A stretch of DNA of 47,473 nt from Gemmatimonadaceae bacterium (GTDB lineage: Bacteria; Gemmatimonadota; Gemmatimonadetes; Gemmatimonadales; Gemmatimonadaceae). The translations under genes were made by a program, and so were the position numbers. The stretch spans positions 1 to 47,473 of the forward strand of contig JADZDM010000029.1 of the NCBI GenBank assembly GCA_020851035.1. The letters run 5' to 3'. Within the stretch, counting starts at the first letter, position 1. Every line of letters starts with the position of its first letter. This document shows, one piece after another, positions 1-47,473 of the stretch. The notes under the pieces are model-generated. The model had not been told where the DNA came from and made no database searches. It saw nothing but the letters and a program-made list of their open reading frames with translations.

Positions 1-56
1 ATGTGTTAAGCACGCCGCCAGCGTTCGTCCTGAGCCAGGATCAAACTCTCCAAGAA
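1..56 (-). rRNA. rrs: 16S ribosomal RNA, 5' end only (partial)
   Basis: Read on the minus strand, bases 49 to 30 are the universal 16S primer site that begins AGAGTTTGATC and continues through CTGGCTCAG. It is followed by the conserved helix sequence GACGAACGCTGGCGGCGTG. Matching the first A of the primer site to E. coli position 8 puts the mature 5' end near base 56. Only the first 56 nt of the gene are in the window; the rest lies beyond the left edge. This short conserved stretch does not identify the phylum by itself. Confidence 0.97.
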
Positions 57-248
57 GAATTCAACCAGCTCTCGCGAACCGCTCACAACTCCCATTGCTG
101 GACCATCATGAGACGGTCCGGAATCATTTACATCAGAGTTCAATCTCTCGCGCTGCGCTCTGCACGCCGTCGCTCAAACGAGATCGCCTCGCACATCCAT
201 TGTTCTCGATTCAATTTTCAATCAGCAGTTCCGGCGTTTCGCCGGGAG
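57..248 (-). other. rrn operon transcribed leader
   Basis: The stretch between the predicted rrn start (about 248) and the 16S 5' end contains no protein gene. It begins with a perfect 6-bp hairpin (CCGGCG, AAA loop, CGCCGG on the RNA; bases 245-231). An AT-rich segment at about 226-196 follows, containing TTGAAAATTGAAT and resembling the boxA/nut antitermination regions of rRNA leaders. Closer to the gene, bases 120-101 can fold around GGACC/GGTCC. The boxA reading is by resemblance only. Beyond the promoter, 284-511 holds nothing else that I can recognise. Confidence 0.5.
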
Positions 249-254
249 TCTTGA

Positions 255-283
255 AGGATACCCGGTCCTGCAGCTCCCGTCAA
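255..283 (-). promoter_or_regulatory. rrn promoter (sigma70-type)
   Basis: On the minus strand TTGACG (283-278) is separated by exactly 17 bases from TATCCT (260-255), giving a predicted start near 248. Just upstream is an AT-rich patch with AAATTT (about 300-295), where an UP element would lie. Its -35 hexamer is identical to that of the tRNA operon promoter at 848-876, which supports both calls. Confidence 0.75.
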
Positions 284-511
284 GCCCGCTCGTGAAATTT
301 CGCCTTGCTCGCTCTCGCGACCTCGTCCGGCCCCTTTCACGAGGGGATGCGAAAGTAGGCGATTCCCACGATTTCTGCAACCCCCAGCACGCACCGCTCG
401 ACCACAGACCCGAGCCCCCTGCCGCAGCCCCCATTCCGCCGCCATCGCCCACACCACCGACGCAATTGGTTGCGCGATGCGACCTGCCCCGCGTCATGCC
501 CACACGCGCAC

Positions 512-546
512 AAAAAAAGCGGCGGTCATCCGGGGATGACCGCCGC
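512..546 (-). terminator. Intrinsic terminator of the tRNA operon
   Basis: A perfect 12-bp inverted repeat (519-530 with 535-546, tetraloop 531-534) is followed on the minus strand by seven T residues (complement of the A-run 512-518). It lies 5 bases past the 3' end of tRNA-Lys and ends the Pro-Arg-Lys tRNA transcript before the rrn promoter. Confidence 0.93.
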
Positions 547-550
547 TGCA

Positions 551-622
551 TGCTCCGAGTAGGACTCGAACCTACAACCTACTGATTAAGAGTCAGCTGC
601 TCTACCATTGAGCTATCGGAGC
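551..622 (-). tRNA. tRNA-Lys (anticodon CTT)
   Basis: A 72-nt cloverleaf reads on the minus strand. The acceptor stem GCTCCGA pairs with TCGGAGC with discriminator A at 551. The D arm is GCTC/GAGC. The anticodon stem GCTGA/TCAGT closes loop CTCTTAA, giving anticodon CTT (codon AAG). The T arm carries GGTTCGAGTCC. The 3' CCA is not encoded and must be added by nucleotidyltransferase. It is the last gene of the three-tRNA operon. Confidence 0.96.
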
Positions 623-646
623 GAACGACCTGCGACTGCTGCCACA

Positions 647-720
647 TGCGCCAGGAGGGAATCGAACCCCCGACCCGCAGCTTAGAAGGCTGCCGCTCTA
701 TCCAACTGAGCTACTGGCGC
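647..720 (-). tRNA. tRNA-Arg (anticodon TCT)
   Basis: A 74-nt cloverleaf on the minus strand has acceptor GCGCCAG pairing with CTGGCGC, discriminator A at 647 and D arm GCTC/GAGC. Anticodon stem GCAGC/GCTGC closes loop CTTCTAA, giving anticodon TCT for AGA/AGG, codons that are rare in a genome this GC-rich. The T arm has GGTTCGATTCC. CCA is not encoded. It is the middle gene of the tRNA operon. Confidence 0.96.
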
Positions 721-762
721 TTCACGGTGCCGCACGTCAGGTGCTCGTGCGGAGCAATCAGG

Positions 763-836
763 TCGGGGCGGCCGGATTCGAACCGGCGACCTCCTGCTCC
801 CAAAGCAGGCGCGCTACCGGACTACGCTACGCCCCG
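763..836 (-). tRNA. tRNA-Pro (anticodon TGG)
   Basis: A 74-nt cloverleaf on the minus strand has acceptor CGGGGCG pairing with CGCCCCG and discriminator A at 763. Anticodon stem CCTGC/GCAGG closes loop TTTGGGA, giving anticodon TGG. The T arm has GGTTCGAATCC. CCA is not encoded. It is the first gene of the operon; its 5' end lies about 5 nt from the predicted transcription start, so the 5' leader removed by RNase P would be extremely short. Confidence 0.96.
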
Positions 837-847
837 CACGAGCCCCG

Positions 848-876
848 AGAGTAACCAATCCGCCCATGGTCGTCAA
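848..876 (-). promoter_or_regulatory. tRNA operon promoter (sigma70-type)
   Basis: On the minus strand TTGACG (876-871), a 17-base spacer and TACTCT (853-848) predict a start near 841, about 5 bases before tRNA-Pro. The bases after the -10 hexamer are CGGGGC, a GC-rich discriminator of the kind seen at stringently controlled stable-RNA promoters. The tRNAs therefore need not rely on read-through from rdgB, which stops at 897. Confidence 0.75.
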
Positions 877-896
877 CCGGCGTGCCAGCATTCCCA

Positions 897-1517
897 TCAG
901 CACAGCTGCGCCAACACGGCCGCCACGGCACGCGCGCGGTGGCTGACCTGCGCCTTCGCCGCAGTCGACGCCTGCGCAAAGGTGCATCCGAGATCGGCAC
1001 TCATGAACCACGGATCGTAGCCGAAGCCGCCGTCACCCGCGCGCTCCGGGATGATCGTGCCCGCACTCCGGCCGGTCGTGACCACCACGCGCGTACCGTC
1101 CGCGAAGGCCGCCGCACAGGCGAAGTGCGCCGCCCACGGTGGAGCCCAGCCACTGTTCCAGCACGCGTCGAGCATCGCCTCCGCATTCGCCGCGTCCTCG
1201 CCGACGCCGACCGGCACGCGCCACCCCGCATCACGCGCAAACCGCCGGCTCCGCACGCCCGGCAACCCGCCCAACGCATCGATGCAGAGGCCGGAGTCAT
1301 CGGCGAGGCACGGCTGTCCGGTGCGCGCGGCGAAGTGGCGGGCCTTCGCCACGGCATTCGCCTCGAAGCTGTCGAACACCTCGATGCCCGCCTCCGCCGC
1401 CGACTCGCTCAGGCCGGCATCCGCCAGCCCGATCGCGCTGATGCCGTGCGCCGCCAGCATCGGCACGAGTTCCGCGAGCTTTCCCCGGCTGCGCGTGGCG
1501 ATCACCCACGCCGTCAT
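897..1517 (-). CDS. rdgB: Non-canonical purine NTP pyrophosphatase (RdgB/HAM1)
   Basis: This 206-residue protein hydrolyses dITP, ITP and XTP to monophosphates, clearing deaminated purines from the nucleotide pool. Family marks are visible in order: the N-terminal ATRSRGKLAEL (residues 7-17, equivalent to the usual T.N..K..E), ADDSGLCIDAL (about 72-82), GDGGFGYDPWF (about 161-171) and SHRARA near the C-terminus. The usual R-Y-A segment appears as RSRRFA. Length fits the family. It starts 2 bases after rph ends, so it is the last protein gene of the ybgC-to-rdgB cluster. The pairing of rph with rdgB is common in bacteria. Confidence 0.95.
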   Translation of the reverse strand: MTAWVIATRSRGKLAELVPMLAAHGISAIGLADAGLSESAAEAGIEVFDSFEANAVAKARHFAARTGQPCLADDSGLCIDALGGLPGVRSRRFARDAGWRVPVGVGEDAANAEAMLDACWNSGWAPPWAAHFACAAAFADGTRVVVTTGRSAGTIIPERAGDGGFGYDPWFMSADLGCTFAQASTAAKAQVSHRARAVAAVLAQLC

Positions 1518-1519
1518 GC

Positions 1520-2251
1520 TCAGCCCCTGGGTGCGGCGAGCGCCTTGCGCTGCGCGGCATCGAGCGCGGCGATACCCGACGAGGCGAGCGCCAGCAGCGC
1601 ATCGAGCTCCGCCCGATCGAAGGTCGCGTGCTCCCCGGTCCCCTGCACCTCGACGAACCGTGCCGCATCCACCATCACGACGTTCATGTCCACACCGGCG
1701 CGCACATCCTCGGGATAGTCGAGGTCGAGCACGGGGAGGCCATCCACCACACCGACGCTGACGGCCGCCACGTGGTGGATCACCGGCGACACCTCGAGAC
1801 TGCCCTGCGCGACGAGCCAGCCGAAGGCATCGGTCACGGCGACGCAGGCGCCGGTGATCGCGGCGGTACGGGTGCCGCCGTCCGCGAGCAGCACGTCACA
1901 GTCGACCTTGATGGTCCGCTCACCGAAGTCGAACCCGCTCAGCATCGCACGCACGCTGCGCCCGATGAGCCGCTGGATCTCCTGCGTGCGGCCGCCGACC
2001 TGCCCGCGCTCCCGCGACGTGCGCGTCCGCGTGGCACGCGGCAGCATGGCGTATTCGGCGGTGAGCCAGCCCTGCCGGCTGCCCTTTCGCCAGCCGGGCA
2101 CGCCTTCCTCGACCGTGGCCGTGCAGAGCACCCGGGTTTCGCCGAAGGTGATCAGGCACGATCCCTCTGCATACGGCGTGACGGCGCGCTCGATCGTGAC
2201 GGGGCGCATCTCGTGGAGCTGCCGGTCGTACGACCGGAAGAGTTCAGGCAT
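1520..2251 (-). CDS. rph: Ribonuclease PH
   Basis: A 243-residue phosphorolytic 3'-5' exoribonuclease that trims tRNA 3' ends and takes part in RNA decay. The sequence begins with [18 protein letters not shown], matching the family's R..DR....R.V.I start. It continues with [22 protein letters not shown], the [21 protein letters not shown] helix of RNase PH proper, and [16 protein letters not shown]. Length is usual (about 240). Its ATG overlaps the end of rfaE2 by 8 bases, suggesting coupled translation. Confidence 0.97.
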
Positions 2252-2735
2252 CGGGGGAACCGGAGCGGAGTTTGGCGATGGTGGCCGTCGTGGAGTGCCC
2301 GGGGGTGAGCGGGATGATCACGACCTCGCCACCGCGGGCGCGTGTCTCGGCGGCGCCGACGACGGTGGAGGGATCATAGTCGCCCCCCTTCACGATCACA
2401 TCGGGCTCCAGCAGGCGCACGAGCTCGAGCGGGGTGTCCTCGTCGAAGACGACGACGCAGTCGACGGCGTCCAGCGCCGCCAGCACGTAGGCGCGCTCGG
2501 CCGCACTGCGCACGGGACGCTCCGGCCCCTTGAGCCGGCGCACCGATGCGTCGCTGTTGATCCCGACGACCAGCGCGTCGCCGCAGGCGCGGGCGCCGTG
2601 CAGCACGTCGATGTGGCCGGGGTGGAGCAGGTCGAAGACGCCGTTCGTGAAGACCACGCGACCCGGCTGCGCCAGCCGCCAGCGGCGGGCGTCCTGCCAG
2701 GAGCGGATGTCGTCGAGCGGCGCGCGAGGCGTCAC
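2244..2735 (-). CDS. rfaE2: D-glycero-beta-D-manno-heptose 1-phosphate adenylyltransferase
   Basis: A 163-residue stand-alone nucleotidyltransferase, equivalent to the C-terminal half of HldE. It adenylates heptose 1-phosphate on the way to ADP-heptose for the LPS inner core. Residues about 29-41 carry [12 protein letters not shown] with the HxGH-type nucleotide-binding site, then [18 protein letters not shown], and later VKGGDY, as in RfaE2. The kinase half (RfaE1) is not in this window. It overlaps the neighbouring genes by a few bases at both ends. Surrounding LPS-assembly genes support an envelope role. Confidence 0.92.
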
Positions 2736-3085
2736 TCGGCGCGCTCCACGCTGAAGCGGTGCGTGACCGCGCGTGGACGCACCGGGAAGCGGATCGTGTC
2801 GGTGTAGGTCGCGCGGAGGCGGATCACGCCCTCGCGGCGCTCGACTGTCACGTCGTACGCGTCATCCGGCAGCTCGCCGATGGAATCGGCGGCGGCACGC
2901 ATCCGGGCGCGCAGGCCCTCGTCATCGTCAGCCTTCGCGTGGAGCAGTGTCTGCCGCAGGGCATCCTCGTACTCGTAGACGCGGATGTAGACGCGGGCCG
3001 CCGGCCAGCCGAACACCACCGCCGCAGCCAAGATGGCGACCCAGACGAGGCATCCACCAGACCCGCTGCCACGGCGCATCACCAT
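2732..3085 (-). CDS. Small single-pass membrane protein, DUF4845-like layout
   Basis: About 117 residues. A basic, Gly/Ser-rich start is followed by one membrane helix (GCLVWVAILAAAVVFGW, about residues 10-26). Next come YIRVYEYEDALRQTLLHAKA and a C-terminal domain ending in a strand-like stretch (VTVERREGVIRLRATYTDTIRFP). This order (short cytoplasmic start, one helix, amphipathic helix, beta domain) is like the DUF4845 family, but I cannot confirm homology. Two starts are possible: ATG at 3085, or ATG at 3079, which overlaps the lptE-like stop as TGATG. The gene sits between lptE-like and rfaE2, so an envelope role is likely. Function unknown. Confidence 0.75.
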   Translation of the reverse strand: MVMRRGSGSGGCLVWVAILAAAVVFGWPAARVYIRVYEYEDALRQTLLHAKADDDEGLRARMRAAADSIGELPDDAYDVTVERREGVIRLRATYTDTIRFPVRPRAVTHRFSVERAE

Positions 3086-3606
3086 TGAGACTGGGCTCCC
3101 TCTATGACGTCGTTGACCAGCTTCACGATCGCCAGGCGGCGGCCCTCGGCTTCGGCGCGCTCGGCGTACTCGCCCTCGGCCGCCATGCCCTTGCGTGCCC
3201 ACAGGACACGCCCCGCCACCTGGTCATAGATCTCAATATCGACCGTAAGCATCAGTTTCCGGCGAGCGGCCACCGATTGCGTCCGGTCCGCAGAGAAGGC
3301 GATCGGGATGTCCGGTTCGTAACGCGTGATCGTGCCGCGGACGACGGCACTGGCCTGCGCCTCGGCGGCCTCGCGGACACCGAGGCGGGCGCGCAGCTCG
3401 CGACGGAGCCGCGACATGAACTCCTGCTGCAGCTCGGCGGAGGGCGTCTGGTTCTCGAACGGGATGATGGCGACGGAGCGCACCGTGGCCGGAAGGCCCC
3501 CGCCCGCGAAGCCGTACATGCAGCCGCCGAGGCCCGGGGCGGCGATGGCCAGCAGGCCCACGGAAAGCAGCGCGGCGAGGCGCCTATGGCCGCCAGATCG
3601 AGGCAT
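3079..3606 (-). CDS. LptE-like LPS-assembly lipoprotein
   Basis: About 175 residues. The chosen ATG gives a signal peptide with LLSVGLLAIAAPGLGGC, a lipobox with Cys at about residue 29. The mature part has VRSVAIIPFENQTPSAELQQEFMSRLRRELR, then RGTITRYE, then a strand-rich part ending in VLWARKGMAAEGEY and AIVKLVNDVIEGAQSQW. This pattern (V..VAI..F.N...., G.I..Y, L....L...I) is that of LptE, the outer-membrane lipoprotein that plugs LptD. LptD is not in the window. It overlaps the upstream lipoprotein gene by 23 bases. An upstream ATG at 3669 would spoil the signal peptide. Confidence 0.82.
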   Translation of the reverse strand: MPRSGGHRRLAALLSVGLLAIAAPGLGGCMYGFAGGGLPATVRSVAIIPFENQTPSAELQQEFMSRLRRELRARLGVREAAEAQASAVVRGTITRYEPDIPIAFSADRTQSVAARRKLMLTVDIEIYDQVAGRVLWARKGMAAEGEYAERAEAEGRRLAIVKLVNDVIEGAQSQW

Positions 3607-4249
3607 CGAATGGTGCGACGGAGTCCACCCGCGTGATCGTGAGTGTGAGCTGCCGGCGGGTCGGCGCATGGAAGTAAACTAGCGACCCGTCGTCGCGGCG
3701 TTCGAGGCGGTCGATGACCCGGTCACCCTGCGCCCGCTCGAGGCGCGTGATGCGCCGCCCGCGCAGCGCGAGGCGCCAGCGCGGCTCAGGGCCGATATCG
3801 GCGGTGACGGCGCTGTCGCTCCAGGCGACGAGGGTGTCGCGACCGGGCGGGATGGCGAAGCGCCCCAGCGCCGCCCACAGGAACGCCGGTGGCGGCAGGA
3901 CGCGGCGGAGGGCATCCGGCGCGTCCAGGCGCATCTGGTCACCGATCACCCAGGCCGCACCGCTGCCGAGGCCACCGGCCACGAAGAGGTCCACGCGGGC
4001 GGAATCGGGAGCCGCGATCCGCGCCGCGCCCTCCCCGCGGATCTCGAGCTCCGCTTCCTGAAGGCGCCAGCTGAAGACGATGCGCTGGCGGTGTGGCGGC
4101 AGCTCGACGACCGGGAGCGGTCGTGACTGGGCGGCGGGTGGCGTGGCGTTGGGCAGCGGTGCAAGGCGTGGCGTGGTGCATGCCGGCAGCAGCAGCAGCG
4201 CGGTCCCCAGCATGCCGGCGAGCCGGGAGCGGCGGTGGGCAGGTGTCAT
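3584..4249 (-). CDS. Outer-membrane lipoprotein, possible LolA/LolB-type fold
   Basis: 221 residues with a clear lipoprotein signal: RRSRLAGMLGTALLLLPAC, Cys at about residue 24 in LLPAC. A Pro-rich linker follows, then alternating strand-like segments (IVFSWRLQEAELEIRGEGAARI, SARVDLFVAG, GAAWVIGDQMRLDAP), a central hydrophobic FLWAALGRFAIPPG, and strands to the end (LVYFHAPTRRQLTLTITRVDSVAPF). The layout resembles LolB/DUF4292-type lipoproteins that bind lipid or lipoprotein, but no diagnostic motif is seen. It is joined by a 1-base overlap to the HEAT-cyclophilin gene and overlaps lptE-like, so outer-membrane biogenesis is the likeliest context. Confidence 0.8.
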   Translation of the reverse strand: MTPAHRRSRLAGMLGTALLLLPACTTPRLAPLPNATPPAAQSRPLPVVELPPHRQRIVFSWRLQEAELEIRGEGAARIAAPDSARVDLFVAGGLGSGAAWVIGDQMRLDAPDALRRVLPPPAFLWAALGRFAIPPGRDTLVAWSDSAVTADIGPEPRWRLALRGRRITRLERAQGDRVIDRLERRDDGSLVYFHAPTRRQLTLTITRVDSVAPFDASIWRP

Positions 4250-6258
4250 CAGGGCAGCGGGGTCATGGAGCGCAACGCGTCACCCTGCACCAGCGCGTCC
4301 ATCGCACGCTGGCCGGCGATGACCTGCCCGAACACGGTGTAATGGCCATCGAGGTGGGGCTGTGGTGCGAGGGTGAGGAAGAACTGCGAGCCACCGGTGT
4401 CGGGGCCCGCGAGTGCCATGCCGACGGCACCGCGACGGTACGGCGACCGGTTCAGTTCGTCCCTGATCGCATAGCCCGGGCCACCGGAGCCGTCGCCGCG
4501 CGGGTCGCCGCCCTGCGCGACGAATGCCGGCACGACGCGGTGGAAGCGCTGGCCGGTGAAGTACCCGCGCCGGGCGAGGGCGCTTAGGTGGGCGGCGGTC
4601 ATGGGAGCCTGTACCCCGTCCAGCCGGATCCGGACCGCACCGCGCTCGGTGTCGAGCACGAGTTGCGGTGGCCGGCCAGCCAGGCTCGGCGCGATCACGT
4701 CGTGCACGATCCGTCGATACGACGCTGGTGATGCACCGCTTGTCGGCGCGAGCCGCCAGTGGCGCAGCGGCGTGACTGCCTCGACGCGGCGCCGCAGCAG
4801 CACATCCGCATCCGGTGCGAGCGCGGCCAGCGCCGTCACGGCCGAATCGCCGAACTGCGCGCTGTCGCGACGCCAGGCCGCAGCGATGAGGGCGAGTGCC
4901 GACTCGCGCGCGTCGGGCACGGAGTCGGCGAGGGCACGGGCGTAGCCCGCGAGCGCGAAGCCCACATCGGTGGCGCGTGCGCCGCGCACCCGTGCGTCGG
5001 TGATCGCCTGCCGAACCCCGGGGTCGGGATCCGACGCCGCCGCAGCCTCGATGCGCGCCCACCCCACGGAGTCGCGCACCGGTGCCGGAAGCGCCGCGAG
5101 CGCGCCAACCGACGCCGCGCGAACCGCTGCGTGTGCATCCGTTGCGCCGCGTGTGAACATGGCGGCATGCAGTGCCGGGCGTGTGGACGCGGCACCCTCG
5201 ATCATCGCGACGCGGATCCGCGGATCAGGGTCGGCCGAGAGTGCGCTCCCGGCGCCTCGCTCGAGGCGCTCGATCGCACCGGCCTGCCAGGCACTCGCGA
5301 GCAGGCTTGTTCGCACCATGTGGGTCGTGTCGTCACGCCACCACTCGATCCATGGTGCCGCGTCGGCGCCAGCCACCCCACCGGCCGCCTGCGCCATGGT
5401 GACGCGCACGTTCACGTCACGCTCCAGTCGCCACGCCAGCGCCAGCGGTGCGGCGGCGAGGGCGCCGTAGGTGGCAAGCGCACGCACGGCTGCGACCCGC
5501 ACATGCGGAGCGGGATCACGGAGCAGGGCGACGAGCCGTGCGCGCGCCGGGGATGCAGCATCCCCGTGCAGCGGCGCAGCGAGGAGGCGCGCGGCGAGCT
5601 CGCGGATGTCGGGAGCCGCATCGCGCGACGCCCGCAACGCCAGCGCCCCGCCGGCGTTGCGGCGGGCACGTGCGAGGGCGTACAGCGCCGCCCAGCGCTC
5701 GTCGTGCGAGCGGGCGGCCGCGAATGCCGCGGCCACGATGGAATCGGGAAACGGGTCCCACTTCCCCGCCACCCGCAGCAGCGCCGCGCGAACGGCTGGT
5801 GGTCGCGCGGCGGCCAGCAGCGCGGCGAAGCCGCCGCACTGCGCACCGAGCTCGCCGAGGGCCCAGGCGGCGGCCTCCCCGCCGCGTCCCGACGCCAGCG
5901 CATCGGTGAGTGGCCCGCACGCGCCAGCATCCGCCGCAAGCCCCAGCGCGAAGGCCGCGTCGCGCACGACCTGCGTGTCGCGTGCGGAGTGCAGCAGGCC
6001 GCGCAGCGCCGGATAGCGTGCCTCGATGCGGTTCATCCCGACGACCCGGAGCGCGGCGGCGCGCAGCGCGACGGTGTGCGACGCGAGCGCCACATCGATC
6101 ACCGCGGTGTCGACGCGCCGCGTGTCATGCACCTCGAGCAGCGCCGCCCAGGCAGCCGCCGTGCCCGGGTCGAGGGTGGCGCGCTGCGCGTGGGCCGGCG
6201 CGGCATGGGTGGCCGACAGTGCGACCACGAGCAGCACCGCGCGGCACCGGTCACGCAT
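4249..6258 (-). CDS. Exported HEAT-repeat protein with C-terminal cyclophilin (peptidyl-prolyl isomerase) domain
   Basis: 669 residues. The ATG at 6258 gives a signal peptide (RCRAVLLVVALSATHAAPAHAQ), so the protein should act in the periplasm. Residues about 30-480 are alpha-helical HEAT-like repeats: units such as RDPAPHVRVAAVRALATYG, SDPDPGVRQAITDARV and DPDPRIRVAMIEGAAS recur about every 30-40 residues. Residues about 510-669 are a cyclophilin: RGAVRIRLDGVQAPMTAAHLSALARRGYF, RFHRVVPAFVAQGGDPRGD, GGSQFFLTLAPQPHLDGHYTVFGQV, with the catalytic Arg in RFHR and the F-Q-G-D core in order. Cyclophilins normally stand alone at about 160-190 residues. The start overlaps the thioesterase stop by 8 bases. 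Confidence 0.92.
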   Translation of the reverse strand: MRDRCRAVLLVVALSATHAAPAHAQRATLDPGTAAAWAALLEVHDTRRVDTAVIDVALASHTVALRAAALRVVGMNRIEARYPALRGLLHSARDTQVVRDAAFALGLAADAGACGPLTDALASGRGGEAAAWALGELGAQCGGFAALLAAARPPAVRAALLRVAGKWDPFPDSIVAAAFAAARSHDERWAALYALARARRNAGGALALRASRDAAPDIRELAARLLAAPLHGDAASPARARLVALLRDPAPHVRVAAVRALATYGALAAAPLALAWRLERDVNVRVTMAQAAGGVAGADAAPWIEWWRDDTTHMVRTSLLASAWQAGAIERLERGAGSALSADPDPRIRVAMIEGAASTRPALHAAMFTRGATDAHAAVRAASVGALAALPAPVRDSVGWARIEAAAASDPDPGVRQAITDARVRGARATDVGFALAGYARALADSVPDARESALALIAAAWRRDSAQFGDSAVTALAALAPDADVLLRRRVEAVTPLRHWRLAPTSGASPASYRRIVHDVIAPSLAGRPPQLVLDTERGAVRIRLDGVQAPMTAAHLSALARRGYFTGQRFHRVVPAFVAQGGDPRGDGSGGPGYAIRDELNRSPYRRGAVGMALAGPDTGGSQFFLTLAPQPHLDGHYTVFGQVIAGQRAMDALVQGDALRSMTPLP

Positions 6259-6700
6259 CGTCCAGCCCCAGCATGCGGCGCAGCTCCGCGGGCAGCCTGG
6301 CGATGCGCCCATCCCGGTCGACCCCGACCAGCACGGTGCTGGCGGTCACGAGCCGTGTGCCGCGTTCCGCGTGCGAGATCACGTACCGGAACTCGACGGT
6401 GCGCGATCGCACCTCACCGAGCGTGGTGGTGACCCGCACCAGGTCATCGTAGCGCGCCGGGGCGTGGAAGCGGAGCGAGGCGTCGGAGACGGCGAGGCCC
6501 ACGCCCAGCCGCTCGATCTCTGCGTACGGGCGCCCGAGCTGCCGGATCAGCTCCGTGCGGCCGACCTCGCACCACACGAGGTAGTTCGAGTGATAGACAA
6601 CGCCCATCTGGTCGGTTTCCGCATAGCGGACGCGGAACTCGACTTCACAAGCGGGGGACGGCGTGGCGGCAGGCACGGGTGGCGTCGGGTGGAAGGACAC
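6251..6700 (-). CDS. Acyl-CoA thioesterase, 4HBT hotdog family (YbgC/FadM-like)
   Basis: Hotdog-fold thioesterase of about 149 residues. The family signature FRVRYAETDQMGVVYHSNYLVWCEVGR is present, with Asp in ETDQMG and Y/H in VVYHSNY, then ELIRQLG and a C-terminal hotdog half with VRSRTVEFRYVI. Such enzymes hydrolyse acyl-CoA thioesters; the substrate cannot be told. The start is uncertain: TTG 6745, GTG 6700 or GTG 6676 (141 residues, closest to the family). TTG 6745 is the first base of a perfect -35 hexamer TTGACA, so it is more likely promoter than start. It leads the cluster that runs to rdgB; in Proteobacteria ybgC starts the tol-pal operon, which is not seen here. Confidence 0.9.
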   Translation of the reverse strand: MSFHPTPPVPAATPSPACEVEFRVRYAETDQMGVVYHSNYLVWCEVGRTELIRQLGRPYAEIERLGVGLAVSDASLRFHAPARYDDLVRVTTTLGEVRSRTVEFRYVISHAERGTRLVTASTVLVGVDRDGRIARLPAELRRMLGLDDA

Positions 6701-6716
6701 GGGTGGGTCGCGGCGA

Positions 6717-6767
6717 AGTTGGATGACCCCGGCGGATTTTGTCAAAGCCGGCGCGGCGGACTAAATC
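6717..6767. promoter_or_regulatory. Divergent promoter pair with overlapping -35 elements
   Basis: On the plus strand TTGTCA (6739-6744), a 17-base spacer and TAAATC (6762-6767) point to a start at 6774-6775, the first base of the lpxH-like GTG. On the minus strand TTGACA (6745-6740), a 17-base spacer and a weak CCAACT (6722-6717) point toward ybgC with a start near 6710. The two -35 hexamers share five base pairs, so polymerase could occupy only one direction at a time. The minus -10 match is poor. Confidence 0.5.
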
Positions 6768-6774
6768 TCCCCGC

Positions 6775-7620
6775 GTGACCGTCACTCCATGCTACATCCT
6801 CTCGGACTGCCACGTCGGTGCGGCGGCGCCCGAGACGACCGATGCACTCCTCGGCTTCCTGCGCCGGCTCCGCGGCCAGCCCGGCGCGCTGGTCCTCAAC
6901 GGCGACATCCTCGACTTCTGGTTCGAGTGGCGCCGCTCGGTCCCGTCATTCGCCCTGCCGGTGCTCGGCGCACTGTCGGAGCTGCGCGCGTCCGGCATGG
7001 CGATCACCTGGATCGCCGGGAACCATGACTGCTGGGGCGGCGAGGTCCTGCGCACGCAGGTGGGGGTGACGTTCCAGACGGCGCCATTGCGCACCCGAAT
7101 CGGGGGCTGGGACATGCTGGTGGAGCATGGTGACGGCCTGCGCGGCGAGGCCGACCGTGGCTACCTGCGCATCAAGCCGATCCTGCGACATCCGCTCTCC
7201 GTCTGGGCGTTCCGGCTGCTGCATCCCGACCTTGGCACGCGCCTCGCCCTCGGCACCTCGGAGGCGAGCCGCGTGCACAGCGCGGAGGACGATGGCGTGG
7301 GCCTGCGGAACGTGGCGCTGGGCCGGATGGCGGAGCCCGGGGGGCCGAACCTCGTGGTCTACGGCCATTCGCACGTGGCCGGGCTCACGCGCGCACCGCA
7401 TGGCGGCGTGTACGCCAATCCCGGCGGCTGGGGTGCGGTGCCGCGGTACCTGGTGGTGACACCGGCGCGCGTGGCGCTGTTCGCGTATTCCGCGTCAGGC
7501 GAAGACCTGTGTCTCGACCATGTCCAGCACGGGGCCGATGAAGCGCTGCCCGACGCGGCGGAAGGTGTCGGGCGCATCGGTCACGACGAAGCGATGCGCG
7601 GTCGCAGCAGCGCCAGCTGA
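6775..7620 (+). CDS. LpxH-like UDP-2,3-diacylglucosamine diphosphatase family metallophosphoesterase
   Basis: About 281 residues. All blocks of the calcineurin-like metallophosphoesterase fold are present: ILSDCHVG (D11, H13), LNGDILDFWFE, AGNHDCWGG, LVEHGDGLRG and VVYGHSHVAG, giving the two-metal site. GDILDFWFEW is typical of LpxH and relatives, which cleave UDP-2,3-diacylglucosamine to lipid X in lipid A synthesis. I prefer GTG 6775 over TTG 6739: it starts right before the first strand and sits on the predicted transcription start, making the mRNA leaderless. The last 41 codons overlap murI on the other strand; that tail (from about SASGEDL) has no family motif. An LpxH2/YbbF-type relative with another substrate is possible. 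Confidence 0.88.
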   Translation: MTVTPCYILSDCHVGAAAPETTDALLGFLRRLRGQPGALVLNGDILDFWFEWRRSVPSFALPVLGALSELRASGMAITWIAGNHDCWGGEVLRTQVGVTFQTAPLRTRIGGWDMLVEHGDGLRGEADRGYLRIKPILRHPLSVWAFRLLHPDLGTRLALGTSEASRVHSAEDDGVGLRNVALGRMAEPGGPNLVVYGHSHVAGLTRAPHGGVYANPGGWGAVPRYLVVTPARVALFAYSASGEDLCLDHVQHGADEALPDAAEGVGRIGHDEAMRGRSSAS

Positions 7621-8307
7621 CGCGGCGAGTCCGCGCTCGCGGAGGACGTCGCGCAGTGCGATGGCGGTCTGTGCGGCGGAGTCCACGAGCGTGACGCCCG
7701 GCCCCATGACCGACGCGATCACCGGGGCCAGCAGCGGATAGTGTGTGCAGCCGAGGACCAGCGTGTCGACGCCCGCATCGCGCACCGGCGCGAGGCAGGT
7801 CGCGGCGATGAGCTGCGTCGCCGGGTGGTCGAGCCACCCCTCCTCCACCAGCGGCACGAACAATGGACACGCGCATCCCGTGACGACGGCGTGCGGCGCG
7901 AGCGCCGCGATGGCGCGCGTGTACGCCCCCGAGGTGATGGTGCCGGTGGTGCCGATCACGCCGATCCGGCCGTTGCGCGTAGCCGCGACCGCGGCCCGTG
8001 CCCCCGGCTGCACCACGCCGATGACCGGCACGGCACACTCCGCCTGCAGCCGCTCGAGGGCGTGTGCCGTGGCGGTGTTGCACGCGATGACGATCGCCTT
8101 CACCCCCTGCCCGACCAGCCAGCCCGCGATCTCGCGGCTGTAGCGGATCACGGTCTCCGGGCTCTTCGGGCCGTAGGGCACCCGTGCGGTGTCGCCCACG
8201 TAGACCACGCGCTCGGCGGGGAGCGCCGACAGGATCGCGGCCGCCACCGTCAGGCCGCCGATGCCGGAGTCGAACACACCGACGGGCGCGTCGTTCACCA
8301 GCGCCAC
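7495..8307 (-). CDS. murI: Glutamate racemase
   Basis: 270 residues; makes D-glutamate for peptidoglycan. PVGVFDSGIGGLTV at the start, YVGDTARVPYGPKS, IACNTAT with catalytic Cys76 and LGCTHYPLL with catalytic Cys187 are all intact. GTG 8307 overlaps the DUF5683 gene by 13 bases. The 3' end lies inside the lpxH-like gene of the opposite strand (126 bases of convergent overlap). The C-terminal GQRFIGPVLDMVETQVF looks like normal family sequence, so the overlap was probably created by extension of the lpxH-like frame. Confidence 0.97.
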   Translation of the reverse strand: MALVNDAPVGVFDSGIGGLTVAAAILSALPAERVVYVGDTARVPYGPKSPETVIRYSREIAGWLVGQGVKAIVIACNTATAHALERLQAECAVPVIGVVQPGARAAVAATRNGRIGVIGTTGTITSGAYTRAIAALAPHAVVTGCACPLFVPLVEEGWLDHPATQLIAATCLAPVRDAGVDTLVLGCTHYPLLAPVIASVMGPGVTLVDSAAQTAIALRDVLRERGLAASAGAAATAHRFVVTDAPDTFRRVGQRFIGPVLDMVETQVFA

Positions 8308-8930
8308 GACGCGCTGATGGTGCCGCCCCCCGGGGCATGCCGGATGGAGACGCGCGCGGGCAGGTCCCAGAGGTTGGCGGCGACGTAAGCGTCTGCGCCA
8401 GCGAGGACGTGGTTGAAGATCAGCACCGCGATCCAGTCCTCGAGGTGCAGGCGGCGGGCATTGACGAGGGTCTGTGGCACGGCAGGGATGCGTGTCACCG
8501 CTTCACCGAGCGAGGGATCACCCACGGCGATGGAGTCCAGTGTCTCGAGCGCCCGGGCGCGGCGCAGGTCGGCCCGCGACTTCATCACCATGTAGACCGC
8601 ACCGGCCTCCGCCGTCGAGAAGAGCGTGGCGGCGGTGGTGCGCCGCAGCCCGCCCTGCCCCCATCCCGGCACCAGCAGCGAGCGCAGGAACGCGGCCTTC
8701 GGCGTGATCGGCGGCCGCAGCAGCGAGTCGGGAATGCTGTTGGGGAGGCGGCGGGGGGCGCGCCTGACGGCGGTGTCACGCGGGGCGGAGTCGCGGACAG
8801 CGCCGGGAGGGGGCAGTTGCCGCTGCGCCTGCGCCACGTGCGACGCCAGCACGAGGAGCGCGCCACAGCACAGGATGCCGCGTGCGAGGCTCCCGGTCAC
8901 GGTGCGCGCCGACCCTCCGGACGGCACCAC
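8295..8930 (-). CDS. DUF5683-type exported membrane protein
   Basis: 211 residues. An N-terminal signal/anchor (GSLARGILCCGALLVLASHVAQAQ) is followed by a Pro/Arg-rich linker. Then comes the block KAAFLRSLLVPGWGQGGLRRTTAATLFSTAEAGAVYMVMKSRADLRRA, whose S...PGWGQ is the hallmark of DUF5683 and related small membrane proteins. A second hydrophobic part, LEDWIAVLIFNHVLAGADAYVAANLWD, ends the fold. The C-terminal VSIRHAPGGGTISASWRW looks like a short outer beta tail. GTG at 8930 directly abuts the ridA stop. Family function is unknown. Placement between ridA and murI says little beyond a likely envelope location. Confidence 0.85.
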   Translation of the reverse strand: MVPSGGSARTVTGSLARGILCCGALLVLASHVAQAQRQLPPPGAVRDSAPRDTAVRRAPRRLPNSIPDSLLRPPITPKAAFLRSLLVPGWGQGGLRRTTAATLFSTAEAGAVYMVMKSRADLRRARALETLDSIAVGDPSLGEAVTRIPAVPQTLVNARRLHLEDWIAVLIFNHVLAGADAYVAANLWDLPARVSIRHAPGGGTISASWRW

Positions 8931-9320
8931 TCAGGCGCCAGGCAGGCTCACGATCGCCTCGATCTCCACGCGCACGTCGCGTGGCAGTCCGCGCACGGCC
9001 ACCGTGCTGCGGGCGGGCCGGTTCTCGCCGAAGTGCCGTGCGTACACCTCGTTCATCGCCTGGAAGTCGCTCATGTCCTGCAGGAAAACGGTGGTCTTCA
9101 CCACCTGCTGCAGTGATGCGCCGGCCTCGGCGCAGATCGCGGCGAGGTTCTTCATCACCTGCTCCGTCTGCGCCGACACGTCGCCGGGCACGACCGTCAT
9201 CGTGGCCGGGTCGAGTGCAATCTGTCCGGCCGTGAAGAGCAGGCCGCCGACCGCGATGGCCTGGGAGTACGGGCCGATCGCGGCAGGTGCGGCCGGGGTA
9301 CTGATGACACGCTTGGTCAC
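8931..9320 (-). CDS. ridA: RidA family enamine/imine deaminase
   Basis: 129 residues starting at GTG 9320, with GAGGA about 7 bases upstream as ribosome site. RidA hydrolyses reactive enamines/imines made by PLP enzymes such as threonine dehydratase. Visible signature: IGPYSQAIAVGGLLFTAGQIALDP, then VMKNLAAICAEAGAS, KTTVFLQDM, and RPARSTVAVRGLPRDVRVEIEAI with Arg104 and Glu120 in the positions of the E. coli active site. The frame is open upstream to 9596 but that part is Arg/Pro-rich non-coding translation. The 238-base gap to tatD has a TATCAT hexamer (9428-9423) without a good -35; nothing else is seen there. Confidence 0.95.
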   Translation of the reverse strand: MTKRVISTPAAPAAIGPYSQAIAVGGLLFTAGQIALDPATMTVVPGDVSAQTEQVMKNLAAICAEAGASLQQVVKTTVFLQDMSDFQAMNEVYARHFGENRPARSTVAVRGLPRDVRVEIEAIVSLPGA

Positions 9321-9558
9321 GACGGATCCTCGGGAGGAATGGTGCGGGGACGATCTCCGGCGGTGCGACCGGCGCAGCCGGATCGGTGCGCGCGGGCGGC
9401 GACGGGCCACCTGTGCCGGGGCATGATACCACGAGCCCGAGCCCGCTGAAACCCTGCCGCCGTGCCGATTCGAGGTGTGGAATCTGCATGGTCGCACCAC
9501 CCGCTGCATCGGTGGCGGGACCGGCCCGTCGTGTGCGAATCCGCCGCGGCGGGACGAC

Positions 9559-10326
9559 TCAGGGCGTGGTGGGCAGCCGGAAGAAGCGCACCGCATTGCT
9601 CGCGGTCAGGGTGGCCATCTCTGCCGCGGTCGTGCCACGCACCTCGGCAAGTCGCGCCACCGTCCCTGGCAGGAACGCCGGCTCGTTGCGGCGACCGCGG
9701 AACGGCACCGGCGCGAGGTACGGCGCGTCGGTCTCGACCAGCAGCTGCGCGTCGGGGATCATCCGCACCACATCGTCCCGTTCCCAGTTCCGGAACGTGG
9801 CGATCCCGCTGATGGACACGAACCAGCCGGCATCGATGGCGACGCGCGCGAGCCCAGCCGACCCAGTGTAGCAGTGGAGCACGCCAGAGACACCACGCGC
9901 TGCGGCCGCGGTCAGCAGGCGCGCGGTGTCGTCCTCGGCGTCCCGCGTGTGGACCACGACTGGCAGGCCACACGCGGCGGCGAGGTCGAGCTGCGCCTGA
10001 AAGGCCTGCTGCTGCAGTTCACGGGGGCTGTGGTCGTAGTGGTAGTCGAGGCCGCATTCCCCGATGGCCACCGCGCCGTCGGCGACGAGGGCGCGGAGTT
10101 GTGGCAGGTCGCGCGCCGCATCGAATTGCTGCGCCTCGTGGGGATGTACGCCGGCCGTGAAGGAGAGGCGGGCGGGATCGGAGCGCGCCAGGTCGCGCGC
10201 CGCGGGCGTGGTCTCGCCGATCACGACGACGTGCGTGAGGCCGGCCGCCCACGCCCGCTCGAGGACGGCTGCGCGGTCGGCGTCGAAGCGATCGCCGGCG
10301 AGGTGGGCGTGGCTGTCGATCAGCAT
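9559..10326 (-). CDS. tatD: TatD family metal-dependent hydrolase
   Basis: 255 residues from ATG 10326. The metal site of the TatD amidohydrolase family is complete: MLIDSHAHL (H6, H8), GVHPHEA, AIGECGLDYHYDHSP with the bridging Glu, VVHTRDAEDD, HCYTG, and ETDAPYLAP with the final Asp. TatD proteins are 3'-5' DNA/RNA exonucleases, linked to repair of oxidised DNA and DNA quality control. The gene stands between secF and ridA, with a hairpin in the 73-base gap to secF. Confidence 0.95.
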   Translation of the reverse strand: MLIDSHAHLAGDRFDADRAAVLERAWAAGLTHVVVIGETTPAARDLARSDPARLSFTAGVHPHEAQQFDAARDLPQLRALVADGAVAIGECGLDYHYDHSPRELQQQAFQAQLDLAAACGLPVVVHTRDAEDDTARLLTAAAARGVSGVLHCYTGSAGLARVAIDAGWFVSISGIATFRNWERDDVVRMIPDAQLLVETDAPYLAPVPFRGRRNEPAFLPGTVARLAEVRGTTAAEMATLTASNAVRFFRLPTTP

Positions 10327-10347
10327 GCCGCGGTGGCCCGAACGACA

Positions 10348-10372
10348 AGACCGCCGCGCAGGGCGGCGGTCT
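10348..10372 (-). terminator. Hairpin between secF and tatD, possible weak terminator
   Basis: A perfect 9-bp stem (10348-10356 with 10364-10372; AGACCGCCG/CGGCGGTCT) with a 7-base loop lies about 28 bases after the secF stop on the minus strand. It is followed by TGTCGTTC rather than a clean T-run, so it may attenuate or protect the 3' end of the secDF message rather than fully terminate. Confidence 0.45.
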
Positions 10373-10399
10373 GTCGGTGCAGCGCGGGACGCCGGTGCG

Positions 10400-11386
10400 T
10401 CACCGGGTGGCGACGGCGCCCGGACGCTTGGCCGCCGCATCCGCCGCGCGCGGTGCGGCACCGGCGGTGGACTTCCGCGGGAACTTCTGCTCGATCCAGA
10501 GCAGCACCGGGCCGGCGACGTAGATGGAGCTGAACGTCGCGACGAAGATGCCGAACGTCATCACCCATGCGAACGGGCGGATGACCTCGCCCGCGAACAG
10601 GAGCAGCGCCAGCGAGGCGGCAAACGTCGTCGCGTGCGTCATGATCGAGCGCGGCAGCGTGTCGTTGATCGACCGGTTCAGGACGTCGTAGAGTGCCGTC
10701 TTGCCGGACGTCTTGAGGTTCTCGCGGACGCGGTCGAAGATGATGATCGTGTCGTTCATCGAGTAGCCGAGCAGCGTGAGGATCGCCGCCACCACCGTCA
10801 GCGAGACCTCGAGGTGCAGGAGCTTGATGAACGCGAGGGTGACGATCGTGTCGTGCAGCGTTGCCACGACCGCAGCCACGCCGAAGCGCCACTCGAAGCG
10901 GAAGGCGAGGTAGATGAGCGTGGCGAGCGAGACGAGCACCATCGCGATGATGGCGTTGCGGCTCAGTTCCTCGCCCACTTTCGGCCCGATCGACTCCGTG
11001 CGGACGACCTTGTAGGTGTCGGCGCCGAGCGACTTCGAGAGCGCGGCGCGGATCTGGTCCTCGACCTTCTCGGCACCGGCGGCCTGCGAGGCGACGAGCG
11101 CCTTGTCCTGGGCCCGCACGGTGAACTCGTCGGCGGCGCCGTACTGCTGCACCTCGGCGCCGCGGATCCCGGCGGCATCGAGGGCCGCGCGGATCTTCGC
11201 CGCGTCACCCGACTGCGTGAACTTCAGCTGGACCAGCGTCCCGCCGGTGAACTCCACCGACTTGTTCAGCGGGCCGGTGATGGCGAAGGACGCCACGCCG
11301 ATCAGCATGAAGACGCCGGTGGCGATGGCGGCGACCTTCCACCACTTGATGAAGTCGTACTTGGTGTTGTGAAAGATTCGCAGCAT
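10400..11386 (-). CDS. secF: Protein translocase subunit SecF
   Basis: 328 residues. Partner of SecD in the inner-membrane SecDF complex, which uses proton flow to pull exported proteins through SecYEG. N-terminal helix after FIKWWKVAAIATGVFMLIGVASFAI, then the SecF mark VEFTGGTLVQL, then the periplasmic domain. The helical bundle has ESIGPKVGEEL, AFRFEWRFGVAAVVATLHDTIVTL, LLGYSMNDTIIIFDRVREN, LNRSINDTLPRSIMTH and FAWVMTFGIFVATFSSIYVAGPVLLW. The tail is Ala/Arg-rich. Its start overlaps the secD stop (TGATG). Confidence 0.97.
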   Translation of the reverse strand: MLRIFHNTKYDFIKWWKVAAIATGVFMLIGVASFAITGPLNKSVEFTGGTLVQLKFTQSGDAAKIRAALDAAGIRGAEVQQYGAADEFTVRAQDKALVASQAAGAEKVEDQIRAALSKSLGADTYKVVRTESIGPKVGEELSRNAIIAMVLVSLATLIYLAFRFEWRFGVAAVVATLHDTIVTLAFIKLLHLEVSLTVVAAILTLLGYSMNDTIIIFDRVRENLKTSGKTALYDVLNRSINDTLPRSIMTHATTFAASLALLLFAGEVIRPFAWVMTFGIFVATFSSIYVAGPVLLWIEQKFPRKSTAGAAPRAADAAAKRPGAVATR

Positions 11387-13059
11387 CAGATGCTCAGGGG
11401 CTTCGTGCCGCCGGTGCGGTCGAGCCAGACAAGGAGAAGGGTCCGCGTCACGAAGATGGCCGTGAACAGCGAGGCGGCGACACCCACCACCAGCGTCACG
11501 GCGAAGCCGCGCACCGGTCCCGTGCCGTACTGGTAGAGCACCGCACCCGAGAGGATCGTGGCGACACTGGTGTCGACGATCGCGCTCAGCGCGTGCTTGA
11601 AGCCTTCCTCGATGGACAGGCGGGCCGACTTGCCGCGGTCCATCTCCTCGCGGATGCGCTCGAAGATCAGCACGTTCGCGTCCACCGCGATGCCGACGCC
11701 GAGCACGAGGCCGGCCAGGCCGGGCAGCGTGAGCGTGGCGCCGAACGCCGCCAGCGCGGCCAGCGTGAAGAACACGTACAGCGCGAGCGCAACGACGGCG
11801 ATGGCCCCGCTGAAGCGGTAGTAGCCGACCATGATCACGATCACCATCAGGATCGCAATGCCGAAGGCCAGCTTGCCCTTGTCGATCGAGTCCTGCCCGA
11901 GGCTGGCGCCGATGTTCCGGATCTCGGCCACCTTGAGCGGCACCGGCAGCGCGCCGGCCCGCAGCACCAGCGCGAGGTCCTGCGCCTCCTGCAGCCCGGC
12001 GCCGCCGAGCGTGATCTGGCCGTTGCGGCCGATCGCACTGTTGATCGTGGGCGCAGTCATCACGCGGTCGTCGAGCACGACGGCCATGTTGTCCTTCACG
12101 TGCTTGCCGGTCTCACGCCGGAAGATCCGCCCGCCTTCCGAGTTGAACTCGAACTCGACGATGTAGCCACCCTCGAGCGGGTTGTTGTTCGGCTTCGCGT
12201 CGGTGAGGTACTCGCCGGTGATGATCGGCTTGGCGTCCAGCACATAGAGCGCGCGAACGGTGGGCTGGCCCGGTGCGCTGATCGTGTCGGCACCGAACCG
12301 GATGACCTTGCCCGGTGCGATCGCGGCCTGCACGACGGTGTCGGCGAGGTAGCGCGTGAGCGCCGGCACGTCGCTCTCGCGGACGTAGTACTGGCCCGGG
12401 AAGCCGCCGGCCTGGATCATCTTCGTGATCGGGCCGTTGGCGTCCTTCGCGACGCTGTCCGGTGCCGGCGCCTTGGCCGTGTCGGTGGTCGCCTTCTTCG
12501 CGGTGTCGCCGCTCAGCAGGCCACTCAGCGGCGCCGCGGCCGAGGGCCCAGCCGCCGGTGTGGTGCCCGCCGGCGCACTCGCAACATCCAGCCGGCGACT
12601 GCGCACCGCCGCATCCATGCGCGGCAGCGACTTGTCGAGGGCGTTGCTCTCGTCGGTGATCTGGAACTGCAGGAACGCGGACTGCTGTACCACGTCCTGC
12701 GCGCGCTGCTGGTCGTCGATGCCGGGCAGCTCGACGATGATGCGATCGTCGCCGGCCTGCTGCACCACCGGCTCGGACACGCCGAACTGGTCGATGCGGT
12801 TGCGCACCGTCTTCAGGGCGCGGCCAAGCGCGTCCTTCTTGTCGGCCACGGTTCCCTTGCTCTCGTCGATCTCGAGCGCCATGTGCATGCCGCCCTGGAG
12901 GTCGAGACCGTACTTCAGCGGGAACTGGCGCTTGATCGTGTTGACGGACGTGCCGTCAGGCTTCGTCTCGCGCACCGTGGTGGCGCGCGGGAAGAGGGCG
13001 AAGACCGAAAGCCCGATGGCGGCGGCGATCAGCAGGAGGCGGGACCGCAGACTGTTCAT
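11386..13059 (-). CDS. secD: Protein translocase subunit SecD
   Basis: 557 residues. First membrane helix [17 protein letters not shown], then [18 protein letters not shown] (the SecD DLQGG mark), [28 protein letters not shown], and the late [10 protein letters not shown]-like segment ([13 protein letters not shown]). It ends in the six-helix part with [27 protein letters not shown] and [22 protein letters not shown]. Residues about 160-210 are an Ala/Pro/Thr-rich low-complexity insert in the periplasmic region, not typical of compact SecD proteins. It follows ribF after 61 bases that contain a possible promoter. Confidence 0.97.
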
Positions 13060-13095
13060 GCCCTGCAGCGGAAGAAGGAAGGGGCGTACGGTATA

Positions 13096-13124
13096 CAGAT
13101 AGCCGGTTAAGCTAGCCGGTTCAG
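13096..13124 (-). promoter_or_regulatory. Possible secDF promoter
   Basis: CTGAAC (13124-13119), a 17-base spacer and TATCTG (13101-13096) on the minus strand lie at the end of ribF and ahead of secD. The same stretch holds a 6-bp hairpin, CCGGTT/AACCGG (13133-13116), that covers the ribF stop, and a repeated AACCGGCT. The match to consensus is only moderate; read-through from the rimP-to-ribF operon is the alternative. Confidence 0.35.
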
Positions 13125-14062
13125 GCGAACCGGGTCAACGCAGTCCGGGCTGCTTCACGATCTGCGGCAAGCTGGCCGGTCAGTTCCGCGATGCCGGCGA
13201 AGCGCCGGATCGGCCGGATCGGGGCCACCAGGTCCACCCGCACCGGGGCGCCGTAGAGGTCCCCGGAGAACTCGAACAGGTTCGCCTCGACCGTGAGCCT
13301 GGCGTCGGACACGGTGGGCCGGCTGCCCAGGTTGACCATCGCGCCGTGCGCGCCGGCCGGTGTCTGGACCACCGCCGCATAGACGCCGGCAGGCGGGAGG
13401 AGCTTGCGGGGGTCTGGCTCCCCGAGGTTGATCGTGGGGAAGCCGATCAGCCGTCCCCGCTGGTCGCCACGCCGGACGACGCCGGTGAGTGAGTACCGGC
13501 GCCCCAGCCCCCGTCGGGCGGCCTCCAGGTCGCGGTCCCGGATGGCCGACCGGATGCCGGACGACGACACCACGGTCCCGTCCGGGAGCGACACCGGGGC
13601 GACCTGCTCCACCGCGAAGCCATCGGCGGCGCCCAGCGCCATCAACTGGTCGCGCCCGCCGGCCCGGTCACGCCCGAATCCGTGGTCGTGGCCGACGAGG
13701 AGCGACGCCATGCGGAAGCGCGGCCGGAGCACGAGCCGCACGAACTCGGCCGCCGTGAGGGCCGACAGGCGACGGGTGAACGGCATCACCGCGCAATAGT
13801 CGATCCCGATGGTCGCGAGCGCCTCGAGCTTCTCCAGCCCCGGTGTCAGCAGCAGCGGCACGGCGTCGGGGCGCACGATCTCCGTGGGGTGCGGCGCGAA
13901 GGTCACCAGCACGCTGGCCATGCCGCCGGCGCGCGCCGTGGCCACCAGCCGCTGCAACACATCGAAGTGGCCGCGATGCACGCCATCGAACGTGCCGACC
14001 GTCACGGCGCTGGCGTGCACCGTGTCCGGCAGCCCGCACCCCGCCGCGACGTCAGGCATCAC
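13121..14062 (-). CDS. ribF: Bifunctional riboflavin kinase / FAD synthetase
   Basis: 313 residues; converts riboflavin to FMN and FMN to FAD. The N-terminal adenylyltransferase domain has [18 protein letters not shown] (HxGH-type site), [23 protein letters not shown] and [10 protein letters not shown] (the SSS/TxIR motif). The C-terminal flavokinase domain has [22 protein letters not shown] (G...G.PT.N), [22 protein letters not shown] and [14 protein letters not shown]. Complete and of usual length. It overlaps the truB end by 11 bases and is the last gene of the rimP-nusA-infB-rbfA-truB-ribF run. Confidence 0.97.
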
Positions 14063-14930
14063 GCATCACGACGCGCGGCTGCCAGCGGTCGCCGATGCGC
14101 TCACCCAGCGCGACGAGACCGCCATGGTCAGCCGACACGAGTGCGACATGCGTGACCGGGCGATCGGGCACGGCAGTGATCGCGATGTCGAGGCCACGCC
14201 GGATGCGGTGCACCTCGTCGTGCGTGAGTGGCACCTGGGGCAGGTGCGGGACCGCGTCGAGGGGCGGCCGGAGTTGCGGCGGTGTGTCTCGCAGCGCGAG
14301 CACGGCCTGTGCGTCCCTGACCGCGAACGCACCGGCTGCCACGCGCCGCAGCGCAGACAGGTGGGCGGCACTGCCCACGGCGCGGGCCAGGTCACGGGCC
14401 AGCGAGCGGACGTAGGTCCCTCCCCCGCACACGATCCGCACGTCACAACGGTCGCCATGCCACGCCAGCAGGTCCCACGAGTGGACGGTGATGCTGACGG
14501 GCTTGAGGTCGAGCATGACGCCGGCGCGCGCCGCCTCGTACGCGCGCTGTCCGTCGATGCGCTTGGCCGAGTAGGCTGGCGGCACCTGCTGGATCACGCC
14601 GGTGAGCGCCGGGAGCGCCGCCCGCACGGCGGCCTCGGACGGTGGCGGCGCCTCGCGCGTCACGGCACCCAGCAGGTCCTCGGTGTCGGTCTCGCGGCCG
14701 AACTGGATGGTGGCCTCGTACACCTTCGGCTCACCCGGCAGGTACGGCAGCAGGCGGGTGGCGCGGCCGGTGAGGAGCACAAGCAGCCCGGTCGCGAACG
14801 GGTCCAGCGTGCCGGCGTGGCCGATGCGCTTCTCGTGCAGCGCCCGGCGGGCGGCGAGCACGGCGTCATGCGAGGAGATGCCGGCGGGTTTGTCGAGGAG
14901 GAGGAGCCCGTCAGTCGCCGCGGTCGTCAT
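14052..14930 (-). CDS. truB: tRNA pseudouridine(55) synthase
   Basis: 292 residues from ATG 14930; makes pseudouridine 55 in the T-loop of tRNAs. Motifs seen: LLLLDKPAGISSHDAV, KRIGHAGTLDPFATGLLVLLTGRATRL with catalytic Asp43, KVYEATIQFGRETDTED, QQVPPAYSAKRIDGQRAYEAAR, and CGGGTYVRSLARDLA. The last 60 residues resemble a degraded PUA-type tail. The open frame upstream of the ATG is not used. The start overlaps rbfA by 20 bases, as is usual in this operon. Confidence 0.97.
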   Translation of the reverse strand: MTTAATDGLLLLDKPAGISSHDAVLAARRALHEKRIGHAGTLDPFATGLLVLLTGRATRLLPYLPGEPKVYEATIQFGRETDTEDLLGAVTREAPPPSEAAVRAALPALTGVIQQVPPAYSAKRIDGQRAYEAARAGVMLDLKPVSITVHSWDLLAWHGDRCDVRIVCGGGTYVRSLARDLARAVGSAAHLSALRRVAAGAFAVRDAQAVLALRDTPPQLRPPLDAVPHLPQVPLTHDEVHRIRRGLDIAITAVPDRPVTHVALVSADHGGLVALGERIGDRWQPRVVMRDA

Positions 14931-15339
14931 CGTCACCGGCGCTGGTGGTCTCGACGGGCGCGTCGGCTGCGGCCCCGTCGGGCCCGCTCGTCTTGATCTG
15001 CGCGAGCAACGTCTCGATCCGTGCGGCGTAGGCCACGCTCTCGTCCACCTTGAAGAAGATCTCGGGGGCGGCGCGCAGCCGCAGGGCGCGCCCGATCGGC
15101 CCACGGAGCTGCGGCGCGAGGTCACCGAGCCCCTCGCGCGCGCGCAGTTTCGCGTCGTCATCGCCAAGGATGCTGACGTATACCTTCGCCGTGCGGAGGT
15201 CGCGGGACACCTCGCACCCGGTGACGGTGACGAAGGCGCCCGTGATCCGCGGGTCCTGCACGTCGCGCGAGAGCACGCGTGCCACCTCTTCCTTTATCGC
15301 TGCGGCCACCCGGTCGGGGCGGCGTTCGTTGCCGGCCAT
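14911..15339 (-). CDS. rbfA: Ribosome-binding factor A
   Basis: 142 residues from ATG 15339, with a strong GGAGAG ribosome site about 6 bases upstream. RbfA is a KH-domain factor that helps mature the 5' end helix of 16S rRNA in the 30S subunit. Typical segments: RPDRVAAAIKEEVARVLSRDVQDPRI, VTVTGCEVSRDLRTAKVYVSIL, then LRLRAAPEIFFKVDESVAYAARIETLL. The last 25 residues are an acidic/Ala tail. A pair of RNA hairpins lies between infB and this gene. Confidence 0.95.
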   Translation of the reverse strand: MAGNERRPDRVAAAIKEEVARVLSRDVQDPRITGAFVTVTGCEVSRDLRTAKVYVSILGDDDAKLRAREGLGDLAPQLRGPIGRALRLRAAPEIFFKVDESVAYAARIETLLAQIKTSGPDGAAADAPVETTSAGDDDDRGD

Positions 15340-15360
15340 GGAACTCTCCTGTGCGCGGTC

Positions 15361-15424
15361 ACCCGCGCGTGCGGGTCCCTGACGCAGTGGCCCCCGCAGT
15401 GCACGAGCACCGAGGGGGCCACGC
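15361..15424 (-). other. Two tandem stem-loops between infB and rbfA
   Basis: The 100-base infB-rbfA gap folds into two hairpins. The first (15387-15422) has a perfect 9-bp stem GTGGCCCCC/GGGGGCCAC, extendable by 2 bp past a bulged base, with an inner GTGC/GCAC stem. The second (15361-15376) is a perfect 6-bp ACCCGC/GCGGGT stem with a tetraloop. Neither has a T-run in either direction, so they are not standard terminators; they look like mRNA-processing or stability elements. Confidence 0.6.
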
Positions 15425-15439
15425 AAAGGATTCAGCGCC

Positions 15440-18277
<2,838 letters not shown>

Positions 18278-18293
18278 ACCCAGCCTCCGAAAG

Positions 18294-18626
18294 TCACTCC
18301 GAGCGCCCGGTGTCGAGCCCGATGGCTCGAACGCCCCGCGCCAACCCTGCGTCGGTGATGCCGACCGCTGCAGTCTGCTCGCGCCCGAACGCGGCGCCCA
18401 ACTCGTCCGCCGACAGCACCTCGATGATGTCGACGCCCTTCGCCCGCAACAGCGGCACGACCTTCTCCTTGCTGTGCCGGGACGCATCCTGCGCCACGAC
18501 CGCCAGTCGGACCGTGCCCTTCCTCACCGCCACACGCACCTGCTCGACCCCGACCACCACCAGCCGTCCCCTGTAGCCCAGCCCCAGCAACGCGAGCAGC
18601 TTGCGCCGTCCGGCGTCGTCGTTCAG
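18294..18626 (-). CDS. YlxQ-like L7Ae/L30e family RNA-binding protein (probable CTG start)
   Basis: 110 residues from CTG 18626, or 98 from TTG 18590. The L7Ae-type core is visible: KLLALLGLGYRGRLVVVGVEQVRVAVRKG, LAVVAQDAS, SKEKVVPLLRAKGVDIIEV, LGAAFGREQTAAVGITDAGLA. It lies between nusA and infB, the position of ylxQ in many bacteria. A stop codon (18632-18630) is two codons upstream of the CTG. The only candidate starts are the CTG overlapping the nusA stop and the later TTG, and the TTG would cut off the first family helix (RRKLLALLG). CTG or reinitiation at the nusA stop is therefore likelier. YlxQ homologues bind structured RNA; the exact role is unsettled. ylxR is absent. Confidence 0.82.
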   Translation of the reverse strand: MNDDAGRRKLLALLGLGYRGRLVVVGVEQVRVAVRKGTVRLAVVAQDASRHSKEKVVPLLRAKGVDIIEVLSADELGAAFGREQTAAVGITDAGLARGVRAIGLDTGRSE

Positions 18627-19939
18627 GCCTCAGCCCCTTCCGCTGCGCCACCCTCCTCGGTGGCGTCATCGGTGGTGAGCTCGTCGAGGATGCCCATGAT
18701 CCGGTCCGCCTCGGCGGGCGCGATCCCCGGGAGCTTCAGGAAGTCGGTGCGCTCGAGATCAATAATATCGTTGAGCGTGCGATACCCGCCCGCCTCAAGC
18801 ACGGCGACGGTGGCCATCGACAGCCCCTCGAGGGCCGACAGCGGCACGTCGGCCACCGGCTCCTCGGGGAGCGGCGCGAAGCCGGGCCCGCCCTCGGTGC
18901 GCTCGACCCACTCCCGGCTCGAGTACAGGTCGATCTTCCACCCCGTGAGCTCGGACGCCAGGCGCACGTTCTGGCCATTCCGCCCGATCGCCAGCGAGAG
19001 CTGGTCCTCGTCCACCACGGCCTGGATGGTCTTGGTCGCCGGGTCGCTGAACACGCGTGCCACCTTCGCCGGCGCGAGCGCCAGCTTGGCAAAGCGCTCC
19101 GGGTCGGCGGACCAGGGCACGATGTCGATGCGCTCGCCGCCCAGCTCGTTCACCACGGCCTGGACGCGTGCGCCCTTCAGGCCCACGCAGGCGCCGACCG
19201 GGTCGATCGCGTCGTCGCGCGAGAACACGGCGATCTTCGTGCGGCTGCCGACTTCACGCGCCGCGGCGCGGATCTCGACCACCGACTGCTGGATCTCCGG
19301 CACCTCGAGCTTGAACAGGGCCTGCACGAACAGGGGATCAGACCGGCTGAACACGAGGCGCGGGCCCTTCGGCGTGTCCTCGACCTTCTTCAGCACGGCG
19401 CGGATCGTCTCGCCCTGATGGTAATGCTCGCGATGATTCTGCTCGCGGTACGGGATGATCGCCTCCGCCTCACGGTGGCGGTTCAGCATGAGCACGAGCT
19501 TGCCGCGCTCGATCTGCTGCACCTCCCCCGAGAAGAGGTCGCCGACGCGACCCGAGAACTCGTCCTTGATCTTGGTGCGCTCGCCCTCACGCACGCGCTG
19601 CAGGATGCGCTGCTTCGCCGCCTGCACCGCGGTGCGGCCGAACTCGGCGAACTCGATGGGCGTCTCCATCACGTCGCCGACCTCGAAGCTCTCGTCGAGG
19701 AAGCGGGCTTCCTCGAGCGTGACTTCGCGGACCGGATCGGTGACCTCGGCCGACACCGTGCGCAGGCGCACGATGCGGATCTCGCCCTTCGTCTCGTCGA
19801 TCTCGACCTCCGCATCCACGGTCGGGCCGTACTTGCGGCCGAGCGCGGCGAGAATGCCATCCTGCAACAGCGCACGCAGCTCCTCGCGATCCATCTGCTT
19901 GGAGTTGGTGAGTTCCTTGATTGCGTTCAGAATATCCAT
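18623..19939 (-). CDS. nusA: Transcription termination/antitermination protein NusA
   Basis: 438 residues. NusA N-terminal domain (MDREELRALLQDGILAALGRKYG), S1 domain (DEFSGRVGDLFSGEVQQIERGKLVLML), KH1/KH2 (REVGSRTKIAVFSRDDAIDPVGACVGLKGARVQAVVNELGGERIDIVPW; VDEDQLSLAIGRNGQNVRLASELTGWKIDLY), then one helix-hairpin-helix-like C-terminal unit ending FLKLPGIAPAEADRIMGIL and an acidic tail. It binds RNA polymerase and modulates pausing, intrinsic termination and rRNA antitermination. It follows rimP by 18 bases. Because it stimulates termination at weak hairpins, the terminator in the leader of its own operon is of interest. Confidence 0.97.
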   Translation of the reverse strand: MDILNAIKELTNSKQMDREELRALLQDGILAALGRKYGPTVDAEVEIDETKGEIRIVRLRTVSAEVTDPVREVTLEEARFLDESFEVGDVMETPIEFAEFGRTAVQAAKQRILQRVREGERTKIKDEFSGRVGDLFSGEVQQIERGKLVLMLNRHREAEAIIPYREQNHREHYHQGETIRAVLKKVEDTPKGPRLVFSRSDPLFVQALFKLEVPEIQQSVVEIRAAAREVGSRTKIAVFSRDDAIDPVGACVGLKGARVQAVVNELGGERIDIVPWSADPERFAKLALAPAKVARVFSDPATKTIQAVVDEDQLSLAIGRNGQNVRLASELTGWKIDLYSSREWVERTEGGPGFAPLPEEPVADVPLSALEGLSMATVAVLEAGGYRTLNDIIDLERTDFLKLPGIAPAEADRIMGILDELTTDDATEEGGAAEGAEA

Positions 19940-19957
19940 CGCGATCGCCTCTTCCTG

Positions 19958-20437
19958 CTATCGATTCCAGGTGACAACCAGCCGCGCGCTTTTCACGTCG
20001 GCGAGTGCCACCCGATGTTCCGTTCCCTGGTCATCCTTCACGATCCCCGTCTCGACGCCGGCCCCCTCGTCGATCCCGACCAGCAGGCCCTCGACCCGGC
20101 TGCCCGTGAGGGCGCCACTCGTGACGGCGACCCGCCGCCCCGCGAAGCGCCGCCAGTCGGCAGCATGCCGCAGCGGGCGATCCATGCCCGGTGACGACAC
20201 TTCCAACCTGTACGTCTCAGCGACCAGTCCGCTCCCATCGAGCACGGCCTCGATCGCGCGGGAGACAGCGGCGCAATCGTCGATGGTGACCTTGGCGCCG
20301 TCAGGGCGGTCGATGCGCACCTCGAGCAACGGCCGGTTACGGGTGCCGCCGCCAGTGAGCGAGAAGAGCTCGAAGCCCGCCTGCGTCACTGCCGACTCGA
20401 CGACCTGCTGCACAGCTGCTGCGATGGGTGCCGCCAC
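19958..20437 (-). CDS. rimP: Ribosome maturation factor RimP
   Basis: 159 residues from GTG 20437, with GAGAGG 7 bases upstream. RimP takes part in 30S subunit maturation. Motifs: VVESAVTQAGFELFSLTGGG, LLEVRIDRPDGAKVTIDDCAAVSRAIEAVLD, YRLEVSSPGMDRPLRHAADWRRFAGRRVAV, and a C-terminal Sm-like domain with VEGLLVGIDE. It is the first gene of the nusA/infB operon, as in most bacteria. The leader between its promoter and the start codon contains an intrinsic terminator. Confidence 0.94.
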   Translation of the reverse strand: MAAPIAAAVQQVVESAVTQAGFELFSLTGGGTRNRPLLEVRIDRPDGAKVTIDDCAAVSRAIEAVLDGSGLVAETYRLEVSSPGMDRPLRHAADWRRFAGRRVAVTSGALTGSRVEGLLVGIDEGAGVETGIVKDDQGTEHRVALADVKSARLVVTWNR

Positions 20438-20487
20438 GATCCGACCTCTCACACGCGATCTTTCAGGAACAAACGAGCAGGCAGAAA

Positions 20488-20515
20488 CAAAAAAGTGCGG
20501 GGAGGCCCCCACACT
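20488..20515 (-). terminator. Intrinsic terminator inside the rimP-nusA leader (possible attenuator)
   Basis: On the minus strand a 9-bp stem AGTGTGGGG/CCCCGCACT (one G-U wobble, GCCT loop) is followed by TTTTTG. On the plus strand the wobble becomes a C-A mismatch and no T-run follows, so it is directional. It is about 73 bases past the pgeF stop, but also about 22-48 bases downstream of the rimP promoter start. A shorter hairpin, GCACT-GTGA-AGTGT (20524-20511), shares the 5' base of the terminator stem and could compete with it. Confidence 0.85.
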
Positions 20516-20543
20516 TCACAGTGCAGTACCGAATTGCTCAGGG

Positions 20544-20572
20544 ATCATAACCCGGCGCACCGGCCCGTTCAA
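20544..20572 (-). promoter_or_regulatory. Promoter of the rimP-nusA-infB operon
   Basis: TTGAAC (20572-20567), a spacer of exactly 17 bases and TATGAT (20549-20544) on the minus strand; predicted start near 20537. It lies between the pgeF stop and the leader terminator. The same -35 hexamer and spacing occur at 33202-33230. Confidence 0.7.
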
Positions 20573-20587
20573 GCTGCGGCCCGGCAG

Positions 20588-21301
20588 TCACTTGCGTGTG
20601 GCGGGGGTGATCAGCACCCCGAGCTGGCGACCCGGGTCGCCGCCGCGGTGCGAGAACAGCGCCGCTGGAGCGCAACGGGTGCACCAGGCACTGGTCGCCA
20701 CCTCCCTGACCCCGAGGCGTCGGCAGCGGTCCGCGATCAGCGCCCGGAGATCAACCCGCGTCGGCAGCTGAACGGTCGAGCCCGTCAACTGGGCGTAGAC
20801 GTCCGGGCTGACTTCGTAACACGCGCCGCAGATGGACGGACCGAGGTGCACCCGCAGCGCGCCGGGCGCGAGGCCCTGGCCCGCGAACCAGGCAATGGCC
20901 TGCTCGGTGATGCCGGCCACCGTCCCCCGCCACCCGGAATGGAGCAGCGCCCCCGCCCCGCTCGGGTGCCCGATGAAGACCGGCACGCAGTCGGCCACCG
21001 TCACGGCCGCCGCCACGCCGCGATGGAGCCAGGCATGCCCGTCCGCCGCCGGTGCGCGCAGCCAGCCCTCCCAGCCGCTCCCGTGCGCGACGATCCGGTC
21101 CCCATGCACCTGGGCCGCGGTCGCGAACTGCGGGGCCCCGAGCGCGGCGACTGCGCCGACGAGGGCGTGCCAGCGTCCCAGCACCGCCGAGACCGGCTCC
21201 TCGGCGTGAGTGCCGTAGCTTCCGGCGGCGCGCGCGGTGGTGAACGCCGTCATCCCCCACTCCTCGAAGTCGGGGATGACGAGGCGTTCGGGGAGGGTCA
21301 C
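20588..21301 (-). CDS. pgeF: Multicopper-oxidase-like (YfiH/PgeF, laccase-domain) protein
   Basis: 237 residues of the DUF152 family, whose members act as purine nucleoside phosphorylase/adenosine deaminase or remove mis-incorporated L-Ser from peptidoglycan precursors (PgeF). Conserved marks: [12 protein letters not shown] (metal His), [31 protein letters not shown] (Cys and His ligands), and [17 protein letters not shown]. Its start overlaps the murA stop by 4 bases; this coupling to murA fits the peptidoglycan-editing role, though the biochemical activity cannot be read from sequence. Confidence 0.93.
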
Positions 21302-22584
21302 TCCTCGATGCGCGTGATCCGCGCGCCAAGGGCGTTCAGGCGCTCGTCGATGCGCTCGTAGCCGCGCTCGATCTGGCCCACGTTCATGATCGTGCTCGTG
21401 CCCGTGGCGCAGAGCGCGGCCAGCAGCATGGCCATGCCGGCCCGGATGTCGGGACTTTCCACGTTGCCGGCGCGCAGCGGCGACGGCCCCGAGACGAGGG
21501 CCCGGTGCGGGTCGCAGAGCACGATGCGCGCGCCCATCGAGATCAGCTTGTCGACGAAGAACATGCGCGACTCGAACATCTTCTCGTGCATGAGGATCAT
21601 GCCGTCACACTGCGTCGCCGTGACGATCGCGATCGACATCACGTCGGCCGGGAATGCCGGCCACGGCTGGTCCTCGAGCTTCGGGACGTGTCCGCCGAGG
21701 TCGTCGCGGATGCGGCGGGACTGCTCGGCCGGCACGATGAGGTCGCGCCCGTCGATCCGGCAGCTGATCCCGAGCCGCTCGAAGCCGAGCAGGATCGAGC
21801 GCAGGTGTTCCACGCCGGCGTCCGCGATGCGCAGCTCGGAGCGGGTCACGGCGGCGAGCCCGATGAAGCTGCCGACCTCGATGTGATCGGGTCCGATGCG
21901 ATGGGTGCAGCCGTGCAGGCGCTCCACGCCGTGCACCGTGAGCGTGTTGGTGCCGATGCCCTCGATCTGCGCGCCCATCCCCACCAGGAAGTGGGCCAGG
22001 TCCTGCACGTGCGGCTCGCTGGCGGCGTTGCGGAAGATCGTGGTGCCCTTCGCGAGTGCGGCGGCGCACATCGCGTTCTCGGTGCCGGTGACGCTGGGCT
22101 CGTCGAGGAAGATGTCGCGGCCGCGCAGCTCGCGTGCACGCAGCTCGAACTGCTCGCCGGCCGTGAAGGTCGCGCCGAGCTGTTCGAACGCGAAGAAGTG
22201 GGTGTCGAGCCGGCGCCGGCCGATGACGTCGCCACCCGGCGGCGGGAGCGTGACACTGCCGCAGCGCGCGAGCAGCGGACCGGCGAGCAGGATCGACGCG
22301 CGGATCTTCTCGCAGAGCACCGGGTCGAGGGTGGCCGGATGGATGTCCCGGGCGCGGATCTTCAGCGTGTTGGGGCCTGTCCACTCCGCCTCGGCACCGA
22401 CCGAGCGCAGCAGGAGCACGAGCGTCTCGATGTCGCGGATGTGCGGCACGTTCTCGAGGATCACCTCGTCCTCGGTCAACAGCGCCGCGGCGACGATCGG
22501 CAATGCCGCGTTCTTGTTGCCGGCGGGGGTGATGGTTCCCGACAGTTGATGTCCGCCTTCCACGACATACCGCAATCCTGCCAT
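21298..22584 (-). CDS. murA: UDP-N-acetylglucosamine 1-carboxyvinyltransferase, Asp-type active site
   Basis: 428 residues from ATG 22584; transfers enolpyruvate from PEP to UDP-GlcNAc in the first committed step of peptidoglycan synthesis. Family marks: [24 protein letters not shown] (Lys of the PEP site), [56 protein letters not shown] and [13 protein letters not shown]. The catalytic loop normally reads PGGC.IG; here it is PPGGDVIG, so Asp119 replaces the Cys that fosfomycin alkylates. Everything else looks functional. A possible promoter is TTGACC (22650-22645), 17 bases, CACCTT (22627-22622). Confidence 0.97.
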
Positions 22585-22694
22585 GCATACGCTCCCGAAC
22601 GGGGGGTCAGTGAAGGGCGTGAAGGTGCCGGACTCATGGCGGCAGGTCAAGCCACAGGGGTGCGCCGCACCTCCGCCGGCGGGTAGTTTCCTGC

Positions 22695-23738
22695 ATGATG
22701 ATGATCCCATTCCTCGCGCTGGTGGCCGACACCCTCCTGGTGCGGCCCGTCGACGTCCCGACTCCGTGGTACAGCGTCGCGAGCGGGGTCCTGAGCATCG
22801 TCGTGACGCTCCTGCTGCTCGGGATCGCAGTGGCCTTGCTGGGCATGGCCCGGGCGCTGAAAGGAGCGGAATCGCGGCTGGGTGGCAGCATGAAGGGGCT
22901 CACCGACGAAGTGCTGCCCCTGGTGCGCAACCTGAACCAGATCGCGACGCAGCTGTCGGAGGTCACGACGGAGGCGCGGAAGGACCTGCATCGCCTGTCG
23001 GGAACGATCGCCGTCGTGGATGACGCGGTGCGTGATGCCATCGTGGCCGGCGAGTCGCGCCTCGCGCAGATCGGCACTCTGGTGGACGCCGTGCAGGACG
23101 AGGCACAGGCAGTCGTGGGGTCGGCGACGGGGATGATGCGTGGCGTGCGCGCCGGTGCCGGCAGCCTCGCTTCGAGCCTGTTCGCGCGCCCGGGGCGCCG
23201 CGCGCCGCGCACCGGGCGTGCCACGCGTGACACGGGCGAACGGACCGCGCTCCAGGCCGAGGAGGCCGACATCCTCGCGCGCCTTGCCGCGCTGGAGGCG
23301 GCATTCGCCGACCAGGACGACGAGGCCGACGAGGAATCCCGCCGCCTCGATGTCGTGGACGACCGGTCATTTCCGCAACACGGGCGTTACGCCGTCGGCG
23401 ACGATGGCGAGGAGGACGAGGAGGCTGCGGATGCGAGGGGCGACCTCGCCCCCGAGGACGAGGACGACGACGCACTCGACGAGGAACTGGACGAGGACGA
23501 GGCCATCGACGACTTCGACGAGGACGACGACGAGGACGACGAGGACGACGAGGACTTTGACGACGAGGACGACGAGGACGAGGACGAAGAGGACGACGAC
23601 GAAGAGGATGACGAGGACGAGGATGACGCCGGGGACCGGGGCGAGGCGCGTGAGCGCGCGCGCGACACCGGCGGACGGCGCGAGCCTGACGCCCCGCGCA
23701 GCGGCGGGCCCCGATTGCGCCGGGATTCCGGCGCGTGA
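22695..23738 (+). CDS. DUF948-like membrane protein with extreme acidic tail
   Basis: 347 residues. Residues 28-51 are one strong membrane helix ([23 protein letters not shown]). Residues 52-150 are a coiled-coil-like stretch with repeated small-residue heptads ([60 protein letters not shown]), as in DUF948/YtxG-type proteins. Then come a basic patch ([14 protein letters not shown]), a short helix, and an acidic tail from about residue 236 to 314; in 271-311, 38 of 41 residues are Asp or Glu. Function unknown. Its stop overlaps the GTG of the phospholipase-like gene (GTGA), so the two are probably made together. Confidence 0.85.
23505..23627 (+). repeat. GAC/GAG triplet-rich tract encoding Asp/Glu
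   Basis: Nearly pure GAC, GAG and GAT codons over 123 bases (38 of 41 codons acidic), inside the DUF948-like gene. The units are irregular (GAC-GAC-GAG mixtures), so the array looks codon-constrained with occasional slippage rather than a satellite of fixed unit. The reverse strand reads as poly-Ser, which creates a false antisense frame. Confidence 0.85.
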
Positions 23739-24685
23739 CCTGGCGCACTGCCCGACGGCACGTCGTGCGGGGAGGCGGGCTCCTGGCACTCACCCTGCTC
23801 TGGCTCGCGCTCACGCCGACCGACCTGCTCGCCTGGACACCTGGCACGCACATCCACCTCGGCGAGGCCGTGCTGCGGTCGCTCGCCCTGCTGCCGGCCG
23901 GCACCGCAGCGCTGCTGCGCACCTTCCCGCAGGACTTCCTCTACGGCAGCATCGCCGCCGACACGTCGATGGCGAAGAAGTACGCGCCGGCCGGACGGCA
24001 CTGCCACTCGTGGGCCGTCGGGTTCGAGATCTATGAACGTGCCGGTGACGAGGCGCTGCGTGCCTTCGCGCTTGGCTACCTCTCGCACCTGGCCGCCGAC
24101 GTGGTGGCGCACAACTTCTTCGTGCCGCGGCAGCTGACCGTCACCAGCAGCACGTCGGCGCTGGGGCACAGCTACTGGGAGAGCCGGTTCGAGACGCACC
24201 TCGGCGACGCCGCGGCGCGCCGCGCACGCGACGTGATCCTGCTCGACCACTCCCGCGCGGATGCCCACCTCGATGACATCCTGAGCCCGACGATCTTCAG
24301 CACCAGCACCAACCGCCGGCTGTTCCGCGGCATGGTGCACGTGACGGACAGCGAGAGCTGGCAGCGCATCTACCGCATCATGGCGGAGAACAGCCGCTGG
24401 GGGCTGACGCGCCCCGAGGTCGAGGTCCACCTGGTCCGGTCATTCGACTACGTGATGGACCTGCTCGACCGGCTCGATCGCTCGGAGTCGTACCAGTTCG
24501 ACCCCAGCGGTGATGAGGCCTTGCGGCTGGCCAAGCGCCTGCGTCGGGTGTCGATGCGGCGCGGCGGTGACCCGTTCGTGCGTGAAGAGGCCGAGCGTCA
24601 CTTCGGCCTCCCGGCCAGTGCCCTGCGCCACGCGACGCAGCTCGAGCTCCCGCTCTACCCCGCGGCGCGCGACGACAGCAACTGA
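23735..24685 (+). CDS. Secreted zinc-dependent phospholipase C-like protein
   Basis: 316 residues. A signal peptide (GLLALTLLWLALTPTDLLA) ends just before Trp34, so the mature protein would begin with Trp, the N-terminal zinc ligand of bacterial zinc phospholipase C. The other ligand positions are visible in order: H39/H41, D67 in PQDF, H89/H91 in RHCHSW, H118-x3-D122 and H126 in YLSHLAADVVAHNFF, and H145-x3-E149 in GHSYWE. Substrate is unknown; many such proteins in non-pathogens are uncharacterised. It starts at GTG overlapping the stop of the acidic-tail protein, and its 3' end overlaps gatB by 31 bases tail to tail. Confidence 0.88.
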   Translation: MTWRTARRHVVRGGGLLALTLLWLALTPTDLLAWTPGTHIHLGEAVLRSLALLPAGTAALLRTFPQDFLYGSIAADTSMAKKYAPAGRHCHSWAVGFEIYERAGDEALRAFALGYLSHLAADVVAHNFFVPRQLTVTSSTSALGHSYWESRFETHLGDAAARRARDVILLDHSRADAHLDDILSPTIFSTSTNRRLFRGMVHVTDSESWQRIYRIMAENSRWGLTRPEVEVHLVRSFDYVMDLLDRLDRSESYQFDPSGDEALRLAKRLRRVSMRRGGDPFVREEAERHFGLPASALRHATQLELPLYPAARDDSN

Positions 24686-26118
24686 TTCACCAGCTTCGGG
24701 TCGGCCCGGCCCTGCGACTTCTTCATCACCAGGCCGACCAGCAACCCCTGCAGCTTCTTCTCGCCCGCCGCGAACCGCGCGGCCTCGGCGGGGTGCTCCG
24801 CCAGCACCTCGTCCACCCAGCCGGCCAGCGCGTTGTCATCCCGCACCTGAACCAGCCCTTCGCGCTCGGCGATGGCGCGCGGCGAGTCACCCGACGACAG
24901 CAGCATCCCGTAGATCTTCTTGGCGGCGCTGCTGCCGACCACCCCGTCCCGCACCAGGTCGAGGAGTGCGCCGAGCCGGGCCGGCGTGACCGGCACGGCA
25001 TCCCACGCCGTCGCGGTGTCGTTCAGCGTCGCGCGCACCTCCCCGTTCACCCAGTTGGCGACCGCCTTCGCATCGGGGTGCACCGCGAGCACCGACTCGA
25101 AGTACGGTCCCGTGGCGGGATCGGCGGTGAGCTCCTGCACGTCATAGTCCGAGAGCTTCATCGCGGCGTACCGTGCACGCCGTGCCGCGGGCAGCTCCGG
25201 CAGCGACGCGCGCACGCGCTCCAGTTCCGCGGCCGTGATCACGAGCGGCGGGAGGTCGGGTTCCGGGAAGTAGCGATAGTCGCTGGACCCCTCCTTGCTG
25301 CGCGCAGGCCGGATCTCCTGGTTGGCGCCATCCCAGAGCAACGTCTGCTGTTGCACCGTGCCGCCCGCGGCCAGCACGCCGCACTGCCGGCGGAACTCGG
25401 CGGCCAGCGCGCGCTCGACGCCGGAGAACGAGTTCATGTTCTTCACCTCGCACTTCGTGCCGAGCGTCACCTGGCCGAACGGGCGCGCGCTGACGTTGGC
25501 ATCCACGCGGAGGCTGCCCTCCTCCATGTTGCAGTCGCTGACATCGAGGTAGAGCAGGATCTGCTTCAGCGTGCGCAGGTAGGCACCCGCCTCCTCCGGT
25601 GAGCGCATGTCGGGCTCACTCACGATCTCGACCAGCGGCGTGCCGCTCCGGTTGAGGTCCACGGCGGTGGCGCGATCGTAGCGATCGTGGATGGACTTTC
25701 CCGCATCCTCCTCCATGTGGGCCCGCGTGACGCCGATCACGCGCGGCGCGCCATCCACCACGAGTCCGATGTCGAGGTGGCCGTGCTCAGCGATGGGCCG
25801 GTCGTGCTGGGAGATCTGGTAGCCCTTCGGTAGGTCGGGATAGAAGTAGTTCTTCCGTGCGAAGATGGATCGGTCGTTGATCGTGAAGCCGAGGCCGAGG
25901 CCCACGCGGAGCGCGAGCTCCACGGCGCGGGCGTTGAGCACCGGGAGGGCCCCGGGCAGGGCCAGGCACACCGGGCAGGTGTTCGCATTCGGGGGTGCGC
26001 CGAAGTTCGTCGAGCAGCCGCAGAACGCCTTGCTGGCGGTCTTGAGCTGCACGTGGACCTCGAGGCCGACGACCATCTCGAAGCCGGCGGTCACGTCCGC
26101 GGCGGTGGCGGTGCTCAT
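24655..26118 (-). CDS. gatB: Aspartyl/glutamyl-tRNA amidotransferase subunit B
   Basis: 487 residues. GatB activates the carboxylate of mischarged Asp-tRNA(Asn) or Glu-tRNA(Gln) by phosphorylation. Marks: [22 protein letters not shown] and [19 protein letters not shown] (the four-Cys zinc site), [31 protein letters not shown]-like [59 protein letters not shown] and the C-terminal YqeY-type tail. The ATG overlaps the gatA stop by 4 bases. Confidence 0.98.
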
Positions 26119-27488
26119 GACAATGCCTCCGATCCCAGGGCCTTCTCGAGCGCATAGGCCGCACGGAACATGTCGGCCTCGCGGAAGTGTGCGGCGAGCA
26201 GCTGGCCCCCCACCGGCATGCCGTCCACCAGGCCGATCGGCTGCGACATGGCCGGCACGCCCGCGAGGTTCGCGGTCGCGGTGAAGATGTCGCTCAGGTA
26301 CATCTCGAGCGGGTCGCTCTTGGTGCCGAACTCGAAGGCCGGTGACGGCGCCGTCGGCGTGAACAGCACGTGTACCCCGCTGGCGAAGACCGCTGCGAAG
26401 TCCTGGGCGATCTTCTCCCGCACGAGCATGGCCTTGCGGTAGTAGGCATCGTAGTGCCCCTGCGAGAGCACGTAGGTGCCGAGGATGATCCGGCGCGTGA
26501 CTTCCGGGCCGAAACCGCCCGAGCGCGTGCGCTCGTACATGCCGCGCAGGTCCTCCGCCGCCGCGCGTGGTCCGTAGCGCACGCCATCGAACCGGGCGAG
26601 GTTGGACGAGGCCTCGGCCGGGGCGAGGATGTAGTACACCGGGATCGCGAGGTCAGTGTGCGGCAGCGAGACCGGGCGCACCTCGGCGCCGAGCTCGCGG
26701 AGGATGCCGATCGCGCGGTGGCAGCGTGCGCGGATCCGCTCGTCGAGTGTGACCGGGAAGTACTCGGTCGGCACACCCACGACGAGACCGGCCAGCGGCC
26801 GTGCCGCCTCCGCCCGGTAGTCATCGACGGGCGTCTCGACCGACGTGGCGTCCTGGCGATCATGGCCGGCGATGACGGCCAGCCCGAGGGCCGCGTCGTC
26901 GACCGTGCGCCCGAAGACGCCGATGTGGTCGAGTGACGAGGCGAATGCCACGAGGCCGAAGCGGCTGACGCGTCCGTACGTCGGCTTCACGCCGACGATG
27001 CCGCAGAACGCCGCAGGCTGGCGCACGGAGCCGCCGGTTTCCGAGCCGTACGAGATGCGGCAGATCCCCGCCGCCACGGCCGCGGCCGATCCGCCGCTGG
27101 AGCCGCCGGGCACGCGGGCGTGATCGAGCGGATTGAGGGTCGGGCCATAGGCCGAGTTCTCGGTGGAGGATCCCATCGCGAATTCGTCCATGTTCGACTT
27201 GCCGATGATCACCGCGCCGGCGGCCCGCAGCTTCGACACCGCAGTGGCTTCGTACGGACTCACCCACCCCTCGAGGATCCGCGATCCGCAGCTGGTGGTG
27301 AGGGTGGTGGTCGCGATGTTGTCCTTGACCACCACCGGCACGCCCTGCAGGGCGCCGGCCGGTGCGGCGGCGGCCGCCGCGGCCACGTCCGCCGCCGTGG
27401 CGAGCGAGACGAAGGCGTTCAGCCTGGCGCCGGCGTTCGCGCGGGCCAGTGCGGTGACGGCATCCGGTGCGTCGTCCGGCGCGCTCAC
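26115..27488 (-). CDS. gatA: Aspartyl/glutamyl-tRNA amidotransferase subunit A
   Basis: 457 residues. The glutaminase subunit of GatCAB, releasing ammonia for transamidation. The amidase-signature catalytic residues are all present: Lys55 in VPVVVKDN, the cis-Ser Ser130 in [16 protein letters not shown], and nucleophile Ser154 in [34 protein letters not shown] and [16 protein letters not shown] follow. The start overlaps gatC by 4 bases. With gatC and gatB it forms a complete amidotransferase, implying that the cell makes Gln-tRNA and/or Asn-tRNA indirectly. Confidence 0.98.
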
Positions 27489-27796
27489 TCGTCGCCCTCC
27501 GAGGCACCGAGCTGGCTGTGCGTGCTGAGCCGCGGCACGAGCAGGAAGCCGTCGCGGGGGGCCGGGGCGAAGGACGCGAGGGGTCGCACCAGCGGCACCG
27601 GCCCGACGGCATCGTCACGACGCGGCATCGCGGCACGTGTCTCCTCGCCGACCGACGACACGTCCACCGTCTCGAGGACGGCCATGTGCCCGAGGATCCC
27701 GTTCAGCTCGCGGACGAGGCCCGGGACCTTGTCAGCGGGCAGCGACAGTCGCGCCAGCGCCGCGACGTGGAGGACATCTGCGTCAGATACGGCCAC
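27485..27796 (-). CDS. gatC: Aspartyl/glutamyl-tRNA amidotransferase subunit C
   Basis: 103 residues. Small subunit that wraps around GatA and ties it to GatB. Typical start [42 protein letters not shown], then [22 protein letters not shown], the conserved proline/ F-L-V-P tail. GTG 27796 overlaps the TAG stop of uvrD by one base (TAGTG), so translation of the three gat genes may follow directly from the helicase. Confidence 0.95.
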
Positions 27797-30135
27797 TATT
27801 CGTGCTCCGGTTCGAGATTCGCCTGTGCCACCACGAGCGTCTTGCGCCCGATCTCCTCGTCATCGAAATCGATGCGCACCTTCATGTCGCGCCCCGCGCC
27901 GGTGACCTCGGCCACCGTGCCGACGCCGAACTTGCGATGCCGGACCCGTGCGCCCGGCAGCACCTGCACCGCCTCGGCCTGCGCGTCGTCGAAGGCGGTG
28001 GGGCGGGCGGTATAGCGGGTGGCGGAGGCCGTGACGGTGCCGAAGGCGGCATCGGCGATCGGCGCCGGCTTCGGTTCGCGCGGCGTCCACCGTCCGGCGG
28101 CGCCGCCACTGCTGCTGCGGCCCCAGCCGCCGGCCTCGCCCCCCGCGCTGCCGTAGGCGCTGCGGCCCTGGCTGCGCGCACGCGGCGTGACGGCCGTCTC
28201 CATCAGGGCCTGCGGCAACGCCTCGAGGAAGCTCGAGGGCCGCGAGACCATCAGCTCGCCGTTGCGCCGGCGCGACTCGGCGTGCGAGAGCACGAGCGCC
28301 GACTCGGCGCGGGTGATGCCGACGTAGAACAGCCGTCGCTCCTCCTCGAGCATCGACGGGTTGTCGTAGGCCCGCGCCAGCGGGAAGAGGCCGTCCTCGA
28401 GGCCAGTGAGGTAGATCACCGGATACTCGAGTCCCTTGGCGTTGTGCAGCGTCATCATCGTGATCGCATCCGCCGTGGGGTCGAGCGCATCGGCGCCCGC
28501 CACCAGCATGGCCTTCTGCAGGAACCGGTCGAGCGGCGTCAGGCCCACCTCGCCATCCTCGTCGGCGAGGGCCTCGGCGGCACCGCTCACCAGCTCGCGC
28601 ACGTTCTCGATGCGGTCGAGGCCCTCCTGCCCTTCCGCGCGCAGCAGGTCGATGTAGCCGATGCGGGCCACCAGCGCCTCGAGCACCTCGTTCACCGCCG
28701 ACTCGGTGGCCATCTCGCGGAGCGCGCCGAGCAGCGACGCGAACTCCGCCAGCGCGGAGCGGGCGGCGGTCCGCAGGCCCTCGAGCAGCGTGGGCGTGCC
28801 CGCGGCCTTCAGTAGCGGGATCCCGGCGGCGGCCGCCTGTGCGGCGAGCAGCTCGATGGTGGTGTCACCGAGGCCGCGGCGCGGCACGCTGATGGCGCGC
28901 CGGAACGCCTCGTCGTCGGCGGGATTCGCGATGAGCTTGAGGTACGCCATCAGGTCGCGGATCTCGCGCCGGTCGTAGAAGCGCACCGCACCGATGAGGC
29001 GGTACGGCCAGCCGCGCCGCCGCATCGCATCCTCGAAGGCACGGCTCTGCGAGTTCGTGCGGTAGAGGATCGCGACCTGGCGGAGGTCGGCGGTGCGCCG
29101 GCTGCGGCGATCCGCGATGTCGTCGGCGATGTACTCCGCCTCGTCCCGCTCGTCGAGGCAGCGCACGCGGCGCGGCAGCACGCCCGACGGCCGCGTGGCG
29201 CGCAGCGTCTTGCCGCGCCGCTCCGTGTTCGGCGCAATGGCCACGTTGGCCAGCGCGAGGATCTCCGGCGTGGACCGGTAGTTCTCCTCGAGCCGCACCA
29301 CCGTGGCGGAGGCGAACTCGCGCTCGAAGTCCAGGATGTTGCGGATGTCGGCGCCACGCCAGCCGTAGATCGACTGGTCGTCGTCGCCCACCACCATCAC
29401 GTTCCCCGCGCTGCCGGCGAGCAGCGAGATCAGCTTGTACTGCGCCTTGTTCGTGTCCTGGTACTCGTCGACGAGGATGAACCGGAACCGCTCGCGGTAC
29501 GCATCGAGGATGCCCGGGTTCTCCTCGAGGAGCTGCACCGGCAGGGTGAGCAGGTCATCGAAGCCGACGGCGTTCTGCGCGCGCAGCGTGTCGTCGTAGC
29601 GCGGATAGACCTTCGCCACCACCTGCGACAGCGGGTCGCGCGCGAGCCGCGCGTACTCCGCCGGTGCCACCAGCGCGTTCTTCGCGTCCGAGACCTGCCC
29701 GAGGATGGCCTTGGGTGCCCACTCCTTGGTGGAGATCCGCAGGCCCTCCATCAGCCGCTTCACCACGCCGAGGGCGTCATCCTCGTCGTAGATCGTGAAC
29801 TGCGACGTGCGCCCCACCCGGTCGGCGTCACGCCGCAGGAGGCGGGCGCCGATGGCGTGGAAGGTGCCGACCCACATCCCCTGCGGGGTGCCGCCGATCA
29901 GCCGGCCGATGCGGTCGCGCATCTCGCCGGCGGCCTTGTTGGTGAACGTGACCGCGAGGATCCGGTGTGGCGGGACGTGCTCGGCCTCGATGAGGCGCGC
30001 GATGCGGGTCGTCAGCACGCGTGTCTTCCCGGACCCTGCGCCGGCCAGCACGAGCAGCGGCCCGTGCGTGTGCATCACCGCGTCGTACTGGGCTCGGTTC
30101 AGGCCGGTGAGCGGCGAATCGGTGGGTTCGGTCAT
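27796..30135 (-). CDS. pcrA: UvrD/PcrA-type superfamily 1 DNA helicase
   Basis: 779 residues from ATG 30135. 3'-5' helicase for nucleotide-excision and mismatch repair and for clearing recombination intermediates. Motifs in order: Q motif GLNRAQYDAV, Walker A LAGAGSGKT, Ia AVTFTNKAAGEMRDRI, II LVDEYQDTN, III VVGDDDQSIYGWRGAD, IV RLEENYRS, V TMHNAKGLE-type TLHNAKGLEYPVIYLTGLEDGLFP, VI LFYVGITRAE. A linker and a Tudor-like C-terminal HRKFGVGTVAEV follow, as in PcrA. The ATG overlaps the kinase stop by 4 bases. mutL lies elsewhere in the window. PcrA versus UvrD naming is uncertain. Confidence 0.96.
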   Translation of the reverse strand: MTEPTDSPLTGLNRAQYDAVMHTHGPLLVLAGAGSGKTRVLTTRIARLIEAEHVPPHRILAVTFTNKAAGEMRDRIGRLIGGTPQGMWVGTFHAIGARLLRRDADRVGRTSQFTIYDEDDALGVVKRLMEGLRISTKEWAPKAILGQVSDAKNALVAPAEYARLARDPLSQVVAKVYPRYDDTLRAQNAVGFDDLLTLPVQLLEENPGILDAYRERFRFILVDEYQDTNKAQYKLISLLAGSAGNVMVVGDDDQSIYGWRGADIRNILDFEREFASATVVRLEENYRSTPEILALANVAIAPNTERRGKTLRATRPSGVLPRRVRCLDERDEAEYIADDIADRRSRRTADLRQVAILYRTNSQSRAFEDAMRRRGWPYRLIGAVRFYDRREIRDLMAYLKLIANPADDEAFRRAISVPRRGLGDTTIELLAAQAAAAGIPLLKAAGTPTLLEGLRTAARSALAEFASLLGALREMATESAVNEVLEALVARIGYIDLLRAEGQEGLDRIENVRELVSGAAEALADEDGEVGLTPLDRFLQKAMLVAGADALDPTADAITMMTLHNAKGLEYPVIYLTGLEDGLFPLARAYDNPSMLEEERRLFYVGITRAESALVLSHAESRRRNGELMVSRPSSFLEALPQALMETAVTPRARSQGRSAYGSAGGEAGGWGRSSSGGAAGRWTPREPKPAPIADAAFGTVTASATRYTARPTAFDDAQAEAVQVLPGARVRHRKFGVGTVAEVTGAGRDMKVRIDFDDEEIGRKTLVVAQANLEPEHE

Positions 30136-31286
30136 CGCTCCAACATAATCTCGAAGGTCGCCCCCCGATCCGTCGGCAGGAGCGTGAGGCGGCCGCCGTG
30201 GTTGTCCATGATGATACGGCGCGCGAGTGCGAGCCCGATGCCCCACCCGCGCGGCTTGGTGGTGAAGCCGGCCTTGAAGATCTCGGTGCGCAGTTCACGC
30301 GGCACGCCGGGACCGTCGTCCGCGACGAGCACCCGGGCCCCACCCTCCGGCAGCGGCTCCACGGCCAGGTCCACGCGCCCGCCACGACCCGCGAGGGCGT
30401 CGATCGCATTGCGGACGAGGGACTCGAGTGCCCACTCCAGCAGCACTGCGTCCCCCTCCACGCGCAGCGGGTCATCGGGCAGCGTGGCACTGATGGCGAC
30501 CGTGTGCGTGAGCGTGGGGACTCGGGCGCGGAAGTAGGCGGCCACGCGGAAGACGATCTCACGCACGTCCACCGCGTCGCGCTGCGCCGGCCGGCCGATG
30601 CGCTCGAACCGGTGCGCCACCCGCTCGAGGCGGTCGAGATCCCCGCGCATGTGCCCGACCGCGGTCTGCATCGTGGTGTCGCTGTCGCCCTTGCGCTCGT
30701 CGAGCAGCTCGACCCAGCCGGCCAGCGCCGTGAGCGGCGTCCCGAGCTGGTGCGCCGCCTCGCGGGCCATGCCGGCGAAGACGCGCTCGCGCTCGGCACG
30801 CCCGCGCGTGACGATGGCGTAGGTCCCGGCGAGCAGGAACAACCCCAGTGTCACGACCGTGATGATCGGGACCACGCGCAGCCCCTCGACCAGCGGCGTG
30901 TCGCCGAAGTGCACCGTGCCCACGCCCGGCTGGCTGATCGGCACGTTCGCGCGGTCGAGCACGCGCACGTACTCGCGCACCCTCGGCGACTCGACGGCGG
31001 CCTCGAACGGCAGGTTCACGGTGGCCGTCGGCGCACCATCGGCGTTCGTGACGATGACGGGCACACCGGCCTGCCGGATGTAGCGCGAGAGGTCGAGGAG
31101 CGCGGCGGTGCCGTCGTCACCTTCCTGGCTCAGCGCCTGGTAGACGCGCGCGTACATCTGGCTCGAACGGGCCGCCTCGCGCCGCAGGTCGGTGACCACC
31201 CGCTGCGTGTACACCAGCCACCACACCAGCAGCGCGACGACGCCGATGGCCAGGAAGAGCACCGGCGCCACGCGCCGCGCGCCCAT
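30132..31286 (-). CDS. Orphan sensor histidine kinase
   Basis: 384 residues from ATG 31286. Two membrane helices (about 7-25 and 138-158) flank a periplasmic sensor region of about 110 residues with no recognised motif. Next a short linker, then the H-box AREAAHQLGTPLTALAGWVELL with phospho-acceptor His179, DRLERVAHRFERIGRP, N-box ESLVRNAIDAL, G1 VADDGPGVP and G2 GWGIGLALARRIIMDNHGG. The catalytic parts look intact. No HAMP or PAS domain is obvious and no response regulator is nearby. The start overlaps the serS stop (TGATG) and the stop overlaps the pcrA start (ATGA), so a signalling protein is embedded in a translation/repair operon. Its signal and partner are unknown. Confidence 0.92.
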   Translation of the reverse strand: MGARRVAPVLFLAIGVVALLVWWLVYTQRVVTDLRREAARSSQMYARVYQALSQEGDDGTAALLDLSRYIRQAGVPVIVTNADGAPTATVNLPFEAAVESPRVREYVRVLDRANVPISQPGVGTVHFGDTPLVEGLRVVPIITVVTLGLFLLAGTYAIVTRGRAERERVFAGMAREAAHQLGTPLTALAGWVELLDERKGDSDTTMQTAVGHMRGDLDRLERVAHRFERIGRPAQRDAVDVREIVFRVAAYFRARVPTLTHTVAISATLPDDPLRVEGDAVLLEWALESLVRNAIDALAGRGGRVDLAVEPLPEGGARVLVADDGPGVPRELRTEIFKAGFTTKPRGWGIGLALARRIIMDNHGGRLTLLPTDRGATFEIMLER

Positions 31287-32560
31287 CAGCCCAGCCGTGC
31301 GGTGCCCAGATACGGCTGCAGCGCCGCCGGGATGGCGATGCTGCCGTCCGGCTGCTGCCCGTGCTCGAGCAGCGCCGCGATGATGCGCGGCAGGGCCAGC
31401 CCCGACCCGTTGAGCGTGTGCACGAAGCGCGGCTTCTCGCCGGCAGCCGGGCGGTACCGGATGTTCATGCGCCGCGCCTGGAAGTCGCCGAAGTTCGAGC
31501 AGCTCGAGACCTCGAGCCACTTCGCCACGCCGGGGGCCCAGACCTCGAGGTCATACGTCTTGCGGCTCGAGAAGCCGGTGTCGCCGGCGGCCAGCAGCAG
31601 CACGCGGTACGGCAGCTCCAGCTTGCGCAGGATCGCCTCGGCGTGACCCGTGAGCAGCTCGAGCTGCTCGTCCGAGGACTCGGGCGTGGAGTAGCGCACC
31701 ATCTCGACCTTGTCGAACTCGTGCACGCGCAGGAGCCCGCGCGTGTCCTTGCCGGCGGCCCCCGCCTCCTTGCGGAAGCACGCGCTGTAGGCCGTGAGCG
31801 CGCGCGGGAGATCGGCGACGTCGACCAGCTCGTCGCGGTAGAGGTTCGTGACCGGCACCTCGGCGGTGGGGATGAGGAACATCTCCTCACCGTGCACCTC
31901 GTACATGTCGTCCTCGAACTTCGGCAGCTGCCCGGTACCCGTCATCGACGCCCGGTTCACGACCAGCGGCACCCACGTCTCCTCGTAGCCATGCTCCGTG
32001 GTGTGGGTGTCGAGCATGAGGTTGATCAGCGAGCGCACCAGCCGTGCGCCGGCACCGCGGTACACGATGAAGCCCGAGCCGCTGATCTTCGCGCCGCGCG
32101 CGAGGTCGAGCAACCCCAGCTCGCCGGCGACGTCCCAGTGCGGCCGCACCGTCGCGTCCTCACGCGGCGTGCCCCACGTGCGCACCACCGCGTTGTGCGT
32201 CTCGTCGCCATCGGGCACCGACTCGTGCGGGATGTTCGGCAGCTCCAGCATCAGGCCCGAGATCGTGCTCTCGGTGGCGGTCAGGTCGGCCTCGAGCCGC
32301 GCGATCTCGGCGCCGAGCCGCCGGCTCTCGTCCATCTCCGCCTCGGCGTCCTCGCCGGCGCGCTTGCGGCGCGCCACCTCCTGCGTGATGACGTTGCGCG
32401 CCTGCTTGCGCTCCTCGACGGCGTTGATCGTCGCGCGCCGCTCCTTCTCGAGCCCGTCGAGGCGGTCGAGGATGGGGCCGAGGACATCGAGCGAGCCGCG
32501 ACGGGCGAACCCGTCGCGCAGCAGGGACATCTGCTCGCGGACCAGCCGGAGATCGTGCAT
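31286..32560 (-). CDS. serS: Seryl-tRNA synthetase
   Basis: 424 residues; class II enzyme that charges tRNA-Ser. N-terminal coiled-coil arm (about 20-110: RLDGLEKERRATINAVEERKQARN to ARLEADLTATE), then LPNIPHESVPDG, PTAEVPVTNLYRDEL (motif 1 region), CFRKEAGAAGKDTRGLLRVHEFDKVEMV (motif 2), DTGFSSRKTYDLEVWAP, EVSSCSNFGDFQARRMNIRYR, and motif 3 TLNGSGLALPRIIAALLEHGQ. Of usual length. It sits 3 bases after the lipoprotein gene and is joined to the kinase gene by a TGATG overlap. Confidence 0.98.
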   Translation of the reverse strand: MHDLRLVREQMSLLRDGFARRGSLDVLGPILDRLDGLEKERRATINAVEERKQARNVITQEVARRKRAGEDAEAEMDESRRLGAEIARLEADLTATESTISGLMLELPNIPHESVPDGDETHNAVVRTWGTPREDATVRPHWDVAGELGLLDLARGAKISGSGFIVYRGAGARLVRSLINLMLDTHTTEHGYEETWVPLVVNRASMTGTGQLPKFEDDMYEVHGEEMFLIPTAEVPVTNLYRDELVDVADLPRALTAYSACFRKEAGAAGKDTRGLLRVHEFDKVEMVRYSTPESSDEQLELLTGHAEAILRKLELPYRVLLLAAGDTGFSSRKTYDLEVWAPGVAKWLEVSSCSNFGDFQARRMNIRYRPAAGEKPRFVHTLNGSGLALPRIIAALLEHGQQPDGSIAIPAALQPYLGTARLG

Positions 32561-32563
32561 GGC

Positions 32564-33160
32564 TCAGAAGGTCGGGACGCCGGTCGCGAACGACCGGAAG
32601 TTGCAGCTGGGCTGGATGGTCGAGCGGACGTGCAGCACGCGGGTGGTGGTGTTCACGCTGTCGACGACGAGTTTCGCGAACAGCAGGGTGCCACCGGTGC
32701 CCTGGTTCAGGCAGAAGTCCGAGTTGCTGCGCACGAAGACGAGCTGGCCCTGCGAGACGACGACGGCGGTGTCCACGGTGTACCCGGTCTCCGGGGCACG
32801 GTCGGCCTGGGCGTAGGCGCCCGACGAGGCCTGCAACGCCACCCGCGGCGGCGTGACGACGGTCCCGGGCGGCGGGACGGCGATCGTCCGGGCGGGATAG
32901 ACGGTGATCCGGCCGGCGGCGTCGACATCGAAGCCGAGGTCGAACGTGGCGCCGACGGAGTCCAGCCGGTACCGCGTGAACTGGCCGATGCGCCAGAGTG
33001 CCCGGGCGGTGGGCGGGGTCCCGGTCAGCGCCGAGATCGCGAAGCTGTCGGTGACGGTCTGGAAGGGCGCCTTGACGGCGAAGGGATCCCCGCAGGCGGC
33101 GGCGACGGTGGCGCACAGCGTCAGCGCCAGGAACAGCGTCGCGCGGGAGAGGCGGGGCAT
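32564..33160 (-). CDS. Predicted lipoprotein of unknown function
   Basis: 198 residues from ATG 33160. Signal peptide SRATLFLALTLCATVAAACGD with a lipobox ending in Cys at about residue 23. The mature protein is rich in beta-type segments (FQTVTDSFAISALTGTPPTARALWRIGQFTRYRLD, ATFDLGFDVDAAGRITVYPA, GYTVDTAVVVSQGQLVFVRSNSDFCLNQGTGGTLLFAKLVVDSVN, RVLHVRSTIQPSCNF). It has two further cysteines that might pair. I do not recognise the family. It is first in the operon that contains serS, the kinase, pcrA and gatCAB, behind a good promoter. Confidence 0.8.
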   Translation of the reverse strand: MPRLSRATLFLALTLCATVAAACGDPFAVKAPFQTVTDSFAISALTGTPPTARALWRIGQFTRYRLDSVGATFDLGFDVDAAGRITVYPARTIAVPPPGTVVTPPRVALQASSGAYAQADRAPETGYTVDTAVVVSQGQLVFVRSNSDFCLNQGTGGTLLFAKLVVDSVNTTTRVLHVRSTIQPSCNFRSFATGVPTF

Positions 33161-33201
33161 GCAGGGTTGGATGCGGGGTGACACGGCAGGGTGCGAAGGG
33201 T

Positions 33202-33230
33202 AGAATACCGGCTCGGGCGAGGCTGTTCAA
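33202..33230 (-). promoter_or_regulatory. Promoter of the lipoprotein-serS-kinase-pcrA-gatCAB operon
   Basis: TTGAAC (33230-33225), 17-base spacer, TATTCT (33207-33202) on the minus strand; predicted start near 33195, about 35 bases before the lipoprotein ATG. It is nearly identical in form to the rimP promoter. No other minus-strand promoter was seen until the end of gatB, so all seven genes may depend on it. Confidence 0.72.
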
Positions 33231-33282
33231 GCGATTGCGGCGCCGATAGTTGGACCAATTCCTCCTTCCCTACACCATCCCG

Positions 33283-33636
33283 ATGGCAAGTATCCGTGAT
33301 CTGGTGGATGCCGTGCGGCGCCGCGATGGCGTCGAGGCGGCGATCGTCCTGGGGCGCGACGGCCTCCTCGTCGATGGTGACACCGTCTCGTACCTGGACG
33401 GCGAACAGGTCGCTGCGCACTCGCCGGCGGTGTTCTCGGCCGCCGACGCGTTGGGCAAGGCGGCGCGTGCCGGCCAGCTCCAGACCGCCGTGCTCGAGTT
33501 CCCCGGCACCATCGCCATCATCTCGGCGATGAGCGAGGACGCCCTGCTGGTCGTGCTCGCCCGCCCCACGGCGGCCCTGCCGATCCTCCTCGGTGACCTG
33601 CGCCGGCTGCGCCAGCACATCGCCTCGCTGGCCTGA
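33283..33636 (+). CDS. Roadblock/LC7-domain protein
   Basis: 117 residues from ATG 33283 (an in-frame TTG at 33250 is less likely). The fold reads as helix-strand-strand-helix-strand: SIRDLVDAVRRRDGVEAAIVLGRDGLLVDG, a short insertion, FSAADALGKAARAGQLQTAVLEFPGTIAIISAMSEDALLVVLARPTAALPILLGDLRRLRQHIASLA. These are the typical alternating elements of Roadblock/LC7 (MglB-like) proteins, which usually dimerise and control small Ras-like GTPases or act as cytoskeletal adaptors. No GTPase is next to it. It precedes manC by 53 bases on the same strand. No clear ribosome-binding site is seen. Confidence 0.88.
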   Translation: MASIRDLVDAVRRRDGVEAAIVLGRDGLLVDGDTVSYLDGEQVAAHSPAVFSAADALGKAARAGQLQTAVLEFPGTIAIISAMSEDALLVVLARPTAALPILLGDLRRLRQHIASLA

Positions 33637-33689
33637 TACCTCGGGGCCACGGGGAGCGTCCCTGCAGCAACTGTCTCCCTCACACACAC

Positions 33690-34715
33690 ATGTCGCTCTG
33701 GACCGTCATTCTTGCCGGTGGCGTCGGGTCACGATTCTGGCCCATCAGCACGCCCGCCCTTCCGAAGCAGCTCCTGCCGCTGGTCACGGGCCAGCCCATG
33801 CTGCGCGACGCGGTGGATCGCCTGCTGCCCCTGGTGCCCGGCGAGCGCATGCTGATCCTCACGAATGCCACGCTGGAGCCGGCGATCACGGCGCTGCTGC
33901 CGGAGGTGCCGGCCGCGAACGTGATCTGCGAACCCCGTCCCGCCGGCACCGCCGCCGCGCTGGCCTGGGCGGCCCGCGTCATCGCCGAGCGCGATCCGGC
34001 GGCGATCATGCTGAGCGTGCACGCCGACTGGGCCATCGGTGATCCGGAGGGCTTCCGCGCTGCCCTGCTGCGCGCCGCGAACGTGGCGGAGGCGAACGAC
34101 GCCCTGGTGACCGTCGGCGTGACGCCCACGCGCCCTGACCCCGGCTTCGGGTACATCGAGCCCGGCGAGCGGGCGGGCCAGGTGGCGTATCGCGTGTCGC
34201 GTTTCCTCGAGAAGCCGGACCGCGTGCGCGCGCGCGAGCTGATCGCCGCCGGCTGCCTCTGGAACTCCGGTATCTTCGTCTGGCGCGCCACCCGCTTCCT
34301 TGCCGAGGTCGAGACGCACTGCCCGGAGGTGTCCCGCGCCAGCGGTGAGCGCACGCTCGAGGGGTTCTTCGGCGCGGTGCAGTCGATCAGCGTGGACGTC
34401 GGGGTGCTGGAGCGGAGCGACCGCGTGTTCGTGGTGCCGGGCGCGTTCGGGTGGGACGATGTCGGCACGTGGGCCGCGCTCCGGCGCGTGCGGCCGGGCG
34501 ACGCGGCCGGCAACGCGCTCCACGGCGACGTGACCCCGGTGATGTCGTCCGGCAACGTGGTGCACGCCGACCACCAGAGCGTTGTGCTGTACGGGGTCTC
34601 CGACCTCGTGGTGGTGGCGATCGACGGCCTTACCGTCGTGACGACGCAGGAGCACGCCGCCGACCTGAAGACGCTGATCGACGCCCTTCCGGCCCGCCTG
34701 CGGTCACGCGAGTGA
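33690..34715 (+). CDS. manC: Mannose-1-phosphate guanylyltransferase
   Basis: 341 residues; makes GDP-mannose from mannose 1-phosphate and GTP. VILAGGVGSRFWPISTPALPKQLLPL is the nucleotide-binding signature, with GEPRPAGTAAALAW-like CEPRPAGTAAALAWAA, SVHADWAIGD, GFGYIEPGE, FLEKPDRVRARELIAAGCLWNSGIFVW and GAFGWDDVGTWAAL. It is the short form: it ends after the beta-helix-like region and lacks the C-terminal phosphomannose isomerase domain found in bifunctional enzymes. The downstream GlmU-like gene starts within its stop (GTGA). Confidence 0.96.
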   Translation: MSLWTVILAGGVGSRFWPISTPALPKQLLPLVTGQPMLRDAVDRLLPLVPGERMLILTNATLEPAITALLPEVPAANVICEPRPAGTAAALAWAARVIAERDPAAIMLSVHADWAIGDPEGFRAALLRAANVAEANDALVTVGVTPTRPDPGFGYIEPGERAGQVAYRVSRFLEKPDRVRARELIAAGCLWNSGIFVWRATRFLAEVETHCPEVSRASGERTLEGFFGAVQSISVDVGVLERSDRVFVVPGAFGWDDVGTWAALRRVRPGDAAGNALHGDVTPVMSSGNVVHADHQSVVLYGVSDLVVVAIDGLTVVTTQEHAADLKTLIDALPARLRSRE

Positions 34716-35908
34716 CCAGGCTGGTCCTGCTCGACCACGCGGCGGGTGCGCCCGAGGCGGACCTGCTCGCGCCGGTGAGCACCGCGCGGCCGCTGGCGGA
34801 GGTTCGCGCCGGCGCGTGCCTGGTGCGTGAGCGATGGGCGGCTGCCCTTGGCGTGCCGGTGAGCGGCACGGTGGCGGCGCGGCGACTCGCCGGCTTCGAC
34901 GAGCCCGGGGCGGCGCCGGTGCTGGCCGACGACACGGTGCTGGCCGCGGGAACGATCGTCGCGCTGAGTCACTTCGCGCCTTCGCTCGCGGCCGTCGCCG
35001 ACGGGACCCACGACACCTGGACACACGCCGGCACCGTGGTCGCGTCGCGGCTCGCCGGCAACACGACGGTGGGGGCGATCCGCGCCACCGGTGTGGCCGC
35101 CGGCCGGCTGGCCACCACGATCGACGGCTGGATGCTGACGCAGCCGTGGGACCTGGTCGGGCTGCTCCCGGCCATGCTGGGGGCCGACCTGCTCCACCTG
35201 GCGAACGAGTCGGCCGCGCCGGCCGCGTTGCCCCCCGACGTTCGGGTGCTCGGCTCGCACCCGGTGCGGATCGCGGAGAGCGCCGTGATCGAGCCGTTCG
35301 TGGTGCTCGATGCGACGCAGGGGGCGATCCTGGTCGGCGAGCACACGCTGGTGCGCAGCTTCTCGCGACTGGCCGGGCCGTTCGTGCTGGGCCGGCATTC
35401 GCAGTGGATGGGGGGCAGCGGGCAGACCGTCTCGATCGGCGATCATTGCCGCGCGAACGGCGAGATGTCCACCACGATCATGTGCGGCCACGCGAACAAG
35501 GGCCACGACGGCTTCGTGGGGCACAGCTACCTCGGGCGCTGGACGAACCTCGGCGCCGGCACCGTCACGTCCAACCTGAAGAACACATACGGCACCGTCT
35601 CGTTCGCGGGCGCGGACACCGGGCTGCAGTTCCTCGGCTCGATCCTGGGCGACCATGCCAAGACCGGGATCCTGACGCGCCTGACCACCGGCAGCTCGAT
35701 CGGTGCCGGCGCGAACGTGATCAGCGACGACGTGGTGCTGAGCGTGGTGCCCGCCTTCGCGTGGGGCTCGCGCGGCGATCGCTACGATCGCGAGCGCTTC
35801 CTGCAGACGGCCGAGCGCGTGATGGCCCGGCGCAAGGTGACGCTCACGGCAGCGATGCGTGGGTGCCTGGCGGCGGTGCACGAAAGTGTCACCGGACCAC
35901 GCCGCTGA
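34712..35908 (+). CDS. GlmU-like putative sugar nucleotidyltransferase (NTP_transf_4 plus left-handed beta-helix)
   Basis: 398 residues from GTG 34712. The N-terminal part lacks the usual LAGGxGxR loop; instead it has LVLLDHAAG, LLAPVSTARPLAEVRAGACLVRERW, the R-P-x-A-E-x-R-x-G-x-x-x-x-x-E-x-W pattern of the NTP_transf_4 group. The C-terminal part (about 195-360) is a hexapeptide-repeat left-handed helix: IEPFVVLDATQGAILVGEHTLVRSFSRLAGPFVLG, then GEMSTTIMCGHANKGHDGFVGHSYLGRWTNLGAGTVTSNLKNTYG, as in GlmU acyltransferase domains. Likely makes or acylates a sugar nucleotide. Coupling to manC suggests an exopolysaccharide or glycan role. Substrate unknown. Confidence 0.92.
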   Translation: MTRLVLLDHAAGAPEADLLAPVSTARPLAEVRAGACLVRERWAAALGVPVSGTVAARRLAGFDEPGAAPVLADDTVLAAGTIVALSHFAPSLAAVADGTHDTWTHAGTVVASRLAGNTTVGAIRATGVAAGRLATTIDGWMLTQPWDLVGLLPAMLGADLLHLANESAAPAALPPDVRVLGSHPVRIAESAVIEPFVVLDATQGAILVGEHTLVRSFSRLAGPFVLGRHSQWMGGSGQTVSIGDHCRANGEMSTTIMCGHANKGHDGFVGHSYLGRWTNLGAGTVTSNLKNTYGTVSFAGADTGLQFLGSILGDHAKTGILTRLTTGSSIGAGANVISDDVVLSVVPAFAWGSRGDRYDRERFLQTAERVMARRKVTLTAAMRGCLAAVHESVTGPRR

Positions 35909-35925
35909 GCACGCGCGGCAGGCCG

Positions 35926-36273
35926 GTGACGGCGTCGACGCGGCGCACCCGCATGGCGGCCGGCAGCGTGGCATTGCGTGACGCGCTGCGCGCGCTCCGC
36001 GGGCAGGGTGCCGCGCGGCGTGGCAGCGCCGACGACACCGACCGCGGCGCGATGTTCGACCTCGCGGCACTGGCCGACCGGCTGGCCGGCTTCGCCGAGG
36101 ACCAGGGCGAGGATGACTGGGGGGAGTTCTGGGTCACGACGGCGGACGTCGAGACGCTGGAGCGCCGGACGGCGTTCCTCGCGGCGCAGGTGCCGGGGCT
36201 GGCGGCCGGCACTTTGCCTGCACTGCAGGCGCTGCACCGCGAGCTGGCCGCGATCGCGCAGCCGCCCGAATAG
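35926..36273 (+). CDS. Small hypothetical protein
   Basis: 115 residues from GTG 35926, or 106 from ATG 35953; neither has a clear ribosome site. The sequence is helical and charged: SVALRDALRALRGQGAARRG, then an acidic block FDLAALADRLAGFAEDQGEDDWGEFW, then TADVETLERRTAFLAAQVPGLAAG and LPALQALHRELAAIAQ. No membrane helix and no recognised family. It follows the GlmU-like gene by 17 bases and ends before a strong hairpin, so it is probably the last gene of the Roadblock-manC-GlmU-like set. Coding call rests on position, strand and composition. Confidence 0.65.
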   Translation: MTASTRRTRMAAGSVALRDALRALRGQGAARRGSADDTDRGAMFDLAALADRLAGFAEDQGEDDWGEFWVTTADVETLERRTAFLAAQVPGLAAGTLPALQALHRELAAIAQPPE

Positions 36274-36286
36274 CACGTCCGAAACG

Positions 36287-36327
36287 CGAAGCGGGGCGGC
36301 GCATCGTGAGATGCACCGCCCCGTTCG
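36287..36327. terminator. Bidirectional terminator hairpin between the manC set and groEL
   Basis: A long stem between convergent genes: CGGGGCGG pairs with CCGCCCCG, then one C-A mismatch, then GCATC/GATGC with a GTGA loop. The stem extends outward by CGAA/TTCG past a bulged G. There is only a weak T-tract on either side (GTTCGT on plus, CTTCGCGTTT on minus). It lies 14 bases after the plus-strand stop and 22 bases beyond the groEL stop. Confidence 0.75.
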
Positions 36328-36348
36328 TGACTGCGCCAGCGTGGACGA

Positions 36349-37995
<1,647 letters not shown>

Positions 37996-38012
37996 CTATC
38001 CTCGTGTGGCGA

Positions 38013-38321
38013 TTAGGCGAGGACCGCGAGTACATCCGACTCGCGGAGAATGAGCACATTCTCGCCTTCGATCGTGACTTCGGTGCCGCTGTACTTCCCG
38101 TACAGCACCCGGTCGCCGACCTTGACAGTCATCGGGGCCAGCTTGCCGTCCTCGTACTTGCCCGGGCCAACGGCGACGATCTCGCCCTGCTGGGGCTTTT
38201 CCTTGGCCGTGTCGGGGATGTACAGACCGCCGCGCATCTGTTCCGCCTCTTCGAGCGGCTTCACGACAACGCGATCGGCCAACGGGGTGACCTTGGCGCC
38301 GATGGCACTGTTGGTGGTCAT
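38013..38321 (-). CDS. groS: Co-chaperonin GroES
   Basis: 102 residues. Heptameric lid of the GroEL chamber. [50 protein letters not shown] (including the mobile loop at about 24-36) and [34 protein letters not shown] are the family blocks. A strong GGAGG site lies 9 bases before the ATG. The leader carries a CIRCE element, so heat-shock control by HrcA is expected. Confidence 0.99.
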
Positions 38322-38386
38322 CGTCCTTCCTCCAGACCTGACGTGTGACAGTGGATGAGCGCGCGGATCAGGGCACGCGCGCTTTG

Positions 38387-38413
38387 TTAGCAGTCGCAGT
38401 GGTTGACTGCTAA
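38387..38413. promoter_or_regulatory. CIRCE operator (HrcA binding site), variant arms
   Basis: TTAGCAGTC-N9-GACTGCTAA, a perfect 9-bp inverted repeat with the canonical 9-base spacer. The consensus arms are TTAGCACTC and GAGTGCTAA; both arms carry the complementary change at the seventh position, so symmetry is kept. It lies 66 bases before groES and directly at the predicted transcription start. hrcA itself is not in the window. Confidence 0.95.
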
Positions 38414-38420
38414 GGCCGGA

Positions 38421-38448
38421 AACCTAGTCACCGCCACCGAGAGGTCAA
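38421..38448 (-). promoter_or_regulatory. groES-groEL promoter
   Basis: TTGACC (38448-38443), a 16-base spacer and TAGGTT (38426-38421) on the minus strand. The predicted start, about 38414, falls at the outer edge of the CIRCE repeat, the arrangement expected for HrcA repression. The 127 bases between it and coaX hold no other feature I can recognise. Confidence 0.6.
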
Positions 38449-38575
38449 GCCGGCGGACTGCCTCCGGGACGAGAACCCGACAACCGCCGCAAGTCGTTAC
38501 ACGACAACGAGATGCGGCCGTGCTCGGTTGCCGGACGCGAACCCGCCGGCCCCGGCCGCACGCGCGCCGCCCGAC

Positions 38576-39361
38576 CTACTCGATCGCGTCCGACCGGAGG
38601 ATCCGGTACGCCAGCAGCAGCCCGCGGAGCGTCAGATCGGGGTCCACCACCTCCAGCGCGGGACAGATCGGCGCCAGCATCGCGGCCAGCCCACCCGTCC
38701 CGATCACGAGCGGCTCGCGGGCCGTGGGCCACTCGGCGCGGATCCGCGTCACGATCCCGCTGATCGACTCCACCGCACCGTAGACCACCCCCGAGCGGAT
38801 GCACTCCTCCGTCCGGCGCCCGATCACCCGCTTCGGCGTGCGCAACTCCGTCGCCGGCAGCTTGGAGGTGCGGCGCGTGAGCGTCTCCAGCGACGTGACG
38901 ACCCCCGGCGCGATCACCCCGCCCAGGAACACGCCATCGCGCGTGATGCAGTCATAGGTCGTCGCCGTGCCGAGGTCCACCACGATGCAGTCGCGGTCAT
39001 AGAGACGGCTCGCGGCCAGCGTGTTGATGATGCGGTCGGCGCCGACGGTCTGCGGCTCGTCCACGTCGAGCGTGATCGGCAACGGGCTCGTCGCATCCAC
39101 CGTCACGGCGTCCACCGCGAAGGCGATCGCGATCCCCTCGAGCAGAGCCGCCGTAACGGCCGGCACCACCGAGCCCACTGCGGCACCCGTCACGGCCGCC
39201 GGCGGCACCTCGGCGAGTGCGAGGAGGGACCGCAGCAGCACCGCGTGTTCATGCGGCGTCCGCGCGGTGCTCGTCACCACACGCCAGTGCGTGGTCACGT
39301 GATGCGCATCGGCCAGGCCGATGGTGGTCTCGGTGTTCCCGACGTCGACGACGAGCAGCAT
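38576..39361 (-). CDS. coaX: Type III pantothenate kinase
   Basis: 261 residues; phosphorylates pantothenate in the first step of coenzyme A synthesis, insensitive to CoA feedback. ASKHA-fold marks: MLLVVDVGNTETTIGLAD, VGSVVPAVT, TVGADRIINTLAA, CIVVDLGTATTYDCIT, GGVIAPGVVTSLETL and VIGTGGLAAML. It begins 3 bases after birA ends. The birA-coaX pair is a common arrangement in bacteria. Confidence 0.97.
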   Translation of the reverse strand: MLLVVDVGNTETTIGLADAHHVTTHWRVVTSTARTPHEHAVLLRSLLALAEVPPAAVTGAAVGSVVPAVTAALLEGIAIAFAVDAVTVDATSPLPITLDVDEPQTVGADRIINTLAASRLYDRDCIVVDLGTATTYDCITRDGVFLGGVIAPGVVTSLETLTRRTSKLPATELRTPKRVIGRRTEECIRSGVVYGAVESISGIVTRIRAEWPTAREPLVIGTGGLAAMLAPICPALEVVDPDLTLRGLLLAYRILRSDAIE

Positions 39362-39364
39362 CGA

Positions 39365-40138
39365 TCACCCCTCCGTGTTGTCCACGAACACCAGCGATCC
39401 CGCCACGGCGACAGACTCCCCCGCACCGTCATGCACCCGGAGGCCACCCGACGGTGTGATCCCGGCCACGACACCCGCCAGCGGCGACGACACCCGCCGA
39501 CCGGTCGCGACATCCCGTGCCGCATACGTCGCCAGTTCGGCGGCGTCCAGCGCACCGTCTCGCGCCGCCGCACCCAGCACCGCGCGCACCACGGCCACCA
39601 GCACATCCGCCCGCGTCACCTGCGGGCCCAGGCTCGCCGTGACGAGACCGTCGCCGTGCGGCGTGGGTGCGGTGACGTTGACGCCGACGCCCACCACCAT
39701 CCACTCGAGCGAATCGCCACGCCACCGCGCCTCGGTGAGCACACCGGCCAGCTTGCCGCCGCCAGCGAACAGGTCGTTCGGCCACTTGAGCCCGATGCGG
39801 ACGTCGGCCAGCCGCTCGAGTCCATCCGCGAGTGCGATTCCCACCCGCAGCGGCAACACGCCCGGGGGCGCTCCATCGGACCGGCGAAGCAGCACACTCG
39901 CCCAGACCCCCGCCGCCTCGCCGGACACCCATGCCTTTCCGCTGCGTCCGCGGCCCGCGGCCTGAGCCCCTGCCACCACCACGCTGCCGTGCGGCGCGCC
40001 GTCAGCGGCAAGTGCGTGGCAGAGATCCATCGTGCTGCGACACCGGTCCACGACCAGCAGCGACGTCGCGCCGCTCCGACCCAGGATCACGTCGCACGCA
40101 ACCCCATCGTACGACGCGAGCGACGCCGGGACCGGCAT
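39365..40138 (-). CDS. birA: Biotin--[acetyl-CoA-carboxylase] ligase (monofunctional)
   Basis: 257 residues from ATG 40138. Attaches biotin to carrier proteins via biotinyl-AMP. LLVVDRCRSTMD, VVVAGAQAAGRGRSGKAWVS (the GRGR nucleotide loop), VGIALADGLE, IGLKWPNDLFAGGGKLAGVLTEA and VVGVGVNV are the catalytic-domain marks, followed by a short C-terminal SH3-like domain. There is no N-terminal DNA-binding domain, so it does not act as the biotin repressor. The ATG overlaps the uppP stop (TGATG). Confidence 0.96.
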   Translation of the reverse strand: MPVPASLASYDGVACDVILGRSGATSLLVVDRCRSTMDLCHALAADGAPHGSVVVAGAQAAGRGRSGKAWVSGEAAGVWASVLLRRSDGAPPGVLPLRVGIALADGLERLADVRIGLKWPNDLFAGGGKLAGVLTEARWRGDSLEWMVVGVGVNVTAPTPHGDGLVTASLGPQVTRADVLVAVVRAVLGAAARDGALDAAELATYAARDVATGRRVSSPLAGVVAGITPSGGLRVHDGAGESVAVAGSLVFVDNTEG

Positions 40139-40941
40139 CACCCGTTGCGCGAGTACAGCAGGACCAGCACCCCGATGCCGAGCACCCACCGGTAGAGCGC
40201 GAAGATCCCGAAGCTCCGCGTCGAGATGTACTTGAGCAGCACCGAGATGGCGAGCCAGCCACTGATCCCGGAGGCGAGGATGCCGACGATGATCGGCAGC
40301 GTCACACCCTCGCGCACCGCCTCCGGCACCTTCAGCACCGCGGCGGCGGCGGTGATCGGCATCGACATCAGGAAGCTGAAGGTCGCGGCGCCGGTGCGAT
40401 CGATGCCCAGCGCACGTCCCGCCGTCATCGTCGAGCCGCTGCGCGACACGCCGGGGATCAGCGCACAGACCTGGGCCAGCCCGATCAGCAGCGCGTCCGT
40501 CCAGCGGATGCCGCTCAGCGGGCGCTCCTGCTTCGCGAACCGGTCGGCGGCCCAGAGCAGCGTGCCCATGACGATCAGCGCCACGGCGGTCAGCCGCGGA
40601 TCCCGGAACACGGTCTCGGCATACTCCTCGAGCAGCAGGCCGCCGATCGCACCGGGGATGGTGGCGATCACGATGAAGACGGCACGCCACTGGACCTCAC
40701 CCTCCACGCGTCGTGTCCGCAGGATCTCGATGCCGGCCCTGCAGAGGGCGATCCACTCGGCGCGGAAGTACCAGAGCACGGCGGCCAGGGTGCCGAGATG
40801 CAGTGCGACGTCGAAGGCGAGTCCGGGATCCTGCCAGCCGAAGATGACCGGCGCGAGGCTGAGGTGTGCGGACGAGCTGATCGGGAGGAACTCCGCGAGG
40901 CCCTGCAGGATGCCGAGGACGAGTGCTTGGAAGACGTTCAT
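40138..40941 (-). CDS. uppP: Undecaprenyl-diphosphatase
   Basis: 267 residues, multi-pass membrane protein of the BacA/UppP family, recycling undecaprenyl diphosphate to the phosphate form for cell-wall and O-antigen synthesis. ILQGLAEFLPISSSAHL holds the (E/Q)xxxE pair (Gln13, Glu17) and LIPGVSRSGSTMTAGRALGI holds the PGxSRSG motif (Arg167). Several membrane helices alternate after that. The leader just before the ATG has no purine-rich ribosome site but contains a repeated sequence and a hairpin. This family is known for bacitracin tolerance when overproduced. Confidence 0.97.
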   Translation of the reverse strand: MNVFQALVLGILQGLAEFLPISSSAHLSLAPVIFGWQDPGLAFDVALHLGTLAAVLWYFRAEWIALCRAGIEILRTRRVEGEVQWRAVFIVIATIPGAIGGLLLEEYAETVFRDPRLTAVALIVMGTLLWAADRFAKQERPLSGIRWTDALLIGLAQVCALIPGVSRSGSTMTAGRALGIDRTGAATFSFLMSMPITAAAAVLKVPEAVREGVTLPIIVGILASGISGWLAISVLLKYISTRSFGIFALYRWVLGIGVLVLLYSRNG

Positions 40942-40942
40942 T

Positions 40943-40997
40943 GGGAAGACTGGAGGACGCCGGGTGATGCCGCAGCGTGCGGCACCCGGGGAAGACT
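40943..40997 (-). other. Hairpin flanked by direct repeats ahead of uppP
   Basis: The 82-base gap between bshA and uppP has GGGAAGACT twice (40943-40951 and 40989-40997). Between them is a hairpin with stem GCCGCA/TGCGGC (40969-40974 with 40978-40983), extended by GGGT/ACCC past a bulge. The repeat nearest the gene ends 1 base from the uppP ATG. No T-run follows. Purpose unknown; a translational leader or a remnant duplication are possible. Confidence 0.5.
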
Positions 40998-41023
40998 AGC
41001 GGCCCACGGGAGAGGGCACTCGT

Positions 41024-42190
41024 TCAGGCCCCACCCGCGTTGGCGCGCCGGCGGGACGCGGCGACGGCCAGAGCATCCTCGTAGGTGGCCTCGTACTGGC
41101 CGATGATGCGATCCTCGCTGAACCGGGCCCTCGCGTCGGCCGCCGCCGCCGCGCTCATCCGCGCCCAGCGCGAGTCGTCCCGGAGGATGTCGATGGCGGC
41201 GGCACCCATCGCCGCGGTGTCGCCGACCGGCCTGAGGGCGCCGGTCACCCCATCCTGGATGACTTCCGGGATGCCGCCCGCCCCGGAGGCCACCACCGGC
41301 ACCCCGCACGCCAGCGCCTCGAGCGCCGAGAGGCCGAACGACTCGTTCTCCGACGGCAGCAGGAACAGGTCCGCGCCGGCGAGCAGCGGCGCGACGGTGT
41401 CGATGCGTCCGAGAAACTGGACGCGGTCGGCGATGCCGAGGGCGCGTGCCTCGTCCTGCGCCAGCCCGCGATCGGGGCCGTCGCCGACCATCACCAGCGT
41501 GGCCGGCATGGCGTCCGCCACGTGCGCGAAGGTGCGCACCACGTCCACCGTGCGCTTCACCGGGCGGAAGTTGCTGATGTGCATCAGCACCTTGCCCGGC
41601 GCCGCGGCCAGGCCCCCGAGCGCCCCGGGGTACCGCGCGCGGTCGTAGACCACCGGGTCGATGAAGTTGTGGATGACCTCCACCGCGCAGCCGGCGCAGC
41701 CGAAGGCGTCGACCGTCTCACGCTGCAGGTCCTTCGAGACGGCCGTGATGCGATCGGACTTCTCGATCGAGAACTTCGTGATGGCCCAGTACGACGGGTC
41801 CTGGCCGACGATGGTGATGTCGGTGCCGTGCAGCGTGGTCACGAGCGCCACGTCGTCGCCGGTCTCGCGCAGCATCTCGCGCGCGATCCAGGCGCTGGTG
41901 GCGTGGGGAATGGCATAGTGGCAGTGCAGCACGTCCAGGTGCGCCGAGCGCACCACCTCGTGCATGCGGACCGCCAGGGCCAGGTCGTACGGCGGGTACT
42001 CGAAGAGCGGGTACCGGCCCACGTCCACCTCGTGGAAGAAGACCCGCGGCAGGAACGCCGGCAGCCGGAAGGGCTGCGCATAGGTGATGAAGTGCACCTC
42101 GTGCCCGCGGGCGGCGAGCGCGATGCCAAGCTCGGTGGCCATCGCCCCGGAGCCGCCGTACGTGGGATAACAGGTGATGCCGATCTTCAC
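41024..42190 (-). CDS. bshA: N-acetyl-alpha-D-glucosaminyl L-malate synthase BshA (GT4 glycosyltransferase)
   Basis: 388 residues from GTG 42190. Joins UDP-GlcNAc to L-malate as the first step of bacillithiol. MKIGITCYPTYGGSGAMATELGIALAARGHEVHFITYAQPFRL, VDVGRYPLFEYPPYDLALAVRMHEV, HCHYAIPHATSAWIAREML, TLHGTDITIVGQDPSYWAITKFSIEKSDRITAVSKDL, HNFIDPVVY and HISNFRPVKR are distinctive of BshA. The C-terminal GT4 site is FLLPSENESFGLSALEALACGVPVVAS (E-x7-E). GTGA overlap with miaA. bshB and bshC are not in the window. Confidence 0.95.
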   Translation of the reverse strand: MKIGITCYPTYGGSGAMATELGIALAARGHEVHFITYAQPFRLPAFLPRVFFHEVDVGRYPLFEYPPYDLALAVRMHEVVRSAHLDVLHCHYAIPHATSAWIAREMLRETGDDVALVTTLHGTDITIVGQDPSYWAITKFSIEKSDRITAVSKDLQRETVDAFGCAGCAVEVIHNFIDPVVYDRARYPGALGGLAAAPGKVLMHISNFRPVKRTVDVVRTFAHVADAMPATLVMVGDGPDRGLAQDEARALGIADRVQFLGRIDTVAPLLAGADLFLLPSENESFGLSALEALACGVPVVASGAGGIPEVIQDGVTGALRPVGDTAAMGAAAIDILRDDSRWARMSAAAAADARARFSEDRIIGQYEATYEDALAVAASRRRANAGGA

Positions 42191-43107
42191 GGGTGCTCCG
42201 GGCGTGAAACGGATTCCAGCCACAACATGGCGCGGCCGATCGCATCCGGCGCTCCGGGGTCCAGCAGCGTGACGCGCTCGGCGGGCAGTTGGTGCCTGAA
42301 CCAGGTGCGCTGCCGCTTGGCGTACTGCCGGGTGTCGATGATAGTACGCTCCACCGCCTGCTGCAGCGGCATCCCGCCCCGCAGCGCGGTACGGAGCAGC
42401 GCGTAGCCGCAGGCGTTCCAGGCCGGTGCGGCGTCGGGCACGTCCGCAGCCAGTGACTCGACCTCGGTGAGCCAGCCGGCGTCGAGCATCGCGGCCACGC
42501 GGGCTGCGATCCGGTCGCGCAGCACGTCGCCTGGATCGACCAGCAGGTAGTGCGCGCGCACCTGGGACGGCCGCGCCCGCTCGCGCTGCCACTCGCTGAG
42601 CGGACGGCCGGTGAGCTCGAACACCTCGATGGCCCGCAGGAGCTGCGTGCGGCCGAGGTGCGCGCGGGCCGGGTCGATGACCTGGCAGCGCTCGCGCAGC
42701 GTTGCCGTGGCCTCGGCCTCGAGTGCCGCGAGCACGGCGGCGCGCTGCTGCGGATCGAGTGGTGGCGCCTCGAACAGCGGCGAGGTCAGCGCATGCAGGT
42801 AGAAGCCGGTGCCACCCACGATGATCGCACCGTCGCGGCGGATCCCCGGTTCGGCCAGCCAGCCGAGCGCCGCCGCCGCCCACGCCGCCGCCGAGTAGCG
42901 CTGCGTGGGTTCCACCAGGTCGAGGCCGCGATGCGGCACGGCGGCAACATCCGCGGCCGACGGCTTGGCGGTGCCGATGTCGAATCGCCGGTAGACCTGG
43001 CGCGAGTCGGCGCTGAGCAGCGTCGCGCCGGTGCGCGCCGCCAGCGCCAGTGCGATCGCGGACTTCCCCGCTGCGGTCGGGCCGCAGATGATCGCGACAT
43101 CACGCAC
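42187..43107 (-). CDS. miaA: tRNA dimethylallyltransferase
   Basis: 306 residues; adds a dimethylallyl group to A37 of tRNAs reading UNN codons. IICGPTAAGKSAIALALAARTGATLLSADSRQVYR (P-loop plus the DSRQVYR block), GTAKPSAADVAAVPHRGLDLV, IIVGGTGFYLHAL, and KRQRTWFRHQLP near the end are diagnostic. It overlaps mutL by 8 bases and bshA by 4. The mutL-miaA neighbourhood is widespread in bacteria. Confidence 0.98.
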   Translation of the reverse strand: MRDVAIICGPTAAGKSAIALALAARTGATLLSADSRQVYRRFDIGTAKPSAADVAAVPHRGLDLVEPTQRYSAAAWAAAALGWLAEPGIRRDGAIIVGGTGFYLHALTSPLFEAPPLDPQQRAAVLAALEAEATATLRERCQVIDPARAHLGRTQLLRAIEVFELTGRPLSEWQRERARPSQVRAHYLLVDPGDVLRDRIAARVAAMLDAGWLTEVESLAADVPDAAPAWNACGYALLRTALRGGMPLQQAVERTIIDTRQYAKRQRTWFRHQLPAERVTLLDPGAPDAIGRAMLWLESVSRPEHP

Positions 43108-44854
43108 GCCCGAACCGCCGCTCCAGCTCGTCCCAGCTCAGCTGCACGATGGTCGCGCGGCCATGCACGTCGTGCGCCGGCAGCGTGGTCCGTGCGAGGT
43201 CGGCATAGAGCGCACGCATCTCCGCCGCCGACAGCGGTTCGCCTGCCTTGATCGCGGCCTTGCAGGCCACGGTCATGGCCAGGCGCTCGTGCCGCGTGGC
43301 CGTGCTCGCGATGCGATCGCCGGCGAGCGACGCGAGCGTCTCGCGCAGCGCCCGCTCGGCATCGAAGCGGGGATGCGGCATCGGCACGCTCTGCACGACC
43401 AGTGTCTGTCCACCGAAGCCCTCGATGCCGAATCCGAGCGCATCGAAGGCATCGCGGTGCGCCTCGAAGGCGTCGGCCTCGGCCGGCGTGAGGTGCAGCG
43501 TGAGCGGGAAGAGCAGTGTCTGCACGACGGCGCCCCCGCCCTGCATCTTCACCATCAGCCGCTCGTAGAGCACCCGTTCGTGCGCCGAGTGCTGGTCGAT
43601 GAGGACCACGCCATCCTCGCGCTCGAACAGCAGGTAGGTGCGTCGCAGCTGCAGCAATGGCGGGATCTCCACCACGTCGGCGGGCGCGTCGCCAGCCGGT
43701 GCCGGCGAGATCACCGCCTCCGGCGTCGCCGACGCACCATCGTCCGCCGCGGTGCCGAACCACGGTGCCGCATCGGGTGTGGCACGCAGCATCGCCACGT
43801 CGGGCGTGTGGGACGACGGGGCCCAGGTCCGCTCTCCGCCGAACCGCGCGTGTTGCAGTGGCGCCGCAGCCGCCACGCCGAGTGCGCGTCGCACCGCGGT
43901 CTCCACCACGCGCTCGATGGACCACCGATCGTGGAAACGCACCTCCGCCTTCGCCGGATGCACGTTGACGTCGACGGCATCACCCGGCAGGCGGATGTCG
44001 AGCGCCAGCGATGGGCGTGCACCGGCCGGGATGGTGGAGTGGTACGCTGCCTCCGCCGCGCGCACCAGGCCGGGGTCGCGGATGGCGCGACCGTTCACCA
44101 TCAGGAAGACGCGTCGCGCGGCGAGCCCCACGCTGGACGGCTGTTCCACCATGCCGCGCACGTGCACGGGCCCCTGCACGTCATCCACGTCGAGCAGGGA
44201 GGCCGGCGCCATCCCGGTCCAGACGGCGGCAAGCCGCTCGCGCCACGACCGGGCCGGCACCGCGGTGAACGCCAGCTTGCCGTCGTGCGTCGCCGTGATG
44301 CGCACGTCGCGTCGCACCAGCGCGATGGTCGCCAGCAGCTCTGCGATCGCCCGCCACTCGCCGCGCGCACTCTTGAGGAACTTCCGGCGTGCGGGCACCG
44401 CGTGAAACAGCTCGGTGACGCTGATCGTCGTGCCGCGGCGCCGTGCGACCGCTTCCGACCCGCCCATGATGCCCTGCGAGACGGTCACCCGCGTGCCCTC
44501 GCCGTCGGCTTCCGCCGTCTCCAGCACGAGGTGCGAGACGGACGCGATCGCCGGCAGCGCCTCGCCGCGAAAGCCGAACGTGGCGACGCCCACGAGGTCA
44601 TCCGCCACCCGGATCTTCGACGTGGCGTGGCGCGCCAGAGCCAGCGCCGCCTCGGCTGGCGACATGCCGACGCCGTCGTCCCGGATCCGGATCAGTCCTC
44701 GCCCTCCATCCTCGACCTCCACGCCGATCTCGGTGGCGCCGGCATCGAGGGCGTTCTCGACCAGTTCCTTCACGATCGACGCCGGCCGCTCGACGACTTC
44801 GCCGGCGGCGATCTGGTCCGCGACGGCGGAGGCAAGGACGGCGATGCGGGACAT
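43100..44854 (-). CDS. mutL: DNA mismatch repair protein MutL
   Basis: 584 residues. GHKL ATPase domain: VADQIAAGEVVERPASIVKELVENALDAGATEI, IRDDGVGM, RHATSKIRVADDLVGVATFGFRGEALPAIASVSHL, GTTISVTELFHAVPARRKFLK, then DVNVHPAKAEVRF. C-terminal domain: VLIDQHSAHERVLYERL, a DQHAx2Ex4E metal motif with Ala changed to Ser, and a late VHGRATIVQLSW in place of the usual HGRP. The endonuclease motif suggests a methyl-independent MutL that nicks DNA, though the HGRP part is weakened. An ATG opens 23 bases after the batD-batE stop. Confidence 0.97.
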   Translation of the reverse strand: MSRIAVLASAVADQIAAGEVVERPASIVKELVENALDAGATEIGVEVEDGGRGLIRIRDDGVGMSPAEAALALARHATSKIRVADDLVGVATFGFRGEALPAIASVSHLVLETAEADGEGTRVTVSQGIMGGSEAVARRRGTTISVTELFHAVPARRKFLKSARGEWRAIAELLATIALVRRDVRITATHDGKLAFTAVPARSWRERLAAVWTGMAPASLLDVDDVQGPVHVRGMVEQPSSVGLAARRVFLMVNGRAIRDPGLVRAAEAAYHSTIPAGARPSLALDIRLPGDAVDVNVHPAKAEVRFHDRWSIERVVETAVRRALGVAAAAPLQHARFGGERTWAPSSHTPDVAMLRATPDAAPWFGTAADDGASATPEAVISPAPAGDAPADVVEIPPLLQLRRTYLLFEREDGVVLIDQHSAHERVLYERLMVKMQGGGAVVQTLLFPLTLHLTPAEADAFEAHRDAFDALGFGIEGFGGQTLVVQSVPMPHPRFDAERALRETLASLAGDRIASTATRHERLAMTVACKAAIKAGEPLSAAEMRALYADLARTTLPAHDVHGRATIVQLSWDELERRFGRA

Positions 44855-44877
44855 GCCGGAAAGTTAGTCCGGGTGTG

Positions 44878-47310
44878 CTACGGAACCGGCCCGTCCGCCG
44901 TCCGCGCCTCGGCACGCGCGACATCGCGCGCGTCACGCGCGGCGAGCGAGCGCAGCGCGTCGACCTCGACCCAGCCCGACCGTCCCCCGGCGAGCGAGAG
45001 TCGGCGCCAGGTCTCGCTGGAATCCGTCACCGTGGCGAGCTCACCGCCCCGCGCGCGGGCGCCCGTCTCGCCCGCGAGCGCGGGTTCGGAACGCAGCGCC
45101 ACCTCGCGACGGATCACCACCAGCCCCGCGGCCTCGGCCGACCGTTCCGCGGCCAGGCAGAGGAGGGCGCACCCGCACACCACGAACGTGGCGCCCAGCA
45201 GCGCGCGATTCGAGATGCGCCGGTTGCTCCACCGCCACAGCGCGCCACCAAGTGAGAGCAACGCCCCAACGCCGAGCAGCACGAGCCACGCCGTGCCAGG
45301 TGCCACCGGCACGATCGCGGTGCGCAGCTCACCGCCGGCGGTGTACGGTGCGAGCCACTCGCGGGCACGGCCGCCGGACGGCGCCAGTCGCACGCTCCGC
45401 TGCCAGGCCACGATCGCTCCTGCCGTGTCGGCGCGCATCCAGTGCGCAGCGCCGAGGTTCGTCCACGCCGCGACACTGCGTGGTTCGTCCGCAGCGGCGC
45501 GCGCGAATGCCGCGACGGCGGCCGCGAAATCCCGGTGCCGGTAGGCCGCGAGCCCGCTCGCGAAGGACGACGGCTGCGCATGCAGCCCGGTGGCCGGCAG
45601 CAGCAGCGCCACGACCAGCAGCGCCCCGGAGATCGCAGCGAGGCGCCGCTGGCCCGAGGCCGAGATCTCGCGCCGGAGCTGCTCCGCCACCGACGTCACC
45701 TCGCGATCGAGGTCACGCAACACTGCCGCGTCGATGGGGCCGCTGCGACCGAATGTGAGCAGGTCGAGTCGCAGGAGCAGCGCACCCGCTGCCTCGGATG
45801 CGTCGGTCGTGACCCCTGCGCGGCGGAGGCGCCGCACCACCTCGACCACCTCGAAGGGTTCATCGCGCCGCAGCAGCACCATCGGCGCGAGCACGTCGAG
45901 GTAGCGTCGACGGAGGCCGGCCAGGCCATCGTCAGCGACGTGCCCTGCGGCCTGCGGCCCCCGCGATGCACCGGTGTGGCGGCGGCGGCGAACGCGGTGC
46001 CAGGCGCGGCGCACCACGAGCGCAAGCCAGGGGAGCCCGAGCCCCACGGCCAGCGCGCGATACCACCAGGTCGCCGTGACATCGCGATCGTCCACCACCT
46101 GCCAGCGCAGCAGCGGCAGCGCATCGGCGGCGGGCTCCTCGTCATCCACCTCGGGCGCCGCGCCTGCCGCCACTCGCAGTGCGCCCGCCGGTGCGGTCGC
46201 CTCCTCGTAGCGGCCCTGCACCGGGTTGAAGTACGGGTACCGCACGACACCGAGGTCGAGCAACCCTTCCGTGCGTGGGGTGACGAGGTAGCGGAACGTC
46301 TTGCTGCCGCGCACGATGAGGTCACTGCTGTCCACCGCGATCGTCTCGCCCGACGGGCTGACGATCGCACCCGGGATGTCCAGCACCGGCGGCGGCAGGA
46401 GCTTCACGTTCCCGGTGCCGTCCACGCGCACGGAGAGCAACACGGCATCACCAACGCGACCGGTGGGTCGCTCGAGCTGCGCACGGACGGTGTAGACGCC
46501 GACGGCACCCGCGAACGAGGCCAGCCGGCCCGCGACCGGCAGCTCACGGACCACCACGCTGCGGGCCGGCGTCACCGCAGCCTTGCGGTCCTGGCGGCCG
46601 AACATCGTGCCCGCCCCGCCGAGCGTGTAGACGAGGCGCGCGGGCGGGATCGGCAGCACGCCGGCGCGCAGCGGGAAGAGCGCGCGCGCGAACACGAACG
46701 GTCGGTAGCGCACACCGTCCACGTCGCGTGAGGGCAGCTCGTCGTTGAGCACCGGCAGTTCGTACGCGACGGCACCATCGACCGACGGCGCGATGTACTC
46801 CGGGTTCCGCTGCAGCTGTGCGCGCAGTTCGTCGTCGATGAACACGCCCACCTGCAGCGTGACCTGCTCGCCCGCCCAGACGGTGTCGGGCGTCACGAGC
46901 GAGTGGAAGTTCACCAGCGTCGCCCGCGTGAGCGCGGCCCGGCTGACGATCGCGGGCACGGCGTTCGTCGGTGGCGGCAGCACCACCACCTGCTTCGGGG
47001 TGCTCGCTGCGCGCTGCGTGCCGAGCGTGGCCACCACCGCGCCGAACTGCAGCACGCCGGGGGCCGTCGCCCGCAGCACGTACCGCATCTCGCGCGTCGC
47101 CACCGCCTGCCCGAACCCACCGCCGAGCCGCGTCACGTCGGTGACGAGCTGGATGGTGGCGCCGGGCACGGAGGGGGCGCTGAGCTGCGGCGCCGTGTTG
47201 CCCTGCACCGTGGCGCGCAGCACGAACGGCACGGCCGCGCGTGCAGGGATCGTGTCCGGCACCTGTGCCGAGACGGCGATCTGCAGCAGGACCCCGACGG
47301 TGATGCTCAC
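44878..47310 (-). CDS. BatD/BatE-like fusion: BatD (oxygen tolerance) domain, TPR and SH3 domain
   Basis: 810 residues from GTG 47310. A signal peptide and beta-rich BatD-type ectodomain fill residues about 1-390 (including FRYLVTPRTEGLLDLGVVRYPYFNP). A membrane helix (about 415-435) is followed by a cytoplasmic Arg-rich part with a helical domain (DEPFEVVEVVRRLRRAGVTTDASEAA), then a second helix (LAAISGALLVVALLLPATG). Next a TPR unit (FASGLAAYRHRDFAAAVAAFARAAADEP, AWTNLGAAHW), two more helices, and a bacterial SH3 domain (VALRSEPALAGETGARARGGELATV). BatD and BatE are usually separate; here one frame carries both. Bat proteins belong to MoxR-linked envelope stress systems; the exact function is unclear. 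Confidence 0.88.
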   Translation of the reverse strand: MSITVGVLLQIAVSAQVPDTIPARAAVPFVLRATVQGNTAPQLSAPSVPGATIQLVTDVTRLGGGFGQAVATREMRYVLRATAPGVLQFGAVVATLGTQRAASTPKQVVVLPPPTNAVPAIVSRAALTRATLVNFHSLVTPDTVWAGEQVTLQVGVFIDDELRAQLQRNPEYIAPSVDGAVAYELPVLNDELPSRDVDGVRYRPFVFARALFPLRAGVLPIPPARLVYTLGGAGTMFGRQDRKAAVTPARSVVVRELPVAGRLASFAGAVGVYTVRAQLERPTGRVGDAVLLSVRVDGTGNVKLLPPPVLDIPGAIVSPSGETIAVDSSDLIVRGSKTFRYLVTPRTEGLLDLGVVRYPYFNPVQGRYEEATAPAGALRVAAGAAPEVDDEEPAADALPLLRWQVVDDRDVTATWWYRALAVGLGLPWLALVVRRAWHRVRRRRHTGASRGPQAAGHVADDGLAGLRRRYLDVLAPMVLLRRDEPFEVVEVVRRLRRAGVTTDASEAAGALLLRLDLLTFGRSGPIDAAVLRDLDREVTSVAEQLRREISASGQRRLAAISGALLVVALLLPATGLHAQPSSFASGLAAYRHRDFAAAVAAFARAAADEPRSVAAWTNLGAAHWMRADTAGAIVAWQRSVRLAPSGGRAREWLAPYTAGGELRTAIVPVAPGTAWLVLLGVGALLSLGGALWRWSNRRISNRALLGATFVVCGCALLCLAAERSAEAAGLVVIRREVALRSEPALAGETGARARGGELATVTDSSETWRRLSLAGGRSGWVEVDALRSLAARDARDVARAEARTADGPVP

Positions 47311-47473
47311 CAGTCCCGTCCCACCGGCGCGTCACGCCGGCGTCCGTCCCGCTGCCGGCGCGTCTGCACGTCGCGTTCGTCACGCGCCGCGCTGTTCAGC
47401 ACCGCCGCGGCGCGCTGCCGGTCGAGTTCCTTCTGTTCCTGTGAGGGTGGTGGGGGCGGGGGGGGGGGCTGGA
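47307..47473 (-). CDS. BatC-like protein, C-terminal end only (partial)
   Basis: The last 54 codons of a frame that enters from the right edge. It reads a polyproline run of eight, then SQEQKELDRQRAAAVLNSAA and RDERDVQTRRQRDG, ending in Arg-rich sequence and Trp before TGA. The shape, a Gln/Pro-rich linker then a helix with LDRQRA..LN....DERDVQ, is like the C-terminus of BatC TPR proteins next to batD. The stop overlaps the GTG of the batD-batE gene (GTGA). It may be a BatB-BatC fusion; the upstream part is not in view. Confidence 0.7.
   Translation of the reverse strand, partial: QPPPPPPPPSQEQKELDRQRAAAVLNSAARDERDVQTRRQRDGRRRDAPVGRDW

Follow-up and report, generated by a model that had tools for sequence, protein, structure and literature searches.

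The rimP-nusA-infB locus and its leader

The window analysed here, a 47,473-nt contig of a member of the Gemmatimonadaceae, carries a rimP-nusA-infB operon on its minus strand. The first gene, rimP (19958-20437; Pfam RimP_N, 7.7e-19), has a GTG start at 20437-20435 and a ribosome-binding site, GAGAGG, at 20450-20445. It is followed by nusA (18623-19939, minus strand; NusA_N, 7.8e-32, and KH_5, 1.1e-28) and infB, encoding IF2 (15440-18487, minus strand; IF-2, GTP_EFTU and IF2_N), whose true start may be internal to the open reading frame. The upstream gene, pgeF (20588-21301, minus strand; Cu-oxidase_4, 4e-38), stops just short of the operon promoter. Elsewhere in the window there is a cluster of tRNA-Pro, tRNA-Arg and tRNA-Lys genes (518-836), ending in a strong intrinsic terminator (547-518), and an ORF at 22695-23738 whose C-terminal half is a long Asp/Glu run.

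Direct reading of the sequence agrees with the original prediction of a sigma70-type promoter, TTGAAC-17-TATGAT (20544-20572, minus strand), ahead of the rimP GTG; from its position, transcription is expected to start near 20537. No other sigma70-like site was found between 14000 and 27000 (0.4 expected from shuffles), in line with the earlier claim that no second promoter follows the terminator. The terminator itself, predicted between promoter and rimP with one G-U wobble, is present as well. We refer to it as P2 (20485-20516, minus strand; identified from the sequence and by a covariance model, R1, described below, at 38 bits). It consists of a 5′ arm AAGTGTGGGG, a loop GCCT and a 3′ arm CCCCGCACTT (20516-20493), with a U-G wobble at T20511:G20498, a T-run at 20494-20489, a G at 20488 and then TTT. 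From 20488 to the rimP start at 20437 there are 51 nt. Apart from P2, the window has just one other strong intrinsic terminator, that of the tRNA cluster. Termination at P2 would release a putative short leader RNA (20487-20537, minus strand), a product that had been foreseen at roughly 48 nt and that the promoter and terminator positions place at about 50 nt.

Conservation of the terminator stem in Gemmatimonadota

We compared the leader with those of relatives in the order and phylum. A core hairpin followed by a T-run lies just 5′ of rimP in all 43 order-level leaders, with cores of the form GTGGGG..CCCC(A/G)C or, in part of family f2, GCGGGC..GCCCGC; the T-run is often followed by GTT or ATT. 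The genus of the window has the variant GTGTGGGG/CCCCGCAC. Among 40 further leaders of the phylum, some of them from outside the class, the core hairpin was found in 39, a count that includes two genomes (G060 and G212) that escaped the rule of our script and were accepted by eye from the printed sequence. In other families the core is typically GAAGTGGGG(G)..(C)CCC(A/G)CTTTTTTT. The sole exception among the 40, locus L122 of genome G065, lacks the hairpin and carries in its place, near the promoter, an inverted repeat GAAGATTTTCC..GGGAAATCTTC without a T-run. That the same core is conserved throughout the phylum argues that P2 is no accident of one sequence.

In the order alignment stem pairs are retained in 97.8% of cells. 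Four pairs are invariant, and at three both partners have changed (AU to GC, UA to CG, GC to CG); GGG/CCC is invariant within the stem, and the fourth pair is GC or CG. Conservation sits in the paired stem positions and the T-run, and the loop and the 5′ part of the leader vary freely. Of 60 genomes, 30 contain the exact pattern GTGGGGN{2,12}CCCCACNNTTTTT; each has a single copy, save one that carries a further palindrome at another place, and the reversed form has zero occurrences in the same 60. Across the phylum, 117 of 298 genomes contain the exact pattern. The covariance model R1 (35 positions), built from order sequences, matched 115 of the 298 genomes with exactly one match apiece, including the genome of the window, where the match at 20485-20516 is the sole one. 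For all 76 matches with a listed RimP location, the match is on the same strand and contig as RimP_N, 23-120 bases upstream (median 50). Because the model derives from the order, failures to match in other parts of the phylum come from drift in the outer stem, not from absence of the element.

As a control we followed the terminator of the tRNA-Lys gene, the window's second strong terminator, for which a related stem was seen inside the genus only. In genomes G003, G005, G006, G007 and G014 it differs or was not found, and yet these genomes keep the nusA-leader stem almost unchanged.

Coupling to the promoter and leader length

The promoter is conserved together with the terminator. A site of the form TTN---N16-18-TA---T, with a spacer that is nearly always 17, lies 8-57 bases 5′ of the stem in 79 of 81 phylum leaders; single promoter scores are modest compared to shuffles, and it is the recurring position that carries the weight. 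Predicted leader lengths range from 28 to 83 nt (median 58, 81 leaders). Many leaders in families f2, f8, f10 and f11 are 28-40 nt long and consist of the terminator alone. Outside the genus of the window, the sequence ahead of the terminator tends to fold into a hairpin of its own, P1, which stops a few bases 5′ of the terminator; segments adjoining the terminator have a mean z of -1.04, compared to -0.04 for controls (62 long-leader genomes, Wilcoxon p 3e-6, kinship between genomes being ignored). In several f5 leaders (L104, L108, L134, L135) P1 has a T-run of its own, making two tandem terminators.

A terminator placed between the operon promoter and the first gene could be fixed and unregulated, merely lowering expression of the operon. 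The strength of the hairpin (about -17 to -20 kcal/mol) and the leaders of several lineages that are a terminator and nothing else would fit such a role. A fixed terminator, however, would need no particular stem sequence, yet this stem is nearly invariant family-wide while the control terminator drifts, and the element occurs at one operon only. We therefore consider this explanation unlikely, though it is the best of the alternatives to an attenuator that responds to its operon's product.

A competing hairpin confined to the genus

The original prediction included a hairpin, GCACT-GTGA-AGTGT (20524-20511), that competes with the terminator. It is real and is shared by the three genomes of the genus; conservation in other lineages was not seen. 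Predicted folds of the nascent RNA in these genomes show it to be the tip of a larger alternative hairpin (20504-20530, minus strand) of the form GGT / A bulge / CTGCACT-GTGA-AGTGTGG / GG bulge / GCC (20530-20504). The overlap with the terminator is likewise real, and it involves most of the 5′ arm, not just the base of the stem as had been proposed. According to the predicted folding, the alternative hairpin holds the 5′ arm until the 3′ arm is transcribed. In the window it reaches about -12 kcal/mol in the nascent RNA versus about -20 kcal/mol for the completed leader with the terminator; for the three genomes of the genus the corresponding values are -12 to -13 and -19 to -20 kcal/mol.

Together the two hairpins could form a two-state attenuator, with the competing one acting as a true antiterminator that some ligand or protein stabilises. 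In favour of such a switch, the alternative hairpin ties up the 5′ arm and, in 3/3 genus genomes, is the fold predicted for the nascent RNA. The comparison is nevertheless limited to three closely related sequences, and the final fold prefers the terminator by about 5-7 kcal/mol. Other genera have no conserved counterpart, their upstream hairpin being separate or absent, and no conservation of the alternative hairpin was found among the other phylum leaders compared. Changes in both partners of a pair, of the kind that the original prediction had suggested looking for in both hairpins, were found for the terminator, at the three pairs given above. We regard an antiterminator switch in the genus as improbable. 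As a general mechanism it is rejected: leaders range from 0 to 1 in how far their 5′ arm is paired in nascent RNA, and several leaders, the terminator-only ones of 28-40 nt, are too short to hold the hairpin. An exclusive antiterminator conserved along with the terminator, the mark of antiterminator-type attenuators, is seen here in 3/3 genus members only. The competing hairpin would be at most a local modifier in the genus.

The element is associated with nusA

We scanned about 85,000 public genomes for AGTGGGN{3,10}CCCACTYTTTTTT. Among the matches listed (114 stretches, 115 sites), 45 sites are directly 5′ of rimP and 20 directly 5′ of a nusA with no rimP in between, 65 in all, compared to 0 for a mirrored control on the opposite side in the same listed stretches. 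By their record titles, these listed rimP/nusA sites include Clostridia, Nitrospirae, Deltaproteobacteria, Dehalococcoidia, Verrucomicrobia, Pelagibacteraceae, Cyanobacteria, Planctomycetes, Acidobacteria, Bdellovibrionales, Elusimicrobiota, Omnitrophica, Armatimonadetes and Ignavibacteria, so that a related form of the element exists in at least about a dozen phyla beyond Gemmatimonadota. At the 20 listed nusA-first loci, tblastn found no rimP on either side within reach, a search that divergent RimP can escape and in which some stretches were short. A separate observation concerns four Flavobacteriia-type loci (L160, L189, L234, L237; e.g. Seonamhaeicola, Hyunsoonleella), which share an identical terminator, AGTGGGCTGTGGTGGCCCACTTTTTTTT, away from nusA. 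It is preceded by a conserved stretch, ..AATGTCTTATTTAGTTTAGTTGGT.., and the four loci match no Rfam family; from their sequence, they are candidates for a small RNA or leader.

Within Gemmatimonadota, six genomes of family f2, which belongs to the order of the window (G054, G156, G142, G294, G251, G130) have the element followed by nusA as the first gene. rimP was undetected in the fetched stretches of these genomes (a match in G130 at E 0.99 is noise), and a genome-wide search of G054, G156, G142 and G130 found no RimP_N; the listed matches of that search do not cover G294 and G251. Another genome of the family, G129, retains a shortened rimP-like stretch. The f2 loci with a nusA operon apparently without rimP are L255, L256, L257, L259, L260 and L261. 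The presence of the element 5′ of nusA in rimP-less genomes indicates that it tracks nusA, and its association is with nusA over rimP or pgeF. As it stays with nusA in operons that lack rimP, NusA, not RimP, is pointed to as the sensed product; RimP as the sensor is disfavoured by the same loci. Because infB comes next after nusA in most listed loci of sufficient length, IF2 may also be considered a candidate.

Transcripts reading through from pgeF had been put forward as an equally good reason for the terminator. On the same strand, pgeF ends some 70 bases further upstream, and its transcripts would be halted by the terminator too. The comparison makes this proposal unlikely: the operon has a conserved promoter of its own, and the terminator comes after it; the element is kept in five genomes (G015, G028, G038, G034, G032) with no pgeF found upstream; and both other phyla and relatives without rimP have it in front of nusA. 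Blocking of pgeF read-through is rejected as the main role on account of the promoter position and of the pgeF-less and rimP-less loci, and we give the explanation very little credence.

The near-invariant sequence, the U-tail and the single copy per genome would also suit a trans-acting small RNA, with the 50-nt leader RNA itself being the conserved product. We find this highly improbable, for the free variation of loop and 5′ part around a conserved paired stem and T-run is the opposite of a typical seed. Least plausible of all is a DNA operator at which a repressor blocks the start of the operon: although the inverted repeat TGTGGGG-N-CCCCACA is right behind the promoter, the spacing of its half-sites differs by several bases among relatives, which would rotate them apart and is our ground for rejecting this reading, and the T-run is always behind the promoter-distal arm.

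Comparison with known rimP and nusA leaders

An attenuator in the rimP leader was reported in 2010, with NusA proposed as its effector, and was called the most ubiquitous of attenuators (Naville & Gautheret, PMC2965389). The element found here has the same position in the 5′ leader of rimP-nusA-infB and the same make-up: an intrinsic terminator with a conserved stem, a G-rich 5′ arm, a C-rich 3′ arm and a T-stretch. The 51 nt between terminator and start in the window fall within the 4-130 nt reported for that class, whose general form likewise has no conserved antiterminator, the alternative hairpin here being genus-confined (PMC2965389). The core differs: GTGGGG/CCCCRC here, with a GCGGGC/GCCCGC form in a sister family, compared to GGGc/gCCC (PMC2965389). 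A further difference from the described class is that the element can stand 5′ of nusA without rimP, as it does in some relatives and other phyla, and these nusA-first loci make 'nusA leader' a better fitting name.

Tandem terminators are known 5′ of rimP in Gammaproteobacteria (PMC2965389), including t1 and t2 of E. coli (PMC6511841). The corresponding Rfam family, RF01770, resembles the P1-P2 arrangement of family f5. It covers Gammaproteobacteria only and recovered the E. coli leader at 102 bits as a positive control; it gave no match to the window at E 10 and none in the sampled loci, and an Rfam search of the window returned no leader family. In Streptococcus agalactiae a 31-nt leader RNA ahead of rimP-nusA-infB (gbs0413-gbs0418) was seen by RNA-seq (PMC4448216); though from a different phylum, it resembles the 28-40-nt leaders of several Gemmatimonadota lineages.

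NusA autoregulation has been proposed for this class of leader terminators (PMC2965389, PMC4448216). According to references given in PMC2965389, NusA represses the rimP-nusA-infB operon of E. coli. For B. subtilis, control of nusA by intrinsic termination in its 5′ leader, stimulated by NusA, is reported (Mondal et al. 2016, cited in PMC12288461); the operon position and the proposed logic are the same as here, and NusA dependence was shown by experiment in that species. Papers on transcription starts or terminators of Gemmatimonas were not found in the searchable literature. Nor did the searchable parts of the papers, the 2010 supplementary lists aside, contain a report of the Gemmatimonadota or nusA-first form, for which priority is uncertain. 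The element is thus real, well conserved and largely known in kind, and its occurrence in front of nusA as the first gene is an informative twist.

A probable NusA-responsive attenuator

A terminator that stands between the operon promoter and the first gene, is conserved with that promoter and is tied to nusA is, from the sequence comparisons, best read as an attenuator. We conclude that the region is probably the Gemmatimonadota version of the rimP/nusA-leader attenuator, in which NusA-stimulated termination limits the nusA operon. RNA polymerase starting near 20537 would meet a strong, sequence-conserved terminator within about 50 nt. With NusA plentiful, the factor would bind the elongating polymerase and aid the hairpin in the RNA exit channel, and most transcripts would end as a leader RNA of about 50 nt; when NusA is scarce, more read-through would allow rimP, nusA and infB to be made. 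On this reading, termination would take place at P2 in vivo. The choice of NusA as the effector follows the literature on the nusA operons of E. coli and B. subtilis, and by analogy with them NusA would set the efficiency of termination at P2, although the predicted terminator is so strong that it might fire without NusA. The initial suggestion of a promoter-proximal attenuator tied to nusA has gained from the comparison, with the element kept in front of nusA where rimP is absent and with the leader terminator of B. subtilis as a precedent.

The conservation of the stem sequence exceeds the known needs of NusA-assisted hairpin folding, and a review reports that no consensus motif was found for NusA-stimulated pauses. 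A more speculative possibility, suggested by the sequence patterns and which we hold with clearly less confidence, is that an ancient nusA leader, common to bacteria at large, is at work here, and that NusA or the NusA-polymerase complex recognises its GUGGG/CCCAC stem next to the U-run. The element would then be a sequence-specific NusA sensor and not a generic terminator, would stay with nusA when rimP is lost, and in long-leader lineages the 5′ hairpin might serve as a NusA-stimulated pause or as a first terminator. Most work on NusA autoregulation concerns E. coli and B. subtilis. With a nusA-linked element that occupies one place per genome across Gemmatimonadota, the conservation of exact bases in the stem becomes a directly testable question.
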